Shown here: piece after piece, positions 1 to 37,113 of the stretch
How positions within the stretch are numbered: the first letter of the stretch is position 1
Layout: every line of letters starts with the position of its first letter
Source: a virus
Reading direction: 5' to 3' (one strand)
Virus record (IMG/VR): IMGVR_UViG_3300034523_000183
Coordinates: 1-37,113 of that record
Length of the DNA: 37,113 bases
Notes under the pieces: generated by a model
What the model was told of the DNA's origin: nothing
The model's input: only the letters and a program-made list of their open reading frames with translations
The model's database searches: none
Made by a program: the position numbers and the translations under genes

Positions 1-112
1 GGAAGGATTGAGCTGGCTCGACTGGCCATCCCTCTGACCCAATCAGCAACGGAAAGCCTTCAAAGGATCGACCTGCTAATGCTAGGTCTTTTGTTGCGAA
101 TACCAGCCTCAT
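1..112 (-). CDS. Partial integrase-like gene, 5' end only (runs off left edge)
   Basis: An open frame begins with ATG at 112 and stays open for 37 codons to the window edge. The visible N-terminus contains the stretch FEGFPLLI followed by EPAQSF. From memory this resembles the start of XerC-like tyrosine recombinases carried by integron-like elements of Pseudomonas, but no catalytic residue is in view, so the family call is an inference. It lies directly downstream of the broken umuC on the same strand, which is where such elements place their recombinase gene. A weak AGGG lies upstream of the ATG. It could also be an unrelated phage or chromosomal gene; extending the sequence leftward would settle this. 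Confidence 0.4.
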   Translation of the reverse strand, partial: MRLVFATKDLALAGRSFEGFPLLIGSEGWPVEPAQSF

Positions 113-210
113 GCCGCTGCCCTAAACCACTTCCAATGGATTGCCTTATGAAGCCTGGAAACTGCTGCTCCAGAGGGGTTCAGAAGGTGGCGCGGACTCT
201 ACAGGATTTA

Positions 211-348
211 CTAACGATTCCCACCCCTCAGATCGTTGTTGCTCAGCACCACGATAGGCGTCTTGGCCAGATCCGGCCGGAACACGCGCTCGCAGCTCGC
301 GTAGAACGAGTTGCAGTCGATCAGCGCGAACACCTGGTCACTAGGCAT
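211..348 (-). pseudogene. umuC: umuC (rulB-like) 5' fragment, truncated
   Basis: Translation from ATG 348 gives 45 residues that open like a Y-family polymerase V catalytic subunit: LIDCNSFYASCERVF with the first metal-binding Asp at residue 11, then PIVVLSNND. In intact UmuC this is followed by Gly-Cys-Val. Here homology stops after Asp39, and six unrelated codons lead to TAG at 211. About 380 residues are missing, including the second catalytic carboxylate pair, so the fragment cannot be a polymerase. The start overlaps the umuD stop (ATGCCTAG), the normal umuDC arrangement. The clean break next to an integrase-like gene suggests insertion of a mobile element rather than gradual decay. Confidence 0.85.
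213..237. repeat. Inverted repeat at the umuC break (possible recombination core)
   Basis: AACGAT at 213-218 and its inverse ATCGTT at 232-237 flank a 13-nt spacer. The right arm is umuC coding sequence and the left arm lies in the non-umuC DNA, so the break falls between the arms at about 219-231. Short inverted arms around a spacer are the general form of tyrosine recombinase core sites. This is suggestive only, because six-base arms can arise by chance. Confidence 0.35.
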
Positions 349-766
349 GATCGCGCACGCTGTAGCGAACCACACCCCAGATGACCAGGTCGTCGCCTTC
401 CATGATGTGCCGCGGTGGGTAGGCGGGATTCTCCGATTGCAGGATCAGCACGCCGTCGCGCCGATACAGGCGCTTGCAGACGGGGTCAGTGTTGATCGCG
501 GCGATCACGATATCGCCGTGCTCGGCCTCCTTGCTGCGGTCTACGATGAGAAGGTCGCCCGAGAAGATGCCGGCGCCCTGCATGCTGTCGCCCTCCACCT
601 GCACCAGGTACACGTGCGGGGCACGTAGGTCGAACAGCTCGTCGAGGGAGATATGACGCTCCAGATGATCCGCCGCCGGCGAAGGGAATCCGGCCGGTAC
701 ACGGAACGAATACACCGGCAGCAGCGCAGGGCCGCCCGTCGGCGCGCCTAGGAAGGTGATGGTCAT
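341..766 (-). CDS. umuD: UmuD (RulA-like) SOS mutagenesis protein
   Basis: This 141-aa protein matches UmuD length and layout. An N-terminal arm contains an Ala25-Gly26 pair that fits the self-cleavage site. The S24 peptidase fold follows, with the Ser61 nucleophile in VEGDSM and the Lys98 general base in VCKRLY, close to Ser60 and Lys97 of E. coli UmuD. After RecA-stimulated cleavage UmuD' would join UmuC in polymerase V, but the adjacent umuC is truncated, so this copy has no local partner. It could still act with another chromosomal UmuC-like protein. A LexA box lies 24 bp upstream of the start, so SOS control is expected. Confidence 0.93.
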   Translation of the reverse strand: MTITFLGAPTGGPALLPVYSFRVPAGFPSPAADHLERHISLDELFDLRAPHVYLVQVEGDSMQGAGIFSGDLLIVDRSKEAEHGDIVIAAINTDPVCKRLYRRDGVLILQSENPAYPPRHIMEGDDLVIWGVVRYSVRDHA

Positions 767-789
767 GGCAGATCAACTCAAATGAATAG

Positions 790-805
790 CTGTATATTCG
801 TACAG
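790..805. promoter_or_regulatory. LexA (SOS) box between umuD and the SRAP gene
   Basis: CTGTATATTCGTACAG fits CTG-N10-CAG with an AT-rich centre. It sits in the divergent gap between umuD (leftward) and the SRAP gene (rightward) and can serve both. A second palindrome, ACAGTAAACTGT at 802-813, overlaps its right half. Confidence 0.85.
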
Positions 806-873
806 TAAACTGTCAGACCGTTCCTACGTCAATGCGCGGACGCGAGGCAGCCGACAAACGAGCGAGGTGGTTT

Positions 874-1551
874 ATGTGCGGGAGGCTAAGTCAGTACAGC
901 GGCATCCATGACTTCGTTGACACTCTGAGCATGCCGGAGGTCTGGCGAAACAACGTCAGCGACCAGCCTCTTGGCCGGTACAACGTCGCGCCAACGACAA
1001 ACGTGGCGGTGCTTCGAGTAGATGACGCAGGCCCACGCGCGGACCTGGTGAGGTGGGGGTGGCGGCCGCACTGGGCGGCCGACCGGGCGGCGCCGATCAA
1101 CGCCAGGGTCGAAAAGGTGGCGCACGGCCCGTTCTTCCGCGCGATATGGCCGCACCGTGCGATCACACCAGTGGACGGCTGGTACGAATGGGTTGATGAA
1201 GGTGGGCCAAAGAAGCAGCCCTACTACATCCACCGGAGAGATGGGCGCCCCGCCCTTTGCGCCGCGATCGGTCAGTTCACCGGCACTGAGCATGACGGGT
1301 TCGTGATCATCACCGCCGACGCCCAGGGCGGGATGGTCGACGTGCACGATCGGCGACCAGTCGTACTGTCGCCCGATCTGGCAGTTGAATGAATTGCGGC
1401 CGGCATGCCAAGCGAGCACGCCGAGCAGATGGTTCTCAACCTTGGCGAGCCGGCCGACATCTTTGAGTGGCACCGGGTCGGCACCGCTGTTGGCAACGTG
1501 CGCAACCAGGGGCCGAGCTTGATTGAGCCCGCGCAATTGCCCGCCTCGTAA
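874..1551 (+). pseudogene. SRAP / YedK-HMCES family gene with an in-frame TGA
   Basis: SRAP proteins crosslink to abasic sites in single-stranded DNA through Cys2, which is exposed once Met1 is removed. The ATG at 874 gives MCGR and is therefore the functional start; the upstream in-frame ATG at 832 would bury the cysteine. Active-site residues are present: Cys2, Asn76 in INAR, Glu105 in GWYEW and His158 in VHDR. A TGA at 1390-1392 ends the frame after 172 residues, at a position where the family usually has Trp. The same frame then continues to TAA 1549-1551 with a conserved-looking C-terminus (FEWHRVGT, PSLIEP). This is a single TGG-to-TGA change, recent or a sequencing error. It is divergent from umuD and shares its LexA box. 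Confidence 0.85.
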
Positions 1552-1599
1552 GCACCATCCCGGACCAGCTTCGCCCAGGAAAGCGCTGAGGCGTCGCGG

Positions 1600-1785
1600 T
1601 TACTTACCCGCCGACTCCGCCATGATCCGGGCCGACTCTGCAAAGCCAACCCACTTGCCGGCGGAGTCCAGGCCGCGGTTCACCAGCTGCTGTTTAGCCA
1701 GCTCGTTCAAGTCAACTTCACCGCGCAGAGCCGCCAGCAGGACATGGGTGGGGAGGGTTTGGAGGTACATTTCGGCGGTTTCCAT
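1600..1785 (-). CDS. Small protein of unknown function
   Basis: This 61-aa protein begins METAEMYLQTLP. I chose ATG 1785 because AAAGGAAA lies about nine bases upstream; a GTG at 1827 would add 14 residues. The body is predicted largely helical (LPTHVLLAALRGEVDLNELAKQQL) with no signal peptide or metal motif. From memory, similar small proteins with LQTLPTHVLLAALRGE occur in other Pseudomonas prophages, but I know of no function. It converges with the SRAP gene and lies downstream of the dam-like gene on the same strand, so the dam promoter may transcribe it. Confidence 0.6.
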   Translation of the reverse strand: METAEMYLQTLPTHVLLAALRGEVDLNELAKQQLVNRGLDSAGKWVGFAESARIMAESAGK

Positions 1786-1870
1786 GAAGCGGTTTCCTTT
1801 GTGATCGTGGACACAGTAACGCTCCACGCAAATCGAATAGCAAGCAGATCAGATCCTGAGCGACAACCAT

Positions 1871-2665
1871 CTAGAACAGGCCTCCCAGGGCTTCGGGAAC
1901 CCAGTTCATAATCACCAGCTCGCCGGTCACATCAGCCTTGCCTTGCCGCTGGTTGGTGTTGCTGTAGCGGATATCCAGGCACTCGAAGTGGAAACCGTCG
2001 AAGGCGCGACGGATGTCCGGGTGGTCGTTGATGCTGACCATCACCCTGCCCTTACAGCGCCGCATGAAGTCGGCCATGCGCTCGTACTCCTCGAACGGGA
2101 AGTCGACGCCGTAGCCGGCGGTCAGCCAATAAGGCGGGTCCATGTAGAAGAACGTGTGCGCTCGATCGTAGCGCTCGGCGCAATCGTGCCAGGAAAGGTT
2201 TTCGACGTAGGTGCCGGCCAGGCGCTGCCAGGCGGCCGAGAGGTTCTCCTCGATGCGCAGCAGGTTGATAGCCGGTCCCGTGGTAGCGGTACCGAACGTC
2301 TGCCCGGTGACCTTGCCGCCGAAGGCGTGTTGCTGCAGGTAGAAGAAACGGGCAGCGCGCTGGATGTCGGTCAGCGTCTCGGGGCGGGTCATCTTCTGCC
2401 ACTCGAAGATCTGGCGCGAACTGAGCGCCCACTTGAACTGGCGAACGAACTCCTCGAGGTGGTTCTGCACCACCCGATACAGCGTCACCAGGTCGCCGTT
2501 GAGGTCGTTGAGCACCTCCACCGGAGCGGCCTGGGGGCGCATGAAGTACAACGCGGCACCGCCAGCGAAGACTTCGACATAGCATTCATGAGGGGGAAAA
2601 AGGGGGATCAAGCGATCAGCCAGGCGGCGCTTGCCGCCCATCCAGGGAATGATTGGAGAGGTCAT
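1871..2665 (-). CDS. Dam-type DNA adenine N6-methyltransferase
   Basis: This 264-aa protein has the D12-class adenine methylase signatures: PWMGGKRRL at the N-terminus, the SAM-binding loop FAGG at residues 33-36, and catalytic DPPY at 176-179. It would transfer a methyl group from SAM to adenine N6; the recognition sequence cannot be read from the protein. No restriction enzyme is adjacent, so it is an orphan methylase, possibly protecting phage DNA or affecting regulation. I start at ATG 2665, which gives the family-typical MTSPIIPW. A longer frame to 2800 exists, but it would run through a LexA box and a hairpin. The upstream Shine-Dalgarno is weak. Confidence 0.9.
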   Translation of the reverse strand: MTSPIIPWMGGKRRLADRLIPLFPPHECYVEVFAGGAALYFMRPQAAPVEVLNDLNGDLVTLYRVVQNHLEEFVRQFKWALSSRQIFEWQKMTRPETLTDIQRAARFFYLQQHAFGGKVTGQTFGTATTGPAINLLRIEENLSAAWQRLAGTYVENLSWHDCAERYDRAHTFFYMDPPYWLTAGYGVDFPFEEYERMADFMRRCKGRVMVSINDHPDIRRAFDGFHFECLDIRYSNTNQRQGKADVTGELVIMNWVPEALGGLF

Positions 2666-2681
2666 TGATTGCAAGTCTTTA

Positions 2682-2697
2682 CTGTATGGATAAACAG
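2682..2697. promoter_or_regulatory. LexA (SOS) box upstream of the dam-like gene
   Basis: CTGTATGGATAAACAG on the plus strand (CTGTTTATCCATACAG on the gene's strand) fits CTG-N10-CAG. It lies 16 bp upstream of the methylase ATG, close enough for LexA to block RNA polymerase. This suggests that the methylase is induced by DNA damage. Confidence 0.75.
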
Positions 2698-2774
2698 GTG
2701 TTAGGCTCGCCGCGCTTTGTGCACAAGGCAGGGGCCACGGCTGGACTTGCAGGAAGGGTCTGCGGGTTCGGCGG

Positions 2775-2805
2775 GCCGGGCTGGATGTTGACGCATCCAC
2801 CCGGC
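2775..2805 (-). terminator. Hairpin downstream of Rz, candidate late-operon terminator
   Basis: GCCGGG-C-TGGATG at 2775-2787 pairs with CATCCA-CCCGGC at 2794-2805: 12 base pairs with one bulged C and a 6-nt loop. It lies 11 bp beyond the Rz stop on the minus strand, where the late transcript should end. No T-run follows, so classical intrinsic termination is uncertain. Confidence 0.45.
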
Positions 2806-2816
2806 TCGCCTCTTTA

Positions 2817-3359
2817 CTACTTCAAAACTTCGCGCACGTAGGCCTGACAGGCCTTCAGCGCAATCAGTCCTCGATTGCCTTCGTCGGTGATGGCGATAAT
2901 TCTTCGAGCATGCGCTGGGTCAAGTTGGGCGCGTAGGGCTCCAACCACCACGCCTCCGGTGCCGGCGGGCGCTCGCACCCCACCGCCACAACTCTGGGCG
3001 GCAACGGATCCAGCGTCGACCAGGACTGACAGCCGCAGATCAGCAGTAGCAAGCCGGTCGCGTAGGCGAGCCTGAGCTTGTTGAGCATCGTTCATCTCCT
3101 TCCAGTGGGTTTGGTCCTGCATCTGCAGGCGATCTTCCAACGCGCGCCTTGCTGCCTGCTGCTGTTCGAGCTGGCCGAGCGCCGCCACTGCTGCAGCCTC
3201 CCGCTCCCGACCATGCTCCAGATCCTTTGTCGCAAGCTGCTGCTCGTAGCCCGCTGCCTGCGTGGCCAGCTCATTGGCTTGCCACAACCAGGCAAGCCGT
3301 GCGCCGACCACGGCCCCGAACACCAGGGCCAGCAGGGCGAGTCGCGATTCCAGGCCCAT
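2817..3359 (-). CDS. Rz-like inner-membrane spanin (i-spanin)
   Basis: This 180-aa protein has an N-terminal membrane anchor (LALLALVFGAVVGARLAWLW, about residues 8-27), then a long Gln/Ala/Glu/Arg-rich coiled coil in the periplasm, the Rz plan. Spanins fuse inner and outer membranes in the last step of lysis. The start overlaps the endolysin stop (TGATG), so the two are translationally coupled. The outer-membrane partner Rz1 is encoded entirely inside this gene in another frame. The C-terminal part holds a Gly-rich, Cys-containing segment (QSCGGGVRAPAGTGG) that overlaps Rz1 coding and may be shaped by that overlap. Confidence 0.8.
   Translation of the reverse strand: MGLESRLALLALVFGAVVGARLAWLWQANELATQAAGYEQQLATKDLEHGREREAAAVAALGQLEQQQAARRALEDRLQMQDQTHWKEMNDAQQAQARLRDRLATADLRLSVLVDAGSVAAQSCGGGVRAPAGTGGVVVGALRAQLDPAHARRIIAITDEGNRGLIALKACQAYVREVLK
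2864..3088 (-). CDS. Rz1-like outer-membrane lipoprotein spanin, nested in Rz
   Basis: This 74-aa protein lies wholly within Rz in a different frame. It begins MLNKLRLAYATGLLLLICGC, a lipoprotein signal peptide ending in a lipobox with the acylated Cys at residue 19 or 20. A proline-rich short body follows (DPLPPRVV, PPAPEAWW), typical of Rz1. Acylation would anchor it in the outer membrane, where it meets the Rz coiled coil. The nested arrangement and the lipobox together make the call strong despite its short length. Confidence 0.8.
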   Translation of the reverse strand: MLNKLRLAYATGLLLLICGCQSWSTLDPLPPRVVAVGCERPPAPEAWWLEPYAPNLTQRMLEELSPSPTKAIED

Positions 3360-3910
3360 CAGATCAGCACCTGCTCGGCGCGCCTGTAGATCGCCAAGCG
3401 ATCCTCCAGGCCATTCAGGCCGCCGTTAATGCGCCGCGTGATGGCTTCGAACGCCGACGGCCCCTTATCGGCCAGGGAGTTAAGGCCGGCTTGATGCCAG
3501 AACCACCCCGCCGAGTCAGCGGCATGCTCAGGGCGCTCGAGGAGTTCGGGGTGGGCCAGCAGGTCCAGGCCCAGCGCCTCGCCACAGCGCTTGTAGTTGT
3601 CGTGCCCGGTGACCTGAATCAGGCCACGGCCACAGTACTTCTGACCGTCGCCGTCGGCCTCGGGCGTGTTGCCGAGGCGCGCAGCGAGCTTGCCGGTGTC
3701 GTACTTGCTCAGGTACTGGTAGCCGCCCAGCTCGCGGACGTAACGCAGCTGGCCAGACTCATGGCCGACCTGGGCGAGCCACGCACGTTTGCGAAAGGGA
3801 GTGACGATCCCCCACTTCACCATCGACGCGTTCAAGACAGGAAGAAAAACGCCGGCTTGGGTGCCGGCGTTGGGGAGGATCTGCTGCAGCTGCTTGAGTG
3901 TGACGGTCAT
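3359..3910 (-). CDS. Endolysin, glycoside hydrolase family 19 (chitinase-like)
   Basis: This 183-aa lysin has the GH19 features used by many Pseudomonas phages: AWLAQVGHESGQL (the HE pair, about residues 49-50, carries the catalytic Glu), then YCGRGLIQVTGHDNY, the family's conserved GRG-Q-TG segment. It would cleave peptidoglycan glycan strands. It has no signal peptide, so it depends on the holin for release. The holin gene lies more than 20 kb away at the other end of the late block (24089-24436), a split lysis cassette. The gene follows gpD and overlaps Rz by TGATG. Confidence 0.9.
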   Translation of the reverse strand: MTVTLKQLQQILPNAGTQAGVFLPVLNASMVKWGIVTPFRKRAWLAQVGHESGQLRYVRELGGYQYLSKYDTGKLAARLGNTPEADGDGQKYCGRGLIQVTGHDNYKRCGEALGLDLLAHPELLERPEHAADSAGWFWHQAGLNSLADKGPSAFEAITRRINGGLNGLEDRLAIYRRAEQVLI

Positions 3911-3933
3911 CTTGAATCTCCTGTGGTGGCCGC

Positions 3934-4992
3934 TCAGGCCGGGTTCACCGCGACCACCTTCAGTGGCTTATCGGATTTCGATTTCTTGCCCTTGCCTTTG
4001 GCCTTGGCCTTGCCCTTCTTCCCGCCGTTGCATTCCACTGCGGTTGACCAGCCAGAGGCATCGAACGTCTGCTCGACGCTGTCGACCAGGTACTGTCCAT
4101 CGAGCCCATCCTTGAAGCCCTGGGCGTTGATCACCCGCTCAGCGAACAGATCGGTTCGACCGGCCATCTGCAGGCGCACGCTTGCCGTGCTGCGGTTGAA
4201 TGCCGCGAGCTTGGCTTTGGCCGCCTGCTGGGCTGCCGACTTGTTCGGGTAGATATGGCGATCGGTGTGCACGCCCGGCAGGCCGGAGGGGGCCTCATCG
4301 TTGCTCAGCTCGATGACTGCCAGCGCTCCAGTCTTCTTGTCCTGGTGCGTGGTCTTTACGGCCGACTGCGCATTGCGATCACCGAGTCGGAACTGCCACC
4401 GGCTCACGTCCGCCGGGGCGATCGTGACCGTGCCAAAGGCCTTACCGCTGGCACTCAGGCTGGCTTCGCGAGGCATGACCAGCAGCTTGCCGTCGGCCAC
4501 CTTCGCCGTGCAGTCGTACTGCTTGGCCAGGCGGGTGATGAAGTTGAAGTCGGATTCATTGCGCTGGTCGACGCGATCGACCTTCGTCTGCACCGGACAG
4601 ACCGGTGTCCAGCCATTGCGCGCGGCGATTTCGCGGACGATCTGCGACAGGGGCACGCCTTCCCAGCTGCCACTGCGTGTGGTCTTGCCGGTGCCGCGCA
4701 TGTCGCTGGCCTTGCCCCTGATCACCATGGTGCGGGGCGGCGCCGAGACCTCGATCTCGTCGACGGTGTATCGGCCCAGGCGAGCCAGCGCCTGGCCAAC
4801 GTAGCCCAGGTGGACCTCGATCCGCGCACCTCGAGCAGGCAAAGCCACCGCGGCGTCGCGGTCATCGATCCGCAGCTCGAACTCGTCGGAGTCCATGCCG
4901 GGCTTGTCGGTGGTTCTCAGCAGGATCAGTCGGTCGTTGATCAGCGTCGTGATGTCCCTGCCATCAGCGACGACGCGGAAAGTGGGTTGCAT
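3934..4992 (-). CDS. D: P2 gpD-like late-control / tail hub protein
   Basis: This 352-aa protein begins MQPTFRVVADGRDITTLINDRL, characteristic of the phage late control D family. These proteins share the fold of the T4 gp27 hub and connect the tail tube to the baseplate spike. It follows X and U in the usual P2 order. The C-terminus carries a very lysine- and glycine-rich tail (about residues 322-345), unusual for the core fold; it may bind DNA or the tape measure, or it may be a disordered linker. Its start is served by one of the repeated hairpin plus CTGGAG cassettes. Confidence 0.9.
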   Translation of the reverse strand: MQPTFRVVADGRDITTLINDRLILLRTTDKPGMDSDEFELRIDDRDAAVALPARGARIEVHLGYVGQALARLGRYTVDEIEVSAPPRTMVIRGKASDMRGTGKTTRSGSWEGVPLSQIVREIAARNGWTPVCPVQTKVDRVDQRNESDFNFITRLAKQYDCTAKVADGKLLVMPREASLSASGKAFGTVTIAPADVSRWQFRLGDRNAQSAVKTTHQDKKTGALAVIELSNDEAPSGLPGVHTDRHIYPNKSAAQQAAKAKLAAFNRSTASVRLQMAGRTDLFAERVINAQGFKDGLDGQYLVDSVEQTFDASGWSTAVECNGGKKGKAKAKGKGKKSKSDKPLKVVAVNPA

Positions 4993-5010
4993 AGCCCCTC
5001 CAGAATGAAA

Positions 5011-5033
5011 GAGCCCCGCACTGGGCGGGGCTC
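5011..5033 (-). terminator. Hairpin/T-tract/SD cassette before gpD
   Basis: GAGCCCCGC (5011-5019) and GCGGGGCTC (5025-5033) form a perfect 9-bp stem with a 5-nt loop. On the minus strand it is followed by TTTCATTCTGGAG and then the gpD ATG at 4992. It looks like an intrinsic terminator fused to a ribosome binding site, and the same arrangement occurs at three other late genes. Confidence 0.65.
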
Positions 5034-5049
5034 GGTGTGTGGCGGTGGG

Positions 5050-5256
5050 TCATCCCCACAGCTCGATTATCTCGATCGACGGCACCGCCAGTTCGGGCAG
5101 CACGATGATCACCCCGGCGCGGTAGGGCTGTGGCTCATCCGCCAACCCAGGGTTCTCCTGCAGCACCAGCTCGACCGTGCCGTTGAGGTGCCCGTAGTGC
5201 TGGTAGCACAGCGTGTCGAGCAGATCCCCGTCAGAGGTTCTGCATGTCATTGCCAT
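5050..5256 (-). CDS. X: P2 gpX-like tail protein
   Basis: This 68-aa protein matches the short tail protein X family, which carries a LysM-like fold: an early TSDGDLLDTLCYQHYG segment and a later NPGLA segment, ending in hydrophobic strands (YRAGVIIVLPEL). In P2, gpX is an essential tail protein encoded close to gpU and gpD, as here. The start overlaps the end of U by 26 bases. ATG 5250 is an alternative start two codons in. Confidence 0.88.
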   Translation of the reverse strand: MAMTCRTSDGDLLDTLCYQHYGHLNGTVELVLQENPGLADEPQPYRAGVIIVLPELAVPSIEIIELWG

Positions 5257-6073
5257 AACTCACGAACTCCAGTGAGAAACCCTGCTTACGCGGAATGCCG
5301 CCGGCCAGCAGCGCGCCTTGCTCTTCGTCCAGGCTGGTCAAGCACCAGGTACCCAGCACGTCGCCGTAACCGGTCACCAGGCTGACCGGCTGTAGCCGGC
5401 GAACAATGGTGCGCAGCGCATCCAGCTGCTTGATCCCGCCCCTGCTGGTGAATATCACCCCCTTGAGCGTGATCTTGTCCTCGCCCTGCCCGACCGCCTG
5501 CTGCGCAATGGTTCGGGTCAGGCGCTCCTGGCCGGCCCAGCGCGCCGAGGTCTGCCGGCGCAGCTCGTCGAAGGCCGCTGTATCGAGGTTGAAGTAGTAC
5601 GCCTGCAGCTTGGCATCGAGCGGCTGCAGGATTAGCAGGTGCGGGAAAGGCTTGATTGCATCGGCCGCCGGCGTGGCCAGCGGCGCGAGCGCACTGGACG
5701 GCAGGATGTTGGCCAACGTAGGGCTTGCCTGCCCAGCAATGCGGCTGATCGCCGCCGAGGCCCTGCCGACCTGCTCCTTCAGCGAGCCGATGCGGTCTTG
5801 CACCGCTGCCGCTCCGCTGACCACCTGGCTGTAGGTTGATGCCACCTGCCCCACCGTGGACTGGGCAGCGCTGATAGCTCGCATGGTGCGTTGGAGCTTC
5901 TGGCCGAGGGCCGGGCCAAGGATCGGCAGGCTCTCCAGCTCCGAAGCGGCACCGGTCATATCGCCAACGGCACCGGTCAGCGGACCGAGCATACCGTCGA
6001 GGCTGGTACGGCCAGCCTCCCCCGCCGCAATCAACGACGACAGCGTCGATTGCATGGACGCCATGTAGGCCAT
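5231..6073 (-). CDS. U: P2 gpU-like tail protein with N-terminal extension
   Basis: The C-terminal half of this 280-aa protein (about residues 140-280) carries the gpU features, including TLKGVIFTSRGGIKQLDALR and GYGDVLGTW, ending QGFSLEFVSYG. P2 gpU is roughly 160 residues, so about 120 residues of Ala/Ser-rich helical sequence are added at the N-terminus here. gpU is a tail terminator/baseplate-proximal protein in P2-like phages. The gene lies 9 bp after the tape measure stop and overlaps X. Confidence 0.85.
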   Translation of the reverse strand: MAYMASMQSTLSSLIAAGEAGRTSLDGMLGPLTGAVGDMTGAASELESLPILGPALGQKLQRTMRAISAAQSTVGQVASTYSQVVSGAAAVQDRIGSLKEQVGRASAAISRIAGQASPTLANILPSSALAPLATPAADAIKPFPHLLILQPLDAKLQAYYFNLDTAAFDELRRQTSARWAGQERLTRTIAQQAVGQGEDKITLKGVIFTSRGGIKQLDALRTIVRRLQPVSLVTGYGDVLGTWCLTSLDEEQGALLAGGIPRKQGFSLEFVSYGNDMQNL

Positions 6074-6082
6074 GGCACCTCC

Positions 6083-8689
6083 TTAAACGTGAGGTTGATC
6101 GAAGAGCTGACCAGCGGCCTGGCGAGCCAGGTTTTCCCGTGACCAGGTTTCCCAGCTGTTGCGGATCATCCCCTCGAGCGAGCGGAACACCTGCTGCGGA
6201 TCCTTGACGTCACCCTGCACCGTGATCGGCATGTTGGGCATGTAGGAGAACTGCTGGTCGACCTTGGGCGGGTCCGCTTTCGGCTTGGCCTGCTCGAGCG
6301 CCTGGGCCACAACGGGCGCCGTGGGAGCGGGCGCTGCAGCTGCGATCGATCGCGCGACATCCCCTGGCGCGGCTTTGTCCTTGTCGGCCTTCGCCACCTG
6401 CTCGTCCTCGCCGAACAGTTTCTTGCCCAGCCAGCCGCCCAGGCCCTCACCGCCAAGGCCGCCGATCGCAGCCCCGATGGCACCACCAATCGCTGTACCC
6501 AAGACCGGCACAACCGAACCGAGCGCCGCACCTGCAGCACCGCCCGCCAGCGCGCCGGCCAATCCGCCCGCCGCACTGCCGTAGCCCTCAGCCTTCTCGT
6601 CCTGGGTTTTCGCGTTCAGGGCTGTCTCGACCACGGTCATGCCTGCATCGAGGATCTTCCCGCCTGGAAGCCTGCCGACCACCTTCGACACCTTGCCGGC
6701 GGCACCCATCATTCGGCCTATCCGCCCGACCTCAGCTGCAGCAGTCGCAGCACCTGCGGCTGCCACACCTGTCGTAGCACCTGCTCGAGCGACTCGGCCA
6801 ACAGCACCCGAAGGAGCGGATCGACGCGGCGCAGGTCCACCCCGGCCCCTGCGCTGCCGGCGGCGCCGTCGACCACCCGGCGCCCCCACGTCGGCCGATG
6901 AGCCAAACCCGCCGAGGTCCTTGGCGTTGACGACAAACACACGCTGTGGCTCGCTCCCGAGGCCACCACGATCATCGTTCGCAGCACCCGCGCCAAACAC
7001 CTTGCCTAAGGCGCCGAGACCTGCATCGACCACCGGATTGCCCGTCTCCGGCAGGTCTCCCTCGCCACCGACGCCGCGCGCCATCCTGCGGCCTCGTGCG
7101 AGGTTGATCACCCCACGCCCAACCTTGATCGCACTGCGTGCCGTGAGGAAAGCCATCACCGCCGCAGCAACGCCCGAAATGCCCATGACCAGCCCAGGCA
7201 GCTTGTCAGACAGATAGGTGATGCCATGAGCGATCTTGGTCAGCCCTGTTGCCAGCAGATCAGTGGCCGGGCGGATCGCATCGCCAATGCTGCGCATCGA
7301 GTCATCCACGGCCTGGCCCAACTCGCTCCACTGCTGCTTGGACGTTTCTCGACGCTCGGCCAGGTTCTTGTCGAGGATGCCCCCTACCTTTTTCGCGTCA
7401 GCCGAATCGGCCTTGAGGGTGTTGTACAGCCCCCGGTTCTGCGCGTAGGCCGTGAGCGCTGCCTTGACCTGCATGTCGGCGAACACATCACCGGTACGCA
7501 GGCTTCTTTCCAGCGCCTCGAGCGACGCCTTGACCTTCTCCGGGTTAGCCTCCTTGTCGATGTTGGCCTGGGCGTCCTTCATCGCCTGGGCCTTCTTCGG
7601 GTCGGTCTTTTCGACGTACTGCATGGCCAGGCCCATGGACGCCTCGATGACGTTCATGCCCTTCTGCAGGCCAGTGTTCAGCGACTTCTGGTAGTCGATC
7701 CCGGCCTTTGCATAGTTCTTCTGGATGTCCCCGGCACCGATCTTCTCTATCCAGTTCTTGAAGTTGTTCGCCGCCTCGTCGGCGCTGCCAGCGGTCTTCA
7801 TCTGCACCTGCAGCATCGAGCCCAGCGAAGTGACCGCATCCAACCCGGTGACACCATTTTTCTCCATGCCGGCCAGCAACTGCGGGAACCACTTGGCCAT
7901 GTCGGACGCTTCGAAGCTGCCCGCTTGGCCTTGGTACGCGATGGCCTCCAACGCCTGCTGCATGACCTTGGGATCGGTGATCTTGGCGTTCTGCTGCAGC
8001 GCCTGGATCATCGCCGCCGTGTCGACGCCCGAGGAGCCTTGGCCGACGGCGAATTTCGCCGCCGTCGGTGCATAGGCCATGGCCTTGTCCACCTCCATAC
8101 CGGCGCCGACCAGTTGGTTGATCAGGTCCGCCACGTCGTTGCGCGACATCCCGGTATCACGCGCGGTATCGATTACCGCACGGCTGAGCTGAGCCTCTTG
8201 CGGCTTGTTGACGATGTCCGACTTGATCGCGATGTCACGGATGATCGCTTGATAGTCCGCACTGATCTTCGTTGGGATCGCCGCCAGACCTGCGCCGACC
8301 ACGGTGGCACCGATGTTGGACTTGAGCGACGACTTGCCCGCATCGATCTGTTGCCGGCCTTTCTGCTGCAGATCTGCAGCTTTCGCTTCACGCCCGAGTC
8401 GCTGGTACTCCTTGGACAGCCGGCCAACCTCGACGCCCTGTTTCTTCAGCGCATCGAGATTGCCCTCCAGGCGCCGCAGCAACCCGGAGGCCGCCGCCGC
8501 GCCGCTGTCGTGCGCCTTCTTCCATTCCTCCCGAAGCTTGATCGTTTCGCCGATGGTGTTCTTCAACACCTTCGCGCGGCTGCCGCTCTCCTCGAGCTTT
8601 TTGATATGACCCTTGGCGGTACCGAATGCCGAACCAAGCGATGCGGCAACGGCCCCGCCGATTTCCAGCGCGATCGCCAGCTTTGCCAT
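6083..8689 (-). CDS. T: Tail tape measure protein (P2 gpT-like)
   Basis: This is the largest tail gene product, 868 aa. It has an N-terminal helical coiled coil, the phage tail tape measure domain (QAIIRDIAIKSDIVNK through MSRNDVADLINQLVGAG, roughly residues 145-230), a hydrophobic stretch near 500-525 (LVMGISGVAAAVMAFL) and a Gly/Ala-rich membrane-active segment near 690-745. It sets tail length and is thought to help DNA cross the membrane. The position directly after the E/E' frameshift pair is diagnostic. An Arg/Gly-rich low-complexity patch near residue 620 (GGRRRRRQRRGRGG) is unusual. Confidence 0.92.
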   Translation of the reverse strand: MAKLAIALEIGGAVAASLGSAFGTAKGHIKKLEESGSRAKVLKNTIGETIKLREEWKKAHDSGAAAASGLLRRLEGNLDALKKQGVEVGRLSKEYQRLGREAKAADLQQKGRQQIDAGKSSLKSNIGATVVGAGLAAIPTKISADYQAIIRDIAIKSDIVNKPQEAQLSRAVIDTARDTGMSRNDVADLINQLVGAGMEVDKAMAYAPTAAKFAVGQGSSGVDTAAMIQALQQNAKITDPKVMQQALEAIAYQGQAGSFEASDMAKWFPQLLAGMEKNGVTGLDAVTSLGSMLQVQMKTAGSADEAANNFKNWIEKIGAGDIQKNYAKAGIDYQKSLNTGLQKGMNVIEASMGLAMQYVEKTDPKKAQAMKDAQANIDKEANPEKVKASLEALERSLRTGDVFADMQVKAALTAYAQNRGLYNTLKADSADAKKVGGILDKNLAERRETSKQQWSELGQAVDDSMRSIGDAIRPATDLLATGLTKIAHGITYLSDKLPGLVMGISGVAAAVMAFLTARSAIKVGRGVINLARGRRMARGVGGEGDLPETGNPVVDAGLGALGKVFGAGAANDDRGGLGSEPQRVFVVNAKDLGGFGSSADVGAPGGRRRRRQRRGRGGPAPRRSAPSGAVGRVARAGATTGVAAAGAATAAAEVGRIGRMMGAAGKVSKVVGRLPGGKILDAGMTVVETALNAKTQDEKAEGYGSAAGGLAGALAGGAAGAALGSVVPVLGTAIGGAIGAAIGGLGGEGLGGWLGKKLFGEDEQVAKADKDKAAPGDVARSIAAAAPAPTAPVVAQALEQAKPKADPPKVDQQFSYMPNMPITVQGDVKDPQQVFRSLEGMIRNSWETWSRENLARQAAGQLFDQPHV

Positions 8690-8708
8690 GCGCTACCCTC
8701 CTGCAGGC

Positions 8709-8825
8709 TCAATCCGTGAGCCACCAGACGATGTCCATCCAGGGCATCGCAGAGATATCGGCCGCCGAGAAACCCAACTCCTTTGCCAGCCGCTTGGCCA
8801 GCTGTTTCTGAGATCGCGGGTCAAA
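8709..8825 (-). CDS. gpE' extension, reached by frameshift from gpE
   Basis: There is no start codon of its own near the gpE stop, but an open frame runs past it for about 38 codons to TGA 8709-8711. It encodes KQLAKRLAKELGF and ends WMDIVWWLTD, like the C-terminal extension of tail chaperones. It lies +1 (equivalently -2) relative to gpE. P2-like phages make E+E' by programmed frameshifting, and this gene fills the E-to-tape-measure gap exactly. I cannot identify the slip site; the TATTTTCG stretch near 8848-8852 is one possibility. Confidence 0.65.
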   Translation of the reverse strand, partial: FDPRSQKQLAKRLAKELGFSAADISAMPWMDIVWWLTD

Positions 8826-9117
8826 GCTCGTCGTCTTGCACCAGGCGAAAATAACCGGCCTGCAAGCGGCTGTAGTCCTTCAAGGTCAGGCCTTCGAGGT
8901 CCTTCAGGCCGACCTCGGCCAGCGAGGCGAACAGGTTCAGTTCGCGTTGCTCGTCATCGCCGTTGGTGAGCTGCTGTGCAGCGCGGATGTCGCGCACCGT
9001 CGGCGCCCGCAGGCTCAGCTTGTCCACCTGCACGCCGTTGCACTCGGCTGGCTTGCTCAAGGTGACGATGACGCGGTCGACTTCAACCTGCAGGTAGGCG
9101 GGTGTCTTCTTGCTCAT
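8821..9117 (-). CDS. E: P2 gpE-like tail assembly chaperone
   Basis: This 98-aa protein begins MSKKTPAYLQVEVDRVIVTLSKP and contains LRAPTVRDIRAAQ, as in phage tail assembly chaperones of the gpE family. It lies between the tube gene and the tape measure gene. Together with its frameshifted form it should coat the tape measure protein before tube polymerisation. The length is close to P2 gpE (91 aa). Confidence 0.88.
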   Translation of the reverse strand: MSKKTPAYLQVEVDRVIVTLSKPAECNGVQVDKLSLRAPTVRDIRAAQQLTNGDDEQRELNLFASLAEVGLKDLEGLTLKDYSRLQAGYFRLVQDDEL

Positions 9118-9144
9118 GGGGTGTTGTCCTTGTCTGTGAATGCG

Positions 9145-9654
9145 TTACAGGCCCAGGGCCTGGCGTTGCTGGGCGAGCTGGTCGACGCCGTCGATCACGC
9201 GCTTCATGCCCAAGGCATCGATCTCGTAGATCAGGCGCCCGTCAACCTCGAGCTTGTAGTAGGTCACCGCGACGTTGTGCTTGATCTCAGCCTTGTCGCC
9301 CGGCTTCCAGTCGCCCATGTCGACCTCCTTCAGCGCGCCGCGCAGGGTAACGATCACCGGGGTGATCTTGCCCTTGAGGCCCTTGAAGGCGCCGCGGAAC
9401 GTACCGTTGAAGGCGGTGCCGTCAGCCAGGCCGAAGAACTTCAGCGACTCGCGGCGCACGCCGGTGGTGGTGAAGGCGGCTTCCTGCTTCTCCATGCCCT
9501 GCTCCATCTCGATCGGCATGTCCATGCCGCCGGGACGGTGCTCCTCCATCTTCAGGGTGAGCTTGGGCAGGGTCAGGCTGGGCACGTCGCCCTGGAAGCT
9601 GACGCCGTCGACGAACAGGTTCAGGTTGGCCAGTGTTTCGGGAATCATCGCCAT
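9145..9654 (-). CDS. FII: Major tail tube protein (P2 gpFII-like)
   Basis: This 169-aa protein has the length and motifs of the P2 tail tube family: MIPETLANLNLFVDG at the start, LPKLTLKMEEHRPGGMDMPIE, and a YYKLEVDGRLIYEIDALG strand-turn-strand near the C-terminus. It stacks as hexameric rings to form the inner tube within the contractile sheath. It lies 12 bp after the sheath stop, transcribed in the same direction. Confidence 0.94.
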   Translation of the reverse strand: MAMIPETLANLNLFVDGVSFQGDVPSLTLPKLTLKMEEHRPGGMDMPIEMEQGMEKQEAAFTTTGVRRESLKFFGLADGTAFNGTFRGAFKGLKGKITPVIVTLRGALKEVDMGDWKPGDKAEIKHNVAVTYYKLEVDGRLIYEIDALGMKRVIDGVDQLAQQRQALGL

Positions 9655-9666
9655 GGGGGTCGCTCC

Positions 9667-10833
9667 TTATGCGTTGGCGTCGAGGACTTCGTTCAGCCAT
9701 TGGTTGGTGACCTCGACGCGGAAGTTGGGGTTTTCTGCCGGCGGGACATCGGTGAAGCGGATGTTCCAGTACACCTTGCCCTGCTCCAGCTGGCTGGCGG
9801 TGTTCAGCTCAGGGTCAGCGAACACCTCGAAGTTGATGATCGCGCCCTGGTTCTTCAGGTCGCGCATGAAGGCCTGCAGGCCCTCGGTGACGTCCTTGAC
9901 GTAGGTGGCCGTGATCGAGCGGTCGACGGCCCACTTGTGGCCGTAGAGGATCGCGTCCATGACGATGTCCATGGTCCGCACGCGGGTAACGAAGGCCCAC
10001 TTCGGATCGCTGGACAGGGTGCGGTTGCCCCACAGGCGGTAGCCGTCGTCGCGGATGATGGTGGCGATGTTGGCGTTGTTCAGCAGGTTGGCCCGGCAGG
10101 TCTCATCGCCGTCGAGGAACTCGATCGGCCGCGAGGTCCCGGTGATGCCGACGAACTCCTTGTTTGACGGCGAGGCCCAGAACCCATACTCGCGGTCGGT
10201 CCAGGCAAACAGGCCGGCGACCCAGGCCGAGCTGGGGGCATTCACCGTCGTGCTTGCGTCGGTGTCCCAATACTGCATGCCGGGATCGACCAGGAACGCG
10301 CGCTTGGCGCTGAACTCGCCGGCATAGGCCGTAGCCGCTTCGTCAGTGGTGTTTGGCCCGTCGAGGATGGCTATGCCACGCAGCTTGTCCGCCAGGGCCA
10401 CCAGGGCGGTACCGACGGCCTGGGTGGCGCTGTGCTTGGGCGCGACCAGCAGCCGCGGTTGAGCGTTGAACCGGCTCTTGCCGTCGAGCAACGCCTGCAG
10501 GCCGGTGCGCTGACCGCCCGCCTTGGTCCCGCCGATGATCGCCGAGGTCTGCTCAGCGGCGTCCTCGACCTTGGCCACGCCGCACGCGACGATGACCGCC
10601 TTGGCGCGGGTGTAGATGGCACGGCAGGCCTTCGTGATCGCCGCGCCCTCGCCGAACGCTGCCACCGCCTCGCGCTCGCTGGTGATCAGCACCAGGTCAT
10701 TGGCCTTGGCCGTTGCGCTTGGGCCTTCGGTGAACGTGTCGACCAGGCCAATGATCGAGGACGACGGCAGCGCAATGTTGCGCGCGCCGGTGTCGACGTT
10801 CGTTACGGTAACGCCGTGAAAGAAACCGCTCAT
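9667..10833 (-). CDS. FI: Contractile tail sheath protein (P2 gpFI-like)
   Basis: This 388-aa protein starts MSGFFHGVTVTNVDTG and includes SSSIIGLVDTF, the conserved opening of P2-type sheath proteins. The tail contains WGNRTLSSDPKWAFVTRVRTMD, the most conserved sheath segment. Its contraction drives the tube through the cell envelope. It is expected to be among the most abundant late proteins, and its start is preceded by a copy of the hairpin/CTGGAG cassette. Confidence 0.95.
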   Translation of the reverse strand: MSGFFHGVTVTNVDTGARNIALPSSSIIGLVDTFTEGPSATAKANDLVLITSEREAVAAFGEGAAITKACRAIYTRAKAVIVACGVAKVEDAAEQTSAIIGGTKAGGQRTGLQALLDGKSRFNAQPRLLVAPKHSATQAVGTALVALADKLRGIAILDGPNTTDEAATAYAGEFSAKRAFLVDPGMQYWDTDASTTVNAPSSAWVAGLFAWTDREYGFWASPSNKEFVGITGTSRPIEFLDGDETCRANLLNNANIATIIRDDGYRLWGNRTLSSDPKWAFVTRVRTMDIVMDAILYGHKWAVDRSITATYVKDVTEGLQAFMRDLKNQGAIINFEVFADPELNTASQLEQGKVYWNIRFTDVPPAENPNFRVEVTNQWLNEVLDANA

Positions 10834-10853
10834 AAACTCTCCAGAAATGAAAA

Positions 10854-10873
10854 GGCCCCGCGAATGCGAGGCC
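10854..10873 (-). terminator. Hairpin/T-tract/SD cassette before the sheath gene
   Basis: GGCCCCGC (10854-10861) and GCGAGGCC (10866-10873) pair with one mismatch around a GAAT loop. On the minus strand CTTTTCATTTCTGGAG follows, then the sheath ATG. It is the second copy of the cassette and lies between the fibre assembly gene stop (10908) and the sheath start (10833). Confidence 0.65.
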
Positions 10874-10907
10874 AGTTAGCAAACAGGTGGGAAACCCGCA
10901 GGGGGCG

Positions 10908-11315
10908 CTATGCAGAGCCATCAGGTATGGACGGCCAGGTAATCACGACGGGATAGCCGTCTTGTTGCTCAATGCGGTTCAAGTCGACCCGGTATTGCTT
11001 CCACGCAATTAGCGCCTCGACCTCCGTCTCGGTTGGGGCGCCCAGGTCCGCAGCGTCTTGCAGCGGTGCAATACGAAGAGCCGCCACGGCCAGCAACTGA
11101 TCACGCCGAGCCAACGCGGCAACGCGTAGTTCATCGTCTGTCGGCGGCAGATATTCGGGGGCGGCCGGGGGCACAAGCGACAGTGCGCCATCCTTGATTG
11201 ACACGATGAGCCCGTCGCACATTCCGGCAATCGCTTCTCGATATTGCTCGGTAGTGATCTGGATCGAGCCCGGTAACGGGTCGGAAGACACCCCGCCATT
11301 GGCTGCATATGGCAT
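10908..11315 (-). CDS. Tail fibre assembly protein (Tfa-like)
   Basis: This 135-aa protein ends in the family's usual C-terminal region (ALIAWKQYRVDLNRIEQQDGYPVVITWPSIP, shown here in part), recognisable in Tfa/gpG proteins of P2- and Mu-like phages. These act as chaperones that trimerise the adjacent fibre. The start overlaps the fibre stop (TGATG), indicating coupled translation and matched stoichiometry. The N-terminal half is variable, as expected for a partner of a host-specific fibre. Confidence 0.85.
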   Translation of the reverse strand: MPYAANGGVSSDPLPGSIQITTEQYREAIAGMCDGLIVSIKDGALSLVPPAAPEYLPPTDDELRVAALARRDQLLAVAALRIAPLQDAADLGAPTETEVEALIAWKQYRVDLNRIEQQDGYPVVITWPSIPDGSA

Positions 11316-12934
11316 CAGTAAATTCTCATGTAGTAAGTGACCCCGACGTTTTTCGGTCGGGTTTCATTGCCGATTCGCGGCGTACCGTTAACGCCGTCAG
11401 TCACGACCGGCGTCTTGGTTGCGTTCACCGCGCCATTGACCCAGATGTCGAACGCCGCACCACCGGAGCCGTTTCCAGTACCTGCGGGCAACGTAAAGCC
11501 TTGGAGCTGGTCGTTCTCGACAGTGCTGACCGAGCCCGCACGCAAGAAACGGCGTTCGGTGTTGATCAACCGAACAGTGGAGTTGTGCAACAGGCTGCCA
11601 GCCAAGTTGACGGTTGCGTGAGCACTCAGCAGCGGCGCGGAACCCGACACAACTTCGCCAGTAAGCAAATCATCGTTGTACGCGTCGGCAGCAGTTAGGC
11701 GGATGTAGCGATAGGCCTTGCCTTTGGGTGGCGCCAGCCCGCCGCTTGCGCCGTCAAACACGGGGATCGGAACCCCGATGGGCTGGAACGCCCATGGATC
11801 GCCGAGGGCAGTGTCAACCTGGGACTTGGTGTAGGCATCGGTGATCCCATAGCCGCCGAGCGTCGTGGCTTTGGTGGCCTTGCCGATCAGCGCGGTGTCG
11901 ACCTGGGTCTTGGTGTAGGCGTCGGTGATGCCGTAGCCGCTGAGCGTTGTGGCGGTGGAGGCCTTGCCATTCAGCGCGGTGTCGACCTGGGTCTTGGTGT
12001 AGGCGTCTGCGATTCCGTAGCCAGCCAAGGTCGTTGCCTTGTCGGCCTTGCTGGTTGGCGTGAAGTTGCCGCTATGCCACACCTCACGGGTGTTTCCCCA
12101 GTCGCTCGGCCCCTTTGTCGAGCGGATGAATAGCTGCGGTTCGGCACCGGCGAACTTGAAGCCCAGCTGCGCCGCTTGAGTCTCCACGGTGTACGGGAAG
12201 TGCAGCACCGAGACATAGTTAGCAAGCGTCGTTGCGCCCGACGTGTAGGCATGAAAGCCACCAGGCAGCGCAACGCTGTCAATTTCGGACACCGCAGTCG
12301 TCTTGCCAGCCAGGCCGTAACTACCGGACTTGATCGCGTCGGTGATGCCGTAACCGGCGAGCGTCGTCGGGTTGGAGCCCTCAGTCACAATCCCGCGTTC
12401 GTTGATCGTGACTTTCGTGTATGTGCCGGCCGGGCGGGTTGCGGGCAGGGCTTCAACAATCCGGGTATCGACGTATTCCCGCGTCGCCAGCACGACCGCC
12501 GGATCGATCTTGAGCTGAATATTGGCCGTGCTGGTCACAACGATATTCAGCCGCACTACCTGGGTCTTGCCCGTGCCCTGCGCAAGCAGGGGCTTGAAGC
12601 TGGGCGCGCAGTTGGCGACCGCCACCAGATCACCCGCAGCGTCGTACAGACCGATTTCGCGAATCCACCACCCGCCAACATCGGGCGGAATGACCTGCTC
12701 AGCGATAATGATGCTGGCATTGCCTGGGTCTACCTTGACCTGATTGAGCGCCGCCCGGCGCCGCTCGTTGATCAGCTTGGTTTGCGTGCGCGATGGCACC
12801 GGGTCGGTGCCATTGGCATCCCCTACCCCCATCTGCGCGAAGGTCCAGGGCACGCCCAGGGCGTTCGCGTTGGCCTGCTTGGCTTCCCCCACCGCCGTGA
12901 GGACCGCGAAGAACTGGCTGTTCTGGTCAGTCAT
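11315..12934 (-). CDS. H: Tail fibre protein (P2 gpH-like) with internal repeats
   Basis: In this 539-aa protein the N-terminal ~160 residues match the P2 gpH family (NSQFFAVLTAVGEAKQANA, then GGWWIREIGLYDAAGDLVAVAN), which attaches the fibre to the baseplate. A central region carries three near-identical repeats with GYGITDAYTK, plus a partial copy upstream, forming a shaft. The C-terminal ~150 residues are probably the receptor-binding tip and are not recognised. The start overlaps the gpI stop (ATGA). Fibre tips are usually the most variable phage segment, so host range cannot be inferred. Confidence 0.92.
   Translation of the reverse strand: MTDQNSQFFAVLTAVGEAKQANANALGVPWTFAQMGVGDANGTDPVPSRTQTKLINERRRAALNQVKVDPGNASIIIAEQVIPPDVGGWWIREIGLYDAAGDLVAVANCAPSFKPLLAQGTGKTQVVRLNIVVTSTANIQLKIDPAVVLATREYVDTRIVEALPATRPAGTYTKVTINERGIVTEGSNPTTLAGYGITDAIKSGSYGLAGKTTAVSEIDSVALPGGFHAYTSGATTLANYVSVLHFPYTVETQAAQLGFKFAGAEPQLFIRSTKGPSDWGNTREVWHSGNFTPTSKADKATTLAGYGIADAYTKTQVDTALNGKASTATTLSGYGITDAYTKTQVDTALIGKATKATTLGGYGITDAYTKSQVDTALGDPWAFQPIGVPIPVFDGASGGLAPPKGKAYRYIRLTAADAYNDDLLTGEVVSGSAPLLSAHATVNLAGSLLHNSTVRLINTERRFLRAGSVSTVENDQLQGFTLPAGTGNGSGGAAFDIWVNGAVNATKTPVVTDGVNGTPRIGNETRPKNVGVTYYMRIY
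11801..12034 (-). repeat. Three tandem 84-nt repeats in the fibre gene
   Basis: Copies lie at about 12034-11951, 11950-11867 and 11866-11801 (last one incomplete). Each encodes a 28-residue unit with TTL-x-GYGI-x-DAYTK-x-QVDTAL. DNA identity between copies is high enough for slippage or recombination to change copy number and so shaft length. Confidence 0.85.
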
Positions 12935-13536
12935 GAGTAAACGTCCAGGTATTCGATTTGATGATCACGGCCGACATGGCCGTAAGTGCCGCTGACCTCA
13001 ATGTCGCGCGAGGCCGGCGGATAAACGTCGATACTTTCGCCTTCGACCAGGCTCGCGCCGAGCCGCATGTAACCGGCGCTGGACAGCGCTATGGCAAGGC
13101 CAATGAGCTTTCGGCTGACCGGCTTGGCGTCATCGATCAGGCGCACAAGCTCGTCGTACATTTCTTCGGTGATGCCCTGATCGAGCACGCCGACCTTCAG
13201 TGCAAACGTGCCTGGCACGTCCTCGGGGACGCTTTGCCACCACTCGCGAACTTCGATCAGGTAGCCCAGCGGCTCGACCACCCGACGCAGCGCGCCGATC
13301 GTGCCCTTGTGCGCATGCACGAAGAACGCGGAACGGATCACCGAGCGCTTGACCGACTCCGACCAGGTGTCGTCCCAGCGGTCAACGGACCAGGCCCAGG
13401 CCAGTTGGTACAGCAGGTGGGCCGGACAGGTGTCGGGGTTGTACAGGGTCCGCAGGGGGATGTCGGTCAGCTCGTCCGTGGCGACCTCGACGGCGCGTTC
13501 CAGCTGGGTGCTGTTCACGGGGAGCAGGCTTTTCAT
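12931..13536 (-). CDS. I: Baseplate protein gpI
   Basis: This 201-aa protein starts MKSLLPVNSTQLERAVE and contains LPYQLAWAWSVD-like LLYQLAWAWSVDRWD and SAFFVHAHKGTIGALRRVVEPLG, the hallmark of phage tail protein I. It forms part of the baseplate wedge with gpJ. I use ATG 13536, which gives the family start; the frame is open farther upstream but would overlap gpJ. It ends in an ATGA overlap with the fibre gene. Confidence 0.92.
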   Translation of the reverse strand: MKSLLPVNSTQLERAVEVATDELTDIPLRTLYNPDTCPAHLLYQLAWAWSVDRWDDTWSESVKRSVIRSAFFVHAHKGTIGALRRVVEPLGYLIEVREWWQSVPEDVPGTFALKVGVLDQGITEEMYDELVRLIDDAKPVSRKLIGLAIALSSAGYMRLGASLVEGESIDVYPPASRDIEVSGTYGHVGRDHQIEYLDVYS

Positions 13537-13537
13537 G

Positions 13538-14419
13538 TCAGCCACCCCACACCACGTCGATCGCCTCACACCAGGCTGCCTGTTCCTTCGTCGGGCGGAT
13601 GTCCGTCCACCCAACCAGCTCCACGCGGCTCACACCGTCAATGTGCAGCTGGGCATCGATCCCAGACCGCGAAACCTCAAGGCCCAAGCGGCGCCGTGGG
13701 TTAACCCATGCTTGCAGCCGAGCCTTGCACGCCGCCAGGATGGCTTCGTTCTCTGGCCCCGCCCCAGACTTGTACAGCACGGCATCGACTCGATACGGCA
13801 GGATCTCGGCCGCCTGGACGGTGAGACGGTCCGCTATCGGCCGCACATCGTCGTCACTCAAGTGTGCCCGCACCACCTCCAGCAGCTCCGGCGGGGCCAG
13901 GCCTCTACCCTCCAGATCCAGCACCGTGACCACCACCTCGGCCGGGGCCGGGCTTTCGGCGGTCGCGTCCGCCACCCGGCCGGAGGCATTGCGCGCATGC
14001 AGGATGTAGCTGTTACGCGGGCCGGCAGTAGTCAGCCCCTCATAGACCAACTGCACGCGCTCACGCAGCGCATCGTCTGCCTCGAGCACGCGCTCGACCG
14101 GAGGCACCGCATTCATGTCCTCGGCCTGCACCACCAGCCGCTGCAGGTTCACATTGGCGGCCAGCTGGTCCAGGTCCGCGCCGCGTGCATAGGCCAGCAT
14201 CAAGGCCTTGGCCGCGTCGTTGACCCGTGCCCGGTTCTGCATGCGCCGGTAAGCGCCCAGCTCGAGGAGCTTGGTGATCGGGTCACTCTCAAGCAGCGCG
14301 TCCCATTTGTCCCCCATGTACTGGCGAAAGCGCTGCAGCTCTTCGTCGTACACCCCTTCGAAATCAAGGCTCTCCAGCACCTGCGGCGCCGGGAGCTGCG
14401 ATAGATCCACTGCGCTCAT
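13538..14419 (-). CDS. J: Baseplate wedge protein gpJ
   Basis: This 293-aa protein belongs to the baseplate J family: MSAVDLSQLPAPQVLESLDFE opening (shown in part), LLELGAYRRMQNRARVNDAAKA, GADLDQLAANV, and a GRVADATAESPAPAEV segment. It forms the baseplate wedge with gpI and gpW. ATG 14419 overlaps the end of gpW by four bases. The gap to gpI is one base, so I, J and W are tightly coupled. Confidence 0.94.
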   Translation of the reverse strand: MSAVDLSQLPAPQVLESLDFEGVYDEELQRFRQYMGDKWDALLESDPITKLLELGAYRRMQNRARVNDAAKALMLAYARGADLDQLAANVNLQRLVVQAEDMNAVPPVERVLEADDALRERVQLVYEGLTTAGPRNSYILHARNASGRVADATAESPAPAEVVVTVLDLEGRGLAPPELLEVVRAHLSDDDVRPIADRLTVQAAEILPYRVDAVLYKSGAGPENEAILAACKARLQAWVNPRRRLGLEVSRSGIDAQLHIDGVSRVELVGWTDIRPTKEQAAWCEAIDVVWGG

Positions 14420-14742
14420 GCACTCACCTCCAAAACTGCGCTGTCGCCCAGGTACGTGCCGGTCAACTGCAGGTCGATCTTGCCGTCGATGACCGCAAAC
14501 ACCCTTACCCGCTCCAGCTGCAGCCGCGGCTCCCACCGCCCCAAGGCACGGGCGACCTCGGCCTGCACCGCACTCTTCCAGCCCTCGTTCACCGGCAGGT
14601 CGATGTACCGGCGCAACTGGCAACCGTACTCAGGGCGCATCCGGCGGCTGCCAACCGTTGTAGTGAGGATGTCCTCGATGGACTGCCGCAGGTGGCCCAG
14701 GCCGGCGACCGGCTGGCCCGTTCGACGATCCATGCCGATCAC
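14416..14742 (-). CDS. W: Baseplate protein gpW (T4 gp25-like)
   Basis: This 108-aa protein has GMDRRTGQPVAGLGHLRQSI followed by EDILTTTVGSRRMRPEYGC and LRRYIDLPVN, the GPW/gp25 fold present in all contractile tails. Despite the old 'lysozyme' label it is structural: it joins the wedge to the sheath. It overlaps gpJ and lies two bases after the small gene upstream. Confidence 0.93.
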   Translation of the reverse strand: MIGMDRRTGQPVAGLGHLRQSIEDILTTTVGSRRMRPEYGCQLRRYIDLPVNEGWKSAVQAEVARALGRWEPRLQLERVRVFAVIDGKIDLQLTGTYLGDSAVLEVSA

Positions 14743-14744
14743 GG

Positions 14745-14960
14745 TCAGGCCTCCTTGAAGTCGGACCGGTTGCGCATGTAGGCCAGGCCCACCGCGTCCT
14801 CGCCGCTGATCGTGACCTGGCCCTGCACCACCTCAAGCTCCACCCAGTCGGGCAGGATCAACTTGCGGCGGGTGTACTCTTGATCGATGAAGGTCACCGG
14901 CCCGCTCGGCACCGGTGCCGCTTCTCTGCCCTCTTCAGGCTCTTTCTGTGTTCTGGCCAT
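14745..14960 (-). CDS. Small conserved baseplate-region protein, unknown function
   Basis: This 71-aa protein starts MARTQKEPEEGREAAPVP with a charged, probably disordered head, then a compact body (TRRKLILPDWVELEVVQGQVTI, then GEDAVGLAYMRNRSDF). I choose ATG 14960 because CTGGAGGAAAGC lies just upstream. It sits between the spike and gpW genes and is probably a minor baseplate protein, but I do not recognise a family. Its start carries the third hairpin cassette, which suggests its expression is set separately from the upstream gene. Confidence 0.7.
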   Translation of the reverse strand: MARTQKEPEEGREAAPVPSGPVTFIDQEYTRRKLILPDWVELEVVQGQVTISGEDAVGLAYMRNRSDFKEA

Positions 14961-14981
14961 GCTTTCCTCCAGGCATGAAAA

Positions 14982-15000
14982 AGCCCGCACTAGGCGGGCT
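14982..15000 (-). terminator. Hairpin/T-tract/SD cassette before the small baseplate gene
   Basis: AGCCCGC (14982-14988) and GCGGGCT (14994-15000) form a perfect stem with an ACTAG loop. The minus strand continues TTTTCATGCCTGGAG before the ATG at 14960. Among the four cassettes, this one has the longest T-run and the most terminator-like shape. Confidence 0.7.
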
Positions 15001-15004
15001 GTGG

Positions 15005-15586
15005 TCAGTGTTTGTGATTTGCCGTGTTGCCGGCGGTGTCGATGATCCGCCCCCCGCCGTTGATGTCCCCCGTGACCATCAGTGTTCCGTTGATCGTGAC
15101 CGCGCCGGTCAGCGTAATCGCGTCGGCCTGGGCGGTGATGCTTGAGGACTGGGCGGTGATGGCGTCGTCCGTCAGCACTGCCTGGGAGGCTCCGACCTTC
15201 ACCGTGACCGTGCCGCTGGGCAGATCGATCGTGTAAGACTTGGCCTGCCAGTCGTAGACCAGGGAGCCACCGTCGTCGAAACGCCAGACATCGACATGGT
15301 CGCGGTTGTCCGGCGCCGGGCCGGCGTTGCCGTACAGCCCCGGCACGAACGTGCCCTGGGCAGGCTCGCCGCTGGGACTGATCAGCGCGCCCTGCTCGTC
15401 CAGGCTCGGCGCCCGCCAGTGGCGTGCCTTGCCAGCGGCTTGGCTGTGCCAGCGGACCCAGGCGCTGGTCCAGCCGCTGCCGTCCGACACCCGCACCATC
15501 GCGGCGGTCAGGTCGACGGCGACCACCCGGCAGGGGATCACCAGGCTGGCCAGCATCCGGTCGTGCATGGCTGATGCGTAACTCAT
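15005..15586 (-). CDS. V: Baseplate spike protein gpV
   Basis: This 193-aa protein has an N-terminal OB-fold region (VVAVDLTAAMVRVSDG, then WVRWHSQAAGKARHW), a PSGEPAQGTFVPGLYG segment, and a C-terminal beta-helix of short strands (ITAQSSSITAQADAITLTG). It ends NHKH, the His-x-His pair that coordinates iron at the tip of P2 and phi92 spikes. It forms the trimeric membrane-piercing needle. The start overlaps the upstream stop (ATGA). Confidence 0.94.
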   Translation of the reverse strand: MSYASAMHDRMLASLVIPCRVVAVDLTAAMVRVSDGSGWTSAWVRWHSQAAGKARHWRAPSLDEQGALISPSGEPAQGTFVPGLYGNAGPAPDNRDHVDVWRFDDGGSLVYDWQAKSYTIDLPSGTVTVKVGASQAVLTDDAITAQSSSITAQADAITLTGAVTINGTLMVTGDINGGGRIIDTAGNTANHKH

Positions 15587-16095
15587 GACAGTTCCTCCGG
15601 GCTGACGGGCTCAGCGTCCGGGCCGACCTTCAGCACCAGTGTGCCCGGTGGCTGCCTGGGCCATGGCCACTCTTCCTCGCCCAGGTAGATGATCTGGGTC
15701 CACTCCACCACCCAGACCGCGTAACCGTCCAACTCAGGCCGCGTCCAGTCCTGTGCTGCTCGGACGAACTTGGCCGGCTCGACCTCGATGCCCCATGTCT
15801 GTATACGCAGCAACACGGTCAACTGAGCCGCCGAGAACGCGGCGATACGGAGGCTAAAGTCTTCCTCCCCCGCGACAATAACGCGCGCCTCGAAGCGCGC
15901 CTCCACCCCAACCTCGCCAGTACCAGGGTCCGGCCCCGGCTCCCACTCGACCAACTCAATCACCACTGCGGGGATCGCAATCCGATCAAGCCGGTCAGGC
16001 ATGGTGCCGACGTATTCCAATGCAGGCAGCGCCTCGGCGATGTGCGTCTCGATCGCGGCGTACAAGCGATCAAGTGGGATCGGATCCTCAGCCAT
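15583..16095 (-). CDS. Probable tail completion / terminator protein
   Basis: This 170-aa protein begins MAEDPIPLDRLYAAIETHI and contains IPAVVIELVEWEPGPD and FEARVIVAGEEDFSLRI. It lies between the gpZ-like and spike genes, where lambda-head/P2-tail mosaics usually encode a tail completion or head-tail terminator protein. That placement is the main evidence; I recognise only a loose resemblance to Mu gp37-like proteins. ATG 16095 has GGAGG seven bases upstream, better than the TTG at 16101. Confidence 0.5.
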   Translation of the reverse strand: MAEDPIPLDRLYAAIETHIAEALPALEYVGTMPDRLDRIAIPAVVIELVEWEPGPDPGTGEVGVEARFEARVIVAGEEDFSLRIAAFSAAQLTVLLRIQTWGIEVEPAKFVRAAQDWTRPELDGYAVWVVEWTQIIYLGEEEWPWPRQPPGTLVLKVGPDAEPVSPEELS

Positions 16096-16750
16096 TACCA
16101 ACCCTCCCCAACAGTTTCTGCAGCTCGTAGTTGAGCTCTTGCCTCATGACCTCCAGCAGCCGCTGGTGGGCCTTCTGTGTCCACGACTCGAAGTGCGGCT
16201 TCACGTCTTCCAGCGAGATCATCGCCTTGGCCAGCGGGAAGCGGCTGCCGTTCTCGGCGATCCAGCCCGAGCTGGCACCGCCCTTCCCCGACACTTCGCT
16301 TGCCGGGTAGTCGCTTGCCTTGAAATGCTTGCTGGCCGTGCGGATCCAGATATCGGGGTTGCTCCCGTACACCGCCTTGTAGAAAGCCCCTTGGTAGCGG
16401 CGTCCTGCCACCGAGACCCCGTTGCGGGTTTGCCGGGGCCGACCCGCGCGGCTTGCTGCGATTGGGTCAAGGCCGAACCACAGCTTGCCGCGACCGTCAC
16501 CGCCCACCGGATAGGCCCGCAGGCGCTGACGAACCGAGGCCACGGCGATCCGCTCCTGCACGGCGACTGCCCTACCCACGTGGGTGCGCAGCCAGCGCAG
16601 GGTCTTGTTGATCGCTCGACGCTGAGCTTTGGCGATGGCCTTGGGGGCCAGTGCCGCGAACGCATCAAACTGTGCGACCTGCTGGGGCAGCGCCTGTAAG
16701 GTGATCATCCCGGTACCGGAGGACACCTTGTGATAGCTGCCGACGCTCAT
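16088..16750 (-). CDS. Minor tail protein gpZ-like (head-tail connector)
   Basis: This 220-aa protein contains FAALAPKAIAKAQRRAINKTLRWLRTHV (in part) and SVRQRLRAYP, then GRRYQGAFYKAVYG and PHFESWTQKAHQRLLEVM, which match prophage minor tail protein Z. It helps connect tail to head. The order FII-like, Z-like, then tail completion is that of the lambda head-tail joint. The start overlaps the FII-like stop (ATGA), and a second in-frame ATG lies 14 codons later. Confidence 0.75.
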   Translation of the reverse strand: MSVGSYHKVSSGTGMITLQALPQQVAQFDAFAALAPKAIAKAQRRAINKTLRWLRTHVGRAVAVQERIAVASVRQRLRAYPVGGDGRGKLWFGLDPIAASRAGRPRQTRNGVSVAGRRYQGAFYKAVYGSNPDIWIRTASKHFKASDYPASEVSGKGGASSGWIAENGSRFPLAKAMISLEDVKPHFESWTQKAHQRLLEVMRQELNYELQKLLGRVGNG

Positions 16751-17061
16751 GGCGCCTTCCTCAGCACCAGGGCGACCAGGCCGTCGCCGCCGGGCTCGAT
16801 GTTGGTGATCGTGTAGGTGCCGCCGCCGTCCTCTTCCGGCAGATCGATCTCGACCTTCTGCCGGGACTGGACGCCTGCGTTGTCCGCAACACGGATGACC
16901 AGATGCGGTTCACGCAGGCCCGTGTTGATGCGGCCGAGCTTTGGCTGCAGCCAGGGCGCCGAGAACATTCCCAGCACGTCACGGCCCTCGATCCGCGCCG
17001 TGTCGCCCAGGACTTCGAACACCGTGTCGTCCACTTCGTCGATCAGGTCCCGGAAGGCCAT
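16747..17061 (-). CDS. Head-tail joining protein, lambda gpFII-like
   Basis: This 104-aa protein carries the head-tail attachment family pattern: MAFRDLIDEVDDTVFEVLGD, SAPWLQPKLGRINTGL, HLVIRVADNAGVQ and GDGLVALVLRKAP. It seals the gpW ring at the bottom of the head and provides the tail-docking surface. It lies two bases after the capsid stop, in lambda gene order. It is a different protein from the tail tube FII at 9145-9654, although the letter is the same. Confidence 0.8.
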   Translation of the reverse strand: MAFRDLIDEVDDTVFEVLGDTARIEGRDVLGMFSAPWLQPKLGRINTGLREPHLVIRVADNAGVQSRQKVEIDLPEEDGGGTYTITNIEPGGDGLVALVLRKAP

Positions 17062-17063
17062 GA

Positions 17064-18059
17064 TCAGAGCGTCAGGCGCAGCACGGCACGCGGCCGGGTG
17101 CAGATGTGCAGTGGGTTGGACTGGGCTTCGCCATCGATGCCCTTACCGAACGGCATCTCTTCTATCTTGCTGTAGTACGGCAGCCCCTCGGTGTTGACGG
17201 TTTCGATGTAGTCCGCCGGCGCGTACACCGACAGGAACAGGTCCGAGACGCCTTCGGGCACGAGGCGGGCCTCGTCATCTGGGACGTAAGCATTGCCGCC
17301 CACCTTGCCGCGGTAGCGCTCCCAGCTGATGCCGCCGAACTCGAACGACTCACGCCCATCACCGCGCAGCGATGCGGCCTGCTGGCTGCCCTTGTAAGTG
17401 TCGACCACCGACTTGTGGGCGATCAGCTTTTTCCAGAAGGTCTTGCCGCAGAAGGCACGCGCGCCCGTGGTGGTGACGTTGCCAAGAGCATCCTCCTGCA
17501 TGTCCAAGGCATCCACGCACTGGGCCTGAACGTTCGACTCCTGATCGTTCAGGCCCATCGCCAGCCGCTGCTGGGAAACACCAAACACCTTGTAAATGTC
17601 CAGCAGCACCGAGGTGCCATCGGCATCGAGTACCTTGCCGTTGAGCGCCCCCATGCGGTGGAACTCGTGGGTGGCGTCGAGCTGACTTCGGGCCTTGCTC
17701 AGGCGCTTGTTCACCACGGCCTGGACAGCCTGCAGCTCGGTCAGGGCGCCGAAAGCACGGATGCCCTGAATCTCGTCCGCCTTGATCGCGAAACGTTGAG
17801 GCAGGTGGATCGTGTTGAACGGGATCAGGCTGCGCTTGCTACCGCCGACCACCAGACCGGAAGTGCCGCGCTCACCCGCCGGTACCAAGGCGAGGGTATC
17901 GCCGTCCTTTTCGATCTGCACTGTCAGGGTCGGGACACCCTCTTCGCGGAACAGGCCCAGCGCGGCCAAGCGGCCGGGAACGTATTCCTGTTCGTTGATG
18001 GCTGCGGTCAGGGCCGCAACGCTAAAGGCATCGTCTTGAAAAATGGCGATTTCGGCCAT
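17064..18059 (-). CDS. Major capsid protein, lambda gpE-like
   Basis: This 331-aa protein is the length of lambda gpE (341 aa). It has FSVAALTAAINEQEYVPGRL, LIPFNTIHLPQRFAI (typical 'P...H.P' of the family), KRLSKARSQLDATHEFHRMGAL in part, and the conserved SVYAPADYIETVNTEGLPYYSKIE near the C-terminus (in part). It forms the HK97-fold shell stabilised by the decoration protein next door. Its start carries the fourth hairpin/CTGGAG cassette. Confidence 0.93.
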   Translation of the reverse strand: MAEIAIFQDDAFSVAALTAAINEQEYVPGRLAALGLFREEGVPTLTVQIEKDGDTLALVPAGERGTSGLVVGGSKRSLIPFNTIHLPQRFAIKADEIQGIRAFGALTELQAVQAVVNKRLSKARSQLDATHEFHRMGALNGKVLDADGTSVLLDIYKVFGVSQQRLAMGLNDQESNVQAQCVDALDMQEDALGNVTTTGARAFCGKTFWKKLIAHKSVVDTYKGSQQAASLRGDGRESFEFGGISWERYRGKVGGNAYVPDDEARLVPEGVSDLFLSVYAPADYIETVNTEGLPYYSKIEEMPFGKGIDGEAQSNPLHICTRPRAVLRLTL

Positions 18060-18079
18060 GGGGTACTCCAGAAAGTAAG

Positions 18080-18100
18080 AACCCCGCTCGGAGCGGGGTT
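18080..18100 (-). terminator. Hairpin/T-tract/SD cassette before the capsid gene
   Basis: AACCCCGCTC (18080-18089) pairs with GAGCGGGGTT (18091-18100). The minus strand then reads CTTACTTTCTGGAG and the capsid ATG at 18059. It lies between the decoration and capsid genes, both needed in high amounts. Confidence 0.65.
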
Positions 18101-18121
18101 GGGGGAAAACGTTGGGTCAGG

Positions 18122-18469
18122 TCAGCGCAGGATGATGAAGTGCGCAGCCAGGGCTTTTTCAGCATCGACATCGACGCCGGTCAGCAGGGCCTCGGTGACC
18201 TCGGCCAGCCGCACCACGGCGCGACCGCGGCGGGTAGTGTCCGACTCGCCGAGTGGGGCGAACAGGATGCAGACGGCGTTTTCGCTACCATCCTCCGCTG
18301 CGGGGCTGTAGGCGGTGAACTCGCCGCTCGCGGTGAGTCGCCCCAGCACCTGTCCAGCGACCAGGGCCGGGCCAGCTGCGATGTCGATGGCTTCGCGGGA
18401 GATCTTGCCCGCCCCCTCAGAAAGCAGGAACTCACCGGCGTGAACCGGCTCCAGCTGGATATTGCTCAT
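18122..18469 (-). CDS. Head decoration protein, lambda gpD-like
   Basis: This 115-aa protein has the HDPD-like family pattern: LEPVHAGEFLLSEGAGKISRE in part, GQVLGRLTASGEFTAYSP and a C-terminal AALAAHFIILR-like strand (EKALAAHFIILR). Trimers of such proteins cement the expanded capsid. The start overlaps the protease end by four bases (ATGA), and the gene precedes the capsid gene as in lambda. Confidence 0.88.
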   Translation of the reverse strand: MSNIQLEPVHAGEFLLSEGAGKISREAIDIAAGPALVAGQVLGRLTASGEFTAYSPAAEDGSENAVCILFAPLGESDTTRRGRAVVRLAEVTEALLTGVDVDAEKALAAHFIILR

Positions 18470-19626
18470 GGTCGTGCTCCTTTGTTGGCGGCCTGCCGGC
18501 GGGCAGCCCAGATATTGGATGGGTTGGGGAGTTGCGCCTTGACCTTCTCCGGCTCGTCGTCGGCCGGAGGCAGGCTGTTGTCGATCTCAAAGCCTTTGCC
18601 GGAGCTGACCAGCTTCTCGAACAGGCGAGCCCGCACCGCGTCAGGCTCCAGGCCCGCGTTGACGTACTCCGCCGTAAGCTCGGGCAAGCGCGCCGCGACG
18701 CAGAGGTCGTGAACTCCCTTAGCCCGTGTCAGCGCGGCCTGCACGGTGGCCTGGTCGGTCAATTTGGTGGAGGCGATCAAGGTCTCGGCCAAGTTGCTGA
18801 TACCGGCCTTGGCGCAGCCCTGGGTGATCATCAGCGCCAGCTCCGTGGAGGCTGCTGGATCAGGCGGGGTTGCTCCAGGTGGAGTTGCTGGGTCATCGTC
18901 CGGTGTCTGATCGGCCAGCTGATCCAGCAGCGCCTGCGGCGTCTGGCGGTACCGCTTCATCGCTGCGCCCTGCGCCAGGCAGGCTTTGACCTCGACCCCG
19001 TTGCCTACCTCATCAGCCAGGCCGAGCGCCAAGGCTTCCTGAGCCGTCAGCCAGGTCTCATCGTTGACCATCCGGCGCAGCTCGGCGTCGTCGATGTCTG
19101 GGGCCTTGGCCCGGTACGCCGCGATGATGGCTTCGAAGGTCTGGTCCAGGACGTCAGCGACGCGGCGCAGGTCCTCAGCATCGCCGCTGGTCCAGGTCCA
19201 CGGGTTGTGCACCATCAGCATGGCGTTGGAAGCCATGACCAGGCGGTGGGCGCCACAGGCCGCGACACTGCCGGCACTGGCGGCCAGCGCATCGATACGC
19301 GCGGTACAGCGCTCGCCAAGGCGATTCAGCGCGTTGTGAATGGCCAGGCCGTCGAACAGGTCACCACCAATGGTGTTGAACGCCACCACGACCGGCGACA
19401 CGCCGTCGTCGATCGCCTTCAAATCCTTGATGAACTCGTTCGCAGTGATGCCCCAGCCACCGATCTCACCGTAGATGTAGATCTCGATGGGGACAGGCTC
19501 GGTGTTGGCTGCGCCCTCGCCTTCGGCCGCTGCGCTGATCTTGTACCAGTGCTGGTCTTCGACCTTCGGCGCCGAGGGCACCTTGTTGAAGATGCGGAAC
19601 GGCATCAACGGCTTCAACGGTTTCAT
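18466..19626 (-). CDS. ClpP-like head maturation protease / scaffold fusion
   Basis: In this 386-aa protein residues ~45-225 are a ClpP/S49-like serine protease. The oxyanion-type loop is FNTIGGDLFDG (84-94), the nucleophile is Ser117 in LAASAGS and the base is His140 in MVHNPW. The C-terminal ~150 residues are helical and probably act as internal scaffold, as in lambda gpC/Nu3. It processes the portal and scaffold during prohead maturation. The start overlaps the portal stop (ATGA). Confidence 0.92.
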   Translation of the reverse strand: MKPLKPLMPFRIFNKVPSAPKVEDQHWYKISAAAEGEGAANTEPVPIEIYIYGEIGGWGITANEFIKDLKAIDDGVSPVVVAFNTIGGDLFDGLAIHNALNRLGERCTARIDALAASAGSVAACGAHRLVMASNAMLMVHNPWTWTSGDAEDLRRVADVLDQTFEAIIAAYRAKAPDIDDAELRRMVNDETWLTAQEALALGLADEVGNGVEVKACLAQGAAMKRYRQTPQALLDQLADQTPDDDPATPPGATPPDPAASTELALMITQGCAKAGISNLAETLIASTKLTDQATVQAALTRAKGVHDLCVAARLPELTAEYVNAGLEPDAVRARLFEKLVSSGKGFEIDNSLPPADDEPEKVKAQLPNPSNIWAARRQAANKGARP

Positions 19627-21104
19627 GGTTTCTCCTTCTCGTCGGGATCGTCATCGATCGCCGACAACGTGCTGTAGGTGAGGCCCAAGGTCTTCGCCCG
19701 GGCGAGATCGGCGGCGTTCTCTTCGTCCACCACCTCTGCATCGGTACCGCCTCGCAGGCAAACCTCGCTGCGTGACGCGAAGCCCGCTGCGATTTCCATC
19801 GTGCGCGATTGAACGTCTTGAACCGGATGAATGTAGGCCCAGCCCTGCGGCACCCAACGGGTACGCTGGTACTCCCGACGCCGCAGTGAGTAATCCGGCA
19901 AATCGAGCGCCCCGGCGAGGACCGCCATGTCCAACCAGGCTTTGCGCACTGGCCGGCACAGCTGGTGGACGTACACCTGGAACTGGAGCTGCTCCAGCCG
20001 ACGCCGAAACTCCGTCAGCACCACACGGATCGCCCGATCGTTCACGCCCTGCATGTCGCCGGTCATCAGCTCGTAGGGCAGCCCCGATCCAGCCGCTGCA
20101 GCCATCAGCTGCTGCCGCATGAAGTCGGGATAGTTGTTGCCCGCGTCTGGCGGGTCCGAGAACTCGACCTGCTCACCAGGGAGCAGCTCCTGCATCGTGC
20201 CAGGCTCAAGCCCCACCATCGGCGTGAAGCCATCGCGGTCGAACTTGACCGGCGCACCGGTCAGCGGGTCGATCTGTGGGGGGCCGTCTGGAGAGGGCTT
20301 GCGAACGAAGCCTGCGAACAGGTTCGCCACCTCCTGCCGGAACAGCACCGCGTCGTCGAAGTTGTCCAGGCTGCGCAGGCGCTTCAGCACGGGCGCCAAA
20401 CGCGGCACCCCACGCAGCTGGCCAGGCTCCAGCGGCTCGAATACATGCAACATCTGCTCGGCCGGGATCCGCACCAACTGGTTGTAGCCAGCATTCAGCG
20501 TGGACTTGTCGCTGGGGTGATTGCGATAGCACCAGTACGCCACGCGCCGGCCCATTCCGTTGAACTCGATCCCGGCCCGGATGACGTTGCCGAAGCGGGT
20601 AACCTCGAACTTGTCGTGCGGCACAAACTCCGGTGACAAGCACTGCAGTTGCAGCGGCACCGCGTAACCATCCTCCGGCCGGCGTGGACGCAGCCGGATA
20701 AAGCATTCACCCGACTGCTCTACGGTGCGCGCCACCAGGGCTTGCTGACCGTAGAAGTCGGTGAGCTGATCGGCGTCTGCCTCATCGACCCAGTCCTCCC
20801 ACAGCTCCTGCATCGCCTTGCGGACTGACTTGTCGAGCAACCTCGGATGCGGCGTGATGCCGGTGCCAATCAGGTTGCTGACCCGCTTGTCGATGACGTT
20901 GGCCGCGTAGGGGTCATTGCGCACCGCGCTGCGCGAGCGGGAGCGCAGGTTGCGTAGGGCCGGCATGATCAGGCTGTTCACGCCAGTGTCCGGCGCATCC
21001 CAACCTGATGAGCGCCGTCCCTCGGCGGCGCCTTCGTAGCTGGCTTTGATCCGCTCAGGCACCAAAATGCCTGAGCGGCCGAGGGACAGATAACGTCCAC
21101 TCAC
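19623..21104 (-). CDS. Portal protein, lambda gpB-like
   Basis: This 493-aa protein matches the lambda portal family: NSLIMPALRNLRSRSRSAVRN in part, YAANVIDKRVSNLIGTGITPHP in part, QSGECFIRL, and the conserved GMQGVNDRAIR-like segment (DMQGVNDRAIRVVL). The dodecameric ring is the DNA entry and exit channel at one head vertex. The start is GTG 21104, overlapping the gpW stop. No ATG gives a better N-terminus. Confidence 0.94.
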   Translation of the reverse strand: MSGRYLSLGRSGILVPERIKASYEGAAEGRRSSGWDAPDTGVNSLIMPALRNLRSRSRSAVRNDPYAANVIDKRVSNLIGTGITPHPRLLDKSVRKAMQELWEDWVDEADADQLTDFYGQQALVARTVEQSGECFIRLRPRRPEDGYAVPLQLQCLSPEFVPHDKFEVTRFGNVIRAGIEFNGMGRRVAYWCYRNHPSDKSTLNAGYNQLVRIPAEQMLHVFEPLEPGQLRGVPRLAPVLKRLRSLDNFDDAVLFRQEVANLFAGFVRKPSPDGPPQIDPLTGAPVKFDRDGFTPMVGLEPGTMQELLPGEQVEFSDPPDAGNNYPDFMRQQLMAAAAGSGLPYELMTGDMQGVNDRAIRVVLTEFRRRLEQLQFQVYVHQLCRPVRKAWLDMAVLAGALDLPDYSLRRREYQRTRWVPQGWAYIHPVQDVQSRTMEIAAGFASRSEVCLRGGTDAEVVDEENAADLARAKTLGLTYSTLSAIDDDPDEKEKP

Positions 21105-21307
21105 AGTCCCTTGCCCCCATGGTAGACACGGGTCACGCGCGAGCGCGGCCCTGCGGCGCTCACCAGTTCGGTGCGAATCAGGTCTCGGGCCTTGATCAGC
21201 TCATCAACCGTTCGATACTCGACGGTGCGGTCCGAGTAACGAACGATCTTTTCACCGCGCGCAATCGCCCGCTCGACAGCGTCGAGGTGTGCTTTTGTGT
21301 AGGCCAT
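21101..21307 (-). CDS. Head-tail joining protein, lambda gpW-like
   Basis: This 68-aa protein contains AHLDAVERAIARGEKIVRYSDRTVEYRT (in part) and LIKARDLIRTEL, closely matching the gpW family in length and pattern. It fills the portal and serves as platform for the FII-like protein. It lies between terminase and portal as in lambda, one base after the TerL stop. It is unrelated to the baseplate gpW at 14416-14742. Confidence 0.9.
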   Translation of the reverse strand: MAYTKAHLDAVERAIARGEKIVRYSDRTVEYRTVDELIKARDLIRTELVSAAGPRSRVTRVYHGGKGL

Positions 21308-21308
21308 G

Positions 21309-23342
21309 TCAGCGTCTCTTCAGGTAGCCGCTGCTGTAGCTGCGGCGTTGCATAGGTTGAGGCGCGGCTCTCGGAGCCGGCAGTGGTGGCGGATCGGGGC
21401 GCCTGGTCGGTGCCGATGCCGGCTGCTCGACCTCTTCGTCCTGGTCGTCGCCGTCTGGCTCGCTGGCCTGGGGCCGGGCTGGCTGCTGCTCGCCCTGGTC
21501 GAACAGGCTGGCCTGCGCAAGCGCCTGCCGCAGCTTGTCCCAGTCCTGTTCGCCATAACGGTGCAGGCCGAGGAAGTTGGCCATGGCCAGGTTGTACACC
21601 ATGAGGTCCAGCGCCTCGTTGCGCTCGGCTTTGCTCTTGACCCACTCGATCCGCTTGTAGCCCTTCACGTAGCGGGCGATCTTGCGTTCGGCCACGCACT
21701 GCTGGAAGAACTCATCCGGCAGGTCCTTGGCGAAGTGCAGCGCGCCCGGCCCCGTCTCGAAGCTGTAGCGGTTGTAGATCCAGTCCTTGGCGGTGTCGGT
21801 ACCAACGATCCACAGCTCGGCGCCGTTGCGCTCGGTCTGCCCCTTCCAAGTGACGTCCACCTGCGACGGGCGCTGGGCGATCACTGGCCGGCCCGGCTTG
21901 CTCGCCCCCTTGAGCGCGAACACGTTGCGCCAGCGGCGCACGCGGGTGAACTGGTAGACCTCATGCGTGTGGTGGCCGCCGGAGTCGATGCCGGTGGCCA
22001 GGATCCCCAGGCTGACGCCGCAGGGGTGCCGGTACCGGATCTTGAGACGGTCATCCAGTAGAGCCCAGGTACGCTCGTCGGCCGGATCGCCAGGGATCAC
22101 CTGGTGATCGACCACCCAGCGCTCCATGCCGGTGCCCCAGGCCATGACCATCAGTTCCAGGCGGTTGGCCTGGACATCGACGGATGCCGTCAGCGCAAGC
22201 GCCCCCACGGGCAGGGTGCCCAGCACGTAGTCTTCCTGAAGCGCACGGGCCTGCAGCACCTCGGCCTTGGTCTGCTCGATCGCGCTATCCCAGACCTCGG
22301 CCAGACGGGTGTTGTAGAACACCTGCATGGGTTCAAGGTCGCCGCGGTCCTGGGCGCGCTTGGCCTCCTCGAACTCGCGGGCCAGCATGGCCCAAGAGTG
22401 CCAGCCGAGCGGGGCGTACAGTGCATTGAGGTGGAAGCTCACCGTTTCGCCGTCGCCCTGGGCGTGGGCACGCCACTCGCCCTTGGCCAGCATGTCGGCC
22501 TTGTGATGCTCTTCGATCAGCACATCACACTCAGCGCCTTCGCATTGGTAGTGCACCCTGCTGAAGTCCGGCGAGTACATGAGACGATCCCACTTCAGGA
22601 CCTGCATGTGTCCGCAGGTCGGGCATGGCACGTAGTAGTGCCGCTGATCCCCCATCAGGAACAGGTCGTCAATCCGCGAGGCGCCTTTGATGAGCGGCGA
22701 GCTGGAGAAATAGAACTTGGCGTTACGGCCGAAGGTACTGCCCCGCGCCTCGGCCAGCTTGATCGGGTCGCCCTCTTGATCGACGTCGACGTCCCAGCGG
22801 TCGACCTCATCGCCATACACGTAGCGGGCGGACAGCTCCGACAGGTTGGCAGCCGAGCCAGCGGTGGTGGCGTACAGCGTGCCGCCCTCGAACTCTTTGG
22901 TGTCCATCGTGTTGCGTGCATCCCTGGAACGGTTAGCCGCCACGCGCGCCTTGAGTTCTGGCGTTGCGTCGATCGTCTTGCCAATCCGCGAGGACACCCG
23001 CTTGGCCAGGGCCAGGCTGGGCAGCAGGGTCAGGATGTTGGAAGGCGCCATGTGGATCAGTGCGCCGATCCAGTTCAGGGCGATCTGGGTTTTCATCAGC
23101 TGCGATGCGACCTTGGTCACCACCCGTTTGCAGGGATGGGCAGGCGACAGGCAGCGCATGGGTTCGCGGGCATACGGGGTACGCGCGGTGCGGTACTTGC
23201 CGGGCTCGGCGGCGCCGGTATCACGCGGGATCCGCATGTACTCGTCCGCCCACTCGTCTACCCACAGCTCGGGGTCAGGCGTCAGCCCTCGGCAATACGC
23301 TTCGCGGTACACCTTGGCACCGTCTGCGTATCCGGTGGGCAT
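21309..23342 (-). CDS. Terminase large subunit, lambda gpA-like
   Basis: This ~677-aa protein matches the GpA family. The N-terminal ATPase has WADEYMRIP, a variant P-loop region (VASQLMKTQ) and Walker B with acidic pair in YVYGDEVDRWD. A zinc-ribbon-like CPTCGH follows, and the C-terminal half is the nuclease. It cuts concatemers at cos and drives DNA into the prohead. I use ATG 23342, four bases after the TerS stop; GTG 23381 would add 13 residues and overlap TerS. Neither start has a strong SD. Confidence 0.92.
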   Translation of the reverse strand: MPTGYADGAKVYREAYCRGLTPDPELWVDEWADEYMRIPRDTGAAEPGKYRTARTPYAREPMRCLSPAHPCKRVVTKVASQLMKTQIALNWIGALIHMAPSNILTLLPSLALAKRVSSRIGKTIDATPELKARVAANRSRDARNTMDTKEFEGGTLYATTAGSAANLSELSARYVYGDEVDRWDVDVDQEGDPIKLAEARGSTFGRNAKFYFSSSPLIKGASRIDDLFLMGDQRHYYVPCPTCGHMQVLKWDRLMYSPDFSRVHYQCEGAECDVLIEEHHKADMLAKGEWRAHAQGDGETVSFHLNALYAPLGWHSWAMLAREFEEAKRAQDRGDLEPMQVFYNTRLAEVWDSAIEQTKAEVLQARALQEDYVLGTLPVGALALTASVDVQANRLELMVMAWGTGMERWVVDHQVIPGDPADERTWALLDDRLKIRYRHPCGVSLGILATGIDSGGHHTHEVYQFTRVRRWRNVFALKGASKPGRPVIAQRPSQVDVTWKGQTERNGAELWIVGTDTAKDWIYNRYSFETGPGALHFAKDLPDEFFQQCVAERKIARYVKGYKRIEWVKSKAERNEALDLMVYNLAMANFLGLHRYGEQDWDKLRQALAQASLFDQGEQQPARPQASEPDGDDQDEEVEQPASAPTRRPDPPPLPAPRAAPQPMQRRSYSSGYLKRR

Positions 23343-23346
23343 AGGC

Positions 23347-23928
23347 TCAGCTCTGTGTGATGGCTCGGTCGAGGTCGGCACTGCTCATCTTGTTGACCTC
23401 GATGAAAACGCGGCGGAACGCGGTGGCAAGGTGCTTCTCGATGTCCCATGGATCGTCCATCCCCACCAGCTCGGCAGCGAGCTGGGGTGCAAGGCCGAAG
23501 AACTGGTCGCGAAGCATCCGGCCTGCGGCGTAGGCCGCGTCTTCCACCGCCTTGCGCTCGACCAAGTCGCCCTGGACCTTGTGGAACTCGGCCTCGGCCA
23601 GCTGCGCCAGGTAGAACTCGCGATGGGCTTTCGACCGCTGGAAGTTGTGGCCACTGCCCGGCGCCGGATCCGGCTGCTGCACCGCAGATGTGTCGCGGCC
23701 TGGCTGGAGCTGGCTGCGCACGTCGCGTTCTATCCGGGCTTCTTCATGCCGGGCCGCGACCGGCGCCTTGGCCGGATCCGCCGATTCGGCCAGCAGCACC
23801 TCGGTGGCTTCGACGTCGACCTTGCCGTCGGCAGTCAGCACCAGGCGCTCCTGCTTGGCCAGTTTGGAAACGTAGGATTTCGACCATCCATTGCGGGCGG
23901 CGAACTCCGATTTCGTCAGATGGGTCAT
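23347..23928 (-). CDS. Terminase small subunit, Nu1-like
   Basis: This 193-aa protein begins with a winged-helix DNA-binding motif (LTKSEFAARNGWSKSYVSKLAK in part, residues 3-25) as in lambda gpNu1 and ends in a helical region that should bind TerL. It recognises the packaging site. Directly upstream lie three AGTTCAC repeats and one inverted copy, a good candidate for its own binding sites. The SD upstream of ATG 23928 is weak. Confidence 0.82.
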   Translation of the reverse strand: MTHLTKSEFAARNGWSKSYVSKLAKQERLVLTADGKVDVEATEVLLAESADPAKAPVAARHEEARIERDVRSQLQPGRDTSAVQQPDPAPGSGHNFQRSKAHREFYLAQLAEAEFHKVQGDLVERKAVEDAAYAAGRMLRDQFFGLAPQLAAELVGMDDPWDIEKHLATAFRRVFIEVNKMSSADLDRAITQS

Positions 23929-23940
23929 GTCGAAAAGTCC

Positions 23941-24088
23941 AGTTCACCCAATGAATTCAGGGGGTTAACCAGTTCACCGCAGTTCACTAAGCGGGTGAAC
24001 CGTCCGCTAACAAAGAATCGCGGGTTCCCGGTCCCGTACCCGGCGAAATTCGCCAGGGTCCCCCGCCCTTCCCAAGATTCCGGGCGGG
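23941..24088. other. Candidate packaging (cos) region
   Basis: The gap between holin and terS holds AGTTCACC at 23941-23948 and 23971-23978, AGTTCACT at 23981-23988 and the inverse GGTGAAC at 23994-24000. A near-perfect palindrome follows at 24038-24059 centred on GGCGAAATTCGCC, then CCCGCCC...GGGCGGG at 24062-24088 directly after the holin stop. Repeats plus palindrome upstream of terS resemble lambda's cosB and cosN. The last hairpin could instead be a holin-linked terminator. Confidence 0.5.
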
Positions 24089-24436
24089 TCACTGACCCGA
24101 CTCACCTGCCTGGGGCTCCACCTGCCCGAGGCCCAGCCGCTTGGCGGCCCAGCGTTCGTACAGGTTGATCGCAACATCGGCGCCGGCCATCGCGGTTAGG
24201 CAACCAACCGCTGCCGCCGCCCACACCGAAACCCCGAGGGCGTACAGCAGCATGTTTGCCGACAGGCCGCAGGTCACACAAGCACCCGAGCGTAGCGCGA
24301 GCCGGCGCATTAGCCCCCAGCCGCGTGCGCCCGCCTTGTCTGCGCGCCACATCTCACCGGACACCCCGCCTACCAAGGACAGCACTATCACCATCCAGAT
24401 GGGCATCTCTACTAACGTTTGTTGCTCACTTGTCAT
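24089..24436 (-). CDS. Holin (LydA / holin-3-like)
   Basis: This 115-aa protein has three hydrophobic segments: MPIWMVIVLSLVGGVSGEMW near residue 11, then two within the Cys/Ala-rich stretch around residues 45-88. A charged C-terminus follows. This topology and its position at the start of the late block fit phage holins. It would open the inner membrane for the GH19 endolysin, which lies at the far end of the operon. ATG 24436 has GGAG seven bases upstream; a TTG four codons earlier is less likely. Confidence 0.75.
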   Translation of the reverse strand: MTSEQQTLVEMPIWMVIVLSLVGGVSGEMWRADKAGARGWGLMRRLALRSGACVTCGLSANMLLYALGVSVWAAAAVGCLTAMAGADVAINLYERWAAKRLGLGQVEPQAGESGQ

Positions 24437-24486
24437 GCGAGGCTCCAAAATCCTGCTGTTATCAATAAGTTCGATGAGGTGGTGCG

Positions 24487-24849
24487 ATGGATAGCTTTCT
24501 AACTGTACTCAGCACACTGGGCTCGATCGGTGGAGTGTTTGGCCCCCTGATCGCATGGGTAGCATTGAAGCCTGAGCAACGCGTGGAACTGCGCAAAATC
24601 TTAAAAAGGCTTTGGGAGCACTCAACCAAGATCCTCCCCGTGCTCCTCGCAGCCTTCACCGCGGGAATGAACATTTGGGAAATTTACGCATTCGGAAAAT
24701 TGGACACAGCACCAACAAGGCAGGACATACTTGTTCTACTGATGAATATCTGGAACGCGGCCTCATACTTCTTTTTCGGCATGGTCCTATTCGTTTATTG
24801 GCTCAAGGACGTTATAAAAAAGGATTTCCCATTCCAAGCGCAGACTTGA
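24487..24849 (+). CDS. Lone plus-strand membrane protein, unknown function
   Basis: This 120-aa protein has three hydrophobic segments: about residues 10-28, 48-68 and 81-105 (ILVLLMNIWNAASYFFFGMV). It ends in a lysine-rich tail. GAGGTGG upstream of ATG 24487 is a good SD, and a perfect hairpin follows the stop. It runs opposite to every gene between the primase and the lysis end and is less GC-rich than the late genes, which suggests a later insertion (a moron). Superinfection exclusion or another membrane-level protection role is possible but unproven. An alternative holin or antiholin is also possible given its neighbour. Confidence 0.6.
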   Translation: MDSFLTVLSTLGSIGGVFGPLIAWVALKPEQRVELRKILKRLWEHSTKILPVLLAAFTAGMNIWEIYAFGKLDTAPTRQDILVLLMNIWNAASYFFFGMVLFVYWLKDVIKKDFPFQAQT

Positions 24850-24854
24850 AATGA

Positions 24855-24879
24855 AGAACCCCACCTGAGGTGGGGTTCT
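24855..24879. terminator. Perfect hairpin terminator after the plus-strand gene
   Basis: AGAACCCCACC (24855-24865) pairs perfectly with GGTGGGGTTCT (24869-24879) around TGA. It lies 6 bp past the stop of 24487-24849. The minus-strand side continues TTCATTTC, so it may also stop leftward transcription coming from the Q-like gene, giving a possible antitermination target. Confidence 0.75.
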
Positions 24880-24978
24880 GACTTAGCGCCTAAGCACACT
24901 TTTCATATCGTGGCGTCTTTTTACCCCCGACCGGAAAAACCGAAAAGAGGCAATTTTCGGTACGTCACAATGTGGGCG

Positions 24979-25437
24979 CTATGTAGCATCAATGTTGCAC
25001 GCATGTTGCATTGGCACCCGACGAACGGTATGGCTTCGATCTGGGCCAGACCGCGCCGCCAGGATCCCTTGCACCTGCAGATGCATCGCTTTAACCCAGT
25101 TGCGATAGGTACGGTCCGCATCTTCGGCCAACCCTACCTGGCGCATCTGCTCACGGACGGGCGCTTCATGCAGATAGCGAAATACCGCCAGTCGAGCCAA
25201 TACCTTGCCACGCTTGTCGCGCCGTTCCAGTTCGGCCACAGCGGCATCGACTTCAGCCGCCGCATGATCAAGCCCAGCACCTGCGACCAAGATGCTGGAG
25301 CCTGAAGCTCCACCGCGCGGTGCGACGCCCTTCCACTCCATGATGCTGCCCATCTGGCTGCCCAAACCGGAACCCAGTCCGACACGTGCGCGCTGTTCCG
25401 CCCAATGGCGCATCAACATCTCGACGTCAGCAAGCAT
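24979..25437 (-). CDS. Candidate Q-like late antitermination/regulatory protein
   Basis: This 152-aa protein begins MLADVEMLMRHWAEQRARVG and includes LGSQMGSIMEWKG and a helical C-terminal segment (REQMRQVGLAEDADRTYRNWVKAMHLQ, in part) that could be a sigma region 4-like DNA-binding element. The general plan and the position, last early gene before holin and terminase, fit a late-gene activator. This role is inferred from position and a remembered resemblance, not from a decisive motif. GAGGGG lies six bases upstream of ATG 25437. Confidence 0.5.
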   Translation of the reverse strand: MLADVEMLMRHWAEQRARVGLGSGLGSQMGSIMEWKGVAPRGGASGSSILVAGAGLDHAAAEVDAAVAELERRDKRGKVLARLAVFRYLHEAPVREQMRQVGLAEDADRTYRNWVKAMHLQVQGILAARSGPDRSHTVRRVPMQHACNIDAT

Positions 25438-25446
25438 AAGTGCCCC

Positions 25447-25821
25447 TCAGCTCCGGCGACCGGAACGTCTCTCCGCTTCAACTTCGTTTTTCAGGGCGGC
25501 GTTGCGATTACACATCGGCTCCAGCATCGCGATGACGGCTAAGTAGTCAGGCAGGTGATCGCTAACCAGGATGTAGTCAATCACGCCATCATGGGCTTGA
25601 ACGTCGAAGACATGTAGAACCCCTGGCAGTTGTTTGAAGGAGGTGTCAGCCGAGCGCTGGTAGTGGCGGTACACATCCTTCGCATCATCCCAGAGATGAA
25701 AGCCCATGGTCTTCAAGTAATCGTCGCCATCGCCGATATCTCCCCACTGCTGTCCCGAGTACAGCTCCATCTCCTCAGCAACACGTTTCAGTTGTCCATT
25801 CTCTACGGTGTAAACAGCCAT
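25447..25821 (-). CDS. Unknown protein beside the origin
   Basis: This 124-aa acidic protein (MAVYTVENGQLKRVAEEMEL... then WGDIGDGDDYLKTMGFHLWDD) has no signal peptide or membrane segment and no family I recognise. GGAAGG lies seven bases upstream of the ATG, so it is well expressed. It is nine bases upstream of the Q-like gene and immediately downstream of the iteron region in the direction of transcription. A role in replication control or in the early-to-late switch is possible from position only. Confidence 0.55.
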   Translation of the reverse strand: MAVYTVENGQLKRVAEEMELYSGQQWGDIGDGDDYLKTMGFHLWDDAKDVYRHYQRSADTSFKQLPGVLHVFDVQAHDGVIDYILVSDHLPDYLAVIAMLEPMCNRNAALKNEVEAERRSGRRS

Positions 25822-25848
25822 TTTTAGCCTTCCTACGCTTATGGTTGA

Positions 25849-26074
25849 TGTCGGATCATTTGTCTGAATTCTGTCGGAATGATTAATCCCTTTAAATTCA
25901 ATAAATTAGCATCTAATTCAGACAATCAGACAGGTATTTGAGAAAGCCTTACGTATGGGAGCGCGCGCACGCGCACATGAGGATTTTCAAAAAGTCTGTC
26001 TGATTGTCGGATTGCCCGATTTCATTGGGCGAAGCACTGTCGGAACGTTGTCGGAATAGTGTCGGATTGTCGGA
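25849..26074. other. Iteron-type replication origin (candidate ori)
   Basis: Seven copies of TGTCGGA (starts 25849, 25872, 26005, 26038, 26049, 26060, 26068), two variants TGTCTGA (25861, 25997) and two inverted copies (25918, 25926) lie in 226 bp. Three steps in the right cluster are 11, 11 and 8 bases, one helical turn apart. Between the clusters is an AT-rich stretch (about 25879-25916) suitable for unwinding and an alternating GC/CA run at 25961-25978. The region abuts the primase-helicase stop at 26076. Confidence 0.75.
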
Positions 26075-26075
26075 A

Positions 26076-28640
26076 TCAAAAAGGTCCCGGCGGGGGCAAT
26101 ACGGGGCGGTCGAAAGCCGTCGTAAATTTACGGCATTCCAGCCCGGCCTTGCCAGCCCAATCGCGCCCTAGCTCGCCCTTCTCCGCCAAGAATGATGGCG
26201 TGACATAAATCCGCTTGGTGATGAACTGATCCCCCTTCGTGGGGTAGCGAATGTCGGTGCGTGCCTGTTTCAAATCCCTCACAGCCTCCTGCGTGAAGTC
26301 GCGCTGTCGGCGCTTGAACTCGTTCGCGCCATCACACCACTTACAGAATGCGCGCCACAAGTCATCTTGAGTAACAGCATTCGTCACTGGGAACTCTGTC
26401 TCCCCGGCCAGCCATCGGCGCACGAAATACCGTGGCGCGGGAAGGCTGCCATCAATCAGTCCCTGCTTTTCCTCATTGAGTGGAGGCTTGGTATGAGGGT
26501 TGAAGTCCGTCAAATCTAGGCTCATCAGGTATTCATAGAACGCCGAGATACCGCCTGTCTCGATCTCGCTCACCAATGCCTCGAAGTACTCCTTAGGTGG
26601 CACCCGGTCCACATACAGCACCAGGTACCGACGATCCCCATCATCCAATGCCAATGGTACCGTGGAGTTTGAAAGGAACACGAAATTGAGGTGATTCTTC
26701 TCTTCCCTCACCGGCATGTTCTTCTCGTTGATCTGTAGTGTCTCCCCGGTGACCAGGTGCTTCAGCACCCCCTTGTAGTGCCGCATTTCTTCACGGCTTA
26801 CCACCTCTTCAGCCAGCGCGAACAGCTTGCGGCTCTGCCAGCCCGTGAACTGGCTTTCCAACTGCGCCTGCCCGATGGTGGTGCCGTACGCGCCATAGAT
26901 CTCCCGCACCACCTTTTCCCACAGCAGGCTTTTACCAGGCCCCTCGGCGCCGAACATCACCACGGCTGTCGCCATCTTCGCGCCAGGGTTCTGAAGCGGA
27001 TAGGCAATCCACTTCAACAAAAAACGGTACTCATCCGCGCGGTTGTTACACAGCAGCCCCAAGTGTTTGAGAATGCGTTGGCATCCCTCTTGGCCGCGCT
27101 CATCCCGCTCTGCATGAAACCCATCGAACAGGTTCAACATCATCGGGTTGCAGGTCTCAGTCGGGTCAAAAACCACGTCCTGCGCCATCCGGCGATGCTC
27201 ACTCTCTTGCCACCACTTGTACGTGGTCCGCCCTACCGCCTCTCGAATGGCAGACAGCTTGATCATCCGCCCCCGGGCGCAATCCCAGGCGACGTCTGAG
27301 CCATAGATCACCACGAAGTCGCGCAGCAACTCCTGCTCGCTGATTCGAAAGCCCCCCGAGCCCCCAGGTGTGTGTGAGCCAGCCTGAAAATCATCATCCG
27401 GCCACTCTCGAGAAGGGGCGTGGGGAGGAGATTCAGAATCTGCAGCGACAGACACAGGCACAGATCCACTTTCAGGTACCGCCTGCTCACCGGAAGGGGC
27501 GCGGGGAGGGCCGCTGGGCACCATCCTCGCCTCTCCCAACGCAGGCGGCAAAGGCGCCCGGGACTGCCCCCCCAGGCCGAGCTGCCGTGCCGCTTCCTTG
27601 GTAGCAGCACGAACGTCACCCCCATGCTCGAGGATGCAGTACACGTCGAAAGCATCGTTCTTGTGCCCATTCGCCAGCGGGTCGGAGGTGTGGTGCGAGT
27701 AGAGCTTGTCCTCGTTGATTGTCACCCCGGGCATCCCCGAGCTGCTGTGCGGGCTCAACCACTTCCCGTCGATGCGCTTGTAGCCATGCGCCTCGATCAT
27801 CGTGGCGATGTCATGGATGCGGTTGAATTCCGGGATGACCTCGGGGAGCTTGTCACCAGATCGAACAGCAGCTGGAGATGGCCTTGGCAAGGGGCGAGCC
27901 GCAGGCATAGCCGGCTTCGGCCTCCATGGGCAAACGGCCTCTCCTTTGGGCTTGAACTCGTCCCAGCCCTGCCAGATCGCCAGCAGCTCGGGCGGAAGCA
28001 CCGGCAAGCCGCTGGCGACTGGCGCAGTGCGCCATGTGTAGGGCTTGCCCGTACCGGGGTGAATAGAAGGCGGCAGCACGTCCTGCACCAGGCCGCCCCG
28101 CAACTCGAAGACGGTCACTTTCTTGAAGGGCTCAGCCGCCAGGCGGAAAGCCGCTTCTCGGTCGGCATCTTCCTGGTCTACAGCTGCTTGGACCTGTGCC
28201 ATGAGCCCCTTGTAGATGGTGCCATCGGGGTCGTTCTTGTTGGGCCACACCAAGGCGTGACGGCTCAACTCAACACCCTCGGGGACGCGGAACATCACAC
28301 GGAAACGCTCAGGGTTACCCACGGAGGTCGGGTATGCGTCTGCAAGGGCGTCAACGTCGAGTCCAAGCGTCTGCTGCAGGACCTGCCGCGTCAGCTCGAC
28401 ATCATCGACGTCCAGCGAACAGACACGACTAGGCCCGAGTACCACCCCTAGGTTGTGACTCGGGCGCTTCGTCCAGAACGCTTCGGCATCAGCGGCGACA
28501 GTGAAGTAGCGACCGGGCTGGTTCCACCCCTTACCCTTTGGCCCCTTCTCGCCTGGCTCGATGGGAACCAGGGCCAAACCAAAGGTTTCAATGTAACGCC
28601 GCGCCCAATCAGCTGTGGTAGGAGTTGGGCGCGTACTCAT
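26076..28640 (-). CDS. PrimPol-helicase replication protein
   Basis: This 854-aa protein has an N-terminal bifunctional primase/polymerase domain: WARRYIETFGLALVPIEPG, the catalytic acidic cluster LDVDD (Asp77, Asp79) and His194 in PSIHPGTG. A long Pro/Ser linker follows (about 360-440). The C-terminal half is an SF3/D5-like helicase with Walker A GAEGPGKS at 564-571 and a DDGDRRYLVLYVD segment near 670. It should prime and unwind phage DNA at the adjacent iterons. Such single-chain primase-helicases are common in phage and satellite replicons. It overlaps the zinc-finger gene by four bases. Confidence 0.9.
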   Translation of the reverse strand: MSTRPTPTTADWARRYIETFGLALVPIEPGEKGPKGKGWNQPGRYFTVAADAEAFWTKRPSHNLGVVLGPSRVCSLDVDDVELTRQVLQQTLGLDVDALADAYPTSVGNPERFRVMFRVPEGVELSRHALVWPNKNDPDGTIYKGLMAQVQAAVDQEDADREAAFRLAAEPFKKVTVFELRGGLVQDVLPPSIHPGTGKPYTWRTAPVASGLPVLPPELLAIWQGWDEFKPKGEAVCPWRPKPAMPAARPLPRPSPAAVRSGDKLPEVIPEFNRIHDIATMIEAHGYKRIDGKWLSPHSSSGMPGVTINEDKLYSHHTSDPLANGHKNDAFDVYCILEHGGDVRAATKEAARQLGLGGQSRAPLPPALGEARMVPSGPPRAPSGEQAVPESGSVPVSVAADSESPPHAPSREWPDDDFQAGSHTPGGSGGFRISEQELLRDFVVIYGSDVAWDCARGRMIKLSAIREAVGRTTYKWWQESEHRRMAQDVVFDPTETCNPMMLNLFDGFHAERDERGQEGCQRILKHLGLLCNNRADEYRFLLKWIAYPLQNPGAKMATAVVMFGAEGPGKSLLWEKVVREIYGAYGTTIGQAQLESQFTGWQSRKLFALAEEVVSREEMRHYKGVLKHLVTGETLQINEKNMPVREEKNHLNFVFLSNSTVPLALDDGDRRYLVLYVDRVPPKEYFEALVSEIETGGISAFYEYLMSLDLTDFNPHTKPPLNEEKQGLIDGSLPAPRYFVRRWLAGETEFPVTNAVTQDDLWRAFCKWCDGANEFKRRQRDFTQEAVRDLKQARTDIRYPTKGDQFITKRIYVTPSFLAEKGELGRDWAGKAGLECRKFTTAFDRPVLPPPGPF

Positions 28641-28840
28641 CTGCGACGCTCCCGTAGTCCTTGGCAGTTGATACAGGTTTCACAACCTGCGACCGACTGC
28701 TGGCGGGCCAACGGAATAGGCTCGTCGCAATCCTCGCAGAACTGGGCACTCGGCTTTTCAGGAAGGCGCGCAAGGCGCTGCAACGACAACTGCAGGAAGT
28801 ACTCAGCATGATCGTTGGCGAAATCGACGGCATCAGCCAT
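28637..28840 (-). CDS. TraR/DksA-type zinc-finger protein
   Basis: This 67-aa protein has a helical N-terminus (MADAVDFANDHAEYFLQLSL) and a C-terminal four-Cys zinc finger, CEDC...CETCINC, as in the short TraR-like relatives of DksA. Such phage proteins bind the RNA polymerase secondary channel and reset transcription without ppGpp. The start at 28840 overlaps the CII-like stop, and the end overlaps the primase start, so it is part of a tightly packed early operon. Confidence 0.85.
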   Translation of the reverse strand: MADAVDFANDHAEYFLQLSLQRLARLPEKPSAQFCEDCDEPIPLARQQSVAGCETCINCQGLRERRR

Positions 28841-29321
28841 GGTTTGAGTCCTCCATGGCCTCGCGGGCACCTGCCATGATGGCGAGCACCTGCCGGATAA
28901 CCTCCATACCACGCTGCTCCAGGTCCAACACCTCTGGCAAAGTCCAGACGTTGTCGGAGGCACCATCATGCAGGCTACCCACGAACTGTCCCGACTCGTC
29001 GAGCAGCTTCGCGACCGCCTGCAGCGCGTCGTTGGTGGCCGGCACCGGTTCGGGGCGATACCAGACCGCACCGGCAGGACGGACAAGCGCGTCGAGCAGC
29101 CGCGAATCACCAGTCCACTGGACGATCTCTTCGAGCTCGTCGGGGGTTGGCCAGCGGCGTTCGTCGGTGTGGTGTAGCTTCTTCTGAAGGGTATCCACCT
29201 CAAGCCCCATGTCGAAGGCCAGCTTGGTGATACCACCGTGATAATCACGACCAGCGCGATAGAGCGCCTGCCGCAAGGGGAGGACCGGGCCAGCGCCCGG
29301 CAAAAGATCAATCCTGCTCAT
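28833..29321 (-). CDS. Phage regulatory protein, CII family
   Basis: This 162-aa protein has VLPLRQALYRAGRDYHGGITKLAFDMGLEVDTLQKKL (in part), then WPTPDELEEIVQWTGD and LLDALVRPAGAVW, the pattern of the phage regulatory CII family found in many Pseudomonas prophages. It probably activates lysogeny genes early after infection or controls early replication genes. It is the first gene of the leftward operon past Cro. A 7-bp inverted repeat (29324-29344) lies against its start and may be an operator or leader element. Confidence 0.7.
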   Translation of the reverse strand: MSRIDLLPGAGPVLPLRQALYRAGRDYHGGITKLAFDMGLEVDTLQKKLHHTDERRWPTPDELEEIVQWTGDSRLLDALVRPAGAVWYRPEPVPATNDALQAVAKLLDESGQFVGSLHDGASDNVWTLPEVLDLEQRGMEVIRQVLAIMAGAREAMEDSNHG

Positions 29322-29323
29322 AA

Positions 29324-29536
29324 CCGTAAATCCTCGGTTTACGGCCTAGTCATAGGATCATGTACGACCTATCCTACGACCACGACCTGTGTGCTGTGCC
29401 TTGCGTGCTGTGCGGGCATGGCATGCGGTAATAGTCGTCCGGCTTCACTTGTGAGAGAGGGTGCCGGACGACGAGAGTGATAGTGCGTTGCGCTGTCATA
29501 GCTGGGCCGGGAGGTGAGAGTCCTGGCTCAGCGTTC
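29324..29536 (-). promoter_or_regulatory. Cro-CII intergenic leader with several inverted repeats
   Basis: No gene is visible here. CCGTAAA (29324-29330) / TTTACGG (29338-29344) adjoins the CII-like start. TAGGAT (29353-29358) / ATCCTA (29371-29376) follows. GTCGTCCGGC (29434-29443) / GCCGGACGAC (29463-29472) is a perfect 10-bp stem with a 19-nt loop. In lambda the corresponding place holds nutR and tR1; a similar early transcription checkpoint is possible. Confidence 0.5.
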
Positions 29537-29731
29537 TTACTTCTGCTTATCTTTGGCCATCTGCATCTGTTCCTCGCAGAACAGTTCGATTGCCTTACCT
29601 ACCTCGTAGCGGACCGCCGCCCCTCTTGTCGCTCTGTAAATAGTTGGCTGGGTTGTCCCCACCCGCTCAGCAATCGCGCGCTGGGAAAACCCCAGGTCGA
29701 TCAGCTGTTGAAGCATCTGTTGAATAGTCAT
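29537..29731 (-). CDS. Cro-like helix-turn-helix regulator
   Basis: This 64-aa protein starts MTIQQMLQQLIDLGFSQRAI and has a helix-turn-helix at about residues 15-36 (FSQRAIAERVGTTQPTIYRA), then a short C-terminal helix. It is divergent from cI across a 99-bp operator region, the typical Cro position. ATG 29731 is chosen over GTG 29740. It should repress cI and its own promoter during lytic growth. Confidence 0.8.
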   Translation of the reverse strand: MTIQQMLQQLIDLGFSQRAIAERVGTTQPTIYRATRGAAVRYEVGKAIELFCEEQMQMAKDKQK

Positions 29732-29745
29732 GACGCCCACCGATG

Positions 29746-29816
29746 CGTTAGCGAATTGAAATCATAATACCCAAGCGAATTGGTGCAAGCAATACAATTC
29801 CAATACGTTAACGAAT
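29746..29816. promoter_or_regulatory. cI-cro operator region with repeated CGTTARCGAAT
   Basis: CGTTAGCGAAT (29746-29756) and CGTTAACGAAT (29806-29816) are near-identical 11-mers, each with a dyad core CGTTARCG, 60 bp apart. A weaker third copy, CCAAGCGAAT, lies at 29771-29780. Three sites between divergent repressor genes is the lambdoid operator plan. Promoter hexamers are not clear. Confidence 0.6.
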
Positions 29817-29830
29817 CAGAGCTATAAGCC

Positions 29831-30490
29831 GTGATAGGAAACCGCGTCGCACAGCGTATGCAGGAACTGAGATGGTCTGAAGGGGAACTAGGCAGGAGAT
29901 CAGGGGTGCCACAACCCACGATCCACCGGATCCTGACGGGTGTTTCCGCCAGCCCACGTCAAGCTAACGTGGAAAAGCTAGCAAAAGCCCTCGGGGTCAC
30001 GACCGAATGGCTCTGGAAAGGCGGGGATGACCCAACGCTGGCACCTGGCCAGAATTCAAATGTTGAGCTGGGCCCAAGGGTTCGCGGCTTCGTTCCATTG
30101 ATTTCCTGGGTACAGGCTGGTGCCTGGTGCGAGATGCAGGACGATCTGGAACTGCAGAGCGTAGAGACCTGGCTTCCTTGCGCTGTATCCCACAGCAGCT
30201 CCACTTTCGCACTCCGCGTACGCGGGCTGTCAATGTTCAATCCCCATGAGCGCCGATCTTTTAGGGACGGGGATATCATTTTCGTAGACCCCGCAAAGGA
30301 GTACGACAACGGCTCCTTAGTCATTGCCAAGCTACCTGATAGCAAGGAAGCTACGTTCAAACAGCTCGTGATCGAAGGGCAGCGACAATTCCTCAAGCCT
30401 CTCAACCCCGCCTGGCCTGACCCGATTATTGAGCTACCTGACGACGCGATGATCTGTGGCGTCGTTGTCTCAAAAGTCGAGATTTTCTAG
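29831..30490 (+). CDS. CI-like repressor, self-cleaving XRE-S24 protein
   Basis: This 219-aa protein has an N-terminal helix-turn-helix (about residues 16-40, ELGRRSGVPQPTIHRILTG) and a C-terminal LexA-like S24 domain. The cleavage site is Ala96-Gly97 in WVQAGAW, the nucleophile Ser134 in RGLSM and the base Lys177 in ATFKQL. RecA-stimulated self-cleavage would lift repression during SOS and induce the prophage. The start is GTG 29831 with no clear SD, so it may be translated from a leaderless or weakly initiated message. Confidence 0.93.
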   Translation: MIGNRVAQRMQELRWSEGELGRRSGVPQPTIHRILTGVSASPRQANVEKLAKALGVTTEWLWKGGDDPTLAPGQNSNVELGPRVRGFVPLISWVQAGAWCEMQDDLELQSVETWLPCAVSHSSSTFALRVRGLSMFNPHERRSFRDGDIIFVDPAKEYDNGSLVIAKLPDSKEATFKQLVIEGQRQFLKPLNPAWPDPIIELPDDAMICGVVVSKVEIF

Positions 30491-30521
30491 GCGTCTTCGA
30501 CCAAATCAATACGCTTATGCA

Positions 30522-30550
30522 TTGACCGTCAAAATTCGTTTGAGTATTGT
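30522..30550 (+). promoter_or_regulatory. Sigma-70-like promoter for the accessory operon
   Basis: TTGACC (30522-30527) and TATTGT (30545-30550) are separated by exactly 17 bases. The spacer holds an inverted repeat TCAAA...TTTGA (30529-30543), a possible operator. It lies 32 bp past the cI stop and upstream of the small gene at 30586, so the accessory genes can be expressed independently of cI. Confidence 0.6.
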
Positions 30551-30585
30551 CTGAGCCACACCCTCTCTCTCACTGAGGTTCTGAC

Positions 30586-30750
30586 ATGCCAAACGCACAG
30601 CACACTCCATCGTGCAAGGTCTACTTGCACCCAATGACCTGCAACCGCCCCTCCCAAGTGGCGGCATTCCAGCTCCGCACAGGCCTTCAAATCGTTGCCA
30701 CTCCCCGTGGTAACGCTCAAGCCGTTCCCGCAACTGGAGGTGCTGAATGA
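30586..30750 (+). CDS. Small protein of unknown function
   Basis: This 54-aa frame begins MPNAQHTPSCKVYLHPMTCN. It is preceded by GAGG ten bases upstream, and its stop overlaps the next ATG (ATGA). Coupling to the downstream gene supports it being translated, possibly as a leader peptide. It has two cysteines and a His/Pro-rich start; no family is recognised. It is short enough that a chance frame cannot be excluded. Confidence 0.45.
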   Translation: MPNAQHTPSCKVYLHPMTCNRPSQVAAFQLRTGLQIVATPRGNAQAVPATGGAE

Positions 30751-31265
30751 GCGAGTTCACTATCCCCCTGCGTCGGATTATGGTGCTCGAGCGCACTTTG
30801 GAGCATGGCGGTACCGCGACCTGCAAACTGCAACGCCCTGAGACGTCGCTGGATGCCCTCGTCTATGTCGAAAACGACAGCACAACTCACCACATCAAAG
30901 TGACGATGGGGCCGCTTGTCAGCTCTCTGTCCCTCCCACGCAGGCTGGTCACCAAGTGCCAGTCATTGCGCGATTTCCTGCAAGATTTGGCCAATGGCCG
31001 GGCTGACTCTGGCGCCCAGTCCGAAGAAGCAATCGCTCTCATGGAAGCGCAGGAAAGCATTGACGAGGTGCTGTGCGTCGGCCAGATCGCCTATGTCATC
31101 ACTACCGTCAACCGCGACCGCCCCCTGGGCGCGGTGGTGACTAATGACGAAGGCGAAATTTGTGTAGCTGTCACCGCAGCTAGCAAAGAGCTCCTCGCCG
31201 AAGCCGTGCGCGCGAAGCTCTGGCCCGGCCAGGATGGGGTTGGGGGTGCGCATGAGCACGCTTAA
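30747..31265 (+). CDS. Unknown accessory-operon protein
   Basis: This 172-aa soluble protein starts MSEFTIPLRRIMVLERTLEHGG and contains RLVTKCQSLRDFLQDLANG and IDEVLCVGQIAYVITTVNRD. It has an alternating strand/helix look, with no signal peptide or membrane segment. I do not recognise a family. It overlaps both its neighbours (ATGA with the small gene, 13 bases with the PrtN-like gene), so it is a real member of the operon transcribed from the 30522 promoter. Confidence 0.65.
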   Translation: MSEFTIPLRRIMVLERTLEHGGTATCKLQRPETSLDALVYVENDSTTHHIKVTMGPLVSSLSLPRRLVTKCQSLRDFLQDLANGRADSGAQSEEAIALMEAQESIDEVLCVGQIAYVITTVNRDRPLGAVVTNDEGEICVAVTAASKELLAEAVRAKLWPGQDGVGGAHEHA

Positions 31266-31497
31266 GCAACTCCGCCGAGAGTGGCCCACCATCTGCCCGA
31301 CCCTGACTGAAGTGAGAGAACGCTACTTCCCTCACATTGGCTCGGACCGGTATTTCAAAACGTTGATCAACAAGGGGCGTATCGACCTCCAGCTGAGCAA
31401 GATTGAACCCTCTGGGAAGGCTCAGACCGTGGTTTACCTGCATAACCTTGCGGCGTACCTCGACCGCCAAGCAGCACTCAGCACCCAAACCGCTTGA
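31253..31497 (+). CDS. PrtN-family (pyocin activator-like) protein, divergent copy
   Basis: This 81-aa protein aligns with the PrtN-like gene at 32313: ERYFPHIGSDRYFKTLINKGRIDLQLSKIE matches DYFTHLTPLVFQRKVLAGEIKLPITRLE position by position (each shown in part), and both end in a YLDxQ motif. The fold resembles excisionase/MerR-type winged helices. ATG 31253 is chosen because it gives MSTLKQLRREWP and a compact domain; an upstream start at 31234 would overlap farther. It may regulate or act as an excision factor. Confidence 0.65.
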
Positions 31498-31528
31498 ACT
31501 AGGCCACCCCGGCCACCAGGGGAAACAA

Positions 31529-31570
31529 GCCCGCCACCGGCTCTCACCTACCCCGGCGGCGGGCATTTTT
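31529..31570 (+). terminator. Intrinsic terminator after the first PrtN-like gene
   Basis: GCCCGCCACCGG (31529-31540) pairs with CCGGCGGCGGGC (31553-31564) with one mismatch and a 12-nt loop, followed by ATTTTT. It divides the accessory operon into two parts. Read-through, or a second promoter, would be needed for 31583 onward. Confidence 0.8.
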
Positions 31571-31582
31571 GGAGCACAGCAC

Positions 31583-32101
31583 ATGCAACCGTACCAGTAC
31601 GCACTCGCCGCCGGCATCGCCTGGATGGTCACTCTCATCATTCTCCCTTTCCTAATCGCAAAAGCCCGCCGTCTCGCCTATGCCCGCGGATTCGAAGACG
31701 GCAAAGTGTTCTACGATCAGGCCCTCAACCTTCAACTCAAGGAAGCGAAGCAAGCCCAGGCAGATCTGCGTGTGGAGCTAGAGCGCAATAAGCAAAGCTG
31801 CGAGCTGCAACTGGCCGCCCGCCAAGCGAGCATCGCCGCCCTCAAGGCCAGCACCACCGAGCTGCAGGCGCGGATCAAGTCCTACACCGGCATGGCAGTG
31901 ACCGGGACAGATTACGAGAAATTGATCAGCACCGCCGAAACGCTACGGTTAGCCGCTCGGACTATGGCGCTCTTCAAGGCGCAACCGCACTCTGCCCTTG
32001 CAAACACTCAAGCCGGCGAAGTCGAGGAACTGGCTAAGCGCGTTCACGCCCACATCCGCGCCACACCCACAGCAGCCACCATCACAGAGGCCAAGGTATG
32101 A
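31583..32101 (+). CDS. Membrane-anchored coiled-coil protein, unknown function
   Basis: This 172-aa protein has one N-terminal membrane segment (residues ~6-27, ALAAGIAWMVTLIILPFLIA), then a long Gln/Lys/Ala/Glu coiled coil (about 45-105) and a helical C-terminus. No lipobox or catalytic motif is visible. GGAGC lies ten bases upstream of ATG 31583, just past the terminator. The stop overlaps the next start (ATGA). It resembles Rz-type topology superficially but lies in an early region, so a lysis role is unlikely. Confidence 0.65.
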   Translation: MQPYQYALAAGIAWMVTLIILPFLIAKARRLAYARGFEDGKVFYDQALNLQLKEAKQAQADLRVELERNKQSCELQLAARQASIAALKASTTELQARIKSYTGMAVTGTDYEKLISTAETLRLAARTMALFKAQPHSALANTQAGEVEELAKRVHAHIRATPTAATITEAKV

Positions 32102-32316
32102 GCTCCCTTCTCCTAAACGGATCACATAACGACTCCGAGCAAGACGCAGCCGCTTGGGTCGGCCAGGCCGGGCTGTACCGCACTCGACTGGAAGCCTTGC
32201 AGAACGGCGAGCAGCAGATTGAACCAGTTTCCACCGACAGGCTGATCGAGCTCGCACGCAGCCATATGCGCGAGGGCCACAGCTATGCCCAGCCGCGAAA
32301 GGAGAAACATTCATGA
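32098..32316 (+). CDS. Small unknown protein between accessory genes
   Basis: This 72-aa hydrophilic protein (MSSLLLNGSHNDSEQDAAAW..., ending PRKEKHS) has no recognised domain. It overlaps both neighbours by four bases, so translation is coupled through the operon. The middle (TDRLIELARSHMREGH) is likely helical. I assign no function. Confidence 0.6.
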   Translation: MSSLLLNGSHNDSEQDAAAWVGQAGLYRTRLEALQNGEQQIEPVSTDRLIELARSHMREGHSYAQPRKEKHS

Positions 32317-32588
32317 ACACAGCTTTTGTGTTGATGGCGCAGTACAACGGCCAGGCAATCATCTCGCTCGAACAGGTGTGCGCCGACTACTTCACGCACC
32401 TAACCCCGCTAGTATTCCAACGCAAGGTGCTGGCAGGGGAGATCAAGCTGCCTATAACCCGACTTGAATCTAGCCAGAAAAGCGCCCGAGGCATCCATAT
32501 TGCCGATCTAGCTCTTTACTTGGATCAGCAACGGGAAGCTGCGCGCAAAGAGTGCGCGCAGTTGAACAAGACGCTTCGGGCAGGCTAG
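32313..32588 (+). CDS. PrtN-like pyocin activator family regulator
   Basis: This 91-aa protein begins MNTAFVLMAQYNGQAIISLEQVCADYF (in part) and includes RKVLAGEIKLPITR and ESSQKSARGIHIADLALYLDQQ (in part), the characteristic pattern of the pyocin activator PrtN family. PrtN turns on pyocin genes after RecA-dependent loss of PrtR. In prophages this family often lies near the integrase and may act as an excisionase or activator; which applies here is not shown. GGAG lies eight bases upstream of its ATG. Confidence 0.85.
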   Translation: MNTAFVLMAQYNGQAIISLEQVCADYFTHLTPLVFQRKVLAGEIKLPITRLESSQKSARGIHIADLALYLDQQREAARKECAQLNKTLRAG

Positions 32589-32936
32589 CTGGGAGATTGC
32601 ACCTCATTTAGTCCGTTTCACCCGCCCTGACTGTCTGTTTGCACGAGCCTACCATCCAGTTGCATTTAACTCGACCACCCACTATCGATGGCCGGCGATC
32701 GTCGGCTATCGACACATAGCCGCCCTTCACGGAGCACAGCTATCGGCCAAAAGCGGACCTGTTCCCCCTCTACAGAGAGACCGTAGTTTGCAGGCCGTGG
32801 TCAATGTGGGCGCTAAAGGAGCACCATAGATCTTTACTATTTATCGCCATGCAGCGATGATGGCACTTGGCCAAAAGCCATGAATGCAGTTCAAATAAAA
32901 GCTTATATCAACTGATTCACAAATATGAGGGGGCTT
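32589..32936. other. Non-coding gap before the defence cargo
   Basis: No gene is visible in these 348 bases. The left part is GC-rich with a near-palindrome GCCGGCGATCGTCGGC (32691-32706) and repeated CTATCG words, including TATCGGCCAAAAGCGG near 32740, a phrase I recall as common in Pseudomonas intergenic DNA. The right part turns AT-rich. The ariA promoter probably lies here, but I see no clear hexamer pair. The composition switch near 32820 likely marks the edge of the acquired DNA. Confidence 0.5.
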
Positions 32937-34286
32937 ATGAAAATAACTCGAGTAGTGGTTAAAGGACTGTTCGGCGTTTTTGATCACGACATTCCGCTTA
33001 AGAAAGAAAGCGGCATAACTATAATAATTGGCGAAAACGGCTTAGGGAAAACAGTAATACTAGAGTCTATAAATGCCTTCTTCGGCGGAAATTTCAATTT
33101 CTTCACAACCCTTAAATTTGATAAATTTATATTCCACTTCGATACAAGTGAGTGCTGGCACTTAATCAAACAATCCGCGAGTGACGGCATAGCTCTTTCC
33201 ATCGCAAAGGATAACTCCGAAAAACCTTTGCCAAAGCTAAGGTATGACCGAATTTTTCATAAAATCGCAGATTCTCGAGATCCTCGAGATCCTCGAGAGG
33301 TTCGAAGACGCGCAAGGGAGAGAGAACGGAGATATGAGTATGAGCACATACTATTTGACACCTCGCGGGAGGAAGTCACCAGGTATATGATCGAGCGTGA
33401 CATGATGGAACGTGACATGGAACGCCTAATATACGCACGCCATTATGAAAGGGAAAAAATAAGTCCACCCAGGTGGTTTGTAGATGGAGTAGCCAACACC
33501 AACGTCAGCTTAATTGAAACGCAACGAATTATTTCACCAAAAGAGTCTGGGGGCGAGTCATATGTAAGCACTGTAAAACATTGCTCAGGCGAACTAAAAG
33601 AACTGATATCAAAAACCATTAAAGAATCCTCAGACATATCATCCGGCCTAGACAGCACTTACCCAAGCAGATTAATATCAAAACTGCGCGAAAAGACCGA
33701 ATACACATATGATGAGCTCAATAAAGCTCTATCTGCCTTAGATGAAAAACGGAAAAATCTCTCCTTGGCAGGACTAGTTGTGGACGCTCAAGACTCGGTA
33801 TTACCGAAGATCGAGGAAAACCAAGATAACTTGATCACACTGCTAAAGCTTTATATTGATGATAGTTACGACAAGCTTAAACCGTATGACGGCCTCTCTC
33901 AAAAAATCACTTTACTCAGAAGCATAATTAACAAGAGATTCAAGCACAAACAATTAGAGATCAGCAAGGATGAGGGCTTTGTATTTCGCTCCACCGTTAT
34001 CAAGGAGCATGATGGATTCGCAAAAATTCTCCCCTCAAAACTGTCTTCAGGTGAACAGCACGAACTAGTTCTATTCTATAAATTAATCTTCAAATCCAGT
34101 GTAGACGATCTTATTTTAATTGATGAGCCAGAGCTATCACTACACATCTCTTGGCAAAACAAATTCATCGCCGACCTCAAAGAGGTTGCTGCTTTGAATG
34201 CATTCTCAGCAGTAATTGCCACACACTCTCCAGACATAATCTCTGAGAACTGGGACCTCAAGATCGAGCTGATTGGAGTTGAATAA
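32937..34286 (+). CDS. ariA: AriA-like ABC/OLD-type ATPase of a PARIS defence system
   Basis: This 449-aa protein starts MKITRVVVKGLFGVFDHDIPL; AGGGGG lies just upstream of ATG 32937, so the ATG at 32925 is rejected. Walker A is GENGLGKT (32-39), the ABC-like signature KLSSGEQ lies at 368-374, Walker B is LILIDEP with Asp396/Glu397, and a C-terminal switch His430 sits in ATHSP. The middle is helical, with a very charged Arg/Glu/Asp insertion at about 113-160. In PARIS, AriA forms a scaffold that holds AriB and releases it when a phage anti-restriction protein such as Ocr is sensed. It directly abuts a DUF4435 gene. OLD-like ATPases in other systems are the alternative. Confidence 0.82.
   Translation: MKITRVVVKGLFGVFDHDIPLKKESGITIIIGENGLGKTVILESINAFFGGNFNFFTTLKFDKFIFHFDTSECWHLIKQSASDGIALSIAKDNSEKPLPKLRYDRIFHKIADSRDPRDPREVRRRARERERRYEYEHILFDTSREEVTRYMIERDMMERDMERLIYARHYEREKISPPRWFVDGVANTNVSLIETQRIISPKESGGESYVSTVKHCSGELKELISKTIKESSDISSGLDSTYPSRLISKLREKTEYTYDELNKALSALDEKRKNLSLAGLVVDAQDSVLPKIEENQDNLITLLKLYIDDSYDKLKPYDGLSQKITLLRSIINKRFKHKQLEISKDEGFVFRSTVIKEHDGFAKILPSKLSSGEQHELVLFYKLIFKSSVDDLILIDEPELSLHISWQNKFIADLKEVAALNAFSAVIATHSPDIISENWDLKIELIGVE
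33274..33298 (+). repeat. 9-nt tandem repeat inside ariA
   Basis: TCGAGATCC-type units are repeated almost perfectly (CGAGATCCT twice, then a partial copy), encoding Arg-Asp-Pro repeats (RDPRDPRE). Because the unit is in frame, copy-number changes would lengthen or shorten the charged insertion without breaking the gene. Confidence 0.75.
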
Positions 34287-35183
34287 ATGGAGCAATATAT
34301 CACTGCAGACAGAATCGCAAACTCGATAATGCAAGAAGAAAAATTTGAAGGAGGTGCATATCTTTTGGTAGAAGGAGCAAAAGACATAAAGGTATATGGC
34401 CGCCTAGTAAACAAAAATACCGTAAGAGTTAGGCAGACACATGGAAAATACAGACAAAGAGAGGTCTACAAAATCCTCACGGAGCGTGGATTCAAATCTA
34501 AACTTTGCGTTAGAGATGCCGACTTTCTACGGGTTCCCGGGAACGAAAAATATATCCCAGAATACGCGGAAAATATATTTGCGACCGACGGACACGATTC
34601 GGAAATAATGATGATTAGTAGTGAAGCATTAAACAGCCTCTTACTGATCACATCAACCGAAGAAAAAATTAAGTCTTTTGAAAACAAGCATGGCCGTGAT
34701 ATTAGATCGCTTGTACTTGAGCTCGCAAAACCAATAGGATATTTGCGATATGCAAACAAAAAATATAAGCTTGGATTATCTTTTAAACCCGAGCGACCTG
34801 AAGGCAAGGGGATAAAGTTCAAAAAATTCATTTGCGAAAAGAACTTCAAAATGTTCAGCATTGACGCGATGATAAACACTGTTTATGAGTATTCGAAAAA
34901 TCGCGGCCAAGAGGTCAGCTCGCGAGAATCCATCCTGAAAAAATTTCAGGAAGTTTTTGACCTTGACATACCTCCACTGGAACTGGTTAATGGGCATGAT
35001 GCTTCAGAGTTGCTATCGATGGTAATCTCCAAAGGATTGCAGAGTGACAATAAATTAGCTCAAGATCAGGCATCTGTGGAAGGCGCACTTACCTTAGCGT
35101 ATGAGCTCAGATACTTCCATAACTCCAACCTATTCATGGCGCTTCAAAAATGGTCAGCGTCAAATGGAATAAACGTTGTGTGA
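34287..35183 (+). CDS. ariB: AriB-like DUF4435/TOPRIM effector of a PARIS system
   Basis: This 298-aa protein has a TOPRIM-like N-terminus: LLVEGAKD with Glu29, followed by CVRDADF with Asp77 and Asp79, the acidic cluster needed for nuclease action. The TDGHDSEIMM segment and helical C-terminal half fit DUF4435. In PARIS, AriB freed from AriA cleaves tRNA and halts growth of infected cells; tRNA-Lys is a reported target, and I cannot infer the target here. Its ATG follows the ariA TAA with no gap, with GGAG about eight bases upstream. It has the same low GC as ariA, so the pair moved together. Confidence 0.82.
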   Translation: MEQYITADRIANSIMQEEKFEGGAYLLVEGAKDIKVYGRLVNKNTVRVRQTHGKYRQREVYKILTERGFKSKLCVRDADFLRVPGNEKYIPEYAENIFATDGHDSEIMMISSEALNSLLLITSTEEKIKSFENKHGRDIRSLVLELAKPIGYLRYANKKYKLGLSFKPERPEGKGIKFKKFICEKNFKMFSIDAMINTVYEYSKNRGQEVSSRESILKKFQEVFDLDIPPLELVNGHDASELLSMVISKGLQSDNKLAQDQASVEGALTLAYELRYFHNSNLFMALQKWSASNGINVV

Positions 35184-35686
35184 GAAATTAGTCTTTTGCC
35201 GTACGACTTAGGTATACACGCCCTCAAATAGCTTGCCACCCAGGATATTTCTGCGTGGCAAGCACGACGCGTATTGTATTTTCTAATTTGACACCAGATT
35301 ATTAGATGATCTCAATGCCTGCTTTTGGGTGGTATCTCCTATTCGTCAGCGCTAGGGTTAGCAGCTATCGAGCTTGGAGGACTACTATTGGCCGATCTCT
35401 GCCCGTCATGTGAGCTTTCGCAACGGTGCTGGCGCTTAGGTTGTTTAGTACAACGCCAGTCTCAGCAAGTGCAATGTCTCAGACCATAGGTCTCGAGGTA
35501 CTGATTGTGTTTAAATCCCCCCCAATTCTTACACATCTGAATTTCCTCACTAATCTCAAGCACACCCTCCATGAAAGGAAAATTTTGATCGAAAGCTGCA
35601 AGTCGCGGGCAATGGCTTACGACTCACAACGGCATTTCGCAAACGACACGCTAAGACGAATACAACGTTGTGCTCGACTATGCGCA
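35184..35686. other. Non-coding region between ariB and int, with hairpins
   Basis: I see no convincing gene in these 503 bases. A plus-strand frame starting at 35426 runs into the integrase on the opposite strand and has no family resemblance. A perfect 9-bp inverted repeat, GCTTGCCAC (35231-35239) / GTGGCAAGC (35255-35263), lies 47 bp past ariB and may terminate it. Another stem involves CTGGCG (35429) and ACAACGCCAG (35450-35459). The region could also hold remnants or an antisense RNA, but nothing is decisive. Confidence 0.5.
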
Positions 35687-36820
35687 CTACCCAGGCAACA
35701 ACTCAACCCGAGCGCCGAGCTTAACCGGCGCTTGGATAATGTAATCCAACCACTTCCACCCTATATACCGATCTCCTCGTCCGCGCAAATGGGTATAACG
35801 CCGCAGCGAGTTCCAGTCACGATGACCGGAGACACTTGAAACCCTCGGGATATCCCAGTCCATCTCAAACAACCGGCTTACCCCCTCGTGACGCAGGTCA
35901 TGGAAGTGCAGGCCCTCAATACCCGTCATCTTGCACGCCTTTGACCAGGCCGTACCTATCGAATCTGTGTTGTACGGGAAAATCTCAGCACACTCTCGCG
36001 GCATACTCTGCACAATGCTCCATGCCTCATCCGGCAAGTAACACCAGACATCATTGCCAATCTTCTGCCCAGGGTTCTTCATGTCCCGCACCTTCACGGC
36101 CTGCCGGTGGTCATCCAGATCCTCCCAAAGAATGCGGGTGATTTCATCCATCCGCCGCGTTGAATAAATCGCGAACGCCACCACCTTCGGCATATGTATC
36201 ACGCTGGGCCGCCGATCCAGCATCTTGAAGAAGTGCTCCAGCACTTTATCGAGCTCATCCAACGTCGGCCGCCGATCCCGTTCACGGCTTCTCATGTTGT
36301 AGCCGAACTTCTTCAGCACAAGACGCGCATCAGGCATTGCTTGTGGATCGATCTCGTAGCCCCAGGCCGCCCTTGCCAACGACAACACCGATCCTAGGTG
36401 TGCCAGGTTATTACCAACCGTCTGCGGCTTGATCCCCCCCCCTTCTGGACTCATGCGCCACAGTGCATAGTCCACCAGCACCTGCTGGGTGATGTCAGAG
36501 TCCACCTTCTCGCCCAGATAGCTATTCTTGATGGCGTTCAATGTGCGCCGCTTCGTCTCGCCCAGTGGCCGGGCTTTCTCGGCCTCCACCAGATAGCGTT
36601 CGATCATCTGCTTGACCGTGTGCCCCACGCGACTGGCGCGCTCAATCGCACCAGGTTCTGCCAGCTCCGTCTCCCGTCGCTTGGCCCAGGCCACGGCGGC
36701 CTGTTTACGGGCGAACGTCTGGCTCTCTTGGTAGACTGTCACCTTGTCGCGGTTGATGCGGATCTGAGCTGTGTAGCTGAGGGTGCCGTCTGCCTTCTTA
36801 CGGGGTCTGATCGTTGCCAT
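35687..36820 (-). CDS. int: Tyrosine integrase, dusA-targeting
   Basis: This 377-aa protein has the tyrosine recombinase catalytic set: Arg223 in TRRMDEI, His307-x-x-Arg310 in HDLR, His333 in SGHRDW and Tyr342 in RRYTHL. An N-terminal arm-binding region (MATIRPRKKADGTLSYTAQI) is present. I use ATG 36820; the frame extends upstream to 36931 but would cross the attachment region and enter dusA. It is 101 bp from the dusA start, matching the dusA-specific integrase family. It performs integration and, with an excision factor, prophage release. Confidence 0.93.
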   Translation of the reverse strand: MATIRPRKKADGTLSYTAQIRINRDKVTVYQESQTFARKQAAVAWAKRRETELAEPGAIERASRVGHTVKQMIERYLVEAEKARPLGETKRRTLNAIKNSYLGEKVDSDITQQVLVDYALWRMSPEGGGIKPQTVGNNLAHLGSVLSLARAAWGYEIDPQAMPDARLVLKKFGYNMRSRERDRRPTLDELDKVLEHFFKMLDRRPSVIHMPKVVAFAIYSTRRMDEITRILWEDLDDHRQAVKVRDMKNPGQKIGNDVWCYLPDEAWSIVQSMPRECAEIFPYNTDSIGTAWSKACKMTGIEGLHFHDLRHEGVSRLFEMDWDIPRVSSVSGHRDWNSLRRYTHLRGRGDRYIGWKWLDYIIQAPVKLGARVELLPG

Positions 36821-36824
36821 GAGA

Positions 36825-36905
36825 ATTGGTACACGTCCTGAATCGGTTGGTACATTGTACCAAGCGCTTGGTAAAAACGCCCCAAAACCCCCGAAAATCG
36901 GTACA
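36825..36905. promoter_or_regulatory. Repeated TTGGTACA sites between int and dusA
   Basis: ATTGGTACA (36825-36833), GTTGGTACA (36846-36854), its inverse TGTACCAAG (36856-36864), CTTGGTAAA (36867-36875) and ATCGGTACA (36897-36905) give five related words in 81 bp. The pair at 36847-36863 is a perfect palindrome around ATT. They may be arm sites for Int or excisionase, or an int operator; the region also supplies the upstream sequence for dusA. Confidence 0.6.
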
Positions 36906-36921
36906 GAACACGTTGAACGAA

Positions 36922-37113
36922 ATGACTGCAAAATCAGGCTCTAAGCCAGAAACAATGCGCCCTGAGCCCTCTCGCCGCTTCAGCGTTGCACCGATGATGG
37001 ACTGGACAGACCGCCACTGCCGCTTCTTCCTGCGCCTGCTCTCAAGGCAGGCCCTGCTCTACACCGAAATGGTCACCACCGGCGCCCTGCTGCACAACGA
37101 CGCCCAGCGTTTC
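36922..37113 (+). CDS. dusA: tRNA-dihydrouridine synthase A, 5' part (runs off right edge)
   Basis: 64 codons are visible. [12 protein letters not shown] is followed by [23 protein letters not shown], the FMN-binding start of DusA, then [14 protein letters not shown]. DusA reduces U20/U20a in tRNA. ATG 36955 (before RPEPSRRF) is an alternative start. It is the integration target of the prophage: the reading frame is kept, so the integration event recreated a functional 5' end, with the promoter now prophage-derived or absent. The rest of the gene lies outside the window. Confidence 0.95.

Follow-up and report, generated by a model that had tools for sequence, protein, structure and literature searches.

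A candidate iteron replication origin directly downstream of a PrimPol-helicase gene in a complete temperate phage

The primase-helicase gene and the array beside it

The window analysed here, meaning the whole 37,113-nucleotide stretch of the virus record IMGVR_UViG_3300034523_000183, carries genes for terminase, portal, protease, major head protein, sheath, tape measure and baseplate, together with an integrase and a CII-like regulator. This 37-kb record represents a full, contractile-tailed temperate phage and not a satellite; PICIs, which are satellites lacking the full set of head and tail genes, do not include it. It also encodes, at 32925-35183 (+), an AriA-like (AAA_15) and AriB-like (DUF4435) pair that matches models of the PARIS anti-phage defence, in a stretch of ~40% GC inside a phage of ~62% GC, and this pair is probably defence cargo.

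The gene at 26076-28640 (-) encodes a protein of 854 aa with Pfam matches to Prim-Pol (residues 13-210), DUF5906 (563-671) and VapE-like (543-679) and with matches to the PHROG DNA primase families. Residues 530-730 resemble the helicase of the NrS-1 primase (6k9c, E 1.2e-17), while TIGR01613, the P4-family primase C-terminal domain, was matched at 24.4 bits against a cut-off of 108.7, as by a distant relative only. When the C-terminal domain was used in a profile search against solved structures nothing credible was returned. AlphaFold2 models of the two types of this domain, with pLDDT of 81.9 (window) and 78.3, found mostly winged-helix domains as their best structural matches (ORC, RFX, the C-terminus of the NrS-1 primase and AsfvPrimPol), and with Z of ~4-5.5 these matches point to no more than the general fold. 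Among the structure matches listed the P4 origin-binding domain did not occur, an absence that excludes nothing, the winged-helix matches themselves being weak (Z 4-5.4).

Between the stop codon of this gene and the next gene on the same strand, 25447-25821 (-), lies a gap of 257 bp with a GC content of 43%, compared with mostly 62-65% in the structural region, and the gap is filled by a repeat array. The initial annotation had reported eleven copies or variants of TGTCGGA in 226 bp, inverted ones included, and both counting and shuffling bore this out. TGTCGGA occurs exactly on the plus strand at 25849, 25872, 26005, 26038, 26049, 26060 and 26068 (n = 7), and TGTCTGA on the plus strand at 25861 and 25997 and on the minus strand at 25918 and 25926 (n = 4), giving eleven copies at 25849-26074 with start-to-start spacings of 12, 11, 46, 8, 71, 8, 33, 11, 11 and 8. 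The best 7-mer of the gap is present seven times, and in 2000 dinucleotide shuffles no 7-mer occurred more than five times. Across the window there are 12 exact copies of TGTCGGA where 4.7 are expected (maximum of 100 shuffles, 11), and seven of the 12 are inside the array. No other 257-bp stretch of the window, whose record is perhaps incomplete at its ends, contained any 7-mer five times, and the GC skew along the window had no switch at the array. The features of the locus are as follows.

26076-28640 (-): putative initiator gene, 854-aa PrimPol-SF3 helicase with a C-terminal DNA-binding-like domain (Pfam, PHROG)
28011-28604 (-): PrimPol domain (aa 13-210)
26628-26954 (-): core of the helicase domain (aa 563-671; PF19263)
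26079-26507 (-): C-terminal domain (aa 712-854), predicted to be winged-helix-like and presumed to bind the iterons
26038-26074 (+): iteron cluster I, TGTCGGA at 26038, 26049, 26060 and 26068, kept in relatives
25997-26011 (+): iteron doublet TGTCTGA-T-TGTCGGA, 8-bp spacing
25961-25977 (no strand): alternating purine-pyrimidine CG tract GCGCGCGCACGCGCACA, 17 nt, mid-array, a possible Z-DNA former
25918-26011 (no strand): imperfect palindrome or stem-loop core of 94 bp with the inverted and direct doublets as arms, 70% complementary
25918-25932 (-): inverted iteron doublet, two TGTCTGA, 8-bp spacing
25879-25917 (no strand): AT-rich stretch (79% AT by count), candidate unwinding element; relatives show an AT peak at the corresponding position
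25849-25878 (+): iteron cluster III, copies at 25849, 25861 (TGTCTGA) and 25872, kept in relatives

The AT-rich stretch that had been noted initially is thus present, but it separates the outer cluster from the inverted doublet, and the middle of the array is taken by the CG tract, which had gone unmentioned.

Conservation of the array and its layout in relatives

Since a search of a phage collection with the origin region as DNA gave no match, relatives were reached via the protein. Three scans yielded 188 distinct primase loci with sufficient downstream DNA, and an array was scored where some 7-mer occurred at least five times in the 500 bp around and after the stop codon. The iteron origin proposed in the initial annotation implied arrays beside related primases, and 178 of the 188 relatives have one, with a motif that is lineage-specific; the five-copy threshold was reached in 0 upstream regions and in 6 regions at 700-1200 bp downstream. 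These loci are mostly from Pseudomonas and fall into 34 groups when clustered at 90% helicase identity, so that the counts are not independent. The motifs found de novo in the different lineages included TGTCGGA, TGTCTGA, TGTGTTGGGT, TGTGTAAGGT, GTGTCATAA, AGGTGTC, TGGGAAGGGT and others. Eight named phages carry the array, namely Presto, SC_9, LPPA56, KT1, PG1, Halomonas H4907, Stenotrophomonas S1 and Moraxella Mcat4, and they could be used for testing how SF3 initiators open DNA. It was absent in Vibrio K300 and Stenotrophomonas Bhz59, both of which have distantly related helicases.

Whatever the motif, the order of elements from the stop codon onwards is a cluster of three to four iterons, a doublet, the alternating tract, an inverted doublet or triplet, an AT-rich stretch and a second cluster. 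An automatic test found the doublet, tract and inverted doublet in succession at 161 of 185 loci, the 24 that failed its doublet step having mostly one diverged copy. Neighbouring iterons are mostly spaced by 9, 11 or 8 bp across loci, and among the relatives of type A the iterons and a CTCAyGTGCrCG block are conserved while the remaining spacers drift.

Several individual loci deserve mention. Those with a weak 7-mer seed (L028, L122, L221 and L222 among them) have a disrupted frame, an array missed by the seed or none. At L020, L049, L185 and L191 the primase-helicase frame is broken into shorter frames and the array still adjoins it. In L006 (7510-7800) several iterons have TGTCGGT (ACCGACA) in place of TGTCGGA and the protein is still of type A, providing a natural variant with which the recognition code could be tested. 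Hypothetical genes have been annotated over the array in L232 (2454-2804, Stenotrophomonas phage S1 gp2) and L230 (2939-3055, Halomonas phage H4907), and these may be spurious.

The core of the array was also analysed for its structure. Folded as a single strand, the core of the window (25912-26018, 107 nt) gave z = -5.64, and a weaker fold (z -1.8) in a fixed frame of 170 nt; with this fixed frame z was below -2 in 26 of 34 representatives, compared with 3 control regions. A good part of this folding is explained by the inverted doublets alone. Alternating tracts of at least 12 nt without an AT or TA step were present in 157 of 185 origin regions, in 0 of 181 upstream and 0 of 181 far regions and in 3.6% of shuffles, and tracts of at least 10 nt start at a median of 124 bp past the stop codon. 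The conserved CG tract possibly forms Z-DNA, and no earlier case of such a tract in a phage origin with iterons turned up in the open-access literature that we searched.

Repeats between two genes of the same strand could also be an operator, controlling transcription of the initiator gene or of the next gene with no part in an origin, and the initiators of iteron plasmids often regulate their own genes too. The array, however, is found on the 3' side of the gene that it follows in sequence, its more than 200 bp include both a structured core and an AT-rich stretch, and its arrangement persists although motifs and downstream genes vary widely, which makes a purely regulatory role highly improbable. 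We instead regard the array and its layout, as judged from these sequence comparisons, as a conserved origin architecture.

The helicase half, the iteron and their joint exchange

The relative L069 separates the parts of the protein that could be linked to the iteron. Its PrimPol domain is 95% identical to that of the window, while its helicase and C-terminal domain are 41% and 27% identical, and its iteron is TGTGTTGGGT. L146 is without a PrimPol domain, shares 89% of its helicase and 87% of its C-terminal domain with the window, and has the TGTCGGA iteron. When a two-way iteron label was placed on trees of 58 loci, the PrimPol tree needed 7 changes, of which well-supported branches force at least 5, and 1 change sufficed on each of the helicase and C-terminal trees. 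The iteron sequence, compared in this way, tracks the helicase/C-terminal module and not the PrimPol domain, which is exchangeable independently of the origin. The plasmid- or satellite-style origin envisaged initially, probably bound by the adjacent PrimPol-helicase, gains support from this tracking and from the constant place of the array in relatives. In partial Mantel tests the iteron correlated with the C-terminal domain (OBD) given the core at -0.03 and with the core given the OBD at 0.44, but because core and OBD covary almost perfectly (r 0.98) these values do not tell whether the iteron is read by the helicase core or by the C-terminal domain.

Comparing the DNA of the window with that of L069 delimited the exchanged block:

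25415-27599 (no strand): exchange cassette of helicase, C-terminal domain, origin and the small gene 25447-25821

The two genomes are 95.6% identical at 29548-27599 and unmatched at 27599-25415, and homology resumes at 25415. L009, L080 and L156 have breakpoints near-identical to those of L069, while L012, L013 and L146 share with the window the other part, from ~27380 down to the origin. Homology breakpoints cluster at 27596-27648 and 27374-27383 (aa ~331-348 and 420), both within the linker that joins PrimPol to the helicase, which is thus a recombination joint.

The initial annotation had suggested a self-contained replication module. Since the helicase, the C-terminal domain and the array are exchanged as one block this idea is supported for these parts, but it does not extend to the PrimPol domain, which the iterons do not track, and primases of the TOPRIM type are also paired with the helicase-origin module. 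One and the same helicase-origin module is fused to PrimPol in the window, fused to PriCT-2/TOPRIM in L014, and placed behind a separate PriCT-2/TOPRIM gene in Halomonas H4907.

The small gene 25447-25821 encodes 124 aa, has no family match and is swapped together with the origin cassette; at the matching position Halomonas H4907 has a gene annotated as an antitermination protein.

With the terminase genes ~2 kb away, we also considered a packaging site (pac or cos) or another DNA-handling site. The iteron, however, tracks the helicase and not the terminase region, and L009, whose terminase-region DNA is 92% identical to that of the window over 3.3 kb, has a different iteron; we therefore rejected a packaging site, the chance of which is practically negligible.

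The proposed origin compared with known systems

The best explanation of these data, and in our judgement a very probable one, is that 25849-26074 serves as the replication origin of the phage and the 26076-28640 protein as its initiator. The C-terminal winged-helix-like domain would bind the iterons, as in SaPI and P4, and the inverted doublets would position helicase subunits facing opposite ways on the two sides of the core, allowing two SF3 rings to assemble. Melting may occur at the core or at the AT-rich stretch, after which the rings would unwind outwards and the attached primase would start synthesis, presumably in both directions.

The array could alternatively be an auxiliary site resembling crr of P4, at which the initiator binds while synthesis begins elsewhere, because P4 has an array, crr, that lies 3' of alpha and is required in cis, and its annotated origin starts ~4.5 kb off. 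Its position relative to the initiator gene is the same as that of crr, and its iterons likewise have both orientations. Against this, there is no second iteron cluster in the window, SaPI and PICI origins in the same place act alone (PMC6092414), and the array contains both an AT-rich stretch and a stem-loop. We consider an auxiliary role unlikely and favour the array as the origin itself.

Systems of this kind are already known from the SaPI/PICI origins and P4 crr. What is new here is their presence in complete phages, the exchangeable matched cassette, the conserved tract and the reinterpretation of Bordetella phage BIP-1 given below, with the proviso that our literature check covered open-access papers and an earlier description is possible. 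The replicon plan that has been described as unique to PICIs is no longer confined to them, being shared by complete temperate phages from Pseudomonas, Halomonas, Stenotrophomonas, Moraxella and others. We would tentatively go further and propose, as a plausible idea that could well prove wrong, a plan shared by the SF3 initiators of phages, satellites and possibly archaeal plasmids. In this plan a structured core immediately 3' of the gene would be flanked by iteron doublets in inverted orientation, helicase, binding domain and origin would travel together as one matched cassette among primases whose folds are unrelated, and the conserved alternating CG tract would be a functional part of the core, possibly Z-DNA-forming. 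If so, such a cassette would let phages switch their replication specificity in one exchange. The cassette exchange described above shows replication specificity passing between closely related phages, with a bearing on the coexistence of phages and satellites in one cell, and the natural sets of matched protein and iteron variants could allow the recognition code to be derived.

As regards lambda, the origin lies inside gene O, and O has neither helicase nor primase. The window shares with ori-lambda the iterons and the AT-rich stretch, but its array is intergenic and its putative initiator a PrimPol-SF3 protein, in agreement with the initial view that this is not an origin of the lambda O type.

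The SaPI/PICI replicons, a precedent for an array-type origin (PMC6092414), have their origin directly 3' of the gene for the primase/helicase initiator (PMC6092414, PMC7581432), and in SaPI Rep and Cch2 it is the C-terminal domain that binds the iterons, which follow immediately downstream of the respective gene (PMC7581432). The placement is the same here, the last iteron ending at 26074 and the initiator stop codon occupying 26076-26078, with relatives arranged likewise. Also shared are two iteron sets (25849-25878 and 25918-26074) with the AT-rich stretch between them. What differs is the host, here a complete temperate phage that has genes for head, tail, terminase and integrase, and the presence of inverted doublets around a conserved alternating CG tract.

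P4 resembles the window in its SF3 helicase initiator (alpha), in an array 3' of the gene, and in iterons of both orientations flanking a core, these being present within each 120-bp repeat of crr. It differs in its second, distant iteron origin (two separate iteron sites, against a single cluster in the window, whose record may be incomplete at its ends), in its TOPRIM primase, in cores that are AT-rich and not CG, and in being a satellite.

A further parallel is with ORF904 of pRN1 and with BIP-1, in which a PrimPol-SF3-winged-helix protein is followed by a structured element of ~100 bp 3' of its gene (PMC4234260), as it is here by 25918-26011. Such proteins were proposed to use stem-loops and not iterons, BIP-1 being cited, and pRN1 mutants favour structure (PMC4234260). 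In the window, in contrast to pRN1 and BIP-1 as published, the arms are iterons and further direct clusters are present. The arms of pRN1 contain only a TGTCCA doublet with 9-bp spacing, too short to convince alone and thus weak evidence. The BIP-1 element, however, reads as a TTTGCCTCG doublet, TTTCTCATACGTGTACATGAGAAA and then an inverted TTTGCCTCG doublet, so its stem includes iteron doublets, which suggests that the published distinction of stem-loop origins (pRN1, BIP-1) from iteron origins (P4, SaPI) stems at least in part from how they have been described.

Follow-up and report, generated by a model that had tools for sequence, protein, structure and literature searches.

A divergent PARIS gene pair in a cargo slot beside the integrase of a dusA-inserting phage

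Gene organisation at the right end of the window

The window, the whole stretch of DNA that was analysed, is a virus record of 37,113 bases and carries a PARIS-like gene pair close to its right end. The gene order there is a PrtN-like gene (+), an ATPase gene (+), a TOPRIM/DUF4435 gene (+), a tyrosine integrase gene (–) and the start of dusA (+). The following features were assigned:

32313..32588, + strand: PrtN-like gene that borders the cargo slot on the left, probably encoding an excisionase (recombination directionality factor); Pfam PF11112 (PyocinActivator/PrtN), 105.9 bits
32628..35638, no strand: cargo block with 43% G+C; DNA without detected similarity to related loci (blastn)
32937..34286, + strand: AriA-like ABC/OLD ATPase, 449 aa; PADLOC, Pfam, PDB sequence match and fold match
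33207..33506, + strand: AriA residues 91–190, fast-diverging and strongly charged, putative trigger-sensing part; identity comparison
34287..35183, + strand: AriB-like TOPRIM (DUF4435) nuclease, 298 aa; PADLOC, sub-cut-off Pfam match and predicted fold match
35687..36820, – strand: tyrosine integrase of the dusA type, bordering the cargo slot on the right; Pfam Phage_integrase
36922..37113, + strand: start of the dusA reading frame across the junction, the window ending inside the frame; translation and DNA match to annotated dusA

The list of open reading frames puts the start of the ATPase gene at 32925; the ATG at 32937 is the start common to its relatives and is preceded by a GAGGGGG sequence, with 3 bases in between. 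The stop codon of the ATPase gene directly abuts the next ATG (TAAATG), which leaves two separate frames with a stop between them. The G+C content is 0.43 in the block holding the pair versus 0.62 in the remaining window, and DNA similarity to related loci (blastn) stops at about 32627 and restarts at about 35639, the exception being a 55-base match in locus L019. The first-pass annotation had described the pair as cargo of a dusA-integrated prophage, far more AT-rich than the phage and inserted between a PrtN-like gene and int. The base composition, the Pfam matches of both border genes and the dusA start behind the integrase bear this out.

The PrtN-like gene is probably an excisionase gene, because homologues in two phage records are labelled excisionase and lie next to or overlapping int: in OQ658365 the distance to the integrase gene is 9 bases, and in PQ571161 the gene overlaps an integrase gene annotated as hypothetical. 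A second small PrtN-like open reading frame was seen by eye at 31234–31497, upstream of the probable excisionase gene. No tRNA genes were found in the window. A second copy of the attachment site was not found with a 17-base dusA pattern, which had one exact match (dusA) and one match with 3 mismatches (at 8310). A consensus scan yielded 4 promoter-like matches versus 6.2 expected, no more than chance. Behind ariB, at 35229–35262, a 9-base perfect inverted repeat (GCTTGCCAC / GTGGCAAGC) was noticed by eye; it is absent from the list of the terminator scan.

The first 25 kb of the window matched 8 phage records in DNA pieces covering 2–8% at 72–82% identity, and 7 of the 8 are Pseudomonas phages by name. 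The matches take in the tail sheath and tube genes of PS17 as well as a block annotated as portal protein B, Clp-like protease and major capsid protein E, gene names which we take to be lambda-type. According to the available parts of two papers, Pf-5 prophage 03 is integrated in dusA (PMC4482086), has two prtN-like genes as the window appears to, and combines a siphovirus head with a myovirus-like tail (PMC2647930). The phage of the window fits both Pf-5 prophage 03 and the lambda-head/P2-tail description given to it earlier. Its host is probably a Pseudomonas; the earlier designation as a Pseudomonas prophage is likewise probable, short of proof.

Similarity of the two proteins to AriA and AriB

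For the first protein AriA was the best PADLOC family (82.7 bits), followed by PtuA1 (72.3 bits), and GajA profiles scored as well. Pfam reported AAA_15 with 84.4 bits and AAA_21 with 43.1 bits, both above the thresholds of the PARIS survey (32 and 27 bits, respectively; PMC9122126, available part). The protein sequence found the solved AriA in the PDB with an E value of 1.4e-10, and a profile search gave 74.8 bits to AriA versus 46.2 bits to PtuA. The Walker A residues G32, N34, G35, G37, K38 and T39, the signature LSSGEQ at 369–374, D396/E397 and H430 are all present, and the Walker A, signature, Walker B and switch His residues are invariant in 6/6 aligned AriA proteins, in agreement with the intact motifs that had been read from the sequence at first pass. 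In the alignment with E. coli AriA, E397 is paired with residue 393, the position altered in the solved E393Q sensor (PDB title).

The predicted structure of the ATPase is of medium confidence (pLDDT 63.9). Its best match is 8v46_B (Z 15.0, 331 residues, rmsd 8.6), and the five top structure entries are all PARIS AriA, the others being 8v49_B, 8ux9_C and 8v45_C with Z 13.6–14.8 and 8v47_H with Z 10.2. A retron I-A chain is the next family (Z 8.1), and one PARIS AriA chain, 8v48_H, lies at Z 7.6, below some PtuA and SMC chains. Foldseek gave an E value of 7.4e-13 to AriA and of 1.8e-7 to the first non-PARIS chain. Over the structural alignments the protein is 15–18% identical to E. coli AriA.

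The second protein matched AriB as its sole PADLOC family (39.1 bits). Its Pfam match to DUF4435 reached 23.5 bits, under the cut-off of 27, and neither an HNH nor a helicase domain was found with Pfam. A DUF4435 score of at least 27 bits belongs to the two-protein rule of the original PARIS survey, where it is a detection threshold and not a functional feature (PMC9122126, available part); with the lower score the rule would therefore miss this pair. The TOPRIM residues E29, D77 and D79 are the same in 6/6 aligned AriB proteins, which upholds the earlier description of a TOPRIM/DUF4435 protein with an intact Glu/Asp-x-Asp set abutting the ATPase. Judged from its position in the TOPRIM motif, without an alignment, E29 would be the counterpart of E26 of E. 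coli AriB, a residue given as essential in the available text of PMC12409363.

Sequence searches (phmmer and profile) starting from the AriB of the window did not reach the solved AriB, and 50,697 phage records gave no match at E ≤ 0.01, though a Yersinia phage among them holds one. The AriB model is of medium confidence (pLDDT 76.1). Plain Foldseek returned nothing significant (best E 0.37), and the fold result was obtained by re-aligning Foldseek's 1,000 top chains with VIA-align. The top two chains after re-alignment are from PARIS complexes, 8ux9_A (Z 11.3, 241 residues, rmsd 4.9) and 8v46_D (Z 11.2), and OLD C-terminal domains follow as the next family at Z 6.6; identity to solved AriB is 12–14% over the structural alignments. 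The AriB profile match and the predicted fold speak for a divergent AriB. Structure prediction had been set beforehand as the test on which the proposal of an AriA-AriB pair could fail. Both predicted folds match the solved subunits first (Z 15.0 and 11.3), 34287–35183 lies closer to solved AriB than to OLD, and the PADLOC search suggested along with it names the same two families.

The genes for AriA and AriB are adjacent in all 15 relatives whose neighbourhood was inspected (L003–L007, L010–L013, L035, L016–L018, L104 and L105; a short match, L014, and three plasmid hits were left out). The closest pair found is that of Curvibacter sp. HBC28 (L010; AriA 69%, AriB 59% identity). The Curvibacter stretch (L010:1160-10237) has, as identified by eye, a tyrosine integrase and a replication endonuclease resembling P2 gpA, and could belong to a phage satellite. 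A search of the stretch for tRNA genes found none, and about 0.8 kb of contig follows the pair. The second-closest pair (L035; AriA 50.8%, AriB 44.3%) lies in a prophage with the same integrase type as the window and occupies the same xis-int gap, inverted relative to the window. In the Yersinia P2-type phage vB_YenM_31.17 (OM140653) the pair is situated between cI and int and is 32% and 28% identical; an IMG/VR pair (L011) appears identical to this Yersinia pair (L003). Further distant pairs occur in three IMG/VR records, L011 being one of the three, in Escherichia phage 813R9 and in Vibrionaceae plasmids. AriB matches were obtained in 4/398 sampled genomes of one phylum, Curvibacter among the 4, and in 2/398 genomes of one genus; AriA adjoins AriB in all 5 genome hits other than Curvibacter. 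Searched alone, neither AriA nor AriB found relatives in viral contigs.

The identity between AriA proteins is unevenly distributed. Residues 91–190 are 33% identical between the window and Curvibacter versus 72–88% for the other three segments, and 26% identical between the window and L035 versus 48–63% for the other segments. This part carries 25 K/R and 22 D/E per 100 residues, and the confidence of the AriA model is mostly low over it. Residues 91–190 may take part in trigger sensing, and it is speculative that they diversify towards different triggers; relaxed constraint alone would yield the same pattern of divergence.

The gap between excisionase and integrase

Related loci were collected by their integrase. 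In IMG/VR the best 80 of 382 integrase relatives were kept, to which the window integrase is 71–94% identical; 78 of these loci have a detectable PrtN-like gene, and the two without one, L019 and L093, were left out. Where the integrase is at least 80% identical, 30/33 loci hold 0.6–5.6 kb in the gap between the PrtN-like gene and int, compared with 2/45 filled loci where it is less than 80% identical (Fisher p 7e-16, phylogeny uncorrected). In all but one of the 32 filled loci, the cargo has a lower G+C content than either flank. For whole genomes, 40 of 58 integrase matches in 398 genomes were taken, mainly the best-scoring ones, and 38 of these have a PrtN-like gene; cargo is present in 16/20 loci with an integrase of at least 80% identity versus 1/18 with lower identity. 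Five of the 16 whole-genome cargoes hold proteins identical to those of the IMG/VR sample, and therefore the two samples are not independent. The excisionase gene and int enclose a cargo slot whose content varies and is usually AT-rich.

The cargo itself differs from locus to locus. In a blastp comparison of the window pair with 59 cargo proteins, 61 proteins in all with a minimum length of 100 aa, four pairs were linked, namely the two L021 proteins, L028 with L038, and the two PARIS subunits. The slot cargo includes relatives of AbiU, SIR2 proteins, OLD-type ATPases, a short-Argonaute-associated nuclease domain and a PD-Lambda-5-type methylase, as well as two PARIS pairs, that of the window and that of L035.

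Several fillings are described here individually. L021:8441-13458 encodes a 1301-aa hybrid histidine kinase and an HD-domain response regulator (the same proteins are found in L138); at 60% G+C this cargo is unlike most fillings and is not obviously a defence system. Single large proteins of 590 and 573 aa are encoded by L022:1161-2933 and L031:1786-3507, respectively; neither PADLOC (E ≤ 1e-4) nor Pfam (above the cut-off) gave a match for them, and they are candidates for unknown defence genes. L057:1958-5050, one of the two filled slots in the low-identity integrase group, has a PD-Lambda-5_A-like protein and two further open reading frames. At L019, which has the same integrase type as the window (the integrases share the start MATIRPRKK), a membrane protein and a 669-aa OLD-like ATPase-TOPRIM protein were seen by eye behind int (L019:1243-4526). 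No PrtN-like gene is detectable there. The arrangement is perhaps another slot filling or a rearranged copy.

Fifty cargo proteins, hand-picked from the larger open reading frames, were scanned singly against PADLOC. A first batch of 40 represents 30 of the 32 filled IMG/VR loci (L038 and L043 were left out, as was the AriA of L035, which was compared with the window), and a second batch of 10 was drawn from 10 of the 17 loci with cargo in the whole-genome sample. At E ≤ 1e-4 a match was obtained for 14/50 proteins, all of them in the first 40 and 0/10 in the second batch, one each in L021, L024, L025, L026, L027, L030, L035, L044, L046, L048, L049, L050, L054 and L057; the remaining 36 had no match at this threshold. 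Several of the matches are partial-domain matches; that of L021 lies on the response-regulator domain and that of L025 is weak. The control set consisted of 75 proteins encoded in the same loci beyond the excisionase gene, on the side away from the slot; for these, matches were counted per family and not per protein. Families except DNA methylases account for at most 7/75 control matches; methylase proteins number at least 4, and a total of 14/75 was assumed for one test. Without methylases the Fisher test gave p 0.02 (13/50 cargo versus 7/75 control proteins) and, with the two doubtful cargo matches also dropped, p 0.07; with methylases, under the assumption of 14/75, p was 0.27, the proteins not being independent of one another. 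An enrichment of defence genes in the slot is suggestive only.

Interpretation and comparison with known systems

In our view the pair very probably constitutes a PARIS system of the two-gene form, which a temperate phage carries as cargo for lysogenic conversion. The basis for this is homology, predicted folds, intact catalytic residues, the operon-like order, the conservation of the pair and its placement in the slot.

Another system built from an ATPase and a nuclease (Septu PtuAB, Gabija GajA, a retron I-A effector or a stand-alone OLD protein) could resemble such a pair, the more so as AriA is within about 10 bits of PtuA1 in PADLOC and PtuA, Rad50 and SMC folds come next in its structure lists. 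The fold of the ATPase is, however, about 7 Z units closer to PARIS AriA than to PtuA, and the partner protein has AriB as its sole PADLOC match, PARIS AriB as its best fold match and no HNH or helicase domain in Pfam, which makes this origin highly improbable. Septu, Gabija and stand-alone OLD were rejected on the partner, the gene structure and the fold. In Septu the HNH nuclease PtuB adjoins the ATPase; the neighbours of the ATPase in the window are the TOPRIM/DUF4435 protein and the PrtN-like gene. Gabija GajA and class 1 OLD proteins have ATPase and TOPRIM in one chain; the window has two frames separated by a stop. Equally improbable is a functionless, decaying cargo: the lack of a promoter above chance in the consensus scan and the rarity of relatives (2/398 genomes of one genus) would suit it, but both frames are intact with all checked catalytic residues kept, and intact pairs persist in other elements at 69/59% and 51/44% identity.

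A PARIS-like tRNase-type pair could also serve the phage itself, by excluding related phages or stabilising the prophage, instead of sensing anti-restriction proteins. The phage carries the pair as cargo next to int and the probable xis, and the putative sensor segment of its AriA is unlike that of its relatives, so that the trigger may differ. In E. coli, on the other hand, deletion of either gene was non-toxic and the authors took a toxin-antitoxin function as excluded, according to the available part of PMC9122126. We regard a role in the service of the phage as unlikely, though clearly less remote than the two preceding alternatives.

For PARIS itself, the mechanism would follow E. coli, where AriA holds AriB until a phage protein binds and the freed AriB dimerises and cuts host tRNAs (PMC11455837; likewise the available text of PMC12409363). 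By analogy, the AriA ring of the window system would keep AriB inactive; a protein of an infecting phage (Ocr or Arn are the E. coli triggers) would bind AriA and free AriB, which would dimerise and cleave particular host tRNAs in the anticodon region. Translation would stop and the infected lysogen would give little phage. This mechanism as a whole, with its phage-encoded trigger, is likely by analogy, though less so than the identity as PARIS, and therefore overlaps with the reading of a PARIS-like pair serving the phage itself. Resistance of the host to phages with anti-restriction proteins, suggested in the first-pass annotation, may follow from it; the segment of AriA suspected of setting the trigger is not conserved.

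As a tentative proposal, the xis-int gap could be, in this clade of dusA prophages, a dedicated and rapidly exchanged anti-phage slot with mostly undescribed systems, in which PARIS variants keep the ATPase-nuclease frame, vary the middle of AriA and sense different triggers.

Full-text searches of a limited collection, in parts of the papers, found no paper that describes PARIS in dusA prophages or the slot between their xis and int, and a term search in the main text of a paper on Pseudomonas island hotspots (PMC12629846) found neither PARIS nor dusA. The first-pass annotation had called PARIS in such a phage not well documented; these searches agree with that for the particular setting, but PARIS beside a prophage integrase is known in kind (PMC9122126, available part). 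Near-int prophage slots, too, are already known in kind. The window pair is a divergent PARIS, and the slot is the more useful lead. A PARIS whose nuclease lies under the Pfam threshold of the survey is now placed in a dusA-inserting phage family. Many different cargoes occupy the slot next to the integrase; they are short and mostly AT-rich, and most lack a match to a defence profile. Measuring about 0.6–5.6 kb between two conserved genes, the slot is simple to clone and thus lends itself to a direct screen for unknown defence genes. With the fast AriA segment, PARIS sensing beyond Ocr and Arn becomes testable by segment swaps between close homologues.

The system of the window shares with E. 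coli PARIS (8ux9, 8v45–8v49) the combination of ABC/OLD ATPase and TOPRIM nuclease, both folds, the Walker and TOPRIM catalytic residues and the carriage on a mobile element. It differs in lying beside int of a dusA phage, whereas the E. coli type is found in a P4-like satellite or a P2-like hotspot, and in an AriB of low identity that is not found by sequence. With the ariAB pair of Yersinia phage vB_YenM_31.17 it has the gene order and the position beside int in common; that phage belongs to another family with another integration module, and the middle segment of its AriA is shorter.

According to the available part of Rousset et al. (2022; PMC9122126), 5.2% of genomes carry ariAB, and known systems, PARIS among them, occupy prophage hotspots of Bacillus and, between cI and int, of Vibrionaceae. 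The slot described here is like these hotspots a near-integrase prophage slot with PARIS and other defence genes; unlike them it has a PrtN-like gene on one side and a dusA integrase on the other, and its phage is of the lambda-head/P2-tail type. For dusA-associated islands a prtN homologue was reported in 60/94 cases together with variable cargo (Farrugia et al. 2015; PMC4482086, available part). The window resembles these islands and Pf-5 prophage 03 in its dusA integrase, its prtN homologue and the siphovirus head with a myovirus-like tail. In the available parts of both accounts (PMC4482086, PMC2647930) the cargo is treated as a whole, the xis-int gap and PARIS not being singled out.
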